A stretch of DNA of 64,000 bases from Methanofollis sp. W23. Its GTDB lineage: Archaea > Halobacteriota > Methanomicrobia > Methanomicrobiales > Methanofollaceae. This document shows, piece after piece, positions 1 to 64,000 of the stretch. The DNA is taken from contig NZ_JAGGMN010000001.1 in assembly GCF_017875325.1 (NCBI RefSeq), forward strand, positions 372,001 through 436,000, in the 5' to 3' direction. The notes below the pieces were generated by a model that was given only the letters and a program-made list of their open reading frames with translations, was not told where the DNA came from and searched no databases. A program made the position numbers and the translations under genes. Each line of letters starts with the position of its first letter. Position 1 is the first letter of the stretch.

Positions 1-194
1 AGGGCCTCCTTGACACTGTCGTAGACCGGGACGCCGCAGACTTCCCGGCCTCCCTTGCCCGGGGTGACCCCGGCAAGGACGCCTGCCCCGCCGACCGACC
101 TGGCATACTCGTTCATCAGGTTGATATGGAAAGAACCCTGCTTCCCGGTGGCGCCCTGCACGATGATCCCGGTGTTCTTGTCTCCATAGATCAT
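1..194 (-). CDS. sucD: Succinyl-CoA synthetase alpha subunit (N-terminal part)
   Basis: First 64 codons of the alpha subunit of succinyl-CoA synthetase, which interconverts succinate, CoA and NTP with succinyl-CoA. The start [20 protein letters not shown] and the following GVTPGKGG segment are the conserved CoA-binding Rossmann region of SucD. The phosphohistidine and the rest of the protein lie beyond the window edge. The ATG at 194 overlaps the sucC stop by four bases (ATGA), so it is the last visible gene of the fum-kor-suc operon. The gene is cut by the window, not broken. Confidence 0.93.
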
Positions 195-1276
195 GCGGTC
201 ACCTCCACCGCGGCCCTGACGGCCTCGTCCATGCTCCCGAGCATCTTGTAGCCGTGCCCGGCAAGGAGTTCTCTCCCTTCTTTCTCGTTTGTCCCGGCGA
301 GACGGACGATCACCGGTTGGTCGACCCCGGCCTCGATGATCCCGCGGGCCACCTCGTCGCAGCGCGTGATCCCGCCAAGGAGGTTGACGATGATCACCTT
401 CACCGCGGGCATGTCCGCCACGAGTTCGACGGCGTACTTCACCCGGTCTTTATCGGCACCGCCGCCGACGTCCAGGAAGTTCGCCGCTTTCCCGCCGAAG
501 TGGTCGATGAGGTCCAGAGTGGACATGGTCAGCCCGGCGCCGTTGCCGATGACCCCGATCGAGCCGTCGAGTTCGACATAGGAGAACCCATGCCTCTCGG
601 CCTCGCGCTCGCGCCTGGTGAGGTCGCGGTTCACCGCGATCTCCTGGCGGGTCAGGGCATTGTCGTCGACGATCAGTTTGGCGTCCGCCGCATAGACCCC
701 CTGGGGGGTGGTGACCAGGGGATTGATCTCGGCAAGGAGAGCGTCCCGGTCGCAGAAGACATGATAGAGTTTGTTGATAGTCTCTCCGACCTCGGAGGGT
801 GCGTCCCTGATCAGTTCGCGCAGCAGGAACCGCGGGATATTGCGCAGGAGCGGGGTGAACGAGACCTTCCTGATCGCGTCCGGGTTCTTCCTCGCGGTCT
901 CCTCGATATCGACCCCGCCGATATCGGCAAAGAGGACGACCGGCTGCTTGGTCGAGCGGTCCATGGTGATGCTCACGTAATATTCGTGCTGGATCTCCAG
1001 GTGTTCCTCGATGAGGACGCGTGCGACCTTGACGCCTTTGATCTTTCTGGCAAACAGTTCTCTGGCGGCCAGGACCGCAGTGTCGGTGTTGGCCATCAGG
1101 ACGCCGCCGGCCTTCCCCCGTCCGCCTACGTCGACCTGGGCCTTGACCACGACCTCTGGCCCGACCTTGCGGAGGTTGAGGACCGCTTCCTCGTGGTCGC
1201 TGATCAGGATGCCCTTTGGCACTTGAATGCCATGTTGTTTAAAAAGTTCTTTTGCTTCAAATTCAAGCAGTTTCAT
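191..1276 (-). CDS. sucC: Succinyl-CoA synthetase beta subunit
   Basis: 361-residue beta subunit, supplying the ATP-grasp nucleotide-binding half of succinyl-CoA synthetase. It opens [17 protein letters not shown], the conserved family start; [15 protein letters not shown] (about 45-60) is the ATP-grasp phosphate loop, and the C-terminal half has [13 protein letters not shown] and [13 protein letters not shown], the CoA-ligase domain. The ATG at 1276 was preferred to an upstream in-frame start because AAGGAG lies just before it and the family begins there. It overlaps korC by 14 bases and sucD by 4. Next to 2-oxoglutarate:ferredoxin oxidoreductase it most likely makes succinyl-CoA for reductive carboxylation. 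Confidence 0.95.
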
Positions 1277-1811
1277 CTTGTATGCTCCTTGTGCCGAGGT
1301 CAAAGCCGAGTTTCAACGCCCGCATATTGAGGTCTTCAGTCCCCTTCGGGACTGAGTCGAGGACGGCCTTCTCGATCGCCTCCCTGGAGACGATCCTGGT
1401 GGTCGCCACCAGCGCCCCAAGCATCACGATATTTGCGACGATCACCCGGTTGAGGGTGAACTTTGCCTCGTAGGTTGCAGGGATAGGATAAAACCGGCAC
1501 TCAGGCCGGTCCTGGACGAGCCCGTCGTCGAGGAGCATCACCGCCTCCTCGGGCGCCCCGGCCCCGTACTTGAGGAACCCTTCCTGCGACATGATCACAT
1601 AGATATCAGGCCTGGTCACTTCGGGGTACAGCACCGGTTCGTCGTCGATGACGACGGCGCTCATCGATGCCCCGCCCCGTGCCTCAGGCCCGTAGACCTG
1701 GGTCTGGACGGCGTATTTCTGGTCATAGATCGCCGCCGCCCTGCCGAGGATGACGGCTGAGAGGATGATCCCCTGGCCGCCGAAGCCCGAAAAACGGATC
1801 TCGTGTCTCAT
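1263..1811 (-). CDS. korC: 2-oxoglutarate:ferredoxin oxidoreductase gamma subunit
   Basis: 182-residue gamma subunit of the four-part KorDABC complex, which links succinyl-CoA, CO2 and reduced ferredoxin to 2-oxoglutarate. The N-terminus MRHEIRFSGFGGQGIILSA and the TQVYGPEARGG segment near residue 40 are signatures of the gamma domain of 2-oxoacid:ferredoxin oxidoreductases. The start at 1811 overlaps the korB stop as ATGA. The reading frame stays open far upstream, but that part is a shadow of korB. Cytoplasmic, anaerobic, and certainly cotranscribed with its neighbours. Confidence 0.94.
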   Translation of the reverse strand: MRHEIRFSGFGGQGIILSAVILGRAAAIYDQKYAVQTQVYGPEARGGASMSAVVIDDEPVLYPEVTRPDIYVIMSQEGFLKYGAGAPEEAVMLLDDGLVQDRPECRFYPIPATYEAKFTLNRVIVANIVMLGALVATTRIVSREAIEKAVLDSVPKGTEDLNMRALKLGFDLGTRSIQDETA

Positions 1812-2602
1812 TCTTCGTGCACCCCCATCGCCGGCCGATACCGCCGCACAAACTCTCCTACCGGGAACTTGTCCTCGGGGAGGGGTCGGCCTTCGGCCTC
1901 CATCTCTTTCCATTTCTTCATCAGGACGGCGTGGTCCCGCATCCACTGGACCATCAGTCTGGCGTCGCGGAGTTTGTTCCGCCGCCCGTAGCCGGTCGGG
2001 CACTGGACCATGGCCTCGATGAAGGAGAGTCCGGGGGTCTCCAGCCCGGCCTTCACCGCCCTGGTCAGTTCTTTTACATGGTAGGAGGTCCAGCGGGAGA
2101 CATAGTTCGCCCCTGCCGCCACCGCCAGGGAGGCGAGGTCGAAGGGGGCCTCGTCGCACCCGTAGGGCGTCGTCGTCGAGATGGCGCCGAGCGGGGTGCA
2201 CGGGCTCCCCTGTCCGCCGGTCATCCCGTAGATGTAGTTGTTCATGCAGACGACCGTGAGGTCGATGTTGCGCCGGCAGGCATGGATGAAGTGGTTGCCC
2301 CCGATGGCCGCCAGGTCGCCGTCGCCGGTGAAGACCACCACATGGAGGTCTGGCCGGCAGAGTTTCACGCCGGTGGCAAAGGGGATCGCCCGCCCGTGGG
2401 TGGTGTGGAGGGAGTCGGTGATGATGTAGCCTGGCGCCCTGGACGAACACCCGATCCCAGAGATGAAGACCGTGTTCTCGGGCTCCCAGCCCATCTGGTT
2501 CACGGCATTGAGGGTGCAGTTGATCACCGTGCCGTTCCCGCACCCGGTGCAGTAGATATGGGGCATGCGGTCTTCCCGCAGCCACTCCCGGAAGTCTTTC
2601 AC
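1808..2602 (-). CDS. korB: 2-oxoglutarate:ferredoxin oxidoreductase beta subunit
   Basis: 264-residue beta subunit that binds thiamine pyrophosphate. YCTGCGNGT near residue 18 and the GDGDLAAIGGNH...NN stretch near 95-125 form the TPP/Mg-binding fold. It begins with a GTG that overlaps the korA stop (GTGA). The length and the order korD-A-B-C match other methanogens. Members of this superfamily (Kor, Vor, Ior, Por) resemble each other; the 2-oxoglutarate assignment comes from the subunit order and the sucCD and fum genes alongside. Confidence 0.93.
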   Translation of the reverse strand: MKDFREWLREDRMPHIYCTGCGNGTVINCTLNAVNQMGWEPENTVFISGIGCSSRAPGYIITDSLHTTHGRAIPFATGVKLCRPDLHVVVFTGDGDLAAIGGNHFIHACRRNIDLTVVCMNNYIYGMTGGQGSPCTPLGAISTTTPYGCDEAPFDLASLAVAAGANYVSRWTSYHVKELTRAVKAGLETPGLSFIEAMVQCPTGYGRRNKLRDARLMVQWMRDHAVLMKKWKEMEAEGRPLPEDKFPVGEFVRRYRPAMGVHEE

Positions 2603-3699
2603 AGATATTCCTCCGCGGTCCCGGCAAGCCGCGCCGGGGTGTGCAGTTCGCCGCCGAGTTCGGGTACCGGGACGACCGGCACCGCGGTGTGCCTGGCTGC
2701 CTCCCGTGCAATCTGCCCGAGGTTCAGTTCAGGGACTAAAAAGACCCTGGCATTTTTGAACTCCTGCAGGGCAAAGTCGGGGAAGGGCCAGACCACCCGC
2801 AGGCGCAGGGATCCGACCCGCTCGTCGTCCATGTCCCTGACCGCCTGTTTCACCGGACGTGCCGGCGAGCCGTATGAGATAAAGACCACTTCGGCGTCAG
2901 GGTTGGTCACCTCGTAGTCGGCCATCTCCTGGCGCGCCTCCTCGACCTTCCCGACCAGTCTCCTGACCAGGCGGTCATGGACGCCCGGGTCGGTGGAGGA
3001 GGGGTAGCCCTGCTCGTCGTGGGTGAGCCCGGTCACGTGGACCCCGTGGCCCTGGCCGAAGGTGGGGAACCCTGGGACGCCGTCCGCGCCCGCGGCGAAG
3101 GGGAGGGTCCCTTTCTCAAGTTGACGCCGTTCCATGATCTCGACGGCGTCGGGCACCTCGATGCGCTCGCGCATATGGGCGATGATCTCGTCGGTCATCA
3201 CAAAGGTCGGCACCCGGTAGCGGTCGGCAAGGTTGAAGGCCTTCGCGGTCAGTTCGTACATCTCCTGGACCGAGGCCGGGCTGACGGCGATGATGCTGGA
3301 GTCGCCGTGCGAGCCGAAGCGGCACTGCATCATGTCGCCCTGGGAGGCGCGGGTCGGCTGGCCGGTGCTCGGCCCCCCCCGCTGGACATTGACGATGACG
3401 CACGGGGTCTCGGTCATGATCGCATACCCGATGTTCTCCATCATGAGGGAGAACCCGGGGCCTGAGGTGGCGGTCATCGCTCTCGTCCCGGTCCATGAGG
3501 CGCCGATCACCGAGGCAATGCTTGCGAGTTCGTCTTCCATCTGGACAAAGGTGCCTCCGATCTTGGGGAGACGTCTGGCCATGTGCTCGGCGACCTCGGT
3601 CGAGGGCGTGATCGGGTAACCCCCAAAAAAGCGGCACCCGGCTGCCAGGGCCCCTTCGGCACAGGCGATGTTGCCCTGCCAGAATTCAAGTCGTGTCAC
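2599..3699 (-). CDS. korA: 2-oxoglutarate:ferredoxin oxidoreductase alpha subunit
   Basis: 366-residue alpha subunit carrying the pyrimidine-binding domain of the TPP enzyme and the 2-oxoacid specificity region. GYPITPSTEVAEH (about 28-40), EDELASIASVIGASW and the ATSGPGFSLM loop are classic alpha-subunit motifs. It starts at a GTG at 3699 sharing GTGA with the korD stop. KorA, B, C and D together form the complete complex; all are present and intact. Confidence 0.94.
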   Translation of the reverse strand: MTRLEFWQGNIACAEGALAAGCRFFGGYPITPSTEVAEHMARRLPKIGGTFVQMEDELASIASVIGASWTGTRAMTATSGPGFSLMMENIGYAIMTETPCVIVNVQRGGPSTGQPTRASQGDMMQCRFGSHGDSSIIAVSPASVQEMYELTAKAFNLADRYRVPTFVMTDEIIAHMRERIEVPDAVEIMERRQLEKGTLPFAAGADGVPGFPTFGQGHGVHVTGLTHDEQGYPSSTDPGVHDRLVRRLVGKVEEARQEMADYEVTNPDAEVVFISYGSPARPVKQAVRDMDDERVGSLRLRVVWPFPDFALQEFKNARVFLVPELNLGQIAREAARHTAVPVVPVPELGGELHTPARLAGTAEEYL

Positions 3700-3968
3700 T
3701 CCTCCACCACCACCTTCTCTGACGAGTAGGGGTCTTCGTCCACCCAGGTGATCGCCTGATCCGGGCAGATCATCTGGCAGACGCCGCAGAGCACCCGCCC
3801 GTAGAGTTTCTGGAGGCGGCAGTTGGTGCAGCGTTCAGGACGGTCGAGGACAGGCACCACCACACCTTTGTGGTTCGGTTTTGTCCCCTCCTGAAAGATC
3901 TTGTATGGGCAGACCAGGGTGCAGAGGTTGCAGCCCTTGCACCTGGTCTCGTCGATGATGAGTTTCAT
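3696..3968 (-). CDS. korD: 2-oxoglutarate:ferredoxin oxidoreductase delta subunit (ferredoxin-type)
   Basis: 90-residue iron-sulfur subunit passing electrons between the TPP centre and ferredoxin. The first [4Fe-4S] motif is C10-x2-C13-x2-C16-x3-C20-P; the second is C61-x2-C64-x3-C68-P with C47 and C50 available. The insertion between the clusters (residues 47-61) is longer than in a plain 8Fe ferredoxin, as usual for KorD. The start overlaps the fumB stop as ATGA, tying the fumarase genes to the kor genes in one transcript. Confidence 0.93.
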   Translation of the reverse strand: MKLIIDETRCKGCNLCTLVCPYKIFQEGTKPNHKGVVVPVLDRPERCTNCRLQKLYGRVLCGVCQMICPDQAITWVDEDPYSSEKVVVEE

Positions 3969-4522
3969 AAACTCGGTCCTTTATAACTATTGAACTCCTG
4001 CCTAAATTGTAGTTTTGCCTTTTGCATCACGGCCGCAAAGAGGTCGCCGCCGTGGGCGTCGATCCCCACAATGAGGGGGAGGTGGTCGAGTTCGATCTCC
4101 CAGACCGCCTCGGCCATCCCGAGATCTTCGAAGGAGACGCCTTTTATCTGCATCCTTGCGGCGGCAAGGGCGGCGCATCCGCCGGTGAAGGCGAGGTACA
4201 CCCCGCGGCCGCGGAGTTCTTCCCTGACCCCTTCGTCCATCCCACCTTTGCCGATAAGGGCGCGGACGCCGGCGTCAAGAAGGAATCCAGAGAGGGCGTT
4301 CATCCGTGCCGAGGTGGTCGGGCCTGCGGCGACGACCTCGCGCCCCCTGATCACCGGGCCGCAGTGGTATATCGCGGCCCCAACCGGGTCAAAGGGGATG
4401 CCTTCTTCTCTCATCCTGAGGTGCGCCTCGTCCCGTGCGGTGTAGACGGTTCCCGAGAGGGTGACGGCGTCGCCGGCACGCAGGTCGAGGACTTCGTCGC
4501 CGAGCGGGGTCTTCAGGTCCAT
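3965..4522 (-). CDS. fumB: Class I fumarate hydratase beta subunit
   Basis: 185-residue C-terminal half of the two-subunit oxygen-sensitive fumarase (reversible malate to fumarate). LRAGDAVTLSGTVYTARDEAH near the start and GPTTSARMN, GKGG and FTGGCAALAA further on are the beta-domain motifs. The ATG at 4522 (MDLKTPLGDEV) fits the family start better than an earlier in-frame start, and it overlaps fumA by 10 bases. The same fold occurs in L(+)-tartrate dehydratase TtdB, but the context of kor and suc genes favours fumarase. Confidence 0.9.
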   Translation of the reverse strand: MDLKTPLGDEVLDLRAGDAVTLSGTVYTARDEAHLRMREEGIPFDPVGAAIYHCGPVIRGREVVAAGPTTSARMNALSGFLLDAGVRALIGKGGMDEGVREELRGRGVYLAFTGGCAALAAARMQIKGVSFEDLGMAEAVWEIELDHLPLIVGIDAHGGDLFAAVMQKAKLQFRQEFNSYKGPSL

Positions 4523-5358
4523 TTCTCCACCTCCACGGTCCTGGTCGCCCGTCGGTTCGCCCAGCACTGGACATTGACCGCCACCGGCAGGGAGGCGGTA
4601 TGGCAGTGGCCGCGTTTAATTTTCACCGCGAGGGCGGTGGTGGTGCCTCCAAGCCCCATCGGCCCGATCCCGAGGGCGTTGACGGCGTCGCAGATCTCCT
4701 CTTCGAAGGGGTCCATCTCGTCGATCGGGAGAAGCAGCGCCTCTTTTGCAAGCGCCGCCGCCCCGTCGAAGGTGGCGCCGATCCCGATCCCGAGGACAAC
4801 CGGCGGGCAGGGTTTGCCGCCGGCAAGGAGCATGGTCTCGGCGACGAAACGGGCGATCTCGCTGGCCTCTGAGGGGAGGAGCATGGCGATCCGCGAGCAG
4901 TTCTCGGCGCCCGCGCCCTTTGGGAGGACGGTGATCGTCAACTCGTTGCCTGGCTTCAGGTGGACCGCCGGCATCCCGCCCCCGGTGTTGTCGGTTGTAT
5001 TCTCTCGTGTGAGGGGGTCGACGACATTGGGCCTGAGCGGGACCGAGTCTGTCGCCTGGCGCACCCCCTCTGCGAGTGCGTCATAGAGTGCTTCAGTTGC
5101 CGGGACCGATGGGGGGAGGGTGAGATAGATGACCGGCACCCCGGTGTCCTGGCAGAGTGGGAGTCCGCGCTCCCCGGCATAATGTATATTCTCCCTGATG
5201 TTCTCGAGTTGGGCCCGTGCGGTGGGGTCCTCTTCTCGCTCGAGTGCCCGACCGATCGCCGTGTTCACGTCGGGGGGAAGGGAGGTCTCGGCTTCATGGA
5301 GTGCAGACGCGGTTGCCGCGGTGACTGCTTCCAGAAGTCCGGATGACACGCTCTCCAT
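4513..5358 (-). CDS. fumA: Class I fumarate hydratase alpha subunit
   Basis: 281-residue N-terminal half of class I fumarase, which holds the catalytic [4Fe-4S] cluster. Candidate cluster ligands are the Cys residues in LPLCQDTG (about 69), GAENCSR (about 152) and GHCHTAS (about 257); the ENTTDNTGGGMPAVH segment is typical of the family. A GTG one codon upstream (5361) could also start it. A TATA-like ATATTTTTTAG lies about 25-40 bases upstream on the minus strand, making this the likely first gene of the eight-gene operon. Together with FumB it feeds fumarate toward succinate; no fumarate reductase is in the window. Confidence 0.9.
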   Translation of the reverse strand: MESVSSGLLEAVTAATASALHEAETSLPPDVNTAIGRALEREEDPTARAQLENIRENIHYAGERGLPLCQDTGVPVIYLTLPPSVPATEALYDALAEGVRQATDSVPLRPNVVDPLTRENTTDNTGGGMPAVHLKPGNELTITVLPKGAGAENCSRIAMLLPSEASEIARFVAETMLLAGGKPCPPVVLGIGIGATFDGAAALAKEALLLPIDEMDPFEEEICDAVNALGIGPMGLGGTTTALAVKIKRGHCHTASLPVAVNVQCWANRRATRTVEVEKWT

Positions 5359-5405
5359 CACCGGATATAATGGATGAGGAGGGCTAAAAAATATGCTGTC
5401 GAACT

Positions 5406-5453
5406 CTTCTCTCCTCCTGCCTTGCGGCAGAGGAGAGAAAAAAAGAAGAATAT
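5406..5453 (-). terminator. Oligo-T terminator and hairpin after rpl10e
   Basis: Directly after the rpl10e stop the minus strand reads TTCTTCTTTTTTTCTCTCC, a T-rich tract of the archaeal terminator type, followed by a hairpin with arms of about 13 bp (GAGGAGAG against CTCTCCTC). The T-tract comes before the hairpin, so a bacterial-type intrinsic terminator is not implied. Confidence 0.55.
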
Positions 5454-5966
5454 TTAGTGCTGTGCCTTTTCTTCGATGACGATGCGGGTCGGTGACGGAA
5501 GTTTGTAGCCGCCGTGCTTGAGGGCGTCCTTTGCCTTCTCGATCTGGTTCTTGTTGGTATAGACCGTGAAGATCTTCTGGCCCGGTTCGACCCTTGCAGC
5601 GGTCCCTACCGCCTTGCCGAAGGCCATCCGCATCCCTTCCGAGACACGGTCTGCACCGGCACCGGTGGCCTGCTTGTTCTCACGCAGTACATGATGGGGG
5701 TAGGTGCGGAGCTTGAGGTGGTAGCCTGCACGCCCGACCTCGTTCATCAGACGCCTGTTGATGTTGATACGCGCTGCTTCAAGCGCAGTGTGGCGGATCT
5801 GACAGGACTCCTCCACCGCAAGGCTGATCTCCATCGGGAAATCGCCGCTGAGGTTGCCCATATCAAACTGCACGATCCTGCTACCGGGCACACCGCCCAT
5901 ATATTCTCGCCGTGTATATGCCTTCTTGGCGAGATTCCTATACATTACTCCAGGTTTACGTACCAT
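5454..5966 (-). CDS. rpl10e: 50S ribosomal protein L10e (uL16)
   Basis: 170-residue large-subunit protein uL16 that lines the tRNA binding sites near the A site. [11 protein letters not shown]...[16 protein letters not shown] and the [11 protein letters not shown] and [19 protein letters not shown] segments are characteristic of archaeal L10e; full length and intact. A TATA-like CTTATAAAG lies about 30-40 bases upstream and GTGAGGA abuts the ATG. It is transcribed on its own, upstream of and in the same direction as the fum-kor-suc operon, from which it is separated by a T-tract and hairpin. Confidence 0.97.
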
Positions 5967-6469
5967 TCCTCACAACGCCTCGCCGTAAGTTCGTGCTTTA
6001 TAAGATAGTGATTTTTCCTAATAAAGGTTACTGGAGGGAGGAGAATTGCGCATGACGCAAAATCCTGCCATCCCGGAGATCCTGGGTGCAGGGTGTTTCA
6101 GGCACTGTTGAAACTCCTATCCATGTTTTGTACTCTTCTGTCCTGGGCATTTTATAATATCTTGCCTCGGGCCTTCCTCTGTCCCTGACACGTCAGGATG
6201 ACGATTGCGCCGGGAAGGCACCCCCGGTGGAGATGAGGCGGGGGTGTGCGCTCCCCCTTTGATCTTGACGCGAGGGTGTAGGGGGCGGCGAGCCCCCCCT
6301 CTGTCGAAGGGCCACCATGAGGATTTACCGTGAGCATATCTCAAAACTCTCTTTGGGTGACTATCTCCTCGACCTGAAATGCATCCTTCCAGAAATTCGA
6401 AACGCTCTCCTCCACCTGGGGTCCTGGCCGTCTCCTGGCCATAAAGATAGGTTCAATTGCGTACGCGTG
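5967..6469. other. Intergenic, family fragments, no gene seen
   Basis: Contains pieces of the intergenic repeat family (for example the CGCCGGGAAGGC and GGGGGCGGCGAGCCCCCC stretches near 6210-6300, and TTTACCGTGAGCATATC near 6324) without recognisable terminal repeats. Short open frames here show no family resemblance. Confidence 0.5.
5996..6004 (-). promoter_or_regulatory. TATA box for rpl10e
   Basis: CTTATAAAG on the minus strand centred about 34 bases before the ATG at 5966; a short leader ends in GTGAGGA, complementary to the 16S rRNA tail. Confidence 0.5.
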
Positions 6470-6910
6470 GGCTCTGTAGAACCCCTTACCTATTTGTGTG
6501 GGGGAGACGTGTGTCACCCGCCTTCCTACCTCTTTGGCCGGGGACGGCACGCCCCCGCCAGAGAGATTCATCAAGAGGATTTACCATGAAAATGATCCTG
6601 ACGATCCTCTCTTCAGGTTTGCATGAGCGTGTGAACTCGCCATATCCCTTTGAAGCCAATACGCAGAGGATAGAAAATTCCTATGATGAATCGGCCCCCC
6701 TCAATCGTCGAGATTTCCTTGCCATCTCGTGCCGGCGGGAAACCCCCCGGACCCCCCACGACGAAGAGAGTCGAGGGGCGGCATGATGCTCGACTTTGAT
6801 TCGCTCCTCGTTCGTAAGGATGAGAGTCAAGAATTGATCAAATTTGATATGATATTTTCATCCCGTATGCTTGAAGCGGGCGCTCGCCTCATGCCGAATT
6901 CTACAGAGTC
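6470..6910. mobile_element. MITE-like element, copy 1
   Basis: Begins GGCTCTGTAGAACCCC and ends TTCTACAGAGTC, inverted copies of the family end. The 8 bp outside the left end (TACGCGTG) and right end (TCCGCGTG) match at 7 of 8 positions, as expected for an aged target-site duplication. The 441-bp interior is larger than in other copies and contains family segments such as AGAGATTCATCAAGAGGATT (6561-6582 region), so it may be a nested or composite copy. No convincing coding sequence inside. Confidence 0.7.
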
Positions 6911-6946
6911 TCCGCGTGAGGAGGGGAGGGAGAAGAAGGGGCGGGG

Positions 6947-7408
6947 TCACCCTGTGGCAATGCTATATCCCTTAGCCCCATAGGGAGACACCGCCCCTGA
7001 CTCCTCTTCAACATATTCGGCCAGCGAGGGGTCATAGCGTGTTGCATTCTAGAAACACAACTCTGCTTCAGGACCATTCTCCATATTCAGATAGATGATC
7101 CCCTTGAGGTACCAGGCAAGCCCGTACTCCGGGTCCAGTTCGAGGGCGTGATTGCAACTCGTCAGCGCTTCTTCATACTGATTGTAATTGTTGTTGTAGG
7201 ACATCCCCCTGATACACCACGCGGTGGCGTTCTCAGGGTCTGAGATGACGAGGTCATCGTAGTATTCCTGGCTCTCGTTCACCCGCTCTTAGAATGCAGA
7301 GAGGTTCGAGGTCTCTGACATCTTCGTGTCGGCGGCAATACACCCGCCTGTATACAAAATCAGAATGCCGATGCCGCAGAGCGAGAGTTTGAGGGGGGGT
7401 GATTTCAT
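6947..7408 (-). pseudogene. TPR lipoprotein gene with two in-frame stops
   Basis: Read in one frame from the ATG at 7408 this encodes a lipoprotein signal (MKSPPLKLSLCGIGILILYT, lipobox GGC), then two tetratricopeptide-like repeats (ENATAWCIRGMSYNN, DPEYGLAWYLKGIIYLN) and the start of a third (NATRYDPSLAEYVEE). TAA at 7289-7291 and TAG at 7049-7051 interrupt the frame, but sequence of the same character continues through both, ending at TGA 6947. Without them the protein would be about 153 residues. A TATA box lies 21-29 bases upstream. Either a recently dead gene with two nonsense mutations or, much less likely, a read-through gene. Confidence 0.75.
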
Positions 7409-7428
7409 CTCTCGACCATTCATTCAGA

Positions 7429-7437
7429 ATTATATAT
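7429..7437 (-). promoter_or_regulatory. TATA box for the TPR lipoprotein gene
   Basis: ATATATAAT on the minus strand, 21-29 bases before the ATG at 7408. A well-formed promoter on a broken gene suggests recent loss. Confidence 0.45.
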
Positions 7438-7474
7438 GGTTGTGGATCGGGCCGTCTGCGTGACTGATGTGCTT

Positions 7475-7729
7475 CCCCTTATCGCTCGCGCCAGGGGCGC
7501 GGCCCCCGGAACCTCTGGGATGAAGATAGGGTCGGGAAGGCCACTCCTGAGATCCTGAAGAGAAGAGGCGGTGCCGTCCCCCGCCTCTCGTCACTGTGGG
7601 GGGTCTCCCCCAGCCCAGGTGCGAGATGGTAGGATATTCTGCATCGGGGACGGCGATAGAGCCGGGAGGGCAGAGAAACGATCATGGTGAGTGGGCTGCC
7701 GGCCCCCCCTGGGGCCGTTACCGCGCCCC
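7475..7729. repeat. GC-rich cores of the intergenic repeat family
   Basis: Holds a core in the orientation CGCGCCAGGGGCGCGGCCCC...GGGATGAAGATAGGGTCGGGAAGGC (about 7486-7542) and a second partial one ending near 7680 (GGGACGGCGATAGAGCCGGG). The same strings recur near 15.3, 29.5, 46.6 and 54.45 kb. No terminal inverted repeats were found around these cores. Confidence 0.6.
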
Positions 7730-8482
7730 TCAGTCGCTCCCGTTATGGATCAACGAGAGGACATAGCGGCGCACCTGGGCAAACTCAACGCTTGTCCGGT
7801 CGCGGGGTCGATTCTGCTCGACCGTGACGATCTCCCTGATATCAGACGGCCGTGGCGAGAGGACGACGACCCTGTCAGAGAGATAGACCGCCTCGTCCAC
7901 GCTGTGCGTGACAAAGATCACGGTCTTCTTCGTCTTCTTCCAGATATCCAGGAGTTCTTTCTGCATCGTGTTCCTGGTCTGGGCGTCGAGGGCCCCGAAG
8001 GGTTCGTCCATCAGGAGGACCTGAGGCTCAGAGCAGAGAGCCCGTGCCACCGCTACCCGCTGGCGCATCCCGCCGGAAAGTTCGTACGGATGGCTGCTCT
8101 CGAACTCTTTGAGCCCGACAAGATCGAGGTACTCCCGCGCCTTTGCGTACCGCTCCTCTTTTGGGACACCCCGCACTTCGAGTCCGAAGGCGGCGTTGTC
8201 GATGATCGTCCGCCAGGGGTACAGCGAATACTCCTGGAAGATCATGGCAAGTTCAGGCGCCGGGCCTGCGATCTCTTTGCCATTGATCTCGGCCCTGCCT
8301 GAGGAAGGGGCGTCGAGCCCTGCGATGATCCGCAGGAGCGTCGTCTTCCCGCACCCGGAAGGGCCAAGGATGCAGATGAACTCTCCTTCCTCGACCTGGA
8401 GGTTGATGTCGCCAAGAGCCGTTACTTCTTCGCCTTTCTCGTTGACAAAGACCTTTGATACATGCTTGATCGAGAGACTCAT
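7730..8482 (-). CDS. ABC transporter ATPase, nitrate/sulfonate/taurine type
   Basis: 250-residue ATP-hydrolysing subunit energising import of a small oxyanion or sulfonate (SsuB/TauB/NrtD family). Walker A GPSGCGKTT (about 38-46), Q-loop FQEYSLYPW, signature LSGGMRQR, Walker B VLLMDEPFGALD and the switch His in FVTHSVDEA are all intact. The ATG at 8482 overlaps the permease stop (ATGA); the open frame extends six codons upstream but MSLSIKHVSKVF matches the family. Last gene of a three-gene operon. The substrate cannot be read from the sequence. Confidence 0.9.
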   Translation of the reverse strand: MSLSIKHVSKVFVNEKGEEVTALGDINLQVEEGEFICILGPSGCGKTTLLRIIAGLDAPSSGRAEINGKEIAGPAPELAMIFQEYSLYPWRTIIDNAAFGLEVRGVPKEERYAKAREYLDLVGLKEFESSHPYELSGGMRQRVAVARALCSEPQVLLMDEPFGALDAQTRNTMQKELLDIWKKTKKTVIFVTHSVDEAVYLSDRVVVLSPRPSDIREIVTVEQNRPRDRTSVEFAQVRRYVLSLIHNGSD

Positions 8483-9297
8483 CTTGTCATCCCCCTCCAC
8501 CTGAATCTCCGGTGTTCAATGGCCCTGAAGAGCCCGTCGATGAGCAGGCCGATCAGTCCGATGACGATCATTCCGGCGATGATCACCTGAACCTGTCCCC
8601 AGTTGTAGGCATACATGATCAGGTAGCCCAGGCCCGAGGTGGTGCCTGGCAACATTTCGGCCGCCACCACGCACATCCAGGCGATCCCGAACCCGACTCG
8701 TAACCCGGTCCAGATTGTCGGGAGGGAGGCGGGCATGATCACCTTGGCAAGAACCTGCCGCTGGCTTGCCCCGAAGGTGCGGGCAGACTCGACCCAGGTC
8801 CGGTTTACCGACTTGACCCCGTCGACGGTGTTGAGCAGCACCGGGAAGACCGCCCCGATGAAGATGATGAAGGTCATCGAGACGATCCCGGTCTTGAACC
8901 AGGCAAGGGCCAGCGGGATCCAGGCGAGCGGCGGGATGGGCCTGAAGAGTTGGACCGTCGTGTCGACGAAGTCCTCGACCCGTTGCCAGTAGCCCATCAC
9001 CAGTCCGACCGGGATCCCGACCAGGGCCGCGAGCCCAAAGCCCAGAATTACCCGTTCGATAGAGAGAAGGGCATTGTTGATGAGGCTCCCGCTCCCCAGG
9101 ATGTCCACGGTCGGGGTGGCAAGGACGGCAAGCACCGATTCAAGACGCGGGAGGATGAACTCATTGTTGATGAGGACCGCGGCGATCTCCCAGCAGATGA
9201 TGATCAGGATAGGGAGGATGGCCCCGAGGGCCCTCCTCCGCAAGGCAGTATTTTTCTGTTTCCGTGTTCTGTTCTTGGCTGTATCTGTTCCTTCCAT
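8479..9297 (-). CDS. ABC transporter permease, nitrate/sulfonate/taurine type
   Basis: 272-residue inner-membrane permease with about six hydrophobic segments. The coupling loop is SARTFGASQRQVLAKVIMPA (EAA motif, contacts the ATPase), and the N-terminal WEIAAVLINNEFILPRLESV is typical of SsuC/TauC. The ATG at 9297 shares one base with the stop of the binding-protein gene (TGATG), indicating coupled translation; a longer upstream frame lies inside that gene and was not chosen. Confidence 0.9.
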   Translation of the reverse strand: MEGTDTAKNRTRKQKNTALRRRALGAILPILIIICWEIAAVLINNEFILPRLESVLAVLATPTVDILGSGSLINNALLSIERVILGFGLAALVGIPVGLVMGYWQRVEDFVDTTVQLFRPIPPLAWIPLALAWFKTGIVSMTFIIFIGAVFPVLLNTVDGVKSVNRTWVESARTFGASQRQVLAKVIMPASLPTIWTGLRVGFGIAWMCVVAAEMLPGTTSGLGYLIMYAYNWGQVQVIIAGMIVIGLIGLLIDGLFRAIEHRRFRWRGMTR

Positions 9298-10520
9298 CAG
9301 ACTTCTTTCACCACCAGTCCGCTGTCTTTGAGGGCGAACTTGAGCATGACATCCTGGATGGAACCTTTCAACGGGGCCGCAATCTTCAGCGGTTTCCCCT
9401 CGGCTGCTCTGCTGTTCGCCCACTCGACGAAGGACGGCCAGTCGTTTACTGGTGCGGATGCAGCCACGACAAGTCCGGATCCCTCAGTATTAACGGGTTG
9501 GACGATCTTAATAGGTGTTCCTTTGTCGATGGCGCTGATCGCCGGCGGGGCGCCGACCCAGGCCATCTGGATGTTGTCGGTGGCGGCAAGCTGCATCAGG
9601 GCCGGGCCTGCGGCGCCGGAGACGAGGGTGACGTCGGCGATCTTCTCGCCGTTGACGATCAGCTCGAGATTTTCAGGCCTGCTCTGTGAGGGGTCTGTGG
9701 GCTTGAGGGCGATGCCGTAGTTCTCCTCGAAATATTCCCAGTTTTTGATCGCGACAAAGAGCGAGGCGTGATGGTCTGACATCAGGTAGCCGATGCTGAA
9801 CTTGTCAAACTTCTCAGGGGTGGCGATCTCGCCGGCGTCGATCATCGTCTTGCCTTCGGTGTAGGGCTGGGTGTTGAAGATGAGGTCGCGGCGCTCTTCT
9901 TTGGTGGCGTCTTTCAGGCTGCCGGTGAGGTAGCCGAGTTCAGACTGGGCGTCGACGAAGAGGTCGACCCCTTCCATCCACTTCTCTGAGGGTTCGCTGG
10001 TGAACTTGATCGTCGGGATCGCCTTCTCCAGGACGTCGACCGAGTTCACGGAGACGTCGCCGTAGGTGAAGTTGCCCTTGCCGACAAGCCAGTCGGCGAC
10101 GATCTCGGCGGACTCGTCCTGGTGCTCGTTGACGTACTGGTTGCCCAGGGTCGCGAGGGCGCTGACGGCGTTGACTGTGTCGGGGTGCTCCGCGGCAAAG
10201 GCGTCACTGGTGACGACGACGCAGCAGGGGTGGTCCTTCCACATGTCTTCGGGCGGGAGGTCCTGCGAGTACGAGGCGACCTTGCCGATCCCGCTGACGG
10301 TGGCGATCTCTACGAAGGGCTGCCAGGCGATGTAGCCGTCGATCTCACCGGTCGAGAGGAGCATCGGCATGGGGCCGACGCCCTGGCTGTAGGTGACGCC
10401 GACCTCAGCGCCTTCGGTTGTAGGGGTCGTCGGGGTCTCGGGTTCTGAGACGCACCCGGCGACGACGAGAAGAGCTGCAAGTCCGATGGCAAGGACTGCA
10501 GCAAGCATCTTGTTTGCCAT
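9297..10520 (-). CDS. Substrate-binding lipoprotein with permuted lobe order
   Basis: 407-residue binding protein for the adjacent importer. A signal peptide with lipobox VVAGC (Cys about 22) and a Thr/Pro-rich tether lead into the fold. The order is unusual: the segment usually found in the C-terminal half of NrtA/SsuA/TauA proteins (GEIDGYIAWQPF, DHPCCVVVTSDAFA, ADWLVGKGNFT) comes first, at about 58-200, and the segment that normally starts the mature protein (FSIGYLMSDHHASLFVAI, MAWVGAPPAISAIDKG, IAAPLKGSIQDVMLKFAL) comes last, ending abruptly at GLVVKEV. This is a circular permutation seen directly in the order of motifs. A TATA box (10543-10550) sits about 25 bases upstream; a start from a very short leader is likely. 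Confidence 0.85.
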   Translation of the reverse strand: MANKMLAAVLAIGLAALLVVAGCVSEPETPTTPTTEGAEVGVTYSQGVGPMPMLLSTGEIDGYIAWQPFVEIATVSGIGKVASYSQDLPPEDMWKDHPCCVVVTSDAFAAEHPDTVNAVSALATLGNQYVNEHQDESAEIVADWLVGKGNFTYGDVSVNSVDVLEKAIPTIKFTSEPSEKWMEGVDLFVDAQSELGYLTGSLKDATKEERRDLIFNTQPYTEGKTMIDAGEIATPEKFDKFSIGYLMSDHHASLFVAIKNWEYFEENYGIALKPTDPSQSRPENLELIVNGEKIADVTLVSGAAGPALMQLAATDNIQMAWVGAPPAISAIDKGTPIKIVQPVNTEGSGLVVAASAPVNDWPSFVEWANSRAAEGKPLKIAAPLKGSIQDVMLKFALKDSGLVVKEV

Positions 10521-10542
10521 GGGGTACTGGTCAGCCTCGGGA

Positions 10543-10550
10543 TATTTATA
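10543..10550 (-). promoter_or_regulatory. TATA box of the ABC importer operon
   Basis: TATAAATA on the minus strand, 23-30 bases before the ATG at 10520. Confidence 0.55.
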
Positions 10551-10560
10551 GGTCGTCGTC

Positions 10561-10618
10561 TTGCTGTCTCAGAACTATCCAATTGTGTCTTCTGTGGTCG
10601 ATTTGTGTCTTTTTGTCT
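10561..10618. promoter_or_regulatory. Phased direct repeats between importer and regulator
   Basis: Four similar 8-10 bp words with core TGTCT: TTGCTGTCTC (10561), AATTGTGTCT (10581), ATTTGTGTCT (10601) and TTTTGTCTAT (10611). Their spacing is 20, 20 and 10 bases, whole helical turns, so they fall on one face of the DNA. They lie just upstream of the importer TATA box and between it and the regulator gene. Likely binding sites for that regulator or another factor; this is inference. Confidence 0.5.
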
Positions 10619-10709
10619 ATGCAATGTACCTCTTCGTCCTCTCTTTTCCGGCGTATTATGTGGACATACGGGAGAACATTTATCATGCTTTACCCAGAAG
10701 GGATAACCC

Positions 10710-11243
10710 ATGATCCAGGCAGACCCGGTCGAGCGCATCATCAAGGCGGCGCTCATCTCTGACGAGGAGTTTGTGGCGGTCCTCCAGCATGTACTGAAGA
10801 ATGACCTGCGGGTGAGCGTGCGCGAGCTCTCTGAGCGGAGCGGGGTCGCCCAGAGCACGCTCTATAAGGTGCTCACCGGCAAACGTTCGCCCACGCTCCC
10901 CACCCTGCGGGCGATCGTCAATAGTGTCCGTTCATTCTCCCGTATCCCTGAAGAAGCCTTTATCGGGCTCATCGCCGCGCGCTATGTCCTGGAGTCCATC
11001 CAGGAGCGGACGGCGGTCGTCGATGGTCATGAGTACAGGGTACGGGAGTACCCGGTCTATACCTTTGAGGACGCGATCATCGCCGCCGTGCGGGCCGAGC
11101 GGGAGGGTGCCATCGCCGTCGTCTGCGCACCTATCGCCTCCTCGACGATCGAGCAGCTGGTCAGGATCCCGGTGACGACGATCGTGCCAAAGGACAGTGT
11201 CCAGCGGGCGATCGAGTCGGCGGCGCGCAAGGCGTGGTTGTAA
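10710..11243 (+). CDS. HTH (XRE-type) transcriptional regulator
   Basis: 177-residue protein with an N-terminal helix-turn-helix at about 31-60 (VRELSERSGVAQSTLYKVLTGKRSP), as in XRE/Cro-like regulators, and a C-terminal domain of about 90 residues (EYPVYTFEDAIIAAVRAEREGA...) of a type common in euryarchaeal regulators. It is transcribed divergently from the importer; the shared 190-bp region holds four phased repeats, making it the prime candidate for controlling that operon. TATA-like CATTTATCAT (10678-10687) lies about 24 bases before the ATG. Confidence 0.85.
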   Translation: MIQADPVERIIKAALISDEEFVAVLQHVLKNDLRVSVRELSERSGVAQSTLYKVLTGKRSPTLPTLRAIVNSVRSFSRIPEEAFIGLIAARYVLESIQERTAVVDGHEYRVREYPVYTFEDAIIAAVRAEREGAIAVVCAPIASSTIEQLVRIPVTTIVPKDSVQRAIESAARKAWL

Positions 11244-11376
11244 AGGGGGTTCAGGTGAGGATAGGGGGGCGGGCATCGGCTGAAGAATGGGATCGTTCCC
11301 TCTTGATCTTCTCCACTGCTGCTCAACTGGGGCCCGGGTTTCCCTGACCCACTTATCGCGAAGTTAGAGGCGGATG
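11244..11376. other. Intergenic, no gene seen
   Basis: Short stretch after the regulator with one family-like core (GGGGCCCGGGTTT near 11330). Leads directly into repeat copy 2. Confidence 0.4.
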
Positions 11377-11558
11377 GGCTCTGTAGAACCCCTCTGGATA
11401 ATTGTCTCTGCGGGGGCTTGCCGCCCCCCGGACCCCCCGCGAACACGATTGGTCGTGGACTGCAACGCACTTGTTATGGTCATCTATTCTGCCTTCCAGA
11501 TCTCATCGTGGTCTCGGGGGTCCGGGGGCTGAGCCCCCGGCTAAGTTTCTACAGAACT
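11377..11558. mobile_element. MITE-like element, copy 2, perfect 8-bp target duplication
   Basis: 182 bp. Left end GGCTCTGTAGAACCCCTC, right end TTTCTACAGAACT. It is flanked by the perfect direct repeat GGCGGATG (11369-11376 and 11559-11566). Inside are the two standard cores: a first one (GCCGCCCCCCGGACCCCCCG) and a second hairpin (GGGGGTCCGGGGGCTGAGCCCCC). This is the cleanest evidence in the window that the element inserts by transposition. Non-coding. Confidence 0.85.
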
Positions 11559-11604
11559 GGCGGATGAACATCGATCGACACTTTTACGTAACACGTTCAT
11601 CTGG

Positions 11605-11846
11605 GGGTTTGTAGAATACATCCTCTTTGCATCACACAGTCCTCCCCTGGGATCGAAATCCGTTGCCTTCCCTTACTATCAACCGCGGGGCGCCGCCCCT
11701 GGGATCCCCATGATGAAGATGGAAGCCGGAAGGTGGAGAGATGACCATAAAGAGGGTGCTGCCATCCTCGACCCATCATGTGGCGGGGGGATCGGGGGCG
11801 AGTGCCCCCTGTCAGAGAGATTCATCAAGAGGATTTTTACAGAGCC
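11605..11846. mobile_element. MITE-like element, copy 3
   Basis: 242 bp between GGGTTTGTAGAAT (left end, degenerate) and TTTTTACAGAGCC (right end). Contains a GGGGCGCCGCCCCTGGGATCC core and the AGAGAGATTCATCAAGAGGA segment shared with copies 1, 4 and 11. No flanking direct repeat was seen, so an end may have been replaced. Confidence 0.65.
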
Positions 11847-11887
11847 GATCAGAAGGATGATGTCCTATACCCACTATAGTCTCGACC

Positions 11888-12139
11888 ATGGGAGCCACGA
11901 CGGTGTGGGTGTCGCCGGAAACCAAGGAGCGGCTGGATGCGATAAAATGCCATCCTGACGAGACCTACGAGGACGTGATCATCAGGCTGATCGATATTGC
12001 CATAGATTCAGAACCCCTCAGTGAGGAGACGCTCAAAGCACTCGATGAATCGGTTGAAGACATTAAAGCCGGCCGCCTCTTCACCCTTGACGAGGTCCGC
12101 GCAGAGCTCAGGGCTGGATGGCGTACGAAGTCAGAGTGA
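11888..12139 (+). CDS. Putative antitoxin of a type II toxin-antitoxin pair
   Basis: 83-residue protein starting MGATTVWVSPETKERLDAIK, the short beta-strand plus helix form of archaeal ribbon-helix-helix-like antitoxins, with an acidic C-terminal half (LKALDESVEDIKAGRLF, DEVRAELRAG) of the sort that wraps the toxin. The toxin gene overlaps its end by 22 bases, the usual coupling. Such antitoxins bind their own promoter together with the toxin. The pair lies between repeat copies 3 and 4. Confidence 0.8.
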   Translation: MGATTVWVSPETKERLDAIKCHPDETYEDVIIRLIDIAIDSEPLSEETLKALDESVEDIKAGRLFTLDEVRAELRAGWRTKSE

Positions 12140-12393
12140 CGCCATCTGTCATATGGCGGATGCGCCACCTCCCCGAAGAGGTCAGAGAGAGGATCCTTGA
12201 TGAGGTGGAGAACCTTGCCCGGCAGCCTGATCCATCCTTGCATGTGAAGATATTGCAGGGAGGGAGTGCGATGCCACTTTGCTCTTTTCGTGTCGGGGCG
12301 TACAGGGCGATCCTGACTATCCATCATAAAGAGGTGCAAAAAATTGTGGTCGTCGTAGTGGGTCACCGGTCAGAGGTCTATCGAAAAATCTAA
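12118..12393 (+). CDS. relE: RelE/ParE-type toxin
   Basis: 91-residue RelE-fold toxin; family members cut mRNA in the ribosome A site or poison gyrase. YEVRVTPSVIWRMRHLPEEVRERI, then GSAMPLCSFRVGAYRAILTIHHKEVQKIVVVVVGHRSEVYRKI: the basic R-x-G-x-YR core and the C-terminal GHR.EVY are characteristic RelE features. Start overlaps the antitoxin by 22 bases. A RelE-type ribonuclease is more likely than ParE because of the closing GHRSEVYRKI. Confidence 0.85.
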   Translation: MAYEVRVTPSVIWRMRHLPEEVRERILDEVENLARQPDPSLHVKILQGGSAMPLCSFRVGAYRAILTIHHKEVQKIVVVVVGHRSEVYRKI

Positions 12394-12406
12394 GCCTCTC
12401 TTTTTC

Positions 12407-12598
12407 GGCTCTGTAGATTCCTCTTCCTTTCATCGAGGTCATCGCAAAACTCTCCAGACCTCCCTCAGAAGAGAGGGCAGGAAGGCAGAGCGATGATTGT
12501 GACGATGGGATGCGAGCCCCTATCAATCATCATCACCGGGAGGACCGGGGCGGCCACCCCCTGTCAGAGAGATTCATCTAGAGGATTTCTACAGAGCG
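12407..12598. mobile_element. MITE-like element, copy 4
   Basis: 192 bp starting 14 bases after the relE stop. Left end CGGCTCTGTAGATTCC, right end GAGGATTTCTACAGAGCG; interior has GGCAGGAAGGCAGAGCGATGAT and the CTGTCAGAGAGATTCATC segment seen in copy 3. The flanks TCTTTTTC and CTTTTGCG do not match, so no target duplication is claimed. Confidence 0.7.
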
Positions 12599-12851
12599 CT
12601 TTTGCGTGACCTTTCCCTCTGCAGTCTCGCCCGTGTGAGGCGGTGAATTTGACTCTGTCGGATCCCCTGCCTCCCCCGGTCCGCTCTTCTTCCTTGGGTT
12701 CTGGGGCGCCGCGCCCACCCCTGGTGTGTATGGTGGGGCAAGGTGGTCCATTCATGCTCACGTTTAGAATTGACGAGGAGTTTTGCAGGGCCGATTTTCC
12801 ATATTTTTGATCTTCGAACTTCTGATAGGCATAGGATGGTCCCAAAAACCA

Positions 12852-12861
12852 GATATATAAA
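12852..12861 (+). promoter_or_regulatory. TATA box and conserved leader of secreted paralog 1
   Basis: GATATATAAA, about 145 bases before the ATG at 13005, implies a 5' leader of roughly 120 nt. The same box and a similar leader (GTGTGGATGGCGTG..., CTCATCTCCGGTCGAGG...) precede paralog 2 at 14285, so promoter and leader were duplicated with the gene. Confidence 0.5.
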
Positions 12862-13004
12862 TTGAACGCGATTGATCAGTGTGGATGGCGTGTACCGGTA
12901 CTCATCTCCGGTCGAGGCGGTGAACTCCTTCTCATTTCCGGTGCCTGCACCCAACCCCTCTCAACGCCCCCTGGTATGGGAAGGAGATCAGAGAGGTGAA
13001 CCGC

Positions 13005-13652
13005 ATGAAAAGAAAAACCAAATTCCTGTCATTATTACTCGTACTGACACTGTTCACGTCTGGACTTGTGGGATCTGTTCTCGCACAAGAGAGTGATCTG
13101 AATGGATGTGTAGAACTCACGTATGAAGAACATGCAGATGCCGTTCGAGAAATGAAATCAAATGAAAAAATTCTTGACATTTATGGGGATGTTCCAGAAT
13201 TCAAAGATGCACGTGACCGACGCGTCTGGTATGATCGGTTGGACGATTTTCACGATGAGACCTTTGACTCGATAGCGAAACCTCGCCTATACCCAGATGG
13301 GCCTATTATTGGTTACGGGTATGATATCGAGGGGTATCTCGACGTTGGCATTCCTGACACCCTGCCTGAGGAACATCTCGAAGACACCATGGATGCACTC
13401 TCTCAACTCATCGATGAAAAAGGGAGAGAGATGGGTTTTGAAACCATCCCCGTCAAATTTACGAGCGTCGATCCGGACAGTCTCGTGCTTCATACTCATG
13501 TGCTTGAAAATCCTCAGAACCGTTCAGCGATCGAAGGGATCGGGATTCAGGCCCTTGTGGGAATGGATATTCTCGGCATTCGGGATCTTGTTTCAGAATG
13601 TACAATGTCCGGGAGGTACAATATCAGCCTCGCAGGATCGGGCATGATGTGA
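13005..13652 (+). CDS. Secreted protein of unknown function, tandem paralog 1
   Basis: 215-residue exported protein. A positively charged start (MKRKTKFLSLLLVLTLFTSG) and a cleavage-like VLAQE give a signal peptide of about 28 residues. The mature part has no family I recognise; the strongest segments are EFKDARDRRVWYDRLDDFHDE, KPRLYPDGPIIGYG and ENPQNRS. The ATG at 13005 was chosen over a GTG at 12996 because GAGAGGTGA lies five bases before it. The gene 1.4 kb downstream encodes a close relative. Codons and GC are lower than in the operons around it, hinting at an accessory origin. Confidence 0.8.
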   Translation: MKRKTKFLSLLLVLTLFTSGLVGSVLAQESDLNGCVELTYEEHADAVREMKSNEKILDIYGDVPEFKDARDRRVWYDRLDDFHDETFDSIAKPRLYPDGPIIGYGYDIEGYLDVGIPDTLPEEHLEDTMDALSQLIDEKGREMGFETIPVKFTSVDPDSLVLHTHVLENPQNRSAIEGIGIQALVGMDILGIRDLVSECTMSGRYNISLAGSGMM

Positions 13653-13681
13653 GAGCACGTCTCAGAGATATGTCATGAACG

Positions 13682-14045
13682 TCACTCCGAGCGGTGCTTT
13701 GTAGTGTGGAGGGATCCTTGCTTTTCACTCCATGGCAACGAATCAAAGCATTGCTCAATCGCCGCCTCCTGGCTATCTTCATCCGTGGGGGCCCGGGGGT
13801 GCACCCCCCGCGAGACGGCGGCGTCCCATCGTGCGAGGGCCATCGCGTTCTCCAACGCGCCGGGTTCCGGGTGGAATTTTTTGATGAGGCCCAGGCGTCT
13901 CAGGTCTTCAGTCGGTTCCAATCAGCATCACCTTCGGTCCTTTCAGCACGTTCGCGACGGAGGGATCGTCTGCGGCGGTCCGCTCCGCCATCTCTTCGGG
14001 CATGAAGAAGGCATAGTTGATCACTCTCTCGAGCGCCTCCCTGGT
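13682..14045 (-). pseudogene. Frameshifted gene remnant between the two paralogs
   Basis: Two minus-strand frames join into one protein-like text: EALERVINYAFFMPEEMAER...NVLKGPKVMLIG in one frame, then EPTEDLRRLGLIKKFHPEP, GALENAMALARWDAAVSRG in another, the switch falling at about 13910-13921. No start codon in context and no promoter. I do not recognise the family; a Rossmann-like strand (VMLIG) followed by a helix is visible. Probably the tail of a gene that has lost its beginning. Confidence 0.35.
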
Positions 14046-14209
14046 GCGTTTTGCCCTTGATGATCTTCCACGCTGCAGTCTCCCCTGATTGTCATTCGAC
14101 GGGGGCCCGGGTTTTTTCCCGGTGTGATAGTGTGGGAAGGCACGTCGATCAGAAGTTCTCCTCGGAACGATTTTGATGTGGTATGCTGGAGGCATGCTTT
14201 TTGCTTCAT

Positions 14210-14228
14210 GCGTGATTCTACAGAATCC
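14210..14228. repeat. Half-copy end of the intergenic repeat family
   Basis: TGATTCTACAGAATCC preceded by TTGCTTCATGCG, the same join of terminal repeat and sub-terminal segment as near 36.9, 47.14 and, inverted, 15.08 and 54.21 kb. No partner end was identified. Confidence 0.5.
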
Positions 14229-14284
14229 TCTCCCTATTATTCGCTGTTATCTCTCCTGGTATGCATAGGGCCATCCCACAAAGC

Positions 14285-14294
14285 AGATATATAA
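14285..14294 (+). promoter_or_regulatory. TATA box of secreted paralog 2
   Basis: GATATATAAA about 145 bases before the ATG at 14438, in the same position as in paralog 1. Confidence 0.5.
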
Positions 14295-14437
14295 ATCCAG
14301 CAAGATTTCTCGATGTGGATGCCGTGGTCCGGTGCTCGTCTCCGGCCTGGTCGATGAAACTCCCTTGCACTCCGGTGCCTGCGTCCGGTCCTTCCCGAGG
14401 TCGATGGTACAGGAGGGGGACTGGAGAGGTGAACGGT

Positions 14438-15073
14438 ATGAGAAGAAAAACCAGATTATTGTTCGTCTTGCTTATCCTGACGTTGTTCACATCCGGGTGT
14501 GCGGGATCTGTTTCCGCACAACAGGGTGACCGTGAAGAGAGTGATCTGAATGGATGTATTGGACCAACGCTTGAAGAATATACAGATGCCATTCGGGAGT
14601 TGAGATCACATGAAATCGTTCTGGGCATTTATGGGGATCTTCCGGAATTCAAAGATGCACGTGACCGACGCGTCTGGTACGATCGATTGGACGATTTTCA
14701 CGATGAGACCTTTGACTCGATAGCGAAACCTCGTCTCTACCCGGACGGCCCGGTTATCGGGTATGGATGTGATGCCGAGGGGTATCTCAGCGTCGGGATT
14801 CCTGACACCATGCCTGAAGAACATCTGGGGGACACCATGGATGCACTCTCTCGACTCATTGATGAGAAAGGGAGAGAGATGGGTTTTGACAACATCCCGG
14901 TCAAATTCAGGAGTGTCGATCCAGACAGTCTCGTGCTTCATACTCCTGTGCTTGAGAATCCTCAGAACCGATCCCAATCATCGATCGGAGGGATACAGGT
15001 CCAGGCCCTTGTGGGGGTGGATATTCTCGACATCCAGAATTTTCTTTCAACACTCACCATCCTGGGGAGATAG
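14438..15073 (+). CDS. Secreted lipoprotein of unknown function, tandem paralog 2
   Basis: 211-residue paralog of the protein at 13005-13652; the regions EFKDARDRRVWYDRLDDFHDE, KPRLYPDGPVIGYG and ENPQNRS are nearly identical. Here the signal reads LFTSGCAGS, a lipobox, so this copy is probably lipid-anchored while copy 1 (TSGLVGS) is cleaved or released: a small divergence in cell location. The start is set by GGAGAGGTGA six bases upstream. Function unknown. Confidence 0.8.
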   Translation: MRRKTRLLFVLLILTLFTSGCAGSVSAQQGDREESDLNGCIGPTLEEYTDAIRELRSHEIVLGIYGDLPEFKDARDRRVWYDRLDDFHDETFDSIAKPRLYPDGPVIGYGCDAEGYLSVGIPDTMPEEHLGDTMDALSRLIDEKGREMGFDNIPVKFRSVDPDSLVLHTPVLENPQNRSQSSIGGIQVQALVGVDILDIQNFLSTLTILGR

Positions 15074-15754
15074 AATATCGGCCCTGTAGAATTGGGCATG
15101 AACCCCGGGCCCACGCATACGCGATGAAAAATTCTTGGTGGTCTCCGGGTTATGAATCCTTGCTCTCTCTTCGAAGCAGGAACCAAATAGGACCACCATT
15201 TCATTGCCGCCCTCACCTCTCTTCGTCGTGGGGGGACGACCCGAGGGAGTAGACAAATAAGATTCTCCGATGAGGGCGGCCATCTGATCGACGTGCCTTC
15301 CCACAGGCTTGCGCCAGGGACTCTGTCCCCGGACCCCGGGGATGAAGAGAGGGCCGGGAAGGCGAAGGGCTGATCATTCAGAAGATGTATCTGCTCTCTG
15401 CATATCAGTCATGAGGAGCCTCAGTGTGATAAAATCATCATTCAAACCTATAGGGGGGATATTCGAGATCATTTTCATGGTAAATTCTCTTGATGTCTCT
15501 CTCTGGCAGGGAGGTACTATGCTCTCTCATGATCCTCCATGGTGCGGCCTCTTCCAATCGCCACTCAACAAGGAGTTCGGGTTCCTCGAACCCCTCATCA
15601 CGAAGATTGACAGGGACCGCATCGACCGAAGCATCAGGTCGCCCCCATCACCGGTGCACACCAGATTATTTCCCTCTCCCGGCCCTGCCGCTCCCCTCAT
15701 CCCTCCCGCCGTCCCCACAAGTTCATTTCCTCTCGGGCCGCAAGGTACACCACC
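15074..15754. other. Intergenic with repeat half-copies, no gene seen
   Basis: 681 bp. GGCCCTGTAGAATTGGGC at 15080 is a family end. A core in reverse orientation (GCCAGGGACTCTGTCCCCGG...GAAGAGAGGGCCGGGAAGGC, 15308-15364) and the ATCATTTTCATGGTAAAT segment (15470-15487), also present at 54.6 kb and inverted at 6.58 kb, follow. No RNA gene or convincing reading frame noticed. Confidence 0.5.
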
Positions 15755-17236
15755 ATGCATCGTGATCTGCTGCGGCGAGGCAGACTCAGTGACGACCGTA
15801 CCGGTGAGGTAATGCACTTCCTCTCCTCGATGACGGCCGATCACTGGATCGCCGAGAAAGATATCCAGGTGGACATGGCCCACCTCCTGATGCTCAGGAA
15901 ACAAGAGATCATCGGGGAGGACGCGGCCAGAGCGCTGATGGGTGCGCTTCTCGCCTTCCACGAGGACGGGATCCCAGACGAAGCCTATGACGAATGTTTT
16001 GAGGACATCCACGCCGGGAAAGAAGCGGCGCTCATCGCCCGCGTCGGCGAGGAGTTCGGCGGCCGCCTGCATATGGGCCGGTCCAGGAACGACGAGGTGG
16101 CGACCTGCATCAGGATGCGCCTGCGCGAAGAACTGCTCGGGTGCATGACCGCGCTCTGCGACCTCAGGCAGGTGCTGCTCGGGCTTGCCGAGGCGCACCG
16201 CGAGAGCATCATGCCAGGGTTCACGCACCTCCAGCACGCCCAGCCGACCACCCTTGCCCACCACCTCCTCGCCTACGAGGCGGCCTTCGGGCGGGACTTC
16301 GGGCGGCTCGCCGACGCCTATGCCAGGGTGAACGAGTGCCCCCTCGGTGCGGCGGCCTTCGCCTCGACCGGGTACCCCATCGATCGCGAGATGACCGCCA
16401 GGCTCCTCGGGTTCGCGCGCCCGATGGGCAACTCGATGGACGCCGTCGCCACCCGCGACTTCGCCCTTGAAAGTCTCTCGGCCTGTGCGGTGATGATGAC
16501 CACTGCAAGCCGCCTCTGCGAGGAGATGGTTGTCTGGTCGAGCGCCTTCGTCCGGTTCGTCCACCTCGCCGACGGCTACTCCTCGACCAGTTCGATCATG
16601 CCCCAGAAGAAGAACCCGGACACCGCTGAGATCATGCGGGCAAAGGCCGGGACCGTTGCGGGTTCGCTTGCCGGGGCGATGACTATCACCAAAGGGCTCC
16701 CAATGAGTTACAACCGCGACCTCCAGGAACTCACCCCCCACCTCTGGCGGGGCGTCGCCGCGGCGCGCGAGAGCCTTGTCGTCCTGGCTGGGATGCTCTC
16801 GACCGCGACCTTTGATACGAAGCGGATGGCCGCCGAATCTGACCGCGGCTTCTCGACCGCGACCGAACTTGCCGACGTCCTGGTCAGGGAGTATGGACTC
16901 CCCTTCAGGACTGCGCACTCGGTCGTCGGCCGGGCGGTGAAAGAGGGCGCCCTCGACCTTGCCACCCTGGAAGCGGCGGCAGAGGAGGTCGCCGGGCTCT
17001 CGCTCACCGGGCGCGGGCTCACCGCCGCACGGGTGGCCGCCGCCCTCGACCCGGCGATCAGCGTTGCCGAGAGGAAGGCCATTGGCGGCCCAGCACCAGA
17101 AGAGACGGCGCGGGCTCTGACCGCACGGAACAAAGACCTTGCGGCCGACGAGGCCGCGACCGCCAGGCTGGCAGGGTCCGTGGAAACGGCCCTTGCCCGC
17201 CTGGTCGATGAAGCAAAAAGGATGACAGAAGCATGA
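15755..17236 (+). CDS. argH: Argininosuccinate lyase
   Basis: 493-residue enzyme splitting argininosuccinate into arginine and fumarate, last step of arginine synthesis. The family signature SSIMPQKKNPDTAE (about 281-294) contains the mobile catalytic loop; GRLHMGRSRNDEVAT and GFTHLQHAQPTT supply substrate and catalytic residues. Full length. It overlaps gatD by four bases, so the two are translated together although one makes arginine and the other charges tRNA-Gln. No clear TATA box is visible; a GCAAGGTACACC leader precedes the ATG. Confidence 0.96.
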   Translation: MHRDLLRRGRLSDDRTGEVMHFLSSMTADHWIAEKDIQVDMAHLLMLRKQEIIGEDAARALMGALLAFHEDGIPDEAYDECFEDIHAGKEAALIARVGEEFGGRLHMGRSRNDEVATCIRMRLREELLGCMTALCDLRQVLLGLAEAHRESIMPGFTHLQHAQPTTLAHHLLAYEAAFGRDFGRLADAYARVNECPLGAAAFASTGYPIDREMTARLLGFARPMGNSMDAVATRDFALESLSACAVMMTTASRLCEEMVVWSSAFVRFVHLADGYSSTSSIMPQKKNPDTAEIMRAKAGTVAGSLAGAMTITKGLPMSYNRDLQELTPHLWRGVAAARESLVVLAGMLSTATFDTKRMAAESDRGFSTATELADVLVREYGLPFRTAHSVVGRAVKEGALDLATLEAAAEEVAGLSLTGRGLTAARVAAALDPAISVAERKAIGGPAPEETARALTARNKDLAADEAATARLAGSVETALARLVDEAKRMTEA

Positions 17237-18471
17237 GTACCTATGCGACCGGCGACGTCGTCGCCGCCTCCTGCCGGGGCCACCCGGTGGAAGGGATCTA
17301 TATCACCGACCGCGACGGCATGGCGGTCCTCAAACTGAAGAGCGGCTACAACATCGGCGTCGACCAGGAGACCTGCACCCTGGTGCGGCGTGCCGGCGAC
17401 CAGCCCGCTCCCGCAGTTCCCACCGTGGTGCAGGACGAGACCCTGCCAGAACTTGCGATCATCTCCACCGGCGGGACGATCGCCTCCAAGATCGACTACC
17501 GCACCGGGGCCGTGACCAGCCAGTTCACCGCCGACGACATCCTCAGGGCGGTGCCAGGGCTCACCACAGTCGCCCGCTACCGTGCCGAGATGCTTGCCAC
17601 CATCCTCTCTGAGAACATGACCCCGTCCACCTGGCAGGCCCTGGCCAGGGCGGTACACGCCGCGGTCACCAACGGTGCCGAGGGGGTCATCGTCACCCAT
17701 GGGACCGACACGATGTCCTACTCGGCCTCGGCCCTCTCGTTCATGCTCGACACCCCTGCCCCGGTCGTCTTTGTCGGATCGCAGCGGTCCGCCGACCGCC
17801 CGAGCAGCGACAACGTGATGAACGCCATGTGCGCGGCCGCCGCCGCACGGAGCGATCTGGGCGAGGTGGCGGTGGCGATGCACGCCACCACCAACGACGA
17901 CCTCTGTGCCGTCCACCGCGGGACGAGGGTGCGAAAGATGCACACCTCACGGCGCGACGCCTTCCAGAGCCACGAGATGGCCCCGGTCGCCACCGTCGCC
18001 TACCCCTCGCTCGCAGTCGACCTCTCCCCTGAGGCGGTCCGCCGGGGTGCGGTCGAACCGGCCCTCCACGCCGACCTCGAAGAGCGTTGCGGGCTCCTGT
18101 ATTCCTATCCAGGGATGCCAGAGGAGGCGGTCAGGGTCTACGAAGAGTTCAAAGGCCTGGTCATCGCCGGCACCGGGCTTGGCCATGTGAGTTCAGAGTG
18201 CATCGAGGCCCTGCGCGAGATGATCGACGCCGGGACCACCGTCGTCATGACCTCCCAGTGCCTCCACGGCCGGGTCTGCGACCGGGTCTATGACACCGGC
18301 CGCGACCTCCTTGCCGCGGGCGTCGTCGAGGGTGAGGACATGCTCCCCGAGACCGCGCTCACCAAACTGATGTGGGTGCTTGGCAACACCGCCGACAGGG
18401 AGGAGGGGCGGAGGCTGATGGCCACCGACCTCAAAGGCGAGATCAGAAGGAGGTCAGATTATGGATTTTAA
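17233..18471 (+). CDS. gatD: Glu-tRNA(Gln) amidotransferase subunit D
   Basis: 412-residue asparaginase-like subunit of the archaeal GatDE complex; it releases ammonia from glutamine or asparagine for conversion of Glu-tRNA(Gln) to Gln-tRNA(Gln). A small N-terminal beta domain is followed by ISTGGTIASKIDYRTGAV (first catalytic Thr) and VTHGTDTMSYSA (second Thr-Asp), the two asparaginase signatures. Overlaps argH (ATGA) and gatE (11 bases). Confidence 0.96.
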   Translation: MSTYATGDVVAASCRGHPVEGIYITDRDGMAVLKLKSGYNIGVDQETCTLVRRAGDQPAPAVPTVVQDETLPELAIISTGGTIASKIDYRTGAVTSQFTADDILRAVPGLTTVARYRAEMLATILSENMTPSTWQALARAVHAAVTNGAEGVIVTHGTDTMSYSASALSFMLDTPAPVVFVGSQRSADRPSSDNVMNAMCAAAAARSDLGEVAVAMHATTNDDLCAVHRGTRVRKMHTSRRDAFQSHEMAPVATVAYPSLAVDLSPEAVRRGAVEPALHADLEERCGLLYSYPGMPEEAVRVYEEFKGLVIAGTGLGHVSSECIEALREMIDAGTTVVMTSQCLHGRVCDRVYDTGRDLLAAGVVEGEDMLPETALTKLMWVLGNTADREEGRRLMATDLKGEIRRRSDYGF

Positions 18472-20290
18472 GGCGCTCGGGCTCAAGGCCGGGATCGAGA
18501 TCCACCAGCAGCTCGACACAGCAGAGAAACTCTTCTGCCACTGCCCCACCACCCTGCGCGAGACCGAGGAGCACACCGGCGAGTTCTTCCGGTACCTCCA
18601 TGCGACGGTCTCTGAGATGGGTGAGGTCGACCGTGCGGCGGCCGAGGAGATGATGAACCGCCGGCAGTTCCACTATCTCACCTACGACACCACCTGCCTG
18701 GTCGAGAACGACGAGGAACCCCCGGCCCCGATGAACCCCGAGGCCCTGGAGATCGCCCTCCAGGTCGCCAGGACCTTCGAGATGCACCCGGTCGAGCAGG
18801 TGCACACCATGCGCAAACTCGTCATCGACGGCTCGAACACCAGCGGGTTCCAGCGGACGGCGATGGTGGCGATGGGTGGGGTCCTGCCAGGCGACGGCGA
18901 GGTCGAGACCCTCTGTCTCGAAGAGGAGGCGGCCCAGCGCGTCGAGGGGAGCACCTTCTCCCTCGACCGTCTCGGGATCCCGCTTGTCGAGATCACCACC
19001 TCGCCCTGCATGCACACCCCTGAGGCGGTCCAGGAGACGGCCGAGTATATCGGGATGGTGCTCCGCTCCACCGGCAAGGTGAAGCGGGGGCTTGGGACGA
19101 TCCGCCAGGACGTCAACATCTCGATCAAGGACGGCGCCCGCGTCGAGATCAAGGGGGTGCAGGACCTCGCCCTCATCGCCGAGGTGGTCCGCCGCGAGGT
19201 GACAAGGCAGGTGAACCTCCTCGCGATCCGCGACGAACTCCGCGTCCGCAACGCCTCGGTCGGCGAAGAGACCCACGACGTCACCGCCCTCTTTGCGGAG
19301 ACGAAGTCGTCCATCCTCAAACGGGCGAAGTCGATCCTGGCAGTCGTCCTGCCAGGGTTTGCCGGACTGGTCGGGCGCGAGGTCCAGCCTGGCCGGCGGC
19401 TCGGCACCGAGATCTCAGACTATGTGAAGAAGTGCGGGCTTGGCGGGATCTTCCACACCGACGAACTCCCGGCCTACGGGGTCACGGCCGAGGAGGTCGC
19501 CGCCCTCCGCGCCCATCTTGGCGTCGCCGACGAGGATGCGGTCATCCTCATCTCAGGGAGCAAGGAGAAGGCCGCCTGCGGGGCGAAGCAGGTCCGCCAC
19601 CGTGCCCGCCTCGCCCTCGAGGGCGTGCCAGAGGAGACCAGGAAGATGCTCGACGAGGGGAACACGGCGTACATGCGCCCCCTCCCTGGCGCCGCCAGGA
19701 TGTACCCCGAGACCGACGTCCTCCCGGTGACGATCACCGGCGAACACTGGGCGGCGGTCAGGGTGCCAGAACTCCTCTCAGACCTGGCACGCAGGATGGA
19801 AGACGAACTCGAGCTCGACCCCGCGGTGGCCAGGCAGGCCGCCTACTCCGAGCACCTCCCGCTCTTCAGGGCGGCGGTGCAGGCCGGGATCAAACCTAAC
19901 CTTGCGGCGCGGACGGTGCTTGGCACCCTCAAGGAACTCTCCAGGGACGGCGTCGCCGTCGAGACGATCGCCGACCAGGACGTCCTGAACGTCCTTGCCG
20001 CTGTCGAGAAGGGCGAGGTCGCGAAGGAAGCGGTCCCTGACCTCCTCACCGAGGTGGCAGGCGGGAAGACGGCGGCCGAAGCGGTCGCCGACCATGCCGG
20101 CGGGGTCTCTGCCGAGGAACTGGCTGCGATCGTCGAAAAAATCGTCGCCGAGCGGATCAAGTTTGTCCAGGAAAAGCAGATGCGTGCCCTCGGTCCGCTG
20201 ATGGGCGTCGTGATGAAGGAAGTCCGTGGCAAAGTCGACGGCAAGATCGTGAGCGAGGCCCTGAGGGCCGAGATCTCGCGGGTGATCTGA
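18461..20290 (+). CDS. gatE: Glu-tRNA(Gln) amidotransferase subunit E
   Basis: 609-residue GatB-related subunit that binds Glu-tRNA(Gln) and activates its glutamate with ATP. LKAGIEIHQQLDTAEKLFCHC, TSGFQRTAM and LGTIRQDVNISI are GatB/GatE motifs; an inserted AspRS-like domain typical of GatE is compatible with the length. The C-terminal YqeY-like tail (EIVAERIKFVQEKQMRALGPLMG) contacts tRNA. AAGGAGGTCA just before the ATG is a strong ribosome site inside the end of gatD. Confidence 0.96.
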   Translation: MDFKALGLKAGIEIHQQLDTAEKLFCHCPTTLRETEEHTGEFFRYLHATVSEMGEVDRAAAEEMMNRRQFHYLTYDTTCLVENDEEPPAPMNPEALEIALQVARTFEMHPVEQVHTMRKLVIDGSNTSGFQRTAMVAMGGVLPGDGEVETLCLEEEAAQRVEGSTFSLDRLGIPLVEITTSPCMHTPEAVQETAEYIGMVLRSTGKVKRGLGTIRQDVNISIKDGARVEIKGVQDLALIAEVVRREVTRQVNLLAIRDELRVRNASVGEETHDVTALFAETKSSILKRAKSILAVVLPGFAGLVGREVQPGRRLGTEISDYVKKCGLGGIFHTDELPAYGVTAEEVAALRAHLGVADEDAVILISGSKEKAACGAKQVRHRARLALEGVPEETRKMLDEGNTAYMRPLPGAARMYPETDVLPVTITGEHWAAVRVPELLSDLARRMEDELELDPAVARQAAYSEHLPLFRAAVQAGIKPNLAARTVLGTLKELSRDGVAVETIADQDVLNVLAAVEKGEVAKEAVPDLLTEVAGGKTAAEAVADHAGGVSAEELAAIVEKIVAERIKFVQEKQMRALGPLMGVVMKEVRGKVDGKIVSEALRAEISRVI

Positions 20291-20343
20291 GCAGAGCAAC
20301 ATCTTTAAACCACGTATTGAGTAAATATATAGGGAGTTTGATT

Positions 20344-20643
20344 ATGGGAAAAACAGGAACCACGACCTGGGCCCAGGTGAAGAATGTCAGAGGCAAGATC
20401 CGCCTGGTCCGGGCACAAGAGGCAACCCAGAAAAAGCCGGGGCCGAACCAGCGCTTCAAGGCGTCTGCAACCCTGAAGAAGATCGAGATCCAGAACGAGC
20501 GCCAGCAGGGGCGCGGTGGCCGTCGCGGTGGCCGTCGCGGTGGCCGTGGCCGTCGCGGTCAGGATATGACCGACCAGCGCGTCCGCAGGCGGATGCTGCG
20601 CTCCAAGACGACCGCTATGGGCGTGAAGCAGAAGTCCAGGTGA
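20344..20643 (+). CDS. Small basic RGG-repeat protein (DUF5350-like)
   Basis: 99 residues, strongly basic. It begins MGKTGTTTWAQVKNVRGKIR and has a central tract of Arg-Gly-Gly repeats (about 59-77) followed by a basic helix RVRRRMLRSKTTAMGVKQKSR. From memory the N-terminus fits the Methanomicrobia-restricted DUF5350 family, function unknown; the RGG tract suggests RNA binding, possibly ribosome-associated. GGGAG lies seven bases before the ATG; TTTAAA at about 20304 could be its TATA box. The tandem GGCCGTCGCGGT units encoding the repeats could vary in number between strains. Confidence 0.75.
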   Translation: MGKTGTTTWAQVKNVRGKIRLVRAQEATQKKPGPNQRFKASATLKKIEIQNERQQGRGGRRGGRRGGRGRRGQDMTDQRVRRRMLRSKTTAMGVKQKSR

Positions 20644-20671
20644 GACCCGCGGGTCCCACCCCCTAATTATC

Positions 20672-20679
20672 TTTTATAT
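20672..20679 (+). promoter_or_regulatory. TATA box for the 118-residue protein gene
   Basis: TTTTATAT ends about 21 bases before the ATG at 20700, so the transcript would be nearly leaderless. Confidence 0.45.
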
Positions 20680-20699
20680 CTCTGGTGTCCATTCATTGT

Positions 20700-21056
20700 A
20701 TGGATCCAAAGACAGCCGTTTTGAACTATCAGTATGGCGAGAGAGCCAAATCCGAACTTCTTCTGGCCTCAAAACTCATCGCCAGCATGCCGGGTTTTCC
20801 TGGCGGCGAGAAGATGGGCGGGAAGCGGATGCTCCTCCTGGTGCTCGAGGGCGTCAGGTCAGAGATCGCCTTTGCTCACGGGAGCAGCGGGCACCCCGGG
20901 TTTAAGAAAGCCCTCGAGTCCCTGGACGCCGCGATCTCCGAGGTCGAGGGCCTGAACTTCGAGGAGGCCCTCCCGAAAGTGGCCGAGGCCGTTTCCGCGT
21001 CGACGACGGTTGCCCAGGAGTCCTGGGAGGCGCTGACCAGCCATGGACTTCTCTGA
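20700..21056 (+). CDS. Conserved helical protein of unknown function
   Basis: 118 residues, almost all helical (YGERAKSELLLASKLIASMPG, FKKALESLDAAISEVEGL, LPKVAEAVSASTTVAQESW). No catalytic or metal-binding motif seen and I do not recognise the family. Its end overlaps the nitroreductase start by 14 bases, so the two are probably made together. Starts from a nearly leaderless promoter. Confidence 0.7.
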   Translation: MDPKTAVLNYQYGERAKSELLLASKLIASMPGFPGGEKMGGKRMLLLVLEGVRSEIAFAHGSSGHPGFKKALESLDAAISEVEGLNFEEALPKVAEAVSASTTVAQESWEALTSHGLL

Positions 21057-21573
21057 GTTTCTCAGTTTTCTTGAAGGCCGCCAGACGGTGCGGGAGTACG
21101 ATCCCGACCAGGAGGTCGCCGAGGACGAGGTCGAGTCTATCCTGAAGGCCGCCTCCTCCGCACCGAGCGCAGGCAACCGCGAGTCCTGGGACGTCGTGGT
21201 GGTGGAGGCCGAGGACCAGCGCGAGGCCCTTGCCGAGGTCGCCTATGACCAGGCGCATATCAGGAACGCCCCGGTCGTCTTTGTCGTCTCTGCAAACTAC
21301 ATCAGATCGATGTCCAGGTACGGCGAACGGGGTATCCTTTATGCCCTTGAGGACGCAACCATTGCCTGTACCTATATGATGCTCGCCGCCCACGCCCTCA
21401 GGCTTCATGCCTGCTGGACCGGCGCCTTTGAAGATGACGGGGTTCGAGAGGTGCTCGGCCTCCCGCCGCATCTCAGGCCGGTGGCCCTTCTTGCCGTCGG
21501 CAGGGGCGAGGTTCCGGCCGCCAGGACAGAACGGATGCCGATCGGCGAGCATGTACATAGAGAGACGTGGTAA
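21043..21573 (+). CDS. Nitroreductase-family flavoprotein
   Basis: 176-residue FMN-dependent oxidoreductase of the small nitroreductase fold. RQTVREYDPDQEV (FMN phosphate-binding Arg), ASSAPSAGNRESWDVVVV and the C-terminal GRGEVP are family landmarks. Substrate unknown; archaeal members often reduce quinones or nitro compounds. Coupled to the upstream helical protein gene by overlap. Confidence 0.88.
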   Translation: MDFSEFLSFLEGRQTVREYDPDQEVAEDEVESILKAASSAPSAGNRESWDVVVVEAEDQREALAEVAYDQAHIRNAPVVFVVSANYIRSMSRYGERGILYALEDATIACTYMMLAAHALRLHACWTGAFEDDGVREVLGLPPHLRPVALLAVGRGEVPAARTERMPIGEHVHRETW

Positions 21574-21594
21574 TATTCTGGGAATGTGAGATTC

Positions 21595-21933
21595 ATGACC
21601 GACTATCTTGTAACACTCGAATCCGCATGGATCATCAAGGACGTCAAGTCCCTCGACGATGCTGTGGGGATCGCTATCAGCGAGGCGGGCAAACGCCTCA
21701 ACCCCTCGGCAAAGTTTGTCGAGATCGAGAGCGGATATAGCCAGTGTCCGTACTGTGAAGAAGACCTGAACTGTGCACTGGTCGTTGCGAACACCGCCCT
21801 GGTCGGGCTTATGCTCTCGATGAAGGTCTTCAATGCCGAGTCAGAAGAGCATGCAAAGAGGATTGCGAAGTCGGTCGTCGGCCGGGCGCTCGGCACGATC
21901 CCCCTCAAAGTCGTGGATGTGCAGGAGTTATGA
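21595..21933 (+). CDS. UPF0212 / DUF555 protein
   Basis: 112-residue archaeal protein of unknown role. [29 protein letters not shown] and the [15 protein letters not shown] Cys cluster (C-x2-C-x5-C) fit UPF0212, whose Cys residues probably bind zinc. GTGAG precedes the ATG at 21595, preferred to an earlier ATG at 21586. Overlaps the kinase gene by four bases. Confidence 0.85.
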
Positions 21934-22814
21934 TCAGCGTCGTCGGGCATACGGCCATCGACCATATCTGCACGGTGCCGCATTTCCCTGAGCGCCACAC
22001 CTCGGTCTATACCCTCGACCACCAGATCTTCTTTGGCGGCGGGGCGGCAAATATCGCCGCGGGGATCGCAACGCTCGGCGAGGCCTGCGAACTGGTCAGC
22101 GCCGTCGGCTCGGACTTTCCGGGAGGAGCCTACGACCAGAGGCTGGACGAACTCGGGATCAGGCGCCGGTTCTTCGAGGTGCCCGACCGCCCGACGGCGA
22201 CGGCCTTCATGTTCAACGACGTCGGCGGCGACCAGATCACCTATTTCGACTGGGGGGCCTCGACAGTCTTTGCCGAGGCGACGGCCCCGGCCCTGGAGTT
22301 CGTGCATATGGCGACCGCCGACCCCTCGTTCAATGTGCAGGTCGCGGAAAGAAGCGAATTTGCCTCGTTCGATCCAGGTCAGGACATCCTGAAGTATACG
22401 AAGGAACAGTTCGAGGCGATCCTCGACAATATCAACGTCCTCTTTGCGAACCGGCACGAGGCACGGCAGATGGCCGAGACGATCGGGACGACGGTGCACG
22501 ACCTGGCGGCGCGGGTGGACCTGGCGGTCTTTACGATGGACTCGAAGGGGTGCATGCTCTGCGTCGACGGGGAGGAGAAGCAGGTCCCGGCGATCAGGGT
22601 CGAGATGGCCGACCCCACAGGAGCGGGCGACGCCTTCAGGGCCGGGTTCCTGACGGCCTATACGCGCGGCTACGATCCAGTGCGCTGCTGCACCGTCGGG
22701 ACGACGGCGGCCTCCTTTGTGGTGGAGAAGGTTGGGTGCCAGACCAACCTCCCGACCTGGGAGCGGCTGGCACGGCGGCATGAGGAGCACTTCGGACCGA
22801 TTGTGAAGAGGTAA
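21930..22814 (+). CDS. PfkB-family sugar or nucleoside kinase
   Basis: 294-residue ribokinase-fold kinase. [16 protein letters not shown] (residues 34-50) is the PfkB N-terminal signature and [13 protein letters not shown] (about 230-242) the C-terminal one containing the catalytic Asp. In methanogens, relatives include nucleoside kinases (MJ0406-like); the substrate is not decidable here. Part of an operon with UPF0212, a Dph6-like ligase and a DUF2070 protein. Confidence 0.88.
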
Positions 22815-22819
22815 GAGAC

Positions 22820-23476
22820 ATGACATGGGCAGCACTGACATCTGGCGGCAAGGACTCGGTCCTTGCCGTGCAGCGGGCGATCGACGCCGGGATCGAGGTC
22901 TCGGCCCTGGTGACGGTCAGGCCTGAGAACCCGCATTCATATATGTTCCACTCGGCCAACCTGGACGCCGTGCAGGTGATGGCCGAGGTCGCCGGGATGG
23001 AATATCACGAGATCCCGTCGGCCGGCAGGAAGGAAGAAGAGATCTTCGAGATGGAAGAAGGGCTCGCGGCCCTCGGGCTCGACGGGATCGTCACCGGGGC
23101 GGTGGCCTCGACCTACCAGCGTGCGCGCCTGGAGGCGATCGCGGGCAGGCTCGGGATGCGCCTCTCTGCCCCGCTCTGGCATATGGACTATGCCGACCTC
23201 CTGCGTGATGTGGCGGCTCAATTTGATGCGATCATCGTCGTCTGTGCTGCCGAAGGCCTGACCGAGGAGTTTCTTGGGGCGCATATCGACGATGCGATGG
23301 TGGAACGTCTCCTTGCCCTTGAACAGCGCTACCGGATCAACCCGGCGGGCGAGGGGGGTGAATACGAGAGCCTCACCCTCGATGCCCCGTTCTTTTCCAG
23401 GCCGATCACCTACAAGTCGGCCGAGCGGCACTCGGTCGGCGACCGGCATGAACTGGTTCTCAAGGGATTCGCATGA
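22820..23476 (+). CDS. dph6: Diphthine-ammonia ligase-like PP-loop protein
   Basis: 218-residue ATP pyrophosphatase. SGGKDS (about 8-13) is the PP-loop that binds ATP; ENPHSYMFHSAN, GAVASTYQRARLE and GEGGEYESLTLDAPFF are the hallmarks of the Dph6/MJ0570 group, which amidates diphthine on elongation factor 2 to complete diphthamide. Overlaps the next gene by four bases. Confidence 0.9.
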   Translation: MTWAALTSGGKDSVLAVQRAIDAGIEVSALVTVRPENPHSYMFHSANLDAVQVMAEVAGMEYHEIPSAGRKEEEIFEMEEGLAALGLDGIVTGAVASTYQRARLEAIAGRLGMRLSAPLWHMDYADLLRDVAAQFDAIIVVCAAEGLTEEFLGAHIDDAMVERLLALEQRYRINPAGEGGEYESLTLDAPFFSRPITYKSAERHSVGDRHELVLKGFA

Positions 23477-25221
23477 ACGGTCGGGCCGAGGCGAGCGACG
23501 TCAGGATGGCCGGGCTTTCCCGGTATATTTTCACGGCCCCGTCCTGGCCCAGGTCCCTTGGGATCATCATTGCTCTCGGCCTGCTCATCGATGCGGTGAG
23601 CCTGCGGGCTGGCGAGACGTATCCGTTCTTTGGAACCCTGGCCTTCACCATCCCGGCGGTGCTCGCGACTTTCCTCACAAAACCCCTCCTGATGGAGCGG
23701 GGCAAGGTGATCACCTGGAACCGTTCGGCCCTGCTGGCGGCGGCGGGCACGGTCTTTGCGGTGATCGTCACCCTCTTCTCGGTGATCCTCGGGCAGAGCG
23801 AACTCCTGCCCCTGGCCTTTGCCATTGCGATGGGGCTGGTCTTTGGGGTACGCCTGCTGGTCATCGCGGCCATCGCCGATTACCGTCTCACCCATGTGGT
23901 GATGCCGGCCCTGCCGCAGAGCGCCTTTGGCGTGGTCTTTGCCACGCTCTCGTTCGGGCAGGAGTTCCTGCTCCTGGGGGTGGTCCTCCACCTGGTCTTC
24001 GGGTTCGGGTGCGTGCTCTTTGTCTGGTTTGTGGAGCGGCCGCTGAACAAGGGCTTCCATATCAGCGCCTTCAACTTCATCAACACCTTCATCGAGCACA
24101 TGACCGACGGCTCGAAGAGTATGGAGGACTTCTTCAGGGAGATCGGCGAGGAGGTCTCGGTCCCGCAGGTGAGTCTTGCCTTCCGCCGGGGGGACAGGCG
24201 CGACATCATCTTTACGGTCCCGAATGTCCATCCAGGTCCGATGGGCGAGATCGGCGGGGGGAACCTGACCCGTGCGGTCTACGAGGCCTTCCCTGAGGAG
24301 GTGATGACGGCCCACGGGTGTTCGACGCACGACTTCAACCTGGTCTCGGCCTCTGAGAGCGAGAAGATCATCTCGGCGGTGCAGGACTCGCTCGAAGATC
24401 TCCCCTACTCCCCGTGTGCAGGGCCGTCCTGCCGCACCCGTGTCGGGTCGGTGGAGGTGCTTGCGCAGCCGATGGGCGACGCCCTCCTGATGGTCTCGAC
24501 GCGCTGGCCGCAGAAGACCGAGGACGTCGACTTCGCGATTGGGATGACGGTGATGGCCGAGGCGCACCGGTGTTTTGCGCATTGCGCCTTCGTCGATGCC
24601 CATAACTGCATGGCCGACGTCGCCTCGCCGGTCCATATCGCCTCAAAGGAGGGGAGCGAGTACCTCGCCACCGCGGAGCAGTGTATCTCTGACTCTGCCG
24701 GGGGGGCGGTGCACCCCTTCAGGGCCGGGGCGGCCCGTGTCTCCATGCCCTTCAGCCGCGAGGAGGGGATCGGTGACCTCGGGGTGCAGGCCCTGGTCGT
24801 CGAGACCGCGGGGCAACGGACGGGCTATGTCCTCTTCGACGGCAACAACATGGTCACCGACCTCCGGGCCGCGGTGTTCGAGGCAGTCGGCGGCCTGGTC
24901 GACGAATGCGAGGTGATGACCTCTGACTCGCATGTGGTCAACACTGTCACCGGCAAGAACCCGCTCGGGCTTCATGTAAGTCCTGAGGTTCTTGCGACCT
25001 ATGCGAAGCAGGCGGTGGAGGAGGCGGTCGCCGACCTCGCCGATGCGGAGGTGGCTTCGGCCTCGGCCGCCTGCGAGGACGTCCTGGTCTTTGGTTCGAA
25101 CCGGATCTCAGAACTCGCGAGCACGGTGAACGCCATGCTCGTCTTCATCCCCCCGCTCTCCCTCGCGGTGCTGCTGGTGGCGTTTCTGCTGTCGGTGCTC
25201 GCGTATGTGGTGATTGTTTAG
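23473..25221 (+). CDS. DUF2070 membrane protein
   Basis: 582-residue archaeal membrane protein. Residues 10-200 hold about seven hydrophobic segments; the central soluble part contains NVHPGPMGEIGGGNLTRA, HGCSTHDFNLVS and a late DSHVVNTVTG segment, conserved His-rich motifs of DUF2070 that look catalytic or metal-binding; a C-terminal membrane helix (SLAVLLVAFLLSVLAYVVIV) closes it. Function unknown. Last gene of the operon, followed by a terminator. Confidence 0.88.
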   Translation: MNGRAEASDVRMAGLSRYIFTAPSWPRSLGIIIALGLLIDAVSLRAGETYPFFGTLAFTIPAVLATFLTKPLLMERGKVITWNRSALLAAAGTVFAVIVTLFSVILGQSELLPLAFAIAMGLVFGVRLLVIAAIADYRLTHVVMPALPQSAFGVVFATLSFGQEFLLLGVVLHLVFGFGCVLFVWFVERPLNKGFHISAFNFINTFIEHMTDGSKSMEDFFREIGEEVSVPQVSLAFRRGDRRDIIFTVPNVHPGPMGEIGGGNLTRAVYEAFPEEVMTAHGCSTHDFNLVSASESEKIISAVQDSLEDLPYSPCAGPSCRTRVGSVEVLAQPMGDALLMVSTRWPQKTEDVDFAIGMTVMAEAHRCFAHCAFVDAHNCMADVASPVHIASKEGSEYLATAEQCISDSAGGAVHPFRAGAARVSMPFSREEGIGDLGVQALVVETAGQRTGYVLFDGNNMVTDLRAAVFEAVGGLVDECEVMTSDSHVVNTVTGKNPLGLHVSPEVLATYAKQAVEEAVADLADAEVASASAACEDVLVFGSNRISELASTVNAMLVFIPPLSLAVLLVAFLLSVLAYVVIV

Positions 25222-25254
25222 AGGCCCAGGGGGGCCTCTGAGGATTCTTTTTTT
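25220..25254 (+). terminator. Hairpin and T-tract after the DUF2070 gene
   Basis: AGAGGCC/GGCCTCT stem (25220-25226 with 25233-25239), then GAGGATTC and seven T (25248-25254). Marks the boundary between high-GC core genes and the AT-rich island. Confidence 0.7.
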
Positions 25255-25425
25255 GTAAGTAGTGGCACTAGGTGGAGGAGGTACTTAAGGAATATCTCTT
25301 TCTAGATGAGTAATTTTGAGACTGGCATTTCAATTAATCTTATTTTTTATACGAGAATATTTTCAAAATAATTATATTGTATGGAATTTTGATTCAATGT
25401 AAAGTGGTCTATTAGGGGTCGATAG

Positions 25426-25926
25426 ATGCAGTACGAAATGCGGATGGAAGAGTTCAGCTACGCATACATTCATGCGGTGGCTTCAGTTGCAGGATGTGGT
25501 GTCGACAGACCAAGAGTTGACCATGATAGCGTCGACATAACGATAAAAAGGAAAGGAGGGAATGGAAAATATAGATCTCCACAAATTGACGCACAAATTA
25601 AATGTACTGGCCAACAAGATTTAGTTGATGACAATCATATCAAGTTCCCTTTAAAAATAAAAAATTACAACGATCTTCGAGACGAATTTCGATCAGTCCC
25701 TACGATTTTAATAGTCGTTTTTGTGCCGAGAAATATCAATCATTGGCTCACTCAAGATGAAGAATGTTTAGCATTATCCCATTGTGGCTACTGGGTGTCT
25801 CTTGCAGGGGAACCAGAAACCAATAATACTGCATCAAAGATGGTATATGTTCCAAGAAGTCAAGTTTTTTCAGTTGAAGAATTGGATGCGATGATGAACC
25901 GGGCGAGTAATGGAGAAAAGATATGA
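25426..25926 (+). CDS. DUF4365-type protein, predicted nuclease fold
   Basis: 166 residues. YAYIHAVASVAGCGVDRPRVDHDSVDI followed by PQIDAQIKCTGQ gives the D-x(n)-(I)DAQIKCT pattern of the DUF4365 group, which resembles PD-(D/E)XK nucleases with Gln in the E/D place: Asp (VDI, about 38) and Gln-x-Lys (AQIK, about 61-63) would be the active site. No DNA-binding domain is attached. The gene is visibly AT-rich against its neighbours and overlaps the next gene by four bases. AGGGG lies about 10 bases before the ATG. DUF4365 genes often sit in defence islands; the role here is inferred. Confidence 0.7.
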   Translation: MQYEMRMEEFSYAYIHAVASVAGCGVDRPRVDHDSVDITIKRKGGNGKYRSPQIDAQIKCTGQQDLVDDNHIKFPLKIKNYNDLRDEFRSVPTILIVVFVPRNINHWLTQDEECLALSHCGYWVSLAGEPETNNTASKMVYVPRSQVFSVEELDAMMNRASNGEKI

Positions 25927-27071
25927 AACTAGATCCTAGGGATTATTCATTACTATCATCGCTTCACCCTTTAGATATTGCGGAATATCTATCTTCAAGA
26001 GGTTGGAAAAATTTAGAGGTAAATCCCGAAAAATTCTCTACATGGGAGTATGTTGATGAAGAAAACAATGATAGGAATATTTTCGATATACTTCTCCCTT
26101 TGAATCAAGAATTTAAAGATTATGAGATAAGAATTGGTGAAATCATAAATATTCTTGAAAATGTTGAAAAGAGGCCGCAAATAGAAATTTTGAAAGATTT
26201 ACAGATGATTTTTGCAGATGTAGTTCGAGTTCGTAGGGATACTCCTGAAACATCTCAAGGCAATGTTCCAATTAATATGGGAGTACAATTGGTTCAACAA
26301 GCAAAGGAAATGGTATTGGCAGCTGCTTGTTCAACGATTGAACCTCGCCCTTTTTTTCCTCCGAAAAAATTCAAAGACGCACTTGAGTATATGGAAACCG
26401 TATTTATGGGTCAAACAGAAATAGGGAGTTATATTCTACCAATAATCTCGAAACTTCCGCCACCTTACAGGGGACAACAATATTTATTCGAACCATTCGA
26501 GCGACAAGTCACTCAGAATTTAGCATGCGCATTAAACGTGATGAATACAACAGCGCAGGAGTATATTGAGAAGACCTCTCCAGATGATTCTATTGAGATA
26601 TTTAAGTCTACAGTACAAAAAGGAGTAAGTGCAAATTTGTGCGAAGCTGTAGTCGAAATGAGTTCATTCAATGATGATTTTCAGGATGTTGAATTCGGCT
26701 TCACATGGTCACCAAAATATCAAACCGATCAAGACATTCCAAAAAAAATAGTTCTAAAAGCCGAAAAGATGCCAATTTTTGAAAAAGCTGCAGACTACTT
26801 AAGAGAATTTGAACCCAAAGAAAACTTTGTAGTCTATGGTCCAGTATTAAGGCTTGAGCGACTGGAAGAATCAACAATGGGTAAAATTACCGTCCAATCT
26901 TTTGTTTTTGGATCTGTTAGAAACATCAAAATCGAATTGTCTGAACACGACTATCATTTGGCAATTCAAGCTCATGATCAACAAAAGAATGTATATTGTA
27001 AAGGAACATTGCAAAAAGAAGGTAGAACATATTGGCTTTCGGTTGTCCATCATTTTGACGTAGAAAGTTAG
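25923..27071 (+). CDS. Unknown 382-residue partner of the DUF4365 protein
   Basis: Acidic soluble protein with no motif I recognise. It opens LDPRDYSLLSSLHPLDIAEYL, followed by SRGWKNLEVNPEKFSTWEYVD; the N-terminal part (about 1-110) and a C-terminal beta-rich part (FVVYGPVLRLER, GKITVQSFVFGSVRNIKIEL, YCKGTLQKEGRTYWLSVVHHF) suggest two domains. No signal peptide or membrane segment. AT-rich codons (frequent AAA, GAA, ATA), unlike genes on both sides, indicate recent transfer along with the DUF4365 gene. The four-base overlap implies they act together. Confidence 0.7.
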   Translation: MKLDPRDYSLLSSLHPLDIAEYLSSRGWKNLEVNPEKFSTWEYVDEENNDRNIFDILLPLNQEFKDYEIRIGEIINILENVEKRPQIEILKDLQMIFADVVRVRRDTPETSQGNVPINMGVQLVQQAKEMVLAAACSTIEPRPFFPPKKFKDALEYMETVFMGQTEIGSYILPIISKLPPPYRGQQYLFEPFERQVTQNLACALNVMNTTAQEYIEKTSPDDSIEIFKSTVQKGVSANLCEAVVEMSSFNDDFQDVEFGFTWSPKYQTDQDIPKKIVLKAEKMPIFEKAADYLREFEPKENFVVYGPVLRLERLEESTMGKITVQSFVFGSVRNIKIELSEHDYHLAIQAHDQQKNVYCKGTLQKEGRTYWLSVVHHFDVES

Positions 27072-27223
27072 GTGGTGAAACAACTTGGAAAAATATGCCT
27101 TTCTCTTCATAGAATATTTCTTTAAAATACTCTTTTTCTAAATCTCTTCATTAGGCAATAGAAGACGAAAAATCCGTTTTTCTCCTGGACAACACACATC
27201 GATAACCCCTCCCCCGAAGACCG

Positions 27224-27337
27224 ATGGATCCACACCACGAACACCGCCACTGGGCGGCCGTCGCCGACTTCAAGCGCCGGTTCATCGTCTCGGCCGTCGT
27301 CTACTATGTCTTCCACGGCTACCCCTTCCTCGCTGGG
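27224..27337 (+). pseudogene. Remnant of a second copB start with internal deletion
   Basis: MDPHHEHRHWAAVADFKRRF, then IVS joined directly to VVYYVFHGYPFLAG. The intact copB at 29704 has the same two blocks (ALADFKRRFIVS and VVYLYGGYPFLVG) about 45 codons apart. DNA identity is near-complete over GCCGACTTCAAGCGCCGGTT and onward, and the leader GAAGACCGATGGATC is shared. Open frame ends in repeat-like sequence. A decayed duplicate, not a gene. Confidence 0.75.
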
Positions 27338-27377
27338 AGACGAGATCTTCACCCCTCCTCACCCGGCCCGCCGCCGT

Positions 27378-27581
27378 TCACCCCTCCTCCTCCCCGAAAT
27401 GCTCGACGAGCCTCTCGAGGGTGAACGTATTTCTCAGTTTGAAGGCGCTGTTCTGGCTCGCCCTCAGCCCCTTCGTCCAGAACGCCTCGTCCTCCGGAAC
27501 CGTCTTCGACCATTCGACCCTGACGAAATATTCGCACCGCTCCGGGTCGTCGGGACCGTGTTTGACAATCGAAAACCCCAT
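27378..27581 (-). pseudogene. C-terminal fragment of an unidentified protein
   Basis: 67-codon frame with protein-like text: KHGPDDPERCEYFVRVEWSK, TVPEDEAFWTKGLRASQNSA, FKLRNTFTLERLVEHFGEEE. The coding look extends upstream of the ATG (FYRRVWMGFSI) to a TAA ten codons earlier, so the beginning of a longer gene is gone. I associate the pattern VEW-K-VPE-A-W--GL-A-QN-A-KLR loosely with C-terminal DNA- or modified-base-binding modules; not certain. Lies between the copB remnant and a new gene. Confidence 0.4.
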
Positions 27582-27631
27582 CCAGACCCGGCGATAAAAT
27601 TATTCGAAAGAACCCGATTCAATTGCCGTAG

Positions 27632-27641
27632 AATTATATAT
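27632..27641 (+). promoter_or_regulatory. TATA box for the 412-residue protein gene
   Basis: AATTATATAT ends 23 bases before the ATG at 27665; nearly leaderless transcript. Confidence 0.5.
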
Positions 27642-27664
27642 CCATGACGTGATGATCTCCTATC

Positions 27665-28903
27665 ATGGCCTTGAACACCCGGTCGAGAGGATCGGAACTC
27701 TCGGTCGTTGAGAGAGAGATCGCCTGCAATAATAGATACGAGGACGTCGGCTATGTGCAATACGATACGAAAGACGGCCATTATTTTTACCTCCATCCCT
27801 CGCCCTTCCTGCCCACGGCCAGAAAAGAGATCTATTATGCCCCGACCTCTCCCCCTCCAGAGTACGAGTTCGTCGAGGTCGAGGTCTCTGAGAGAACACA
27901 GGTGTTCCTGGACAGGGCCTGCAAAGACCATCTGTATGTAAAGACGATCTGCGGATGGAAACCCTTCGACATCACCCCCCTTGCGACACGGAGAAAAAAT
28001 CTCGACTTCATGGAGATCATCGATTATTTCACCTATCCATATAAGGGCGAAGCAGATATCGTTCAGGAGGTCGCGACCTGTTCGACGCTGTTTGCGTTCT
28101 CGTCCCCGCCGATAACCGGCGAGACCGGCGGGATCAAGACCGCGGTCTTTGGGAAAAACTATCAATGGGATCTCTTTCAGAGGCCGTTGAAGATCATCCC
28201 CCCGGAATTCAAGAAGATCAGTTCTGAGTACTATTATTCGGTCTCGAAAACCGATCGACGGATCAGGAAAACGAGCGGAGAAATAAATCAGGCCATTCTC
28301 AGGCCTGAAAAAATGGTCTCAGACCTCCCGGTCGTGATCGACGAGACCGCCAGACGAACGTTTTCGAAGGGACACCACGAGAACCACGAGATTGAGGCGG
28401 GAGTCATTATCGCCCAGGTGCTGGACGGGTTGCTCCTGAAACCGGAATCGTCAGACTCCATTGGAAAAATGATGGGCAACGTCATCTATGAACTGCGGGA
28501 CGAGTACCTATCCGCCGGACAGGTTCCTTTCAACCAGAATGTCGGGGATGCGGTTCCGAGACTGGCCTCATCATATGCCAGGGTGCAGTCCAACCCCGAG
28601 ATCAGAAAAGAGGACGTCAGGTATGTGGTCGACATGTGGTCGTCGATGTTCCAGAGGGCGGGGAAACTCTTGTCGTACCCGATGAAGACGCACCACATGT
28701 ACGAACTGACCGGCGAAGGGCGGAGAGTGTACTTCGAGTGCTACGACGTCTTCGGGGCCGACTATAATATCCCGATCACGGAGGCGATGGACACGGTCAC
28801 CGTCGGCCCCGTCGAGTTCGAACTCGCCGTCGATTCCCTGGTTGAGAAGGGATATTGCAAGAGGAGCAGGGATGCCATCATGCTCCTCGAACCCTGCCGG
28901 TAG
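27665..28903 (+). CDS. Unknown protein with MCM-lid-like and winged-helix-like C-terminus
   Basis: 412 residues, soluble, no signal. Not recognised as a whole. The C-terminal third contains VPRLASSYARVQSNPEIRKE-DVRYVVDMWSS, which resembles the helical lid after the AAA+ core of MCM helicases (LA-A-ARV-----V--EDV--A), and the last 60 residues look like a winged helix (PVEFELAVDSLVEKGYCKRS). No Walker A motif is present where an ATPase core would be, so it is not a functional MCM. Could be a degenerate replication or plasmid-borne protein. Own TATA box; neighbours are gene fragments and a zinc-ribbon protein, typical of a gene-exchange site. Confidence 0.65.
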   Translation: MALNTRSRGSELSVVEREIACNNRYEDVGYVQYDTKDGHYFYLHPSPFLPTARKEIYYAPTSPPPEYEFVEVEVSERTQVFLDRACKDHLYVKTICGWKPFDITPLATRRKNLDFMEIIDYFTYPYKGEADIVQEVATCSTLFAFSSPPITGETGGIKTAVFGKNYQWDLFQRPLKIIPPEFKKISSEYYYSVSKTDRRIRKTSGEINQAILRPEKMVSDLPVVIDETARRTFSKGHHENHEIEAGVIIAQVLDGLLLKPESSDSIGKMMGNVIYELRDEYLSAGQVPFNQNVGDAVPRLASSYARVQSNPEIRKEDVRYVVDMWSSMFQRAGKLLSYPMKTHHMYELTGEGRRVYFECYDVFGADYNIPITEAMDTVTVGPVEFELAVDSLVEKGYCKRSRDAIMLLEPCR

Positions 28904-28955
28904 GAGAAGTCTCTGGGCGTGTACCCGCCAGACTGGCCAGCCAGAGCAGGAATAA

Positions 28956-28964
28956 TTAATATAT
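28956..28964 (+). promoter_or_regulatory. TATA box for the zinc-ribbon gene
   Basis: TTAATATAT ends 23 bases before the ATG at 28988. Confidence 0.45.
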
Positions 28965-28987
28965 CATCAGATGATGGGACGGAGCCT

Positions 28988-29251
28988 ATGCAGATCTGTC
29001 CAGATTGCCATGCACAATGCTCTGATGATGCAAATTATTGTGGAGAATGCCTGGCAAAACTTCCCGACGCCAGAAGGTGGATGGTTGATTCCAAAAAAAT
29101 ACTGGAGTTTCCTGAGACAGAACGTCAAAAAATTTCTGAACATTCGCAGACGGGCCTGAACGATGAAAAATTCAAGAGCCGTCTCTTCCTCGCAATCTTC
29201 GGGCAGGCAGTAGACAGATCGATCCCCCTTCCTCGGACGAGCGTTACCTGA
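28988..29251 (+). CDS. Small zinc-ribbon protein
   Basis: 87 residues starting MQICPDCHAQCSDDANYCGECLAKLP: CPDC and CGEC knuckles 13 residues apart form a zinc ribbon. The rest (RRWMVDSKKILEFPETERQK) is charged and without known domain. The ATG at 28988 follows a TATA box at the right distance for a leaderless transcript; an in-frame upstream extension was not used. Partners unknown. Confidence 0.65.
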   Translation: MQICPDCHAQCSDDANYCGECLAKLPDARRWMVDSKKILEFPETERQKISEHSQTGLNDEKFKSRLFLAIFGQAVDRSIPLPRTSVT

Positions 29252-29703
29252 GTAGTGAGATTCTGAAGATAGTGTCTGATGAGGCAATGAAAGACAGCGT
29301 GATGAAGTTCAAGGTCGTGAAGGAGTGGGGGAGCAGGCTCTACCCCCATCCCCTCCGTGATCGCGATCTCCTCATCGGCCTCTGTGCACGCATTTTCCGG
29401 CCGCGCCTTCTCGGAGAGTTCATCTCAAGACTCTCCGACCTTTCTCTCGCAGAAGATAGCGATGGATTATGGCTAGAATGATCTTCATCCCTTCGTCACG
29501 CACACTTGCATCCATACCCTTCCCGAACGATCGCGCCGGGGGCGCGGCTCCCCCAGACTCCTGGGATGGCGAGAGAGGGGAGGGGCAGAGAATAAACCAT
29601 GAAGGGGGAACCCAATCCCCGGCCACTCTTCATCAGCGGGGGTTCGGGGGGCCTCTCCCGATCCCCTTTTATACTGTCACCTCCCTTCCCGCCCTGAAGA
29701 CCG
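29252..29703. other. Intergenic with one repeat-family core, no gene seen
   Basis: Contains the core CGCGCCGGGGGCGCGGCTCC...GGGATGGCGAGAGAGG (29530-29575) followed by a TTCATCAGCGGGGGTTCGGGG block, both family segments. No terminal inverted repeat. The last 60 bases are the copB leader shared with the remnant at 27.2 kb. Confidence 0.5.
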
Positions 29704-31668
29704 ATGGATCACGATCACGGCCACCACGGGGCAGGCGGCGGACACCAGGCGGCCCTCGCCGACTTCAAGCGCCGGTTCATCGTCTCGACCATCCTCACCG
29801 TCCCCATCCTCCTCCTCTCCCCGACCATCCAGACGCTCCTAGGGTTCAGCTTCGACGTCCCCGGCGCCGCCTACATCGTCCTCGTCCTCGCCACCGTCGT
29901 CTACCTCTACGGCGGCTACCCCTTCCTCGTTGGGATCGTCGACGAACTGAAGGCCAGGATGCCAGGGATGATGACGCTCATCGCCGTCGCGATCACGGTC
30001 GCCTATTTCTACAGCGCCGCGGTGGTCTTTGGTGTTCCAGGCGAGGGGTTCTTCTGGGAACTTGCCACCCTGATCGACATCATGCTCCTTGGCCACTGGA
30101 TCGAGATGCGCTCGGTGCTCGGGGCGTCGCGGGCCCTCGAAGAACTCGTGCGGGTCATGCCCCAGGAGGCGCACCGCCTGGGGGACGGCGGCGTCGAGGA
30201 GGTGACGGTCGAGGTGCTTACCGTCGGGGACCGGGTGCTTGTGAAGCCGGGTGAGAAGGTTCCGATCGACGGCGTGGTTATCGAGGGGGAGAGCAGTGTC
30301 AACGAGGCGATGCTGACCGGCGAGTCGCAACCGGTGAGACGGCGGTTCGGCGACCCTGTCATCGGCGGGGCGATCAATGGCGAAGGCTCGCTCGTCGTCG
30401 AGGTGGAGAAGGTGGGTGCCGACACCTATCTCAGCCAGGTGGTCGACCTGGTGCGCCGGGCCCAGGAGAGCAGGTCGCGGACCCAGGACCTTGCGAACCG
30501 CGCCGCCTTCTATCTCGTCGTCATCGCCCTCTCGGTCGGGGCGCTGACTTTTGTCGGCTGGGTCTATCTTGTCGGCGACGCCGGGTTTGCGATCGAACGG
30601 GCGGCAACGGTGATGGTGATCACCTGCCCCCACGCCCTCGGGCTCGCCGTCCCGCTGGTGATCGCTGTCTCGACCGCCCTTGCGGCCCAGTCCGGGTTCT
30701 TGATCCGGGATCGTCAGGCCTTTGAGCGGGCAAAAGATATCGGGGCCGTGGTCTTTGACAAGACCGGGACGCTGACCGAGGGGCGGTTTGGGGTGACCGA
30801 CCTCCTTGCCTTTGGGGACCGGGACGAAGAGGAGGTGCTGCGCCTTGCGGCCTCCCTTGAGGTCCGCTCAGAGCACCCGATCGCGAGAGGGATCCTGCGG
30901 GAGGCCGAGGACCGTGGCCTGGCTCTGGAACCCGCCGAAGAGTTCAGGGCGGTCCCTGGCCAGGGGGTGGAGGCGGTCGTCGCCGGGCGGCACCTGGAGG
31001 TGGCGGGCCCAGAACCCCTGCAGACCGACCCGAGGGTGGAGGCGCTACAGCGGCAGGGGAAGACCGTTGTCTCCCTCATCGAGGAGGGGACTCCCATCGG
31101 GGCCCTTGCCCTTGCCGACATCGTGCGCCCTGAGTCTCGCGAGGCGGTCGCCCGCCTCAAGGAGACGGGGGTCCAGTGCATGATGCTGACCGGCGACAAC
31201 CGGTTCGTCGCTGCCTGGGTGGCAGAGGACCTGGGGCTGGATCAGTTCTTCGCCGGCGTCCTCCCTCATGAGAAGGCCGAAAGAATCGCGGAGGTCAAAA
31301 AGAACCACGTCGTCGCCATGGTCGGCGACGGGATCAACGACGCTCCGGCCCTTGTCTCCGCCGATGTGGGAATTGCGATCGGGGCTGGCACCGACGTTGC
31401 CGTCGAGAGTGCCGATATCGTGCTGGTCAGAAACGACCCCCGCGACGCCGCGGCAATCGTCAACCTTTCGAAGAATACCTACGCCAAGATGGTGCAGAAC
31501 CTCTTCTGGGCCACCGGCTACAACGCCGTTGCCATCCCGCTCGCCGCCGGTGTGGCAAGTGGCTACGGACTCGTCCTCACCCCGGCGGCCGGAGCGATCC
31601 TGATGAGCGCGAGCACCGTCATCGTGGCGGTCAATGCCCAACTCCTCCGCGGGTCGCACTCAGGATAG
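29704..31668 (+). CDS. copB: Copper-transporting P-type ATPase (CopB type)
   Basis: 654-residue P1B ATPase exporting copper from the cytoplasm. The His-rich N-terminus MDHDHGHHGAGGGH replaces a Cys metal-binding domain. The transmembrane metal site is T-C308-P-H310 (CPH), the mark of the P1B-3/CopB group linked to Cu(II) or Cu(I). The TGES actuator motif (LTGESQPVR), DKTGTLTEG with Asp352 as phosphorylation site, SEHPIA of the nucleotide domain and GDGINDAPAL hinge are intact. A broken duplicate of its first codons lies 2.5 kb upstream. No copper regulator or chaperone is adjacent. Confidence 0.93.
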   Translation: MDHDHGHHGAGGGHQAALADFKRRFIVSTILTVPILLLSPTIQTLLGFSFDVPGAAYIVLVLATVVYLYGGYPFLVGIVDELKARMPGMMTLIAVAITVAYFYSAAVVFGVPGEGFFWELATLIDIMLLGHWIEMRSVLGASRALEELVRVMPQEAHRLGDGGVEEVTVEVLTVGDRVLVKPGEKVPIDGVVIEGESSVNEAMLTGESQPVRRRFGDPVIGGAINGEGSLVVEVEKVGADTYLSQVVDLVRRAQESRSRTQDLANRAAFYLVVIALSVGALTFVGWVYLVGDAGFAIERAATVMVITCPHALGLAVPLVIAVSTALAAQSGFLIRDRQAFERAKDIGAVVFDKTGTLTEGRFGVTDLLAFGDRDEEEVLRLAASLEVRSEHPIARGILREAEDRGLALEPAEEFRAVPGQGVEAVVAGRHLEVAGPEPLQTDPRVEALQRQGKTVVSLIEEGTPIGALALADIVRPESREAVARLKETGVQCMMLTGDNRFVAAWVAEDLGLDQFFAGVLPHEKAERIAEVKKNHVVAMVGDGINDAPALVSADVGIAIGAGTDVAVESADIVLVRNDPRDAAAIVNLSKNTYAKMVQNLFWATGYNAVAIPLAAGVASGYGLVLTPAAGAILMSASTVIVAVNAQLLRGSHSG

Positions 31669-31911
31669 ATAGGACCATTGTCCTCCTGCATCTTCGTGGT
31701 CTGGGCCTGAACGCTGGTTCTGGAGGACCTGGCATGGACCCACCTTCATGGGAGGACACCCAGGGAACCCACTACCCTAGTGCTGCTCCAGAACCCCGAG
31801 GATGGCGATCGGGGCGGGAAGGCAGAGCGATGATCATGAGTTCAAGCCTCAGAGAGTTTTGGGATATGGTCCATGAAAATGATCGCGGAGATCATAATGG
31901 TTTGAATTCAC
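31669..31911. other. Intergenic, family fragments, no gene seen
   Basis: Spacer after copB; contains GATGGCGATCGGGGCGGGAAGGCAGAGCGATGAT (31801-31834), a family segment, directly before repeat copy 5. No RNA gene noticed. Confidence 0.4.
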
Positions 31912-32115
31912 AGTTCTGTAGAAATTCTCTGGACAGGTATCTTTTTCCCCGGCGTGAAGAGAGGCGTTGGACGGCATTACACTCTTCATGGCGATTGAGT
32001 GTGCCTTCCAGGCCCTATCTTCATCCCGGGGGTCCGGGGGCAGCGCCCCCGGCCGAAGTGGTGGGAAGGCGGGCGATGCACATCTCCCCAAAGAGGTGAG
32101 GGGTTCTACAGAGCC
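31912..32115. mobile_element. MITE-like element, copy 5
   Basis: 204 bp. Left end AGTTCTGTAGAAATTCTC, right end GAGGGGTTCTACAGAGCC; the second core reads CCCGGGGGTCCGGGGGCAGC-GCCCCCGGCC and the GTGGTGGGAAGGCGGGCGATG segment follows. No matching flanks. Confidence 0.7.
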
Positions 32116-32199
32116 CTCTTTTCATCACTTCAACCTCGGTGTCCTGCGATGAAGGAGGAGCGGTGATACACTTATTCTTAGAGAATTTTCAGTATTTTC

Positions 32200-32470
32200 G
32201 GCTCTGTAGAAACCCTCACTTCCTCTCGGTGCAAGGGTGACCCAATCGCCTTCCCACACAATCACGCCGGGGGCGCTGCCCCCGTACAGCGAAGATCATA
32301 GATCTTCTCGACTCCCTCCGGTCGTCCCCCTGGACCACGATGGGACCGGGAAGGCACAAAAAATGACCATGAAGAGGGGATTGCCGTCCTCTGCCTATCC
32401 TCGTGCAGGGGGTTCGGGGGGCGGCGAGCCCCCCGTCGAAGAGAACCATCAAGAGGGTTTCTCCAGAGCC
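32200..32470. mobile_element. MITE-like element, copy 6, perfect 8-bp target duplication
   Basis: 271 bp. Ends GGCTCTGTAGAAACCCTC and GAGGGTTTCTCCAGAGCC: 18-bp inverted repeats with one mismatch. Flanked by the perfect 8-bp direct repeat GTATTTTC (32192-32199, 32471-32478). Interior carries CGCCGGGGGCGCTGCCCCCG and GGGTTCGGGGGGCGGCGAGC cores. The best-preserved ends in the window. Confidence 0.85.
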
Positions 32471-32724
32471 GTATTTTCAATTGCGTATGCGTGAGCAAGA
32501 TGTTCGTGCCGGATTCTCCAGGGCTAAACAAATTCGCTGAATGAAGATGAGGCCGTCTTCGCCCTCTTGTGTATCATGAGGGTGCGGAGGACATGTCGGG
32601 AGCCATATCTCCAGATCTGAGGACCTTCATCTCTGTAACCACCAGGCTTCTCTCACCGTCCCTGCATCATCTGTCCGCCCGCAGGGCCGCAGGGTGATCT
32701 CCCGACCCATTCTGCGCGCCACAC

Positions 32725-32733
32725 TAATATATT
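32725..32733 (+). promoter_or_regulatory. TATA box for the restriction-modification gene
   Basis: TAATATATT about 85 bases before the ATG at 32816; transcription would start near 32757, which argues against an upstream in-frame GTG at 32747. Confidence 0.45.
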
Positions 32734-32815
32734 CCCCATGATATGAGTGGATCAATTTTACCCTGTGCTGCCCGGTGCGTGCCTGGCATTCCAGGGTACC
32801 GGGGGGTTGAGAGAG

Positions 32816-35800
32816 ATGCCGATCAGTCTGAATGAGAGTGGGGACCTGCGTTCCCTGGAGAAACACCTCTCTTCTCTCTCCGCACCAGAGGACATCCCCG
32901 GCCTCTTCTCCATCCTTGGATACCCGGAGGAGCGTCTGCAATGGGGTCAAGAAGACATCGACCCCGGCCTTGAGGGTGCGGAGAGGATCTCGACGCTGTC
33001 GTCTCTCAGGATCTTCGAAGACGACCTCAGGATATTTTTACTTGAGACCTCGTCGCTGGACCCGGAGTTTATCCATACTGTCACCCATGCCCTCGGGCGC
33101 CGGAACCCAAGATCCCTGGCAATTTTTACGATTGATTACTCCCGCGTCGTCTTTGCCTATCCCAGAAGGAGTGACAGGACCAGGAAGACCACCCGCCTCA
33201 CCATAGACCCTGCGGCCCTCTGTCCTGTGCAGGTCAGGGCGCTGGGGCGGATGGCATGTCCGGCAGACCCCGCACCGTCCGCGGTCTGGAGACGCTGGGG
33301 AGAGGGGTTCGACGTCGAGGCGCTTTCCGGTTCGTTTCTTGCAGGCTACAAGGAAATCTTTTTTCGTCTCTGCGAGCATGCCGCAGGGGTGTCCCCCGAG
33401 GAAGCCCGTGCATTCTCGTTGCAGTGCCTGAACAGGCTGATCTTCATCTATTTCATCGAGAAGACATGGTGGCCAGGGTCCGCGCACTTCATGAGGTGGG
33501 TGTGGGAAGCGTATCTTTCCAAGGGGCTCTATGGCTCTGGCCGGTTCTATCAAGACTGGCTGCGAGCGATCTTTTTTCAGGGATTGAACGGCCGGAACCA
33601 TGAGATCACCGGCCTCCCTGACGAGGTCGTCGGGGTTCTCCGTACGATCCCCTATCTCAATGACTCTCTCTTCGTGGAGGGGGAGGTCGAGAGATCAGGA
33701 CTCACGCTCCCCGATGAGATCTTTGAAGAGGTGTTTGCATTTTTTGAGGCCTACCCCTTCACCCCCCGCGAGGCCACGCTCTATGACGAGGAGGTCGCGG
33801 TCGACCCTCAGATGATCGGACATTTCTATGAGTGGTATGCCGCAGAAGGCGCTGGCAGGAAAGACCAGGGGATTATCTACACCCCGAGAGTCGAGGTCGA
33901 CTTCATGTGCCGGCGGGCCGTGGCCGGAGCGCTGAGAAACCAGATGCCAGACCTCCCACGCGAGGGCCTCTATCATTTTGTCTTCGATCCCCCTTGGGAG
34001 AGAGAGAAGACCCGCACGCTTGACCTGCATCCCGGGGCCTGGCGGAGGGTCGACGACGCCCTTGGCGCCCTCCTGGTCGTCGACCCGGCCTGCGGGTCAG
34101 GGGCCTTCCTGGTCGGGATGCTCGACCTCCTCGCCGAACTCATCCATACGCTCCATACCCGCACCAGCCCTGGCGGCCCCGACCATGACGTCCGGTCCGG
34201 GGTCCTGCAGCGATCTCTATATGGCGTCGACGTCATGCCATGGGCGGTGCAGGCCGCCCGAATGAGGCTGTGGCTCTCCCTCGCCGCCGGGACCGACCTC
34301 GCGATAGACAGTCCCCTCCTCCCTGACCTTGACCAGAGACTTCGCGTCGGGGACGCGGTGGTGGAAGGAGATCTGTTTCGCTGGGACGTCGAGTTTGTCG
34401 AGGTCTTTCAGGAGAAGAACGGGTTTGACATCGTCATCGGCAACCCCCCCTATGTCCGCCAGGAGCTCATCTCCCCGCCTGCCAGGGGGGAGGCGTCGGC
34501 GGCCACTCCTGCCGAGCGGCGCGAGTACAAGGCCAGGCTCATCGACACCGTCTGCTCGTGCTTTCCCATGGTCACACGGTTCGACAGAAAAAACGATCTC
34601 TACGTCTACTTCATCTTCCGCGGTCTTGGCCTCCTCAACAAGAACGGGATCTGCTGTTTCATCACCTCGAATGCCTGGCTTGATGTCGGGTATGGCCGGG
34701 ACCTCCAGGAGTTTCTCCTCAGGTATGTCCCGATTCATGCGATCTACGATGTCCCAACACGAAGTTTCAGGCGTGCCGACGTGAACACCGTCATTGCGGT
34801 CTTCGGGGCCCCTGAACTCCTGTCTTCCAGGGAAGCCTCTTGCCTGACATCGGCCTCAAAGACCGCAAAGTTCGTCCGCTTCAGCCGCCCCTTCGAGGAG
34901 GGCGTCTCGGCGGAGACAATGGTCGCGATCGACCTGGCCCGGGTGGGGACGAGGGCAGAGGGCGGGGGCCTGCCCGGAGTGGCGGAAAACATGGTCAGGA
35001 CAGAGGCGTGCCGCATCGTTCCTCTTCTCCAGGCAGCCCTCCTCGAAGACGGGCTGAGCCAGGGCCGGGGCGGGAGAGGGGCATATGGGGGGGACAAGTG
35101 GGGCGGGAAATATCTCAGGGCGCCTGACATCTTCTATACCCTCTTGAAAAAAGGCAGGGGTCACCTGGTCCGGATCGGAGACGTCGCCCCATTCAGGCGC
35201 GGGATCACCACCGGGTCGAATGCGTTCTTCTACCTGGACAGAGAGGCGCAGGCGAGATGGGAGATCGAAGAGGAGTTCCTGAGACCGGTCTTCAAAAGCC
35301 CGCGGGAGAGCAGGCGCATCATGGTCGACCCAGAGGCGCTTGAGTACAGGGTGTTTGTCTGCACCAGCCCGAAGGACGAACTCAGGTCCACGAATGCGTT
35401 ACGATATATCGAGTGGGGCGAGGCGCACGAGGTGAGGGTCAGGGGCGGCGGCGGGAGGGGGGTGTGGGTGCGGGGCTACCCGCACCTGAGGACGCTGGAA
35501 GAGAGAAAACGATGGTATTCGCTGGAAGAAAAGAAAGGGACCATCTTCTGGAGCAAGGAGACGCACGACCGTCTCGGGTGTTTTCTCTCAGAGGAGTCGG
35601 TGGCATGCGACTGCAGACTGTATGCCGGCGAGGGCCCGACTGAGGTCAAAAATGCGCTCAACAGCACGGTCACCCACCTCTTCTCCGAGGTTCTTGCAAG
35701 GAGCAATTTAGGATGTGGGGCAAAGTCGGTGATGGTCTATGAGGTCAATCAGTCCTATGTGCCCTCCGGGATCGAAGGGTTGACCGAGGGCCTTGTCGTG

Positions 35801-36046
35801 GAGGACCGCGAGTGCAGGTCGATCTTTGCAGAGTGCGGGTTTGATCCGGCCCTCCCGTTCAGGGACCAGGACCCGGCCCCACTTCCTGACCGCGAGCGTC
35901 TTGATGGGATGATCTTCGAGGCGTTCGGGCTGACCGGGGAGGAGCGAGATGAGGTCTACTATGCGGTCTGCGAACTGGTCCAGCAGAGACTTGCGAAGGG
36001 GAGGCCAGGCCAGTCTCTGAGTATGAACAGGGCGTTCTTGCCGTGA
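32816..36046 (+). CDS. Eco57I-like type IIG restriction-modification protein
   Basis: 1076-residue protein with a central N6-adenine DNA methyltransferase. Motif I VVDPACGSGAFLVGM at about 421-435 (SAM binding) and motif IV IGNPPYVRQE at about 540 (catalytic NPPY) match the Eco57I class. The N-terminal 190 residues correspond to where type IIG enzymes carry a nuclease, but I see only DDLRIFLLETSSLDPE, without the catalytic Lys of PD-(D/E)XK, so cutting ability is doubtful. The region after about 700 is the target-recognition part (FRRGITTGSNAFFYL). The ATG at 32816 follows GGGTTGAGAGAG. No separate restriction enzyme or specificity gene nearby; orphan methylase or self-contained type IIG enzyme. 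Confidence 0.85.
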   Translation: MPISLNESGDLRSLEKHLSSLSAPEDIPGLFSILGYPEERLQWGQEDIDPGLEGAERISTLSSLRIFEDDLRIFLLETSSLDPEFIHTVTHALGRRNPRSLAIFTIDYSRVVFAYPRRSDRTRKTTRLTIDPAALCPVQVRALGRMACPADPAPSAVWRRWGEGFDVEALSGSFLAGYKEIFFRLCEHAAGVSPEEARAFSLQCLNRLIFIYFIEKTWWPGSAHFMRWVWEAYLSKGLYGSGRFYQDWLRAIFFQGLNGRNHEITGLPDEVVGVLRTIPYLNDSLFVEGEVERSGLTLPDEIFEEVFAFFEAYPFTPREATLYDEEVAVDPQMIGHFYEWYAAEGAGRKDQGIIYTPRVEVDFMCRRAVAGALRNQMPDLPREGLYHFVFDPPWEREKTRTLDLHPGAWRRVDDALGALLVVDPACGSGAFLVGMLDLLAELIHTLHTRTSPGGPDHDVRSGVLQRSLYGVDVMPWAVQAARMRLWLSLAAGTDLAIDSPLLPDLDQRLRVGDAVVEGDLFRWDVEFVEVFQEKNGFDIVIGNPPYVRQELISPPARGEASAATPAERREYKARLIDTVCSCFPMVTRFDRKNDLYVYFIFRGLGLLNKNGICCFITSNAWLDVGYGRDLQEFLLRYVPIHAIYDVPTRSFRRADVNTVIAVFGAPELLSSREASCLTSASKTAKFVRFSRPFEEGVSAETMVAIDLARVGTRAEGGGLPGVAENMVRTEACRIVPLLQAALLEDGLSQGRGGRGAYGGDKWGGKYLRAPDIFYTLLKKGRGHLVRIGDVAPFRRGITTGSNAFFYLDREAQARWEIEEEFLRPVFKSPRESRRIMVDPEALEYRVFVCTSPKDELRSTNALRYIEWGEAHEVRVRGGGGRGVWVRGYPHLRTLEERKRWYSLEEKKGTIFWSKETHDRLGCFLSEESVACDCRLYAGEGPTEVKNALNSTVTHLFSEVLARSNLGCGAKSVMVYEVNQSYVPSGIEGLTEGLVVEDRECRSIFAECGFDPALPFRDQDPAPLPDRERLDGMIFEAFGLTGEERDEVYYAVCELVQQRLAKGRPGQSLSMNRAFLP

Positions 36047-36058
36047 CTTCGCGCCGTC

Positions 36059-36187
36059 TCAGTTCTCCGCGGTGTATTTCCTGTTCATGTGTTTTTCGAG
36101 CGCCAGGATGATGACGTCGCTCATCTGCAGGTCTTGCGGAGGTCTGTCCTCCGCCTCGTCTGCCTGGGTGGGGGGGTGTCGAGCCAT
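36059..36187 (-). CDS. Possible 42-residue protein
   Basis: Frame running MARHPPTQADEAEDRPPQDL, QMSDVIILALEKHMNRKYTA, EN, ending 12 bases from the convergent restriction-modification gene. The second half looks like an amphipathic helix of a small regulator or antitoxin fragment. A TATA-like AGTATATC lies 24-31 bases upstream, itself preceded by the inverted repeat CCATTT-TAAT-AAATGG (36221-36236). Too short for certainty; could be a remnant. Confidence 0.3.
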   Translation of the reverse strand: MARHPPTQADEAEDRPPQDLQMSDVIILALEKHMNRKYTAEN

Positions 36188-36577
36188 AGGTCTTCGGGGA
36201 TATGGCAGATGATATACTGTCCATTTTAATAAATGGTTCGGTTCTGGTCTGGGGAGGTGGGTTGAGAACAGTGGAGGGGTTGGCAGGGGGAAAAAGAGGG
36301 CGGATGGTGGTGCAGGTTCTGTCGGGGTGGGGCGTGGCCACTGATGAAGACCCTGTCATGGGGTGTTGGGAGGGTGATCGTGTCCAGGGATTCAAGAATC
36401 ATCAGATGGGTTTGAAGATGCATGTAAAATCTCGTCGTGATGCAACTCTTTCACGATCCATACAAGAAACAGTGAACCCTTCCCTACTTCGTCCCACCCA
36501 CCTTACGGTGGCCTCATCCTTTTCGGGAAGGACTTACTCACTGAGTGATAATCCATGCTGAGATTTTTTATTTTTTC
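36188..36577. other. Intergenic, no gene seen
   Basis: Purine-rich stretch (GGGAGGTGGGTTGAGAAC...) with an open plus frame lacking protein character, then a lower-GC part with CTCACTGAGTGATAATCC. Nothing recognisable apart from the inverted repeat at 36221-36236. Confidence 0.4.
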
Positions 36578-36906
36578 GGCTCTGGAGAACCCCTCACTCA
36601 TTCCAGGTATACGCGTGACTCCCTCGCCTTCCCCGTTTCTTTGGCCGATCCGCACATCGAAGATCAAAGATCTTCTCAAACTCACTCATAACGAGAAAAT
36701 TGCTGCCCCCCTCTTATCATGTGCTGGGAGTTGCACCCCCCAGGGACCACCCCCACAGAGAGAGGAGAGGCGTTGGCGACAATGAGGTGGTCTCACAGAG
36801 TGTCCTGCTCAGAGGGAGCGGCACCGATTCACACACTCTGGAGCCCCACGATCATGTTCATCCCGTAGCCTGAGCAAAGAAGGTTCATGTCTGATTCTAC
36901 AGAACC
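36578..36906. mobile_element. MITE-like element, copy 7
   Basis: 329 bp. Left end CGGCTCTGGAGAACCCCTC (T to G change as in copy 6), right end GATTCTACAGAACC. Interior is more diverged; a GGGAGTTGCACCCCCCAGGG core is present. Flanks ATTTTTTC and CTTCATTC agree at 5 of 8 positions only. Confidence 0.55.
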
Positions 36907-36959
36907 CTTCATTCTATTCTCTCTTCTTGCGTATCCTGGCATGATGAGACATTCCCTCA

Positions 36960-37355
36960 TCATCCCCCAGAAAAAATCTTGCTGAGAATTCCCGGCGGGT
37001 ACCGTCTGATCCCGATCTTGAACACCCCCTCGTCCAGGGGTTTGACATGCACCTGGTAGGTGCCGTTCTCCCTCACCGTGAACTCAGGGCGGAACGGGAG
37101 GTAGTCGTGCTCAGGACGCGTCAGGTCGAAGGTCTCGTCGAAGACGACATAAGGACCCTTGTGGACCAGCACGCTGATCCTCTCCGGCCCGGCATACCAC
37201 TCGACGACCCAGATCTCGTATCTCGCCTCGGTGGTGAGGTCGACCTCATACTCAGACTCTTCTGAGATCTCCTTTCCAAGGACAAACGTCCCGCCGTCGA
37301 TACGCGGGAGGACACCATAGAGAAAGGTGATCAGCAGGAAGAGGATGAGATAGAT
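36960..37355 (-). CDS. Small membrane-anchored protein with apparent ATC start
   Basis: 131-residue protein if read from 37355. AAAGGAGGT, a perfect ribosome site, stands seven bases before ATC TAT CTC, where a start codon is expected, but the codon is ATC; no ATG, GTG or TTG occurs in frame until a GTG 61 codons later. The reading frame starts with a membrane anchor (YLILFLLITFLYGVL) and continues with beta-rich text (EVDLTTEARYEIWVVEWYAG, EFTVRENGTYQVHVKPLDEG). Archaea can rarely use non-AUG starts; a mutated start codon is the alternative. Exported domain facing outside, family not recognised. Confidence 0.6.
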   Translation of the reverse strand: MYLILFLLITFLYGVLPRIDGGTFVLGKEISEESEYEVDLTTEARYEIWVVEWYAGPERISVLVHKGPYVVFDETFDLTRPEHDYLPFRPEFTVRENGTYQVHVKPLDEGVFKIGIRRYPPGILSKIFSGG

Positions 37356-37503
37356 CTTTGCGACCTCCTTTAATTCCTCGGAAGTGACCAGATGCCATCA
37401 CGCCCGCACAGGAGTATCGAAGAACCCGCGATAATAATTTTCGACATAAAATATAGGAATTATTGGGGGTGCCCATGGTCATAATAAACAGGAGGGTGCG
37501 GCT

Positions 37504-37980
37504 TCACCTCCCGTACAGCACATAGGTGTCCCCGTACTGGACGACATGCCCGCTCATCGCGTCGAGGAGCTCCTTCTTCGTCGCCCCGGCCGGAAGGTCG
37601 AGCATGGTGTCCAGGCCAAAGACCCTGAACTGGTAGCGGTGCTGCTCCCCCCGCGGAGGGCACGGGCCATTGTACCCGATCTTCCCGAACGAGTTCTCCC
37701 CCTGTCGTGCAGAGAGAGGAAAAGAGATCTCGGCGTCCTTTGCAAGCCCCTCAGGGATCACCCGCACCGGCTCCATGTTCCAGATGAGCCAGTGGGTGAA
37801 CCCCCCGCCTCCCGGCGAGTCGGGATCGTCGACGACCATGACAAGCGACTTCGTCCTCTCGGTGTCCACCCCTCCCAGACCGACGGCCGGCGAGACATCC
37901 GCCCCGTCGCAGGTATAGTTGGGCGGGAGTTTCAGGACCGCGATCTCGACACTCAATTTGGTGACCGTTTTTCCGATCAT
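37504..37980 (-). CDS. YbhB/YbcL-type PEBP protein
   Basis: 158-residue phosphatidylethanolamine-binding-like protein (Raf-kinase-inhibitor fold). LPPNYTCDGADVSPAVGL, VVDDPDSPGGGGFTHWLIWNM and GYNGPCPPRGEQHRYQFRVF are the conserved ligand-pocket motifs. Cytoplasmic, no signal peptide. Its prokaryotic role is unclear. Own TATA box ATATATTAAT at 38012-38021. Confidence 0.9.
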   Translation of the reverse strand: MIGKTVTKLSVEIAVLKLPPNYTCDGADVSPAVGLGGVDTERTKSLVMVVDDPDSPGGGGFTHWLIWNMEPVRVIPEGLAKDAEISFPLSARQGENSFGKIGYNGPCPPRGEQHRYQFRVFGLDTMLDLPAGATKKELLDAMSGHVVQYGDTYVLYGR

Positions 37981-38011
37981 GATAGTCCCCGCGCCCCCTT
38001 CGGTACCGACG

Positions 38012-38021
38012 ATTAATATAT
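38012..38021 (-). promoter_or_regulatory. TATA box for the PEBP gene
   Basis: ATATATTAAT on the minus strand, 32-41 bases before the ATG at 37980, in the short gap shared with the divergent MFS gene. Confidence 0.45.
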
Positions 38022-38107
38022 CTTCTCTACAGGTGAGGGGACGGTTGGAGAAGTATGATGAGCCAGGGGAACCTATCTAATATGGAATTTATTTCCTGGT
38101 CGATACC

Positions 38108-39520
38108 GTGAAACAACCCTTTAATCTCAACGATCCTCGCTACCATCTTGCCGCACTCTTTATCCTGTGCATCACCGTGGCCGCCACGATGTTCACCGAG
38201 GCGATGATCACCCCGGCGCTCCCGATCATCCAGGACGAGTTCGGGGTCTCGAGCGTCTGGACCTCGTGGATACTGATGATCGTCCTCCTCGTCGGGGCGA
38301 TCATCACCCCGATCATCGGCAAATGCGGCGACCTCTACGGGAAAAAACGGATGATGGTCCTCTGCATGAGCGTCTATCTCGTCGGCGTCTTTGCGAGCGG
38401 ATGGGCCACCGACATCTGGTCGCTCATCTTCTTCCGGGCCCTCCAGGGCACGGGTCTGGGGATGTTCCCGCTCGGCTACGCCCTGATCAGGGAACAGTTC
38501 CCTGAAGAGAAGGTGCCGGTTGCGATCGGGACCATCGCCGCGATGTTCGGGGCCGGCGCCTTTGTCGGGATGTTTGTCGGCTCCTGGATCATCGAGCATG
38601 TCGGGTGGAGGATGACCTTCCACGTGATCACGCCGGTGGTGGTGCTCCTCCTCCTGGCCATCGCCCTCGTCATCATTCCCTCGCCGTCGGCACAGACCTC
38701 CAGGATCGACCGGAAAGGTCTGGTCACCATGACCCTCGGCCTCCTCACCCTCGTGCTCGCCCTCACCATGGGGGCGCAGGTCGGGTGGGCCTCGCCTGAG
38801 GTGTTCCTCTGCGGGGTGTTGACCCTCGCCTTTGGCGTCATATTCGTGCGGACCGAGAAGGCGGTCGCCGACCCGATGGTCGACCTTGAGATGATCAGAA
38901 ACCCGCCAGTGCTCATTGCGATGGCGATCGGGTTCTTTGTCTCGATGATCTCGTTCATCATCATCCAGACGCTCCCGTACCTCATCGAGAGCCCGACCGG
39001 GCTTGGGCTCTCCAGGCTGACCGTGGGGCTCGTGATGATGCCGGGGGCGATCGCCGACATGATCTGCGGCCCGCTCACCGGGGTGCTGATCAGGCGGCGG
39101 GGCGTGCGGACCGCCATGCTGCTCGGGACCTCTATCGTGGCGGTGGGTGCGGTCTGTTATCTCTTCCTCCCCCTCTCGGTCGCCTCGCTCGTCGTCGCCG
39201 GGCTCTTCTATAATGCCGGGATGTCGGTGGCCCTCACCAGCAACACCATCATCGTCGTCAATGCCGTGCGGCCTGAGGAGACCGGGGTCGGGACCGCGGT
39301 CTACCACACCGTCCAGAACCTCGGCGGGATGATCGGCCCGATCATCGCCGGGATCTTCCTCACTCTCCACACCGTGGCGGTGCCGGGGTGGAGTGTGGAA
39401 GTACCGACACAGGATGCATTCCTCGGGATCTTCGTGACGGTCACCTGTCTTGCGGCCCTGGTCCTCGCCCTCAGCGGGAGACTGAAGGACCCAAAGCGAA
39501 ACGGCGCCGGTCGGCGGTGA
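38108..39520 (+). CDS. MFS transporter, DHA2 (14-helix) drug exporter type
   Basis: 470-residue transporter with about 14 hydrophobic segments. ALPIIQDEFGVSSVWTSWILMI (split only for description: ALPIIQDEFGVSS, VWTSWILMI) and GKCGDLYGKKRMM (motif A, loop 2-3) and RALQGTGLGMFPLGYALI are DHA2 features. Likely proton-driven efflux of a toxic compound or a siderophore-like molecule; substrate unknown. Starts with GTG at 38108; AATTTATTTCC about 20 bases upstream may be its TATA box. Confidence 0.88.
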   Translation: MKQPFNLNDPRYHLAALFILCITVAATMFTEAMITPALPIIQDEFGVSSVWTSWILMIVLLVGAIITPIIGKCGDLYGKKRMMVLCMSVYLVGVFASGWATDIWSLIFFRALQGTGLGMFPLGYALIREQFPEEKVPVAIGTIAAMFGAGAFVGMFVGSWIIEHVGWRMTFHVITPVVVLLLLAIALVIIPSPSAQTSRIDRKGLVTMTLGLLTLVLALTMGAQVGWASPEVFLCGVLTLAFGVIFVRTEKAVADPMVDLEMIRNPPVLIAMAIGFFVSMISFIIIQTLPYLIESPTGLGLSRLTVGLVMMPGAIADMICGPLTGVLIRRRGVRTAMLLGTSIVAVGAVCYLFLPLSVASLVVAGLFYNAGMSVALTSNTIIVVNAVRPEETGVGTAVYHTVQNLGGMIGPIIAGIFLTLHTVAVPGWSVEVPTQDAFLGIFVTVTCLAALVLALSGRLKDPKRNGAGRR

Positions 39521-39851
39521 ACGCCCTCTTCAGGGTCGCTCTCCCGCTTCCCCTATCCTCTCCCGCTCGCACCTCGGAGACCAGAGATATACAGAAGATC
39601 CAGGTGGGAGACTGCCGCCCCCTCGGCTATCTTCTCCGTCACACGCAGAGAGGGGCGGGAAGGCCAGCGCAGAAGGACCTGATGAGGACGTCGGAGCGGA
39701 ACCCTCGAATTGTTCTTTCATGATAACGCACGAGAGGGAAACCCTGATCTGGTGCACGGGGGATCAGACAACTCCCCTCATACCCCGTCCTCCTGGAGAA
39801 CGGGGCGTCAGGATCCAGAATAGGTATGGGGACACCGGGCGGCATGCCGAC
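39521..39851. other. Intergenic with weak repeat-family traces, no gene seen
   Basis: CTATCTTCTCCGTCACACGC-AGAGAGGGGCGGGAAGGCCAGCGC (about 39628-39672) resembles the family core; no ends found. Leads into the rubrerythrin promoter. Confidence 0.4.
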
Positions 39852-39863
39852 ATATTTATATAA
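39852..39863 (+). promoter_or_regulatory. TATA box for the rubrerythrin-like gene
   Basis: ATATTTATATAA followed about 25 bases later by the predicted start and a GAGGGGGACAGGT leader before the ATG at 39901. Confidence 0.5.
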
Positions 39864-39900
39864 CGTGACCCGCCCTCTCTCTCGCCAGAGGGGGACAGGT

Positions 39901-40356
39901 ATGAAGACCGAGGAATACCGACAGATCATCGCGAGCGCCATCGACAAAGAGGTGGAGGCCTATGTCTTCTATGAGGAGATCAGAGACCGGGTGAACGACC
40001 CGGTCCTCCAGACGCTCTTTCGGGAACTCGCCTCTGAGGAGAGGCAGCACCGCAAACTCCTGGAGAATTATCTTGCGGCACGGCCGATGGAACTCCACTT
40101 CGACGAGTCACGGGACTACAAAGTCTCGGAGACCTTTGACCGTCCAGGACCGACGTCCGACATGAAACCGGTGGATGGGATCAAACTGGCCATCAAACGG
40201 GAGGAGGACGCCGTGGAGATGTACCGGCAGTTCGCCGAACTGAGCACCGACCCTGAGCAGCGCAAGGTCTTCGAGCAACTGGCCAGGATGGAACTCGGGC
40301 ACAAGGCGCGGCTCGAAGACCTGTACACCGAGATGGCCTTCCCTGAGGTCTGGTAA
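39901..40356 (+). CDS. Rubrerythrin-like ferritin-superfamily protein
   Basis: 151-residue diiron four-helix protein. The four iron-binding helix motifs are DKEVEAYVFYEEI, SEERQHRKLLE, REEDAVEMYRQF and ARMELGHKARLEDLY (Glu...ExxH pairs). The C-terminal rubredoxin domain of true rubrerythrins is absent. In anaerobes such proteins remove peroxide or handle iron. ATG at 39901 follows GAGGGGGACAGGT; an upstream in-frame start covers the TATA box and is rejected. Convergent with the photolyase gene, 18 bases apart. Confidence 0.88.
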   Translation: MKTEEYRQIIASAIDKEVEAYVFYEEIRDRVNDPVLQTLFRELASEERQHRKLLENYLAARPMELHFDESRDYKVSETFDRPGPTSDMKPVDGIKLAIKREEDAVEMYRQFAELSTDPEQRKVFEQLARMELGHKARLEDLYTEMAFPEVW

Positions 40357-40374
40357 GGGAGGAGATCTCTCCTC

Positions 40375-41703
40375 TTATTCGCCGAAACGCTTCGCGTAGC
40401 GGTCGGCGTCGAACTTTCGTCTGAGCCCTCTTGCATTCATGTAGCGCACCTTCCCGAAGATGGGGCGCTCCTTCCAGGCCCGGTCGTGCTTCCCGAAGCA
40501 CCAGGCCACCCCGGCATAACTGTTCGGGTCGCGCCCGTCGAGTTCGTAGCGGTTGTTCAGGACGAGGAGGGCGTGATAGGCATCTTCAGGAGTGGAAGAC
40601 CATTCGATGACTTTTTTGCCCCAGTACATCCGCATGTAGCCGTGCATCTTCCCGGTGGCGAGGAGTTCGCGCTGGGCGGCATTCCAGTAGGGGTCATGGG
40701 TCGCCGCCGCTTCGAGGTCGGCGAGGGCATAGTCGTACTCCCGCGGGTCGCCGGCGTGCTCCTCAAGGGTCGTCGCCGCCCATGCCGGGAGGCACTGGAG
40801 CGAGGCGTACGCGGGGTTGTAGTGGACGAAGTTCATCGAGAGTTCGCGGCGGACGATCAGTTCTTCGAGATATGCGGCAGCGTTCGTGTCGCCGACCGCA
40901 CGGACACGGGGGGCGATCTCAAGCGGCGAGATCTGCCCGAAGTGGAGGTACGGGCTCATGCAGGAGAGGACGTCGGCGTTTGGGTCATTGCGTTCGGTCG
41001 CGTAGTGCTCGAGTCTTTCCCTGACAAACTGGTCGAGGAGTTGGCGGGCCGCGGCGAGGCCGCCAGTAAAGTATCCCGGCCCGGCGTCCTCTTCGGCCCC
41101 GAGTGTCCTGAGGAGGGTTTCGAGGCGGTCGAGCCTGAGAGAGTCGTAGGTCTCGTCGTCTGCCGAGCGCACCCGCACCTCGTGGTGAACAGGAGGGGCG
41201 GGGAAGGGGTCGAGGTGCCTGGCGACCCGGCGCCTGAAGGTCGCCGCCGACCATTCCTCTTTTCTCGAAGCTGTCTCCACCGGGACGACGACGTCGCCCT
41301 CCACCTCGACGAGCGACACCGCCAGTCGATCGGCAAGGAGGGCGCGGTCCTCCACCTGGCCGCGGAGATATCCGCGGTCGGCGACTACCAGCGCCGATTC
41401 CTCCCCGAGGGCGGCCACCCCCTCTGCCGGCGGTCCGGGCCTGAGCACAAAACCGATCCCGCGTGCGGCCAGGCGTTCCCTGGTCTCAGAAAGCCCTTCG
41501 AGCATGAACCTGAGGTGGCGGGCCTGCCGCCCCTCGCCTCGCGGGTCCAGACAGAATACCACGACCAGGGATTTTTTGAGGGCGTTCGCCTGCGTGATCG
41601 CGTACTCGAGGGCCGGGTTCCACTCGGGCCGCTGGGAGGCCTGCATCCAGTAGAGCACGTGCCGACCGTTGCCGAAGGCGTGCCGGTTGAGTCGACGGAT
41701 CAT
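40375..41703 (-). CDS. phr: Class II DNA photolyase
   Basis: 442-residue cyclobutane pyrimidine dimer photolyase repairing UV damage with blue light. GRHVLYWMQASQRPEWNPAL at the N-terminus is diagnostic for class II; SCMSPYLHFGQISP, RRELSMNFVHYNP, TGKMHGYMRMYWGKK and the GVAWCFGKHDRAW C-terminus bind FAD and DNA. The ATG at 41703 follows a TATA box (41725-41734) at the distance of a leaderless transcript. Surprising but common in methanogens from lit habitats. Confidence 0.95.
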   Translation of the reverse strand: MIRRLNRHAFGNGRHVLYWMQASQRPEWNPALEYAITQANALKKSLVVVFCLDPRGEGRQARHLRFMLEGLSETRERLAARGIGFVLRPGPPAEGVAALGEESALVVADRGYLRGQVEDRALLADRLAVSLVEVEGDVVVPVETASRKEEWSAATFRRRVARHLDPFPAPPVHHEVRVRSADDETYDSLRLDRLETLLRTLGAEEDAGPGYFTGGLAAARQLLDQFVRERLEHYATERNDPNADVLSCMSPYLHFGQISPLEIAPRVRAVGDTNAAAYLEELIVRRELSMNFVHYNPAYASLQCLPAWAATTLEEHAGDPREYDYALADLEAAATHDPYWNAAQRELLATGKMHGYMRMYWGKKVIEWSSTPEDAYHALLVLNNRYELDGRDPNSYAGVAWCFGKHDRAWKERPIFGKVRYMNARGLRRKFDADRYAKRFGE

Positions 41704-41724
41704 GGGGGATGATCGGAGGGGGAA

Positions 41725-41734
41725 GAGATAAAAG
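41725..41734 (-). promoter_or_regulatory. TATA box for phr
   Basis: CTTTTATCTC on the minus strand, 22-31 bases before the ATG at 41703. Confidence 0.4.
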
Positions 41735-42132
41735 AAGTCATGGTCCTGGAGACCCCTGCCCTTTCCTGGGACGAAACGCGACCGACCCGCCACCCCCACT
41801 CTCTCTGGCGGGGCGCGTGCCTCTCAAAGATTGGAAATTATCTCAGGCTCCTTCCGGTCTCACTCGAAGATCAATGATGCACGAAAGATCGGAGATCTTC
41901 CATGGACCTGGCGTGTAGAACTCCCGCTCCTCTTCGAGGGGCGAGCATGACTCGATCATCTTCCTCTCTGTTCGGCCCCAGAACCCGCGAGATGGCGATT
42001 GGGCAGGGAAGGTTGAAGAGAAGATCCCGAAGAAAAAAAGATCCAGAAGAGAGATATGCTATCCCCTGTCCATCTTCATAGATAGAGGGGTCTGGGGGGC
42101 ATTCGCCCCCCGGTGAAGAGACCATCAAGAGG
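41735..42132. other. Intergenic with repeat fragments, no gene seen
   Basis: GCGTGTAGAACTCCC at 41921 is a degenerate end; GAGATGGCGATTGGGCAGGG (41989-42008) and GGGTCTGGGGGGCATTCGCC-CCCCGG (42090-42115) are family cores. CCATCAAGAGG at 42122-42132, normally just inside a right end, is interrupted by copy 8. Confidence 0.5.
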
Positions 42133-42425
42133 GGCTCTGTAGAAACCCTCTGGTCAGTTATCTCTGCGGGTGTCGTGCCGCCCCCCGGTCCCCCCGCCAC
42201 ACGATAGGTCAAGGACGGCAGCACGCTCTTTATAGTCATCTATTCTGCCTTCCCGACCTTATCGTGGTCCCGGGGGGTCCTGGGGCAGAGCCCCCGGCCA
42301 CTGGGGTAAGAAGGCGGGCGACACACGTCCCCTCACACAAGAGGTGAAGTTTACCATGAAAAACACTGGCGGTGTTTTTCAAAGAACCGCTTGGAACGTT
42401 GTTTCATCAGCGATTCTACAGAGCC
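42133..42425. mobile_element. MITE-like element, copy 8, probably nested
   Basis: 293 bp from GGCTCTGTAGAAACCCTC to GATTCTACAGAGCC. Both cores are near consensus (GTGCCGCCCCCCGGTCCCCC; CCCGGGGGGTCCTGGGGC). The left neighbour CCATCAAGAGG is itself the inner end of another copy, so one element seems to have landed in another. No matching 8-bp flanks. Confidence 0.65.
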
Positions 42426-42678
42426 CGATGATCTTTGATCTTCGAGATACGAACGATAGTATGTTCGAGAAAATCTCTGATTTTCGAAGTACGAGGGTGA
42501 GCGGGTTTGAGAAACACGGAGTATTTCGGGAGGGGTTCTGGCACGAGGGTGAGGGAAGACCGCCTCCATGTCTGGATGCAAACCCCCTCTTCATGATCCG
42601 CTCTCCGCCTCCCCTGGGAGGGGCGAGGTCGCGGGTTTCACCAGAGCCTTTTTTGCGCCTCCCTCCCTGATCCTATCG

Positions 42679-43578
42679 GTGTCTGGCAACGAGACGACCT
42701 CTACCGACGAGCACGCCCGATTGATCCGGGCGTTTGAAGAGGCCCTGCGAGAGGAGGGGCCCGGCGTTGAGGCATGCGCACGGTTCAGAGTGGTGATATG
42801 CCATTATTTCCGCTATCATGCCAGGCAGATGCCCTGGCGGGAGACCGACGATCCCTACCGCATCTTTGTCTCAGAAGTGATGCTCCAGCAGACGCAGGTG
42901 GAGCGGGTGCGCAAAAAATATCCCGAATTTATCGAACGTTTCCCGGACTTCGCCGCCCTTGCCGCCGCCGAACCGCGGGAGGTGCTGGAGGCATGGCAGG
43001 GACTTGGCTACAACAGGCGGGCGCTCGCCCTCAGGCAGGCGGCGCAGACGATCATCCAGGACTTCGGCGGGACCGTCCCGGACGACCCTGCGGTCCTCCA
43101 GACCCTGCCAGGCATCGGGAAGGCGACCGCCTCTTCCATCGCCGCCTTCGTCCACAACCGCCCGACAGTCTTTATCGAGACCAATGTCCGCCGGGTCTTC
43201 ATCCACTTCTTCTTCAAGGGCCGTGGAGAGGTGCAGGACACCGAGGTCCTCCCTCTCGTCGCGATGACCCTGGACCAGGCGCACCCGCGTGAGTTCTACT
43301 GGGCGGTGATGGACTATGGCACCATGCTCAAGAAACGCTACCCCAACCCGAACCGCCGGAGTGCGTCGTACCGCCGGCAGGCGCCCTTCGAGGGGTCTGA
43401 CCGCCAGGTGCGCGGGCGGATGCTGAAGGCCCTCCTTGATGATGAAGGGGGGAGGCTCACGATAGAGCGCCTGATCATGAAAGGAGGGGTCGACGAGAAG
43501 AGAGGGAGAGCGATCCTCAAAAAACTCCTGGCCGAAGGGTTTGTGGCCGAAGAGGAGGGGGAGTACCGGATCCCTTAG
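42679..43578 (+). CDS. MutY-like HhH-GPD DNA glycosylase without iron-sulfur cluster
   Basis: 299-residue base-excision enzyme. MPWRETDDPYRIFVSEVMLQ-QTQVERV contains the MutY catalytic Glu region; LPGIGKATASSIAAF is the helix-hairpin-helix. After it, where MutY has LDGNV-RV with the catalytic Asp, this protein has FIETNVRRVF (Asp replaced by Glu). The C-terminal four-Cys cluster and the 8-oxoG domain are missing; instead there is a winged-helix-like tail (RLTIERLIMKGGVDEKRGRA-ILKKLLAEG). It may remove mismatched A or T, or another base. GTG at 42679 is the likely start; a longer frame would begin within the repeat region. Confidence 0.8.
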   Translation: MSGNETTSTDEHARLIRAFEEALREEGPGVEACARFRVVICHYFRYHARQMPWRETDDPYRIFVSEVMLQQTQVERVRKKYPEFIERFPDFAALAAAEPREVLEAWQGLGYNRRALALRQAAQTIIQDFGGTVPDDPAVLQTLPGIGKATASSIAAFVHNRPTVFIETNVRRVFIHFFFKGRGEVQDTEVLPLVAMTLDQAHPREFYWAVMDYGTMLKKRYPNPNRRSASYRRQAPFEGSDRQVRGRMLKALLDDEGGRLTIERLIMKGGVDEKRGRAILKKLLAEGFVAEEEGEYRIP

Positions 43579-44978
43579 GCCTCAGGAGGGTCAGGGAGGG
43601 AGGGGATGGCCGGGAAGGCCCCCATCGGAGCGGTGTCCCCGGTCACTGCGACGACCCCGTAGGCGGTGAGGGGGTACGGCGACTTCCCCTCGAAGATGAG
43701 GCGGTTTTCTGGGTCGTAGCCGATAAACCTGGTGGGGATGACCTCGGCGTCCGTCGTCAGGATCCCGTCCTCGTCAGGGAGACAGGTGGCGATCTTTACC
43801 TGACCGGTGCCGCCGTGAGCGGCGACCCAGGAGGCGTCGACGGTCATCCTGACCATGACCGCCGAGTCGGCGTCGGCGGTGCGGCGTGAGATCTCGGTGA
43901 CCGCGGCGCCGTCAGAGGTGCCGGCGATCTCGGGAGCGGGATCTTCTTTGAGGGCAAAGGAGTCGGCAAGATACTCGATCCCGTTCTCCTCCCCTCTGGT
44001 GTATGAGAAGACAGGCGTGGGCATCGGGTCCTGGGCCTCGCCGGTATCTCCGACCTTCTCTCCTTCGAGCACCACGAGGCGGTTGCCGCTCCCGCCGGTG
44101 CCATAGACGATCATGCCGGCGTCGGGCGTCATCGAGAGACAGAAGACCGTGGTCCCGGCGTCATAGCCCCATAGTTCCTCTCCATTCTGGTCCAGAAGAG
44201 TGACGGTGTGCCCGGATGCCACGGCGACCCGCTCTCCGTCTTCTGCGACCGCCACCCCGAAGATGCGGTCGTCGGCAGTATATTTCCAGAGGAGGGTGCC
44301 GTCACGGTCGAAGAAGTAGACGGTGCGGTCCATCGAACCTGCGGCGACGTAGCCGCCGTCAGGGGAGAGGGCGACGTTGCCGACGGTTTCGCCGGTCTCG
44401 TAACTCCAGACGAGGGTGCCATGGTCGGCGAAGTAGGAGACATTGTCGTCCTTGCTCCCCGCGACAAGGTATCGACCGTCCCTTGAGAGGGCGAGACTTG
44501 CGGCGTCATCGCCAAGGGTGCCCATCCACTCGGCAAACCCGTTGGCCGAGTAGACCCCGAAGACGTGGTTGTCGAAACCTGCGGCGACATGTTTACCGTC
44601 AGGGGAGATGGCTGTGCTGTAGGCGAAAAAGCCGTTGTCCTCGATCTGTGTCGCCACCTTGCCGTTCTGGTCGACGACCCTGACCTTGTCTGAGGCCCCG
44701 GCGACGTACCTCCCGTCTTCGCTGATGGAGACCTGGAAGACCGGCGACCCGGTCGGCACTTCCCAGACCTGGGCGCCTTCGCCGTCGAAGAGGCGCATCG
44801 CCCCGTTGGAACCGGTCCCGACAGCGACATAGGCACCGTTGGGTGAAACTGCGGTCGAAAGAACTTTGCTCCCTATTGCAACGTCCCAGAGTGGTTCAGG
44901 CTGTTCGTCGGCGGCGACGACCCCCCAGGGGACGATCAGGAGTGCGAGACAGAGGGCGATGTGCAGAAATGATCGCAT
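43575..44978 (-). CDS. Secreted beta-propeller (WD40/PQQ-like) protein
   Basis: 467-residue exported protein. Signal peptide MRSFLHIALCLALLIVPWGV with cleavage near VAADEQ. Residues about 30-310 hold seven or eight repeats of the form G-YVA-GS-D--V--FD--G-LLW-Y---- (for example SPDGGYVAAGSMDRTVYFFD), forming a propeller. The last 150 residues are a separate beta domain (VRMTVDASWVAAHGG, PENRLIFEGKSPYPLTAYG), resembling modules in other archaeal surface proteins. No membrane anchor. Its end overlaps the convergent glycosylase gene by four bases. Ligand unknown. Confidence 0.8.
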   Translation of the reverse strand: MRSFLHIALCLALLIVPWGVVAADEQPEPLWDVAIGSKVLSTAVSPNGAYVAVGTGSNGAMRLFDGEGAQVWEVPTGSPVFQVSISEDGRYVAGASDKVRVVDQNGKVATQIEDNGFFAYSTAISPDGKHVAAGFDNHVFGVYSANGFAEWMGTLGDDAASLALSRDGRYLVAGSKDDNVSYFADHGTLVWSYETGETVGNVALSPDGGYVAAGSMDRTVYFFDRDGTLLWKYTADDRIFGVAVAEDGERVAVASGHTVTLLDQNGEELWGYDAGTTVFCLSMTPDAGMIVYGTGGSGNRLVVLEGEKVGDTGEAQDPMPTPVFSYTRGEENGIEYLADSFALKEDPAPEIAGTSDGAAVTEISRRTADADSAVMVRMTVDASWVAAHGGTGQVKIATCLPDEDGILTTDAEVIPTRFIGYDPENRLIFEGKSPYPLTAYGVVAVTGDTAPMGAFPAIPSLPDPPEA

Positions 44979-45002
44979 GTTACCGCCCCCTGCCAGTGCC
45001 AT

Positions 45003-45445
45003 GATATGCTGTCCATACTGCCATCATTTCCACAGGTGTCGGTTGTATGGGTATAATCATTCCGATAGATACAATTGAAATTATAGGAGATTTCTCCGGA
45101 ATTGGGAGGTCGACTGGGGGGAGAGGCGGGAGCGGACCTGGTATCTTTCGCGAGATGTCGGGATACGGTCCGCGCTTCATAGGGGTGATGGGAATGGACG
45201 GTCTCTTCTCCTGTCATTGTTCTATGGCGGCGGGGTTCCACCCGCACCTCTGCGATCGTTCTTCAAGACGCACGGAGTGCCGGGGAGAGTTGAAGAAAAA
45301 GAAGGGCCCGAACTGGCCGTGCGCGTCTATCACGCTGCTCCGGTCGGTCCGAATCCCAGGATGTCGGCGCGAAGAGGAGCAGTCCCCAGGGTGCTGGGAA
45401 AGCCTTATCTGTCGCGCGCTCAAGGGAGGGGCAGGGGGTGGGGCC
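45003..45445. other. Intergenic, no gene seen
   Basis: 443 bp between the propeller gene and the DUF427 gene. AT-rich first part (ATAATCATTCCGATAGATAC) likely holds the divergent promoters; the rest is purine-rich. An open frame crosses it but has no protein character until the DUF427 start. Confidence 0.4.
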
Positions 45446-45730
45446 GTGCCGAAGGCCAAGTGGAGAGGAAAAGTGCTCGCAGAGAGCGACGAGGTCATGC
45501 TGGTCGAGGGCAATGTCTATTTTCCACGCGAGTCGGTCCGTTTCGAGTACCTGAAGGAGTCGCCGACGAAGACGACCTGCACCTGGAAGGGGGAGGCCCG
45601 TTATTACTCGGTCGTGGCCGGCGGCGAGGAGAACCGGGATGCTGCGTGGTATTATCCTGATCCGAAACCTGCGGCCGAACAGATCCGTGGGTATGTCTCG
45701 TTCTGGAAGGGGGTGAAGGTACGTGACTGA
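45446..45730 (+). CDS. DUF427 protein
   Basis: 94-residue small beta-fold protein. KAKWRGKVLAESDEVMLVEG, NVYFPRESVRFEYLKES, TCTWKGEARYYSVV and AAWYYPDPKPAAEQIRGYVS, then FWKGVKV, are the DUF427 pattern from end to end. Function unknown. The GTG at 45446 marks the start of family similarity and follows a GGGGGTGGGG tract; the frame extends upstream without family resemblance. Overlaps the next gene by eight bases. Confidence 0.85.
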   Translation: MPKAKWRGKVLAESDEVMLVEGNVYFPRESVRFEYLKESPTKTTCTWKGEARYYSVVAGGEENRDAAWYYPDPKPAAEQIRGYVSFWKGVKVRD

Positions 45731-46265
45731 GAATGTAAATGAAAATCTATTTAGAGAGGTGCAGGAGAAACGCACTGAGGAAGCACCCATGGAAATCGTA
45801 AAGATCCCGAAGATGAAAAAAGAGGAGTACGACGCCCTCATCACCGACGGGTATGTGGCCCGCATCGCCTTCCAGGGCAATAAGTATCCGTACATCGCCC
45901 CGTTCCTGTATGTCTTTGACGGGACGTTTCTGTACTTCCTCTCCACGAAGTACGGGCGGAAAAATGATCTCTTCAAGAAGAGTCCCTATGTCTCGGTGGA
46001 GATCGAGAAGTATGCCGAGGACCTCTCCTGCTACACCTTCGTGACGATGCAGGGCTACCTGGTCCAGGAGGAGGACTCGATCCAGAAGAAGGTCGTGCGC
46101 AAGATGTTTGTGGACATGATCGAGGATCGGGCCCTCTCCCCGAACATCCTTGCGGCCCTCGGGCACAAACCTGGCGAACCGATCGATGCGATCGCCTCTG
46201 AAGGGCGTTCGAACATCTGGAAGTTGACCGGCGTCGTCGATATTGTGGCGTTGAAGAATTTCTGA
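45723..46265 (+). CDS. Pyridoxamine 5'-phosphate oxidase-like flavin-binding protein
   Basis: 180-residue split-barrel flavoprotein. MEIVKIPKMKKEEYDALITD, GYVARIAFQG, PYIAPFLYVFDGTFLYFLST, KYGRKNDLFKKSPYVSVEIE match the pyridoxamine-phosphate-oxidase-like family that binds FMN or F420. The likely start is GTG at 45723, coupled to the DUF427 stop; an ATG at 45789 is the alternative and is where family similarity begins. Two bases after its stop begins repeat copy 9. Confidence 0.85.
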   Translation: MTENVNENLFREVQEKRTEEAPMEIVKIPKMKKEEYDALITDGYVARIAFQGNKYPYIAPFLYVFDGTFLYFLSTKYGRKNDLFKKSPYVSVEIEKYAEDLSCYTFVTMQGYLVQEEDSIQKKVVRKMFVDMIEDRALSPNILAALGHKPGEPIDAIASEGRSNIWKLTGVVDIVALKNF

Positions 46266-46267
46266 AC

Positions 46268-46425
46268 GGCTCTGTAGAGATTTCCTGAGCGGCGGTCTCG
46301 TGCCACCCCTGGTCCCCCTTTTCATCCCCTGGGTCCTGGGACGCCGCGTCCTGGGCGAGAAGAAGATAAGGGGAGGCGGGAGGTCTACGCTCATACCAGG
46401 TATTGGTGAGGGTTTCTACAGAGCG
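46268..46425. mobile_element. MITE-like element, copy 9, shortest
   Basis: 158 bp. Left end CGGCTCTGTAGAGATTTCC, right end GAGGGTTTCTACAGAGCG. Left flank TTCTGAAC and right flank CGCTGAAC share 6 of 8 bases, so an 8-bp target duplication with two changes is likely; the left copy includes the TGA stop of the flavoprotein gene. Contains one core (CTGGGTCCTGGGACGCCGCG). Confidence 0.7.
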
Positions 46426-47400
46426 CGCTGAACTTTTTATGGAGGGGGTCCACGCCATGGGACCGCCTGCCCTGCTCAGGTCCCCAGGACTCATTTTTTG
46501 CAAAGCACATGTGTGAATCCTGGCCCATGGGAGGGTGTACCCTCCTCGCAGGGATGGGTGTCCAGAGGGTTTGCCATGAGCATATCCCGAACTCTCCTGC
46601 CCTCTCCCACCTGCCCGCGCCGGGAGCGCGGCTCCCCCGGGCCTCCTGGATGGCGATTGAAGCAGGAAGGCAGAGCGATGATAGCGAAGGCGGGATGCGA
46701 GCCCCCCCCTCACTCTTCATCAGCGACGGGTTGCGTCCTGTCTTCATGGTTTTTTCTTTGCCTTCCCGGCCCTATCATCATCCATCGCTCTCATCGGTGA
46801 GGGGGCGGCCAGGAGGGTTTGGGGATGACCTCCATGAAAAAGATCCTGAAGATCAGGTCTGTAGACACAGGTATGAACTGGGGTCCACGCATACGCGATT
46901 GAAAATTTCACGGCACAGGGTTCTGGGGCGTGGAAGGACCTGTGGTCATTCTCCTTGTGACAGAGGACCGGCCAGAAATCTTGCACCGTGCCGCCACCCC
47001 CACCCTTACCGTGGGGGGTAATCATCATACAACTCTGGAGAGCCGATCTCATTGGTAACTCCCATAGATCTCGTCAGAGTAACCTTCTGATCACGTGCTT
47101 TCTCCCTCTTCGTGGCGCATGAGGCGTGCTCTCGCGTCATGCCTGATTCTACACGCCTGATACTCTGCCATTCTCTCCCTCTCAGAGGGCGACGGGGCGC
47201 ATAACTGCCGACTGAGATATCTCTCGCCGATCTTTGTGATGGGCTCGAAAATGGATGTTTCGAACAAATGCCCTGATGAAACCCGCCAGGTCCCTCTCAG
47301 GCAGTTATCCTGTGGATACTTTTCTGACGGTGGTGATTCCATCGACTTTCCAGGTCCGATTGTTCTGGTCGCTCTTCCTGATCGTCGAGGCAGTTAGAGG
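46426..47400. other. Intergenic mosaic of repeat fragments, no gene seen
   Basis: Family segments in both directions: GCGCCGGGAGCGCGGCTCCC...GAAGGCAGAGCGATGAT (46618-46681), TTCTTTGCCTTCCCGGCCCTATC (46750-46772), GGTCTGTAGACACAGGTATG (46857-46876) next to CCACGCATACGCGATTGAAA, and TGATTCTACACGCCTGA (47145). No full pair of ends recognised. Open frames are repeat translations. Confidence 0.5.
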
Positions 47401-47413
47401 ATCATACTAGAAA

Positions 47414-47421
47414 TTATAAAT
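47414..47421 (+). promoter_or_regulatory. TATA box of the candidate RNA gene
   Basis: TTATAAAT, 24-31 bases before the first base of the predicted outer stem at 47445. Confidence 0.45.
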
Positions 47422-47442
47422 GGCAGTACATTTTAGTCTCCA

Positions 47443-47527
47443 GTGTGGGCCCTGGACCGGGTGCCCTGGCAGAGGCCGGCAAGATGCACGTGCCGGTCTC
47501 CAGGGAACGATCTGGAGCCTGACCACG
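47443..47527 (+). ncRNA. Candidate small structured RNA
   Basis: GC-rich 85-bp block in AT-richer surroundings. It folds as a long hairpin: CCCTGG (47464-47469) with CCAGGG (47500-47505), AGA (47471-47473) with TCT (47497-47499), CCGGCA (47476-47481) with TGCCGG (47491-47496), loop AGATGCACG; an outer stem GTGGGC (47445-47450) closes with GCC and CCAC around a TGA bulge (47517-47526). Between inner and outer stems is a large asymmetric internal loop. CTCCAG (47498-47503) can also pair with CTGGAG (47512-47517), giving a second fold. A TATA box sits at the correct distance. No open reading frame. An H/ACA-like guide RNA is conceivable, but no ACA box was found. Confidence 0.45.
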
Positions 47528-47873
47528 TAACTGAAATCTGGAAAAACCACGGAAAAAAATCATGAGAGAGATCGACGCACATGCTCACTCCGCGATGGAA
47601 TCCTCTTTACACTCTGGACCGGGCATTCTCGGGTTCCGGTCCTCTATCTTTTTGCACTCGGTGTCGTGATCCAGGCGTATTCTTGTGACAAGATTCTCTC
47701 AGTCTGGGGACGGCCTCAGAGCCCCTTGGTATGAATGGAAAATTGTCTTATTCTCCCTGGTTTCGTCGTTCATCTCTCTGCATCCTCTTTCAGGGGTCCA
47801 CCGTGGTTTATGCGAAAGATGATCATCCCTATTTGATCTATTTTTTGCCGTCTCCTATCATCTCATAGGGGAA
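47528..47873. other. Intergenic, no gene seen
   Basis: 346 bp of moderately AT-rich sequence between the candidate RNA and the osmoprotectant operon end. A CCTAT-CATCTC-ATAGG hairpin at 47855-47870 lies just past the final permease stop and may help end that transcript. Nothing else recognised. Confidence 0.4.
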
Positions 47874-48482
47874 TCACGCCCCCTCGTACACCACCCTCCT
47901 CTCCAGCGCCGCCAGTCCGGCGTCGACGAGGACGGCGATGAGGATCGCCGGGAGGGCGCCGGCAAGAAGGGTCTGGGTGTTGGTGCCGGCGATCCCCTCG
48001 AAGATGAGGTTGCCGAGCCCGCCGCTCCCGATGAGGGCGGTGAGCACCGCGACGCTGTTGGTGAGGATCGCGGCGAAGCGGACGCCCGCGAAGAAGGCCG
48101 GGTAGGCGAGCGGGAACCTGATCCGCCAGGTGATCTCGCGGTTCGTGAGCCCGATCCCGACGGCGGCGTCGATGATGCCCGGGTCGACGTTCGAGAGCCC
48201 GATCCAGGTGTTCTTGACGACCGGGAGGAGGGCCCGCAGCACCAGGACGATGAGTGCCGGATAGAACCCGATCCCGAGGAGCGGGACGACGAAGGCGACG
48301 ATGGCCAGGCTCGGCACCGCCTGCGCCAGGTTGGCGCCGGTCATCACCACCGAGGCGAGGGTGCGGGAGGAGAGGGAGAGGACGGCGAGCGGGACCGAGA
48401 GGGCGACGGCGACGAGGAGGGCGGAGTAGGCGAGGGCGACGTGCTGGAGCGAGGCGGCAAGGACGGTGGCGAGGGCTACCAT
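47874..48482 (-). CDS. Osmoprotectant ABC importer permease (second)
   Basis: 202-residue OpuCB/OpuCD-type permease with about five or six hydrophobic segments. The coupling motif is DAAVGIGLTNREITWRIRFPLA and the family sequence GIGFYPALIVLVLRALLPVVKNT is clear. Overlaps the other permease gene by seven bases. Two different permeases plus one ATPase and one binding protein is the OpuC/OpuB layout for glycine betaine, carnitine or choline. Confidence 0.88.
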   Translation of the reverse strand: MVALATVLAASLQHVALAYSALLVAVALSVPLAVLSLSSRTLASVVMTGANLAQAVPSLAIVAFVVPLLGIGFYPALIVLVLRALLPVVKNTWIGLSNVDPGIIDAAVGIGLTNREITWRIRFPLAYPAFFAGVRFAAILTNSVAVLTALIGSGGLGNLIFEGIAGTNTQTLLAGALPAILIAVLVDAGLAALERRVVYEGA

Positions 48483-49114
48483 TGCCCGTACCTCCTGGTC
48501 AGGCGACGTTCGACCACGGCGGCAACCCCGTCGAAGAGGACGGCGAGGAGGCCGACCCAGGCCCCGGAGAGGAGTATCAGGTCTGGCATGTTGTTGAAGA
48601 TCCCGGTCTGGAGCGGGACGCCGAGTCCTCCGGCGCCGACCAGGCCGCCGAGGGTGACGATCCCCATCGTGAAGACGACGGCGATCCGCACCCCGCCGGC
48701 GAGCATGGGGAGGGCGAGGGGGACGCGGATATGGACGAGCACCTCGCCTTCGGTGAGCCCGATGCTCTCGGCGGCGTTGACGTGCCCGGCGCTCACGCTT
48801 GTCAGTCCGGTGTAGGTGTTGCGGGCGATGGGCAGGACCGAGTAGAGGACGCAGGCGGCGATGGTCGGGACCGCCCCGATCCCGAGGAGCGGGATGAGGA
48901 CGACGAGGAGGGCGAGGTCGGGGAAGGTCTCCAGGGTGTTGAGGGCGGCGAAGGAGACCCCGGCAAAGCGCCGCCGCCTGGAGAGGAAGACGCCGACGGC
49001 AAACCCGATGATCATCGAGAGGAGGAGGGCGACCGAGAACATCGCCAGGTGCTCGACGGTCCTTGCCGTGAGGTGGTAGTCCTGCCAGAGTTCGAGCATC
49101 CCGCCGTCGGTCAT
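48476..49114 (-). CDS. Osmoprotectant ABC importer permease (first)
   Basis: 212-residue permease. LLGIGAVPTIAACVLYSVLP-IARNTYTGL and NAAESIGLTEGEVLVHIRVP (coupling loop) are OpuC permease motifs. Start at 49114 overlaps the ATPase stop (ATGA). The reading frame remains open some 800 bases upstream, but this is the antisense-free shadow of the ATPase gene. Pairs with the second permease to form the membrane channel. Confidence 0.88.
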   Translation of the reverse strand: MTDGGMLELWQDYHLTARTVEHLAMFSVALLLSMIIGFAVGVFLSRRRRFAGVSFAALNTLETFPDLALLVVLIPLLGIGAVPTIAACVLYSVLPIARNTYTGLTSVSAGHVNAAESIGLTEGEVLVHIRVPLALPMLAGGVRIAVVFTMGIVTLGGLVGAGGLGVPLQTGIFNNMPDLILLSGAWVGLLAVLFDGVAAVVERRLTRRYGQW

Positions 49115-50235
49115 ACCAGCCTCATCAGCACCTCGTCGGCGAGGAGGAGGCCGAGCGGGTGGCCGTCGTCGTCGGTCACCAGGGCGAAGGAGGCCCCCGC
49201 CTTTTTCAGGTCGGCGAGGGCGGCAGGGAGCGGGTCGGCAGGGGCGAAGACGAGGGGCGGGACGGCGATCGCCGCCATCGTCGCCCCGCCCTTGCGACGG
49301 GTGTAGGCCTCCCGGCGCCGCACCGTCCCGACCACCCGTTCCCCCTCGGTGACGACCGCGACGCCGACGTCGCCTTCCATCATCGCCTCGAACCCCCTGT
49401 CGACCGCCGTCTCGGCTGGCACCAGGTAGGACCTGAGGAGCGGGAGCATCAGGTCCTGCACCCGGAGGCTCTCCAGGTGCCTGAACTTGCGGTCGGCGTC
49501 GACCATCCTGGCGACGACCTCTGAGGCCGGGTCCAGGATGAGTTCTTCGGGCCGCCCGACCTGGACGAGGCGGGCGTCGTGCATCACCCCCACCCTGTCG
49601 CCGAGTTTGAAGGCCTCGTCGATGTCGTGGGTGACGAAGACGATGGTCCGGCCGAGCGCCGCCTTGATCTCCTCGAACTCGTCCTGAAGTTGCCGGCGGA
49701 GGATCGGGTCCAGGGCGCCGAAGGGCTCGTCCATCAGCACGAGCGGCGGGTCGGTGGCGATGGCGCGGGCAAGGCCGACACGTTGCTGCTGCCCGCCTGA
49801 GAGTTCCCTGGGGGAGCGGGCGGCATAGGTCTCGGGCGGGAGGTCGACGAGGTCGAGGAGGTCGTCGACCCGCGCCCGCACACGTTCCTTCTCCCATGCC
49901 TCGAGCGTGGGGAGAAGGCCGATATTCTCCCCGACGCTCATGTGCGGGAAGAGCCCGACCTCCTGGATCACATACCCGATGCTCCGCCTGAGGGCGACCA
50001 CGTCGAGATCTCTTGTGTCGACGCCGTTGATCCTGACCGTCCCTTCGTCTGGTTCGACAAGACGGTTGATCATCCGCAGGGTCGTGGTCTTGCCCGAGCC
50101 GCTCGCCCCGATGAGGACCAGGAGTTCGCCGCCCTCGATCCCGAGGTCGAGGGCTTCGACGGCCGAGCGCTCGCCGTAGCGTTTGGTGATCCCGGCGAGG
50201 TCGACGGCGTCGATCCGCTCGAAGAGGCGCGTCAT
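49111..50235 (-). CDS. Osmoprotectant ABC importer ATPase with CBS domains
   Basis: 374-residue OpuCA/ProV-like ATPase. Walker A GASGSGKTTTLRM, signature ELSGGQQQRVGLARA, Walker B VLMDEPFGALDP, switch His FVTHDIDEAFKLGD. Residues about 255-374 form two CBS modules (LMLPLLRSYLVPAETAVDRG, MEGDVGVAVVTEGERVVGTV, ASFALVTDDDGHPLGLLLAD), which in OpuA-type transporters sense ionic strength or nucleotides and gate transport. Seven bases separate it from the binding-protein gene. Confidence 0.92.
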   Translation of the reverse strand: MTRLFERIDAVDLAGITKRYGERSAVEALDLGIEGGELLVLIGASGSGKTTTLRMINRLVEPDEGTVRINGVDTRDLDVVALRRSIGYVIQEVGLFPHMSVGENIGLLPTLEAWEKERVRARVDDLLDLVDLPPETYAARSPRELSGGQQQRVGLARAIATDPPLVLMDEPFGALDPILRRQLQDEFEEIKAALGRTIVFVTHDIDEAFKLGDRVGVMHDARLVQVGRPEELILDPASEVVARMVDADRKFRHLESLRVQDLMLPLLRSYLVPAETAVDRGFEAMMEGDVGVAVVTEGERVVGTVRRREAYTRRKGGATMAAIAVPPLVFAPADPLPAALADLKKAGASFALVTDDDGHPLGLLLADEVLMRLV

Positions 50236-50242
50236 AGAGGGT

Positions 50243-51139
50243 TTAACCCTGGATCAGCCCCTCCGCAACAAGATAGTCGCGGGCGATCGCACGCGCCTCC
50301 CTCTTCTCGACATCGAACTCATGGTTGAGCCTCCGCATGGTGTCGGCATCGATCTGGTCTGAGAGCACGCTGAGCGCTTCGACCGCTTTCTCGTCACCGG
50401 CGATCTTCTCGTTTGCGAGCAGGACCGCATGATAGGGCGGGAAAGCCGCCAGGTCGTCCTCCAGGACCCGCAGATCGTAGAGGTCCACCCTGGTGTCGGT
50501 GGTATACGGGGTGATCGCGTCGGCCTCGCCGCTCTTGATCACGTCGTACATCAGGGTCGGCGACATCGGTTTCGCCTCCTTGAAGGTGAAGTTGTAGACC
50601 TTTGCCACCTGCGGCAGGCCGTCTTCTCGCTCGGCAAAGACGTAGTCGGTGACCAGCACCATCTCGCCGGCATGGGGCGCGAGGTCCGAGACCGTGGTCA
50701 CGCCCTGCTCCTCGGCCCAGGCTTCGGGGACGGCGATGGTGTAGTCGTCCCTGAACCCGAGGCGCGAGAGGACGGTGATGTTCTCGGCCTCCAGGCCCTT
50801 CACCACGTCGGCGTAGACGACCTCGGGCTCCCAGGTCTCCATGGGCGGGAGTTTGAGAAGTTGCGAGTAGGCCGTCCCGGTATATTCGACATAGACGTCC
50901 ACCTGGTCTTTCTTGATCCCTTCAAAAAGGGAGAGGTCGTTGAGGTTTGCCTTCATCTCGGTCGTGTAGCCGGCGTCCTCCAGGAGGAGGGCAACCATCT
51001 CGGCCAGGATATACTGTTCATTGAAGGTCTTGGCCCCGACCACTACTGTCTCGCCGCCCATCCCCGGGATCTCAGTGCACCCGGCGATGCAGAGGGCGGC
51101 GACTATGAGGACCGCACCTGCGGTCATCGGTCTTTTCAT
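50243..51139 (-). CDS. Osmoprotectant-binding lipoprotein
   Basis: 298-residue binding protein of the OpuCC/OsmX type that captures a quaternary amine such as glycine betaine. Signal with lipobox CIAGC (Cys about 20), then VVVGAKTFNEQYILAEMVAL, VDVYVEYTGTAYSQLL and PTLMYDVIKSGEADAITPYT, the standard family blocks. AGGGGGACAAGA precedes the ATG; ATCATAAAAGG about 25 bases upstream may be the TATA box. First gene of the operon; expression is expected to rise with salt, but no operator was recognised. Confidence 0.92.
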   Translation of the reverse strand: MKRPMTAGAVLIVAALCIAGCTEIPGMGGETVVVGAKTFNEQYILAEMVALLLEDAGYTTEMKANLNDLSLFEGIKKDQVDVYVEYTGTAYSQLLKLPPMETWEPEVVYADVVKGLEAENITVLSRLGFRDDYTIAVPEAWAEEQGVTTVSDLAPHAGEMVLVTDYVFAEREDGLPQVAKVYNFTFKEAKPMSPTLMYDVIKSGEADAITPYTTDTRVDLYDLRVLEDDLAAFPPYHAVLLANEKIAGDEKAVEALSVLSDQIDADTMRRLNHEFDVEKREARAIARDYLVAEGLIQG

Positions 51140-51283
51140 TCTTGTCCCCCTGTGGGGAAGTGCCTTTTATGATTCTTAAATGTTGCCCGGGTCCGCCGGT
51201 GCCGGGTGCCATGATGAAGAGATTTTAAGGGTTTTTTGATCTGATCTGGCGGACCTTCGCCGGTGCCGGTCCAAAATGATCAT

Positions 51284-51293
51284 ACATATATAC
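51284..51293 (+). promoter_or_regulatory. TATA box for the ferritin-like gene
   Basis: ACATATATAC, 35-44 bases before the ATG at 51328; a GAGGGAAGAAAA leader gives a ribosome site. Confidence 0.5.
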
Positions 51294-51327
51294 CCTCGCA
51301 CCGATCGCACGATACGAGGGAAGAAAA

Positions 51328-51633
51328 ATGCCTGAGTTTGCCAACCCCTTTGCCGGGAATGCACATGACAGAAAGCTGACCGACACAGAACTTATCAGGG
51401 CGATCAGGTTCATGATCGCCGCTGAATACGAGGCTGTGCAGGTCTACCAGCAGCTCGCCGAGTCGGTCGAACACGAACTGGCCAGGGAGGTTCTCATGGA
51501 CATCGCCGAGGAGGAGATCGTGCATGCCGGTGAGTTCCTCCGTCTGCTCAAGGAACTCTACCCTGAAGAGGAGGCCCTTTATCGGGAGGGCGCCGAAGAG
51601 GTCGAAGAAATGATTGAGGCGTTGAAGAAGTAA
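51328..51633 (+). CDS. Encapsulated-ferritin-like protein
   Basis: 101-residue half-ferritin. LIRAIRFMIAAEYEAVQVYQ and IAEEEIVHAGEFLRLLKEL give the Glu...ExxH iron ligands of EncFtn/rubrerythrin-like proteins; the short length means it must dimerise to build a four-helix unit. Relatives are packed inside, or fused to, encapsulin shells in archaea such as Pyrococcus. No shell gene lies in this window and I see no separate cargo-loading tail beyond the acidic end EEVEEMIEALKK. Role: iron oxidation and storage. Confidence 0.85.
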   Translation: MPEFANPFAGNAHDRKLTDTELIRAIRFMIAAEYEAVQVYQQLAESVEHELAREVLMDIAEEEIVHAGEFLRLLKELYPEEEALYREGAEEVEEMIEALKK

Positions 51634-51746
51634 GGCCCACCCCGCCCCTGGCCGTGACGAGACTTTCATCATTGCAGCAGGTTTCCCGCAGTTTTTCAGC
51701 AGATGTCGCGAGGATCAAACGACGAGGAGAGGCGCTGGATCGTAGT

Positions 51747-51794
51747 GTACTATAGTATAGAGAGAGACGCGTCTCTCTCTTAGTACTATAGTAC
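51747..51794. repeat. Large two-part palindrome
   Basis: GTACTATAGTA-TAGAGAGAGAC, centre GC, GTCTCTCTCTTA-GTACTATAGTAC: 48 bp that fold back almost completely. GAGAGAGACGCGTCTCTCTC in the middle is a perfect 20-bp palindrome and GTACTATAGTAC on the right is itself a perfect 12-bp palindrome. No T-tract follows, so it is not a simple terminator. It lies 114 bases after the ferritin-like gene. Confidence 0.7.
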
Positions 51795-51984
51795 AGCAGA
51801 TCAGACACACAGGAGATGACCTGGGTCTCATGGTGTCCGGGTCCGGGGGTGTGTGAAAGTTTAGAATTGTTGTAACTGATCAACGATCTCGCCGGGACGG
51901 TGCGGGAATTAGGATCAGATGGCGCAATGTCCGCTGTCTAATGGCGGCGCCCGCCGTAACCTGATGGAAAGGACTGAAAAATAG
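51795..51984. other. Intergenic, no gene seen
   Basis: Short spacer between the palindrome and repeat copy 10; carries AAAAATAGGG at its end, one half of the direct repeat flanking copy 10. Confidence 0.4.
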
Positions 51985-52216
51985 GGTTCTGTAGAAATCC
52001 TCTGGACAGGTATCTCTGGCGGGGTGCGTGCCGCCCCCCGAACCTCCCGCGACACGAGAGGTCGGGGACGGCAGCACTCTTGTCACAGTTGTCCATGATG
52101 CCTTCCCGACCCCCTATCTTCCTCACGGGGGTCCGGGGGCAGCACCCCCGGCCAAAGAGATAGGAAGGCGGATGACACGCATTCTCCCCACGATAAGTGA
52201 GGGTTTCTACAGAGCC
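51985..52216. mobile_element. MITE-like element, copy 10, with flanking direct repeat
   Basis: 232 bp. Left end GGTTCTGTAGAAATCCTC, right end GAGGGTTTCTACAGAGCC (exact consensus). AAAATAG lies directly outside both ends, and AAAATAGGG occurs at 51978-51986 and 52217-52225, so the duplication is 7-9 bp depending on where the left end is placed. Both cores near consensus (GTGCCGCCCCCCGAACCTCC; CGGGGGTCCGGGGGCAGC). Confidence 0.8.
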
Positions 52217-52590
52217 AAAATAGGGAGGCCTGCTTCTCATGGGGGCGATGGGTGTGTTCTGGCCCTGTGGAGAATTTGGTGTCAAGGGGGGAGGCCTCCC
52301 CGCCCCCCCTTCTTCCTCTGAGGGGTCGAGAGAAGAGGTCACGGCGCAAGAGCAGGGAAGGGGCGCCGATCAGAGAGAGTGATCCAGCAAAAAGGTGAAC
52401 AGACTATTTTTCGCTCATCTTCACCGGGGGGTGCACCCGCCAGGCCCCCCCGCCACGATAGGCCGAGGACGGCACCCCTGATCATCACGCCTTCCCCCCT
52501 ATACGTGCCTGGGGCGTTGCCCCTGGACCCATGGGAAAAGATAGGGGGGAACAGTCAGAGTCGAAAAAAGATCCAGAGCCGGGGCCGGCT
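52217..52590. other. Intergenic with repeat fragments, no gene seen
   Basis: GGGGGGTGCACCCGCCAGGC...CCACGATAGGCCGAGGACGGC (52425-52465) and a GTGCCTGGGGCGTTGCCCCTGG core (52505-52526) belong to the family; no ends around them. Confidence 0.45.
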
Positions 52591-54114
52591 TCATCCCTGG
52601 TGGGTGTAGTGCTCCACCTCGCCGACGGCCTCCAGCCTCCCATCGGCGTCGAGGACCGAGACCGCCCCGTGCCCGCCGCAGACGTAGCAGCGCCGCCCCT
52701 TCTCTGCAAGGGCCTGGTCGGTCCTGGCCGCGATCTCCATGAGGGCGCGGCGCTCGCGCCTGGCCGTGGCCGAGTCGACGTTTACCGAGGTGACCAGGAA
52801 GTCGGCGAGCGAACTGTAGGTTTTGCGCTCCTCGGTGAGGCTGCCGAAGTTGATGACGGTGTCGCTGGTGAAGAGGAGGCCGCACCTCGGGCAGAAGACG
52901 TAGATCAGCCCCTGCACATGGCCGCCGAACCCTTCCAGCACCTCGAACTCAAGCCCGCCGAAGGTGACGCGGTGGATGACCGGGAAGATCCCGCGGACTT
53001 CGCCGGTCGGGCCGTCGAAGAGGGTGTAGTTCTCCGGCGGGTTGAACCGCGAGAAGAGGTTGATGATGGTGGTGTAGACCATCTCCAGGACCGAGCCCTC
53101 GACCGGGGAGGCGAAGGCGCGGTTCGAGGTCTCGATGATCGCCGCGGAGGTGGGGTGCATCATGGCCGGGGCCTCGTAGAACCCGGTGGCGCCGCAGTGG
53201 TCGGCGTCGGCATGGGTGAGCAGGATCCTCTTGAGCCTGGTGCCATTGCCCAGGCCGTAGTGGGTGAGCATCCTGATGATGTCGGGATAATAGATCCCAT
53301 ACCCGGTGTCGATCATCATGCTCTCCTCAGCGGTGTGGAGGAGGTAGACGTTCCCGCCGCCGGGAAGCTGGAAGCAGAAGAGGTCCATCTCAGGCGTGAT
53401 TGCCACCTGCTGGACGTCGGCGTAGAACCCCTCGCCGCAGGTCCGCCGCAGGCTCTCGCCGGTCTGGAGGACGCTTGCGAAGACGGCCCGCGGGTCTTCG
53501 CCCCGTGCGGTGAGTTCCTGGACGACATGGTTGATGTCGTGGAGGAGGCGGAGGAGGAAGCCGTCGCCGGCCGGGCCGATGATCTCCCTGACCTGCTGGG
53601 CGAAGCAGAGGTAGAAGACGGTCTCGTCGAGAGAACTGCCTGTGGTGTCGTACTCCAGGATCTCAAGGGGGTAGCGTGACTTGAGGGCGTCGAGGAGGGC
53701 CTCGGCCTGCCCACGCTCCTCCAGGCTGACGCTCACGGTGACGCGGTCCGGGTGGGGGCCGGCGTCGTCGAAGTCGATGAGGGCGATGTTGGCCCCGGCC
53801 TCTGTCGTCAGGTCGAGGAAGGCGGCGAGGGCGCCCGGGGTGTGGGGGAGGTGGACGTGGAAACGGAGGATGCCCGGGCCCGGGAGGGCGGTCTGGAGGT
53901 AGCCGATGGCGGCGAGCCTCTGCCTGATCGTGGCGTGGGCCTCGTTCGGTGCGGTCACCTCGAAGAAGACGGTCCTCGGGTCGATGCGCCGGCTGTACTG
54001 GATCCGGTTGATGTTCCCGCCATGCTCGGTGACGATCGCGGCCGCCTGCTGGAGGGCGCCGGGACGGTCGGGCATGCGGGCAATGAAGGAGAACTTCTCT
54101 TCCCTGGTCTCCAT
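52591..54114 (-). CDS. Tandem ACT domains fused to a metallo-beta-lactamase domain
   Basis: 507 residues. Two ACT domains (about 7-75, with ARMPDRPGALQQAAAIVTEH, and about 83-155, with HLPHTPGALAAFLDLTTEAG) are followed by a helical linker (160-235) and a metallo-beta-lactamase domain (about 245-465). The metal motif is LLTHADADHCGAT with His301-x-Asp303-x-Asp305-His306: the first His pair of the usual HxHxDH is H-x-D here; further ligands could be GGHVQG (about 404) and FTSDT. A C-terminal Cys pair CYVCGGHG is odd. ACT domains bind amino acids, so this may be an amino-acid-responsive hydrolase or flavodiiron-like sensor. Substrate unknown. Confidence 0.8.
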   Translation of the reverse strand: METREEKFSFIARMPDRPGALQQAAAIVTEHGGNINRIQYSRRIDPRTVFFEVTAPNEAHATIRQRLAAIGYLQTALPGPGILRFHVHLPHTPGALAAFLDLTTEAGANIALIDFDDAGPHPDRVTVSVSLEERGQAEALLDALKSRYPLEILEYDTTGSSLDETVFYLCFAQQVREIIGPAGDGFLLRLLHDINHVVQELTARGEDPRAVFASVLQTGESLRRTCGEGFYADVQQVAITPEMDLFCFQLPGGGNVYLLHTAEESMMIDTGYGIYYPDIIRMLTHYGLGNGTRLKRILLTHADADHCGATGFYEAPAMMHPTSAAIIETSNRAFASPVEGSVLEMVYTTIINLFSRFNPPENYTLFDGPTGEVRGIFPVIHRVTFGGLEFEVLEGFGGHVQGLIYVFCPRCGLLFTSDTVINFGSLTEERKTYSSLADFLVTSVNVDSATARRERRALMEIAARTDQALAEKGRRCYVCGGHGAVSVLDADGRLEAVGEVEHYTHQG

Positions 54115-54211
54115 AGTCTGGTATAGGTTTTTTCGTGAGGGGTATTAAACTCAAGCATATCACAGAAGGATCCAGAGTTCGATCAATCGTCGGGATCAGG
54201 ACTCTTTTCAT
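54115..54211. other. Spacer with the MBL gene promoter region
   Basis: GAGTTTAATACCCC on the minus strand about 30-40 bases before the ATG at 54114 may be a TATA box. Nothing else seen. Confidence 0.35.
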
Positions 54212-54906
54212 GGCTCTGTAGAATCAGGCATGAACTCGGGGTTCACTCATATGCGGTTGAAGATAGATCTCCGCGTGCTCTCTCTTTTCAAGACAGGAGA
54301 ATCAGTGGGGATCGTGTTCCATCGCCGCCCCCGCCTATCTTCGTCGTGGGGGGTCCGGGAGGTGCAACCCTCCGGCGCGAGATTGGGATGAAGATTCTGC
54401 GATTGAAGGCGGCACGCCTGATCATCACACCTTCCTACATCTTTACGCCGGGGGCGCCGCCCCCGGACCCCCGGGATGAAGATAGGGCCGGGAAGGCAGA
54501 GGGCCTGATCGTTCTGAGGACGGTCTGTTCTCCGCATATCAGTTATGAGGGAAATCTGTATCTTTGAATTCTCATCCATCAACTCCAGAATTGAATGTCT
54601 GGATCATTTTCATGGTAAATCCTCTTGATGAATCTCTCTGGCGGGGGGTTGCACCCCCAGGTCCCCCGCGCCACGAGAGGTCGTGGACGGCAATCCCTCT
54701 TCAGGGGTTTCGAATATGCCTTCCCGGCTTAATCTTCATCCAGAGGGACGACAGGAGGGAGTCGAGAAGATCTTTGATCGTCGATATGTGAGTGTGAGCG
54801 AACACGAGAGAGCCGAAGGCTTCTGATGGAGCCCCCGGCACGATTCATGAGGGAAGGCGGGTGAGTCATGCGTGCACCCATAATGGGTGAAGATTTCTAC
54901 AGGGCC
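54212..54906. mobile_element. MITE-like element, copy 11, composite
   Basis: Starts GGCTCTGTAGAATCAGGC and ends GATTTCTACAGGGCC, 695 bp apart. Inside are a very clear hairpin core (GCCGGGGGCGCCGCCCCCGG, 54449-54468) followed by GATGAAGATAGGGCCGGGAA, the ATCATTTTCATGGTAAATCC segment (54603-54622) with CTTGATGAATCTCTCTGGCG, and a first-type core. Probably several elements inserted into one another. No matching flanks. Confidence 0.55.
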
Positions 54907-55172
54907 GGATTAGGGCTCTTTTCAGCCATTCTTCTGTCTTCCATGATTCAATCGGCATCCTGGGGGTTCAATAGGGAGTGCCCCCGGTGTGATCGATAGA
55001 GGAAGACAGGGCAGGTCAGAGTGCCATCCCCTGTCCCCCCGCGTGAAGATCGGCGGTGACGGCAATACGCTCTTCATAGTCATTGATTGGGGCGGGGCGG
55101 CATCGCTCTCTTGAACGACGATATATTTCAAGAGACCTCTTACTTGTTCCAGGATGCTCTCCCCATCAACCT
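54907..55172. other. Intergenic, no gene seen
   Basis: Lower-GC spacer; AGGGAGTGCCCCCGGTGTGA (54976-54995) is a weak core. Reaches the methyltransferase stop. Confidence 0.4.
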
Positions 55173-55904
55173 TCATACCGGGACGAGGACGTAGAGTCCG
55201 AATCCCATATATTCACGCCCGTAGCCTGCGAATTCGTCCTGGATCTGGTGGAGGTACTCGCGCACCTCGTCGGCCTCCTCGTCGTCGGGGTGTTCATGCA
55301 GCCATGTCAGAAGCCCGCCCCAGTTCCCTGACTCGTAGGTGTCCCAGTCGTCGGCGGTGGCATGGAGGACGCCCCGCACCTCGTAGCCGGCATCCCTTGC
55401 GCACCCGAAGATTTCGTACTCGGTGAGGACGCCAGGCCAGGCCCTGGCGAAGTCGGGCGGGACGGCGGCGTGCTGCCAGCAGCGTTCGCCGACGATCACC
55501 TGGCCATCTGGTTTGAGCCAGGCCGCCATCGCTTCGAGGGCAGGGGCGAGCCCGCCCCAGATATGGGTGGAGCCAATGCAGGCGGCGAGGTCGTAGGCGC
55601 AGTCTGGGGTCTCGTCGAGGACGTCGGCGCAGGTGACGGCGAGGCGGTCGGCGTACCCCTCCGCCGCGATCTGCTCGGCCGCCCGCCGGCAGGCGTCCTC
55701 CCGCAGGTCGATCCCCCGTCCCTGGATCCCAAAGCCCCTGGCCAGGGTGGTGAGCACCGTGCCGTAGCCGCACCCGAACTCGATCACCTCCTCGCCCGCC
55801 GCGAGCCCTGCCATCTCCCCGGCACGCCTGAGTTTCTCAGGCGTCGTCGGGTTCATGATGGCCATGTTGCGGGTGGAGATGGAGATGAGGTCGTAGTAGT
55901 CCAT
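55173..55904 (-). CDS. SAM-dependent methyltransferase, class I
   Basis: 243 residues. VIEFGCGYGTVLTTLAR (about 40-56) is the SAM-binding loop, GIDLREDA the acidic strand-2 end and ADVLDETPDCAYDLAACIGS the motif III-IV region; IVGERCWQHAAVPP follows. The last 60 residues are acidic and helical (HPDDEEADEVREYLHQIQDE). It resembles small-molecule methylases of the Methyltransf_11/25 kind; substrate not decidable. Transcribed alone. Confidence 0.85.
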   Translation of the reverse strand: MDYYDLISISTRNMAIMNPTTPEKLRRAGEMAGLAAGEEVIEFGCGYGTVLTTLARGFGIQGRGIDLREDACRRAAEQIAAEGYADRLAVTCADVLDETPDCAYDLAACIGSTHIWGGLAPALEAMAAWLKPDGQVIVGERCWQHAAVPPDFARAWPGVLTEYEIFGCARDAGYEVRGVLHATADDWDTYESGNWGGLLTWLHEHPDDEEADEVREYLHQIQDEFAGYGREYMGFGLYVLVPV

Positions 55905-55973
55905 TGGAGAAAGAATGGAGGCCGGTGGGATATAGGGGCATCGGCGGTGCGGGCCCGCGACGAAAAAAATGGG

Positions 55974-57053
55974 TTATTCTTTTTTCTTCTTCATGTAGAT
56001 CCCTGCGCCCACAAGGGCGATCATGACCAGAACGATCACGATGATCGGGATGGTGAGGTCTGCGCCTTCGCCGCCTGGGGTGTCTTCTCCAGTCTGGTCG
56101 GTGACCTGTGCGGCCGGGTGGTCGCCGTCGTCGGTCGGTGCCGAGGTGAAGAGCCCAAAGGTACTGAAGTGCGAGACTTCGGCGGTGACGGTCATGTTCT
56201 CGTAGTCGACGGTGGTCGGGACCTCTTCCCAGCGGCCTGTGTCGGCGTTGTACCACTGTACCGTAAACTCGTCTCCTTTGAGGTTCTTCCATTTCTCTGC
56301 CGGGAGAGCGAAGGTGAGGGTGATTGCGGGGTCGAAGGTGGCGCCTGCGGGTCCGCAGAGGTAGGCGTACCCGGCGAAGGCGAACCCGGTCATCCCGCCG
56401 GTCTCGGGCACCTCGTACGAGAGGGCCGGCCTGATGGTGATCTCAGGCAGCGGCGTGCCGTTCGAGGCGTGTGCCGCGGTGCCTTCGGGTACCGTGAGGG
56501 TGGCGATCCGGTCGGAGGAGACGACGGCGACGGGTTCGTCCACGATGCCTTCGTCCGAGGTGGTCAGGTTCGTGCTGCCGACGATCGGCGATGCAGGGGA
56601 TTCAACTGATGGTGCGACGGTCTTTACCGGTGCGGGTTCGGAACCGCCCCCACCGCCCCCACCGCCGCCGCCCGACGTGCTACCGGTCTTTGCACTGAGG
56701 GCGAGGTTTCCGAGTTTGCCGGGCTTGAATACTGCGGTCTGTGCGGCTTTATTGCCGTTTAAGGTGAAAGTGATCGTCCTGCCGATCACATCGCCCCCGC
56801 CCTTGACGACAAGACGGTCGTCGTTCTTCTCAACCCCGCCATAGACACCTTTCGTGTCGGTGGTGAGGGTGCCGTAGAGTGTGCCGGCGATCGATGCTTC
56901 GATGACGGTTCCTGCAGGTGCCGGGTTTCCGTTGATAGTCACGGTCCCGCTGAACTCCTGCGGGACGATCGGTGTCTCGTTAGCCGCGGCGGCACTGCCG
57001 ACCAGGGCCGCCATCATGACGATGAGCACGGTGATTGCTGTTCTGCTTTTCAT
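55974..57053 (-). CDS. Membrane-anchored surface protein with Gly-rich linker
   Basis: 359 residues. Signal MKSRTAITVLIVMMAALVGS, then a carboxypeptidase-regulatory-like beta domain (FSGTVTINGNPAPAGTVIEA), a run of ten glycines (about 133-145), a second beta domain ending in VSHFSTFGLF, and a C-terminal membrane helix IPIIVIVLVMIALVGAGIYM with KKKKE inside. The layout is that of an archaeal S-layer-associated protein facing outward. GAGGAG stands four bases before the ATG; 16 bases separate it from the 1179-residue gene upstream, so it is the third gene of that operon. Confidence 0.8.
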   Translation of the reverse strand: MKSRTAITVLIVMMAALVGSAAAANETPIVPQEFSGTVTINGNPAPAGTVIEASIAGTLYGTLTTDTKGVYGGVEKNDDRLVVKGGGDVIGRTITFTLNGNKAAQTAVFKPGKLGNLALSAKTGSTSGGGGGGGGGGSEPAPVKTVAPSVESPASPIVGSTNLTTSDEGIVDEPVAVVSSDRIATLTVPEGTAAHASNGTPLPEITIRPALSYEVPETGGMTGFAFAGYAYLCGPAGATFDPAITLTFALPAEKWKNLKGDEFTVQWYNADTGRWEEVPTTVDYENMTVTAEVSHFSTFGLFTSAPTDDGDHPAAQVTDQTGEDTPGGEGADLTIPIIVIVLVMIALVGAGIYMKKKKE

Positions 57054-57069
57054 TCTACTCCTCAAAAAT

Positions 57070-60000
57070 TTAGATGCTGATGGCGGCAAGGGTGCTGCCA
57101 GCCCGCATGAAGACCCAGTATCCTTCCCCTGGGTTGAGGTCTCTCTCGTCTGCGTGTGCTCCGGTCCCTCCGTTGATGATCGAGGATGAATAAGCCTGTT
57201 CCTCGGCGTCGAGGCCGATGAGGATGGCCCATACATCTTTGACCGATGCGAGTGTTTCCTTTGCTGGTGCCGGGCTTACATCAGAGAAGCCGATGGCGTT
57301 CCATCCCGGCACAAGTGCCTTTGTGGGGGCGGTGGTGGGTTTGAGCGAATCGAAGGCGAGTGCGACGGTCTCGGTGGTGTTGGAATAGATCCAGATGCCG
57401 TCGAGCGGTCTGACCGGAGCGCTGGTTTTGAGAACTTCCCATCCGTCCGTGCCGTCATAGCCGAAGATCGAGTGGCCGGCACAGTCGACGCTGTCAAAGA
57501 CAGCGACGGTGTCGTTGCCTGGCGCAAGGGTCCGCGGGACGGAGACGAAGTTCCAGCCCATGTGGAGGGTGAGGGCCATGCCCTCGTCGTTGCCGGGGAG
57601 TCCGGTGAGCATGATCGCGTCGACGCTACCGAGCCGCTTCTCGGCGGGCACGTCGTCGCCGACGAGTTTGAGCGGCCAGTCGCCCTCGGCGAGGGGCAGG
57701 CCGTCTATCTCGTTGGCAAGGATGATGTCGTCGTTCCTCTTCACGTCTGCGCTTGCGAACTCGACGGTACGATCGTCGGCGGTGCCTTCGATGCCGTCGG
57801 GTCCGTAGTCGATGAGGATGACGGTGTATCCCGCGTCGGCGAGGTCGTCGCGGTATGCCTCGGCACCGTGCGACTGACCGTCGTCGACCCATCCACAGAG
57901 GAGCCAGAGTGCAAGGCCCGACCAGGTCTTCCCGCCGTCGTCGGTCCATTCGGCACGGTGGATGCTGTCGCTGCACTCGACGCCGTGCTCGTAGTAACTG
58001 CGGCTCATCTCTTCGTCGATCGCGCCGTTCAGGGTGAGGCTCCAGTCCTTTCTGGGTTCTGGCATGATCTCGATGGTGTCGACCATTGCGACCGAGATGC
58101 CGGCCACTGAGGGCATCTTATCGAAGTAGTGCCAGCACCCCTCCGGGAGGCACTCGTGCATGTCCCAGTTGCCAAAGATCCCGTCGGGAGCCATGAAGAA
58201 GAGGCGTGGGCCGTCGCCGTATGCCGGGACGTCTCCCTTATCCTCGTTCCACCATGCGATGATGGCCTCGCCCTGCCTGGTCGGCGGGTTATAGAATGTG
58301 GAGTAGGGGAGCCCCTTCTTATATCCATCTTTAGAGGAGAGTTTGATCTCGTTGCCCTCTTCTGCGCCGCCGACGAGGTCGCAGAGGTCACGCACAGAGG
58401 TGCCTTTCACGACCTCATTGATCTTGCCTGGGTTGGCATTGACCGTCTCTCCGGCGTCCCAGAAGTCATAGGGTTCGCCCGGATGGGTCTCGTTCCATTC
58501 GTCCGGGAATACCGGGCCCTGGAAGTGGAGTTCGACGCCGTTCTCCCCGCCGTAGACGTCGAGGTTCTTCTTCATCCACCGTACGGTGACGGTGGTCTCG
58601 TCGACGACGGTCCTCCCGTCTTCGGCATACTTGACGATCCTGATCTTTGGGAGGTCGGCGAGGGCGAGGACGGTGACGTTCGCGGTGCCCTGAACTCCGT
58701 CGCTTTCTGCGGTGACAGTCGTGGTGCCGCCTGCAAGGGCCTCGAAGTACCCGGTGGCGTTCACTTTTCCGACGGTGGTGTTGCTGCTCGTCCAGGTGAA
58801 GACGAGATCTTCCATCGCTTCGCCGGTGTCGTCGTACCCTGCGGCCGTGAACTGGACGGTCTCTTTTTCTTCGAGTTCGGCGGCGGCCGGGGTGACGGCG
58901 ACGGTGGCGAGCATCGGGACCGTCGGGATGATCTCGCCGTTCTGCCACTCGCCCATCATCGGGTACTCGTCCTTGTAGGTGCCGAAGGACAGCGGGGTGT
59001 CGCCGATGCCGTTTTTGTCGGCGTCGGTGCCGGTGTACCCGGTGTAGTAGTTGCCGACGTAGCCGGTGTACTCGCCGCCGCGGTAGGTGTAGGTCACCTC
59101 GTCGGGGGAGTGGTAGGTGTTGGCGGTCTTGATCTCGACGGGGCCGAGGAAGGCGTTGGCCCAGATGGTGTTGCCCTTTGCCGCGTCCTTGATGCAGATC
59201 TCGGCTTCAGCGTTGTTCTCGCAGGTGTTGTTGAAGACGAGGTTGCCGGCGACGGTGTCGCGAAGGCTGAGGCCGCGTCTGTTGTTCTCGTGACAATAGT
59301 TCTCTTCGACGGTGTTGCCGGTTGCGTCGCCGCCGAGGTGGACGCCGTTGTAGCAGCCTGAAACGTCGTTCTTCCTGACGATGCAGTCGTCGAAACCGAC
59401 GATCTCGATCCCGCCCCAGTCGCACGGCCCGCGGACCGTGAATCCTTCGAGGGTCACGCCGTCTGCGGCGAGGTTGAAGACCGGTTTGGCGGGGGAGGCG
59501 GCCGTGACGGTGACGGCGCCGTTCTCGGTGTGGATGGTGAGTTGTTTGTTCACCTGCACGTTCTCTGTGTAGGCGCCGTCCTTCACGACGACGGTGTCGC
59601 CGGGGTTCGAGGCCGCGACCGCATCGGAGATGGTGGTGTAGACGCCTTCGCCGCCGTCGTCGTCGACGTACAGGGTCTGCGGTTCGGGCGGTGTGTAGGC
59701 GTCGTGCGTCGCGGTCAGCGGGGCGTAATCGGTGCCCAGGCCGTCGGGGAGGTCGTACTGGGTGTCGATGACGCCGTCGTTGTTCTCGTCGGCGCCGGTG
59801 TGGTCTGACCAGAAGTTGCCGAGGTACCCGGTGTGGGTGGCGCCGTTATAGGTGTAGGTGACGGGGGCGGTGGAGTTCCAGTGGGTGAGGGTGGGGGCGG
59901 TGCCCATGAGGGTTACCCCTGAGACGTTGGTGTTGAGGAAGATCTTGTTGCCTTCGCCGGCATTGAGGAGCAATATGCCGTTTTCTTCGAAGGTGTTCTG

Positions 60001-60609
60001 GCTGACGGTGTTGTTGGCCGCCTTTGTTTCCATTATACAAATGGGTGAAAATGCTGATGTAAGATTAATGAACCTGTTATTAATGACGCAAGAGTTGTTT
60101 GAATCTCTCAGCATTAAATTACAGGCAGGATTCTTTATATTGTCCATTATGATGTTATTCTCAAATGTAATGTTGTTACTGAATAGTGTGATAAAGGAAC
60201 TTATTCCTTTGAAGGTGCAGTTGCGGATAATAGAATCAGAAGAAAGGCCTTCCTTCATCAATATGCCGTAAGTACTGTTGACAACAGAAATGCCCTCTAT
60301 ATGGGTACTATTCGCGTCTGCGTAGACATTCCCATATCCCAAGCTAATATATGTAGTCTCCCTGCAGTCGATAGTCACCAGATCGGCGCCCTCGCTGATG
60401 ATAGAGAGATGCGGTTTCTGTACTTCAAAATCATAGTAGGTACCGTTGTACAGGAAGATGGTGTCTCCTGGCTGTGTATCTACTGATCCTGAAACACGTG
60501 TGTAATCATTGATGTTGTCACCGTCATGGAGGTACCATGTCGTCGCCGCTGTCGGTGCGATGAGGAGAGCAAGCAGAATAAGACAGAAAATTACAATTGA
60601 TTTTTTCAT
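57070..60609 (-). CDS. Large surface protein: right-handed beta-helix, Ig-like and shared modules
   Basis: 1179 residues. Signal MKKSIVIFCLILLALLIAPT; about 30-560 two right-handed parallel beta-helix/NosD-like segments rich in N-x-S/T glycosylation sites (SIIRNCTFKGISSFITLFSN, GNTVEENYCHENNRRG); about 580-660 an Ig-like BIG2 domain (VTPAAAELEEKETVQFTAAG); about 670-870 a module shared with the gene upstream (QGPVFPDEW, GDGPRLFFMAP, NWDMHECLP); about 1010-1179 a C-terminal module shared with the phosphatase at 62.2 kb (GWNFVSVP, LDGIWIYSN, GWNAIGFSD, GEGYWVFM). No membrane helix at the end. GGTGAT precedes the second ATG, chosen as start. Confidence 0.8.
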   Translation of the reverse strand: MKKSIVIFCLILLALLIAPTAATTWYLHDGDNINDYTRVSGSVDTQPGDTIFLYNGTYYDFEVQKPHLSIISEGADLVTIDCRETTYISLGYGNVYADANSTHIEGISVVNSTYGILMKEGLSSDSIIRNCTFKGISSFITLFSNNITFENNIIMDNIKNPACNLMLRDSNNSCVINNRFINLTSAFSPICIMETKAANNTVSQNTFEENGILLLNAGEGNKIFLNTNVSGVTLMGTAPTLTHWNSTAPVTYTYNGATHTGYLGNFWSDHTGADENNDGVIDTQYDLPDGLGTDYAPLTATHDAYTPPEPQTLYVDDDGGEGVYTTISDAVAASNPGDTVVVKDGAYTENVQVNKQLTIHTENGAVTVTAASPAKPVFNLAADGVTLEGFTVRGPCDWGGIEIVGFDDCIVRKNDVSGCYNGVHLGGDATGNTVEENYCHENNRRGLSLRDTVAGNLVFNNTCENNAEAEICIKDAAKGNTIWANAFLGPVEIKTANTYHSPDEVTYTYRGGEYTGYVGNYYTGYTGTDADKNGIGDTPLSFGTYKDEYPMMGEWQNGEIIPTVPMLATVAVTPAAAELEEKETVQFTAAGYDDTGEAMEDLVFTWTSSNTTVGKVNATGYFEALAGGTTTVTAESDGVQGTANVTVLALADLPKIRIVKYAEDGRTVVDETTVTVRWMKKNLDVYGGENGVELHFQGPVFPDEWNETHPGEPYDFWDAGETVNANPGKINEVVKGTSVRDLCDLVGGAEEGNEIKLSSKDGYKKGLPYSTFYNPPTRQGEAIIAWWNEDKGDVPAYGDGPRLFFMAPDGIFGNWDMHECLPEGCWHYFDKMPSVAGISVAMVDTIEIMPEPRKDWSLTLNGAIDEEMSRSYYEHGVECSDSIHRAEWTDDGGKTWSGLALWLLCGWVDDGQSHGAEAYRDDLADAGYTVILIDYGPDGIEGTADDRTVEFASADVKRNDDIILANEIDGLPLAEGDWPLKLVGDDVPAEKRLGSVDAIMLTGLPGNDEGMALTLHMGWNFVSVPRTLAPGNDTVAVFDSVDCAGHSIFGYDGTDGWEVLKTSAPVRPLDGIWIYSNTTETVALAFDSLKPTTAPTKALVPGWNAIGFSDVSPAPAKETLASVKDVWAILIGLDAEEQAYSSSIINGGTGAHADERDLNPGEGYWVFMRAGSTLAAISI

Positions 60610-60638
60610 GAAAATCACCATAGAAAAGAAAAAAAGGG

Positions 60639-61808
60639 TTAGTTGGTGTGGTGATGCGTCACCACGAGCTTTACGTAATCGGTCGAAAGGGTTGATGCAT
60701 ACAATCCATTTGATACACCCTTCTGCTTCACGAGCACGGTGACATTCCCGTTGACGACGTAGTCACCGATGTCTGAGGTGATGTCGCCGGAGAAGGTCTC
60801 GTAGCCGGTGCCGCTCTTCCAGATGTAGAGGTCAGCACCGTCGGTGCCGCCGGCATAAGTTCCAGTGCCGTCCCAGGTGAAGGCGAGTTTCTCGATGTTG
60901 CTCGCACTCTCCGTGACGTTGAAGACGAAGCGCTGAGCGGCGGACTCGTTGTTGGTTGAAGTGCTGGAACTGTCAACGTCACCGTCATCGGCGGCGATCA
61001 TCGAGGTGTCGACGGTACCACTTGGCACGTCGCTAGCGCTCGGCACGCCGGTCACGCCGCCCTCGTACGCGTACTCGACGGTGTCTCCGCCGGTGGCGAA
61101 GTCATAGCGGTGTGGGGGGTAGATGTCGATGTTGGTGACCTGCTTCACCGAGAGGCCCTTTGCTGAGGGGTATGCGGTGTAGTTGTCGTACTTGTCGTAC
61201 CAGTACTTCCAGTACCAGGACGGCAGCGCTTCGTGCATGTTCCAGTTGGTGAAGTTGTTGTCGGTCGTATCGTAGAAGAAGAGACGCATGCCGTCGCTCC
61301 AGGTCGGAACGTCTCCATAGGCAGAGTCCCACCAGGTCAGCACCATTTCGCCGAGCCCTGAGGGCGGGTTGTTGACGTGGGTGGCGTTGAACCACATGGT
61401 GTAGGTCTTGGAACCGACGCTCTTGATCGCGATCTCGTCGCCGGTGCTCATGTTGCCGACCTCACTGACGATGGTGCGGATCAAGGTGCCGTTGTGGGCG
61501 CCGTAGTCGCGGAGGTTGACTCCTGTCTGGTTCTGGTCCCAGTTGTTGTAGTCGTTCTCGTCGAGACCGGCGTCGATCCACTCGTCAAGGAAGACCGGGC
61601 CCTGCATGGAGATGTTGCCGTTGCTTACGACGGTGTTGGTGCCGTTTTTCAGATCGCTGGCGTACAGGGTCTTCTGGCTGTCAGACACGGAGTAGTTGTT
61701 GTCCGCGTACTTCGTGACCGTCACACTATCTGATGCTGTTGCCGGTGCCGCCATCAGGGCGATGCACAGGCAGACTGCAATCAGCAAGATTCTAGATTTG
61801 GCTTTCAT
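60639..61808 (-). CDS. Secreted surface protein, first gene of the surface operon
   Basis: 389 residues. Signal MKAKSRILLIAVCLCIALMA with cleavage after ATAS. Residues about 60-210 form the module shared with the 1179-residue protein (QGPVFLDEW, EMVLTWWDSAYGDVP, SDGMRLFFYDT, NWNMHEALPSWYW). The second half is beta-rich and Ser/Thr-rich (SSSTSTNNESAAQ) and ends HHHTN without an anchor. A strong ribosome site GAGGTGATAAA precedes the ATG. Many N-x-S/T sites suggest glycosylation. Function unknown; 29 bases separate it from the next gene. Confidence 0.8.
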   Translation of the reverse strand: MKAKSRILLIAVCLCIALMAAPATASDSVTVTKYADNNYSVSDSQKTLYASDLKNGTNTVVSNGNISMQGPVFLDEWIDAGLDENDYNNWDQNQTGVNLRDYGAHNGTLIRTIVSEVGNMSTGDEIAIKSVGSKTYTMWFNATHVNNPPSGLGEMVLTWWDSAYGDVPTWSDGMRLFFYDTTDNNFTNWNMHEALPSWYWKYWYDKYDNYTAYPSAKGLSVKQVTNIDIYPPHRYDFATGGDTVEYAYEGGVTGVPSASDVPSGTVDTSMIAADDGDVDSSSTSTNNESAAQRFVFNVTESASNIEKLAFTWDGTGTYAGGTDGADLYIWKSGTGYETFSGDITSDIGDYVVNGNVTVLVKQKGVSNGLYASTLSTDYVKLVVTHHHTN

Positions 61809-61833
61809 TTTATCACCTCGGGATTTTATGCTG

Positions 61834-61853
61834 ATTGTCTCATCCGAGACAAT
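61834..61853. promoter_or_regulatory. Palindromic operator candidate at the surface-operon start site
   Basis: ATTGTCTC-ATCC-GAGACAAT, perfect 8-bp arms. On the minus strand it lies 15-35 bases below the TATA-like stretch at 61866-61880, so it covers the predicted transcription start. Binding there would block initiation; an RNA hairpin at the 5' end of the leader is the alternative. Confidence 0.55.
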
Positions 61854-61865
61854 GAATGCTCAAAC

Positions 61866-61880
61866 AAAATATAATAAAAA
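61866..61880 (-). promoter_or_regulatory. TATA-like region of the surface operon
   Basis: TTTTTATTATATTTT on the minus strand, about 60-70 bases before the ATG at 61808; predicted start near 61846 within the palindrome. Confidence 0.5.
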
Positions 61881-62183
61881 TGTTTTGATTACATTTCTGG
61901 CCGTGTTAATGATGTTTTGTTGATCCGATTGTCCGCATGCGCCGCATGCCCCTCGTACCCGCTCCCCGGATTTCAGGTGATTCCGACCTCTGCACCTGAT
62001 GTGATGAGGGAAATATGATATGGCCGTATTCTTTTGGGTATTTCCGGAGAGAGGAGATATGGATGCATTTTGAAATTTCGGGGAGACCGATCGGCCAGGA
62101 TCCATTCAGCGCTTTAAAATATTTGTTGAAATCTAAAAAAAGCAATATATTATGGATATTTCAAAGATCTCGGGCGCCCTTTT
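61881..62183. other. Intergenic, no gene seen
   Basis: AT-rich region between the surface operon promoter and the phosphatase stop, with a GC-richer patch CCGCATGCGCCGCATGCCCC near 61932. Free of the repeat-family ends and cores that fill other gaps. Confidence 0.4.
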
Positions 62184-64000
62184 TCACGCCCCTATCGCCG
62201 CAAGATCTCCCTTCTCGCTCATGAAGATCCAGTAGCCCTCCTTTGGCCCCATATGCTGTATCCGGTTGCTCCCGGCGGTGACGGCCGGCCTGTACTCCTG
62301 TCTGATCCTGTCGAACCCGACGAGAGAGGACCATGCCCCGTCCACCGACTGGAGCGTCTCCTCCACCGGTGCGGGGACGGTGTCCGAGAACCCGATCGCG
62401 TTCCATCCGGGCGCGAGGTGCTTCACCGGCGGTACCTGTCTGAGGTCGGGGTTGTACGTCAGCCCGACGGCGGTGCTCTCCTTTGCATAGATCCAGATGC
62501 CGTCCAGCACCCCGAGCCGATCGTCAGACTTGAGCACCCGCCAGCCGTCCGGCTGGGCGTACCCGAAGATCGAGTGGCCCGCACAGTCCACCGCCTCGAA
62601 GACCGCCATCGTGTCGGCGCCGGGCGCCAGCCGTTTCGGCACCGAGACGAAGTTCCAGCCGGGGATGAGGGTGAGCGTATCGGACTCGTCGCCGCCCGCG
62701 CCCACGACGACGACGCGCCTGAAGATGTTGTTCTCCTCGTCCGCCTCCTCGACGGCGCCGTCGGGATCGGCGATGACGGAGAGTTCGTAGACCCCTTCGG
62801 CCGCCGGCCTCCAGACGAAGGAGACATCCGCATGGTCCCCGGCCGCAAGCCGGGCCACCGTTTCGGTCCCGGCCTTCGCACCGTCCACCGCGAACACCAC
62901 GGCGAAGGCGTCGGCGTCTTTGCCTCCGCTGTTCTCGACCCTCGCCGTGACCGTCGCATTGACGCCCGGATCGAGATCAGGCACCTCGATCCCGGTGACG
63001 AGAAGATCAGGCACCCCGCTCCGGTCGATCACCACCCGGTCGAAGACCTCGCCGGGCGGACGGATACCGAGGACTTCCTTGTTGTCCTCGGAGATGTCTG
63101 CCACCGGCACGAACTCCATCGTCATCGTCTCGTTCGCTGGGTCCACCGTCACCCGCGTATAACCGAGCGTATGCTCCAGACTGTTCTGGTACCCGGCCTC
63201 CTTCTCCTCGGTGAGAGTGTACAGCGGACCACCGCCGGTCGCCGCGACGACGTACTGCGTGCCGTTCACCAGGTACCGCTGGTACGAATGGACATGCCCG
63301 TTGAAGACGACATCGACATCGTTCGCCTCGAAAGTCGGCCCCCAGAGCGTCCGGAAGTTCTTCCATCCGCCCGGATGACGGGTGCCAGAGCTGTACGGCG
63401 GATGGTGGAAGGCGACGAACGTCCAGGACGCGGTGCTCTCCGCCAGATCCTCTCCGAGCCACGCCGTCTGTTCGGTCATCCTCGGTCCCACATCGTCGTT
63501 GGAGTCGAGCATGGCGACATGCACGTCCCCGCAGTCGAAGGAGTACCAGTGGGGAACCGGGAACGCCGCCATGAACTCTTCGGCATCGTCCCAATACTCG
63601 TGGTTCCCGCGCGTCGGGTACAGCGTCGTGTTCGCATACAGCGCCCGCCCGGAGGCAAAGAACCGGTCCCACTCCTCTGGGTTGTTCGGGTCGCAGACCG
63701 TGTCGCCGACATGGACCACGAAGGCAGCGTCCTGCTCCTCCGCGGCAATCCGGTCCGCGACGAGTTTGTGCCGCTCCAGTTGCGTGAAGTCGGAGATCTG
63801 CTCCTGCGTATCGCCGTAGACGATGAAGGTGCACGGCCCGGCCGCAGGGAAGGTCCTGAAGGTCAGGTCCGCGGAGACATTCCTGCCCGCGTGGACGCGG
63901 TAATGATAGCGGGTATCGGGCGCAAGATCGGTGAGGTTCACATGCCTGAGCACCTCCTCGCCGGCAGCGGAGACATTGCGGTCGTACTTCCCGTGCTCGG
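62184..64000 (-). CDS. Purple-acid-phosphatase-like surface metallophosphoesterase (5' end outside window)
   Basis: At least 605 residues. A fibronectin-like end (LTDLAPDTRYHYRVHAG) leads to the phosphatase domain: IVYGDTQEQ, VVHVGDTVCDPNN, TRGNHEYW, FVAFHHPPYSSG and VVFNGHVHSYQRY are the five dimetal motifs (GD-x, GDxxx, GNHE, H, GHxH). Then a CARDB-like domain (VPDLDPGVNATVTARVENSG) and the C-terminal module GWNFVSVP...LDGIWIYAK...GWNAIGFSD...GEGYWIFM, shared with the 1179-residue protein. Exported hydrolase of phosphate esters. The frame is open to the window edge, so the start is not visible. Confidence 0.9.
   Translation of the reverse strand, partial: EHGKYDRNVSAAGEEVLRHVNLTDLAPDTRYHYRVHAGRNVSADLTFRTFPAAGPCTFIVYGDTQEQISDFTQLERHKLVADRIAAEEQDAAFVVHVGDTVCDPNNPEEWDRFFASGRALYANTTLYPTRGNHEYWDDAEEFMAAFPVPHWYSFDCGDVHVAMLDSNDDVGPRMTEQTAWLGEDLAESTASWTFVAFHHPPYSSGTRHPGGWKNFRTLWGPTFEANDVDVVFNGHVHSYQRYLVNGTQYVVAATGGGPLYTLTEEKEAGYQNSLEHTLGYTRVTVDPANETMTMEFVPVADISEDNKEVLGIRPPGEVFDRVVIDRSGVPDLLVTGIEVPDLDPGVNATVTARVENSGGKDADAFAVVFAVDGAKAGTETVARLAAGDHADVSFVWRPAAEGVYELSVIADPDGAVEEADEENNIFRRVVVVGAGGDESDTLTLIPGWNFVSVPKRLAPGADTMAVFEAVDCAGHSIFGYAQPDGWRVLKSDDRLGVLDGIWIYAKESTAVGLTYNPDLRQVPPVKHLAPGWNAIGFSDTVPAPVEETLQSVDGAWSSLVGFDRIRQEYRPAVTAGSNRIQHMGPKEGYWIFMSEKGDLAAIGA

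Follow-up and report, generated by a model that had tools for sequence, protein, structure and literature searches.

The window (the whole 64-kb stretch of DNA that was analysed) contains a 182-bp MITE at 11377-11558 (+), a shortened copy of a 232-bp body (profile E=1.6e-38) whose ends, read inwards, are GGCTCTGTAGAACCCCTC and AGTTCTGTAGAAACTTAG. A perfect 8-bp repeat, GGCGGATG, lies on either side of it, observed as the left (11369-11376) and right (11559-11566) copies of a target-site duplication that carries no strand. This arrangement had been described in a first-pass annotation of the same DNA, and we found it as described. The sister genomes G004 and G005 retained the upstream gene at this locus, with different sequence downstream.

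Close by, a second copy of about 239 bp was observed at 11608-11846 (-; profile E=1.8e-38), with flanks matching at 4 of 8 positions and no clear flank repeat, and a 191-bp copy identified by a profile match at 12407-12597 (-; flanks 6 of 8). Between these two lies a small gene pair (11888-12393, +) encoding a DUF7557/VapB-like protein (DUF7557, E=3.6e-12) and, downstream of it, a ParE-type toxin (PF05016, E=7e-6), which on these domain matches is likely a toxin-antitoxin module bracketed by MITEs. The early part of the window contained a decayed copy (6101-6326, -; profile E=7.7e-14) and a long form of 441 bp (6470-6910, -) with flanks TACGCGTG/TCCGCGTG (7 of 8). A copy of about 203 bp without a flank repeat (31913-32115, +; E=8.9e-43) is followed by one of 271 bp (32200-32470, -; E=9.7e-59), bounded by the perfect 8-bp flanks GTATTTTC at 32192-32199 and 32471-32478. 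The remaining units discussed here were a fragment with one end (36578-36647, -; E=2.5e-6), two touching copies at 41914-42352 (41914-42141 on -, E=1e-20; 42133-42352 on +, E=1.5e-47), a fragment with the right end (46301-46424, +; E=9e-13), a full-length 232-bp copy (51985-52216, +; E=1.2e-54) with a 7-bp flank match, AAAATAG, and a one-base slip, and a 695-bp complex in which two ends enclose pieces of MITEs (54212-54906, +; several profile matches, no flank repeat). Flank repeats were absent or lost at the 11.6, 31.9, 42.1 and 54.2 kb copies. The sole match in an Rfam scan of the window was a DUF3800-X RNA unrelated to the MITEs (RF02984, 88 bits; 36470-36543, -), at a distance of 35 bp to the fragment that starts at 36578.

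The first-pass annotation had named at least eleven places in the window. All 11 scored against the family profile, those near 36.6 and 46.3 kb as fragments only, and the count itself was too low, with the profile giving 27 merged places (6.4% of the window) and none in reversed sequence. Searching for the 18-bp end GGCTCTGTAGAAACCCTC and its inverse with up to 3 mismatches gave 15 matches in the window (0.04 in shuffled sequence). The genome-wide search that the annotation had proposed, at up to 2 mismatches, gave 415 matches in the 2.9-Mb genome and 0 for a reversed-pattern control.

Insertion, abundance and divergence of the family

Duplications of a fixed length were observed over 864 kb (the window plus 800 kb), with a sharp peak at 8 bp. 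Within C1:600-1,400 kb, 18 of 185 inverted pairs had a perfect flank repeat of 8 bp, while 3 had one of 7 bp and none one of 9 bp. Flanks matching at 7-8 of 8 positions were found for 38 pairs in this region and for none in offset controls; in the window itself two units had perfect 8-bp repeats (11377-11558 and 32200-32470). The targets were AT-rich, with 82% AT in the inner 6 bp as compared to 50% in MITE-free intergenic DNA, and tended towards a symmetric consensus, roughly GAWWWWTC. In many copies no duplication could be recognised; decay or recombination would account for this but is no proof.

Empty sites with a single target copy were observed in sister genomes for four insertions, three by comparison with G001 (C1:909090-909321, C1:2141869-2142082 and C1:1362752-1362972) and one by comparison with both G005 and G004 (C1:702973-703093). 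In each instance the joined flanks aligned across the join with no insert. Empty-site comparison had been set beforehand as the test by which insertion could be refuted, and because the joined flanks align without the insert in the sisters, it instead favours the MITE reading. With these sites and the genome-wide counts, the earlier description of the units as MITE-like and non-autonomous, with 8-bp target duplications and a striking density, was borne out.

Sequence similarity connected all of the units with good duplications (41 of 41) in a single cluster. The commonest form has a 232-bp consensus, a GC-rich palindrome that contains two internal G/C hairpins, and a long form of 441-654 bp, to which 6470-6910 belongs, has the ends of the short form and also perfect 8-bp duplications. 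Apart from this long form the units measure about 100-330 bp between inverted ends, and no transposase gene was found within any of them. The short-form profile identified 400 merged places in the 864 kb (about 7.2%; none in reversed sequence) and 122 in another 360 kb (5.1%). Over the 1.22 Mb sampled, the short family covered 6.5% and the short and long forms together about 11%, and by extrapolation the chromosome would hold roughly 1,200 places, fragments included. About 90 copies in the 864 kb were near full length. These have diverged (identity averages 63% over all pairs, with a median of 77% to the nearest neighbour and 95% at best), and the copies are therefore taken to be largely relics of a family that looks old and mostly inactive in this genome.

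A second contig (C2, 37,497 bp) had 0 MITE copies as compared to about 43 places per 100 kb of the sampled chromosome, which suggests that it is a plasmid or other recently acquired DNA. A further intergenic repeat, characterised by the motif CTCGAACTGAAGTGTATCCTTCCAGAAATTCTACACCC, recurs at G000:C1:2040719-2041126 (L187) and in the flanks of other units, with many partial copies in this genome.

Genomic location and possible host function

Using gene calls from a simple codon-usage gene caller made for this analysis, we found that MITE copies fill 23-25% of the intergenic DNA and almost never overlap with called genes. Convergent gaps contained MITEs in 78% of cases, tandem gaps in 40% and divergent gaps in 35% (convergent versus divergent, p=1e-8). 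Such a distribution, together with the strong palindromy of the body, its conservation across the genus and a predicted fold of -128 kcal/mol for the consensus, might be expected of repeats kept for a function, for instance by bounding or terminating 3' ends in both directions or as a structured RNA, with the transposon features reflecting their origin only. We consider this very unlikely. The MITE body folds strongly because it is palindromic; its paired positions were hardly better kept than expected under independent column variation (0.726 versus 0.720), and the covariation term was only -0.45. A conserved RNA as the main reading of the body was rejected on this weak structural covariation. 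Orientation within tandem gaps was near even (57 versus 44), the 8-bp duplications and empty sites show insertion, and the convergent-gap bias is explained equally well, and sufficiently, by selection against insertions that damage genes and promoters. Given the weak covariation and near-even tandem orientation, we treated the family as a mobile element and not as a selected RNA or terminator.

The partner element and its transposase

Elements of 954-1,010 bp that share the ends of the MITEs and are flanked by perfect 8-bp duplications were observed in several genera of the order, Methanoculleus among them, and in sister species, so that the full-length IS for which the first-pass annotation had advised a search does exist. 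One of these (G044) is 1,010 bp long with ends GGCTCTGTTGAATTCCTC/GGCTCTGTTGAAACCCTC, the duplication CAAGCATC and an ORF of 288 aa. Two others, from the genus of the window and with A-form ends, are a 1,008-bp element in G005 (duplication GAACAATC) and a broken 954-bp element in G009 (duplication CGAAAATC). The 288-aa transposase matched the NCBIfam profile transpos_IS5_2 (NF033579; E=1.9e-68, 231 bits, cut-off 140), as an IS5-type DDE transposase would, and also Pfam DDE_Tnp_1. It contains YRERNKVETAFSVLK, which corresponds to Y(2)R(3)E(6)K, the motif of IS4/IS5 transposases. The element size, single ORF and 8-bp duplication fall within the ISH1 subgroup (900-1150 bp; PMC6352166 Table 2). 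The partner thus fits an ISH1-like element by these three features, and belongs to the IS5 family by its transposase profile.

The ends of the IS are unequal, with AAACCCTC at the 5' side of the transposase and AATTCCTC at the 3' side. The MITEs have AAACCCTC at one end and AAATCCTC at the other (in some copies AATTCCTC), and these ends match an autonomous element of equal duplication length. Since the likeness between MITE and IS is confined to about the outer 18 bp, mobilisation in trans is argued from the ends and duplication length and not from the body. In the genus Methanoculleus (G029), two 97-bp elements (L049, L050) have ends of the T-form, GGCTCTGTTGAAA, and lie between perfect 8-bp duplications; by sequence they are predicted to be a far smaller kind of MITE belonging to this IS group. 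For the more distant haloarchaeal and Methanomethylovorans relatives, the ends were not recovered by simply looking for perfect 8-bp repeats together with inverted ends. IMG/VR contained no exact end and, by pattern search, no relative of the transposase, so that a viral carrier has no support.

The identity of the partner bears on the family to which the units belong. The first-pass annotation had proposed IS1595, and 8-bp duplications, a GGC start and the record of an archaeal IS1595-linked MITE with 8-bp repeats in Haloquadratum (PMC3852290 Table 4) agree with that proposal. However, a search of the genome for a PF12762 (DDE_Tnp_IS1595) transposase gave no match, and elements with exactly these ends encode IS5-family (ISH1-like) transposases in several genera of the order, making the IS1595 attribution highly improbable. 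MITEs of the IS6/IS26 type have a close to negligible chance of being correct, for although GGCTCTGTWGAAA presumably resembles an IS26 end and IS6 also makes 8-bp duplications, a PF13610 (DDE_Tnp_IS240) transposase was searched for in the genome and not found, and the partner bearing these ends is an IS5 element.

No intact IS5-type transposase was found in the genome of the window, where we observed only a truncated 3' part joined to the right terminal repeat, GGCTCTGTAGAATTCCTC. Within the genus, the transposase was intact in G003 and G005 and broken in G004, G008 and G009. The sister G001 had no transposase match, a weak absence given an assembly that is fragmented and 81% complete. A 13-base core of the end was counted 331 times in the genome of the window, 421 in G001, 201 in G005, 137 in G004 and 103 in G009, with 3-37 in the remaining members of the genus and 0-1 in controls. 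The genome of the window and G001 contained the most ends, yet no full transposase was detectable in either. The sister species differ in whether the transposase is intact, broken or absent and vary widely in copy number, which allows a direct comparison of how a prokaryotic transposon family rises and dies.

Proposed origin and relation to known elements

We consider it highly probable that an IS5-family, ISH1-like transposase mobilised the units in trans as MITEs (non-autonomous DNA transposons) and that the autonomous element has since been lost in this lineage. An ISH1-like transposase would recognise ends of the form GGCTCTGTWGAAW... and move the element into 8-bp targets rich in AT (roughly GAWWWWTC), duplicating them in the process. 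Two bodies that share their ends, one palindromic and 232 bp in length and the other longer, would have spread through the genus, and the autonomous element would then have been lost in this lineage except for the truncated remnant, leaving mostly fossil intergenic copies. Copies may persist at the 3' ends of genes as they would be least harmful there. An additional suggestion, to which we give a small chance, is that the family was co-opted by the host after loss of the transposase, with palindromic copies at gene 3' ends serving as boundaries between convergent transcripts; if true, such a role would account for about a quarter of the intergenic DNA being kept as MITE repeats.

Under the preferred reading of trans-mobilised MITEs, this is an unusually abundant archaeal MITE family, occupying about 6.5% (short form) to 11% (with the long form) of the 1.22 Mb in a genome that lacks the enzyme for its movement. 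Before intergenic DNA of these archaea is annotated, RNA and promoter predictions among other things, the repeats must be masked. No earlier description of the family was found in the open literature, with subscription papers and ISfinder outside this scope. The family is new and very abundant, while the kind of element is already known.

Members of the ISH1 subgroup of the IS5 family, such as ISTth7 of Thermus, are 900-1150 bp with 8-bp repeats and one ORF (PMC6352166 Table 2). The partners resemble them in length (954-1,010 bp), single ORF, 8-bp duplications and IS5-type transposase, but occur in an archaeal methanogen lineage and have their own ends. MITEs described in the archaea Haloquadratum, Methanosarcina and Methanospirillum are short and non-coding and have no more than an outer stretch of <20 bp in common with an autonomous partner that may be broken or lost; the newly found archaeal families tabulated in this literature number 2-34 copies each (PMC3852290, PMC3119063). 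The present family is similar in that its likeness to the IS ends stops after about 18 bp and its partner can be broken or lost, whereas it has about 90 near-full-length copies and 400 places in 864 kb alone. High-copy intergenic palindromic repeats are also known in bacteria as ERIC and Correia elements, with up to 711 ERIC copies in Photorhabdus luminescens (reviewed in PMC10969869). These differ in hosts and sequence from the family described here, for which a partner transposase family was identified and the duplication is 8 bp.
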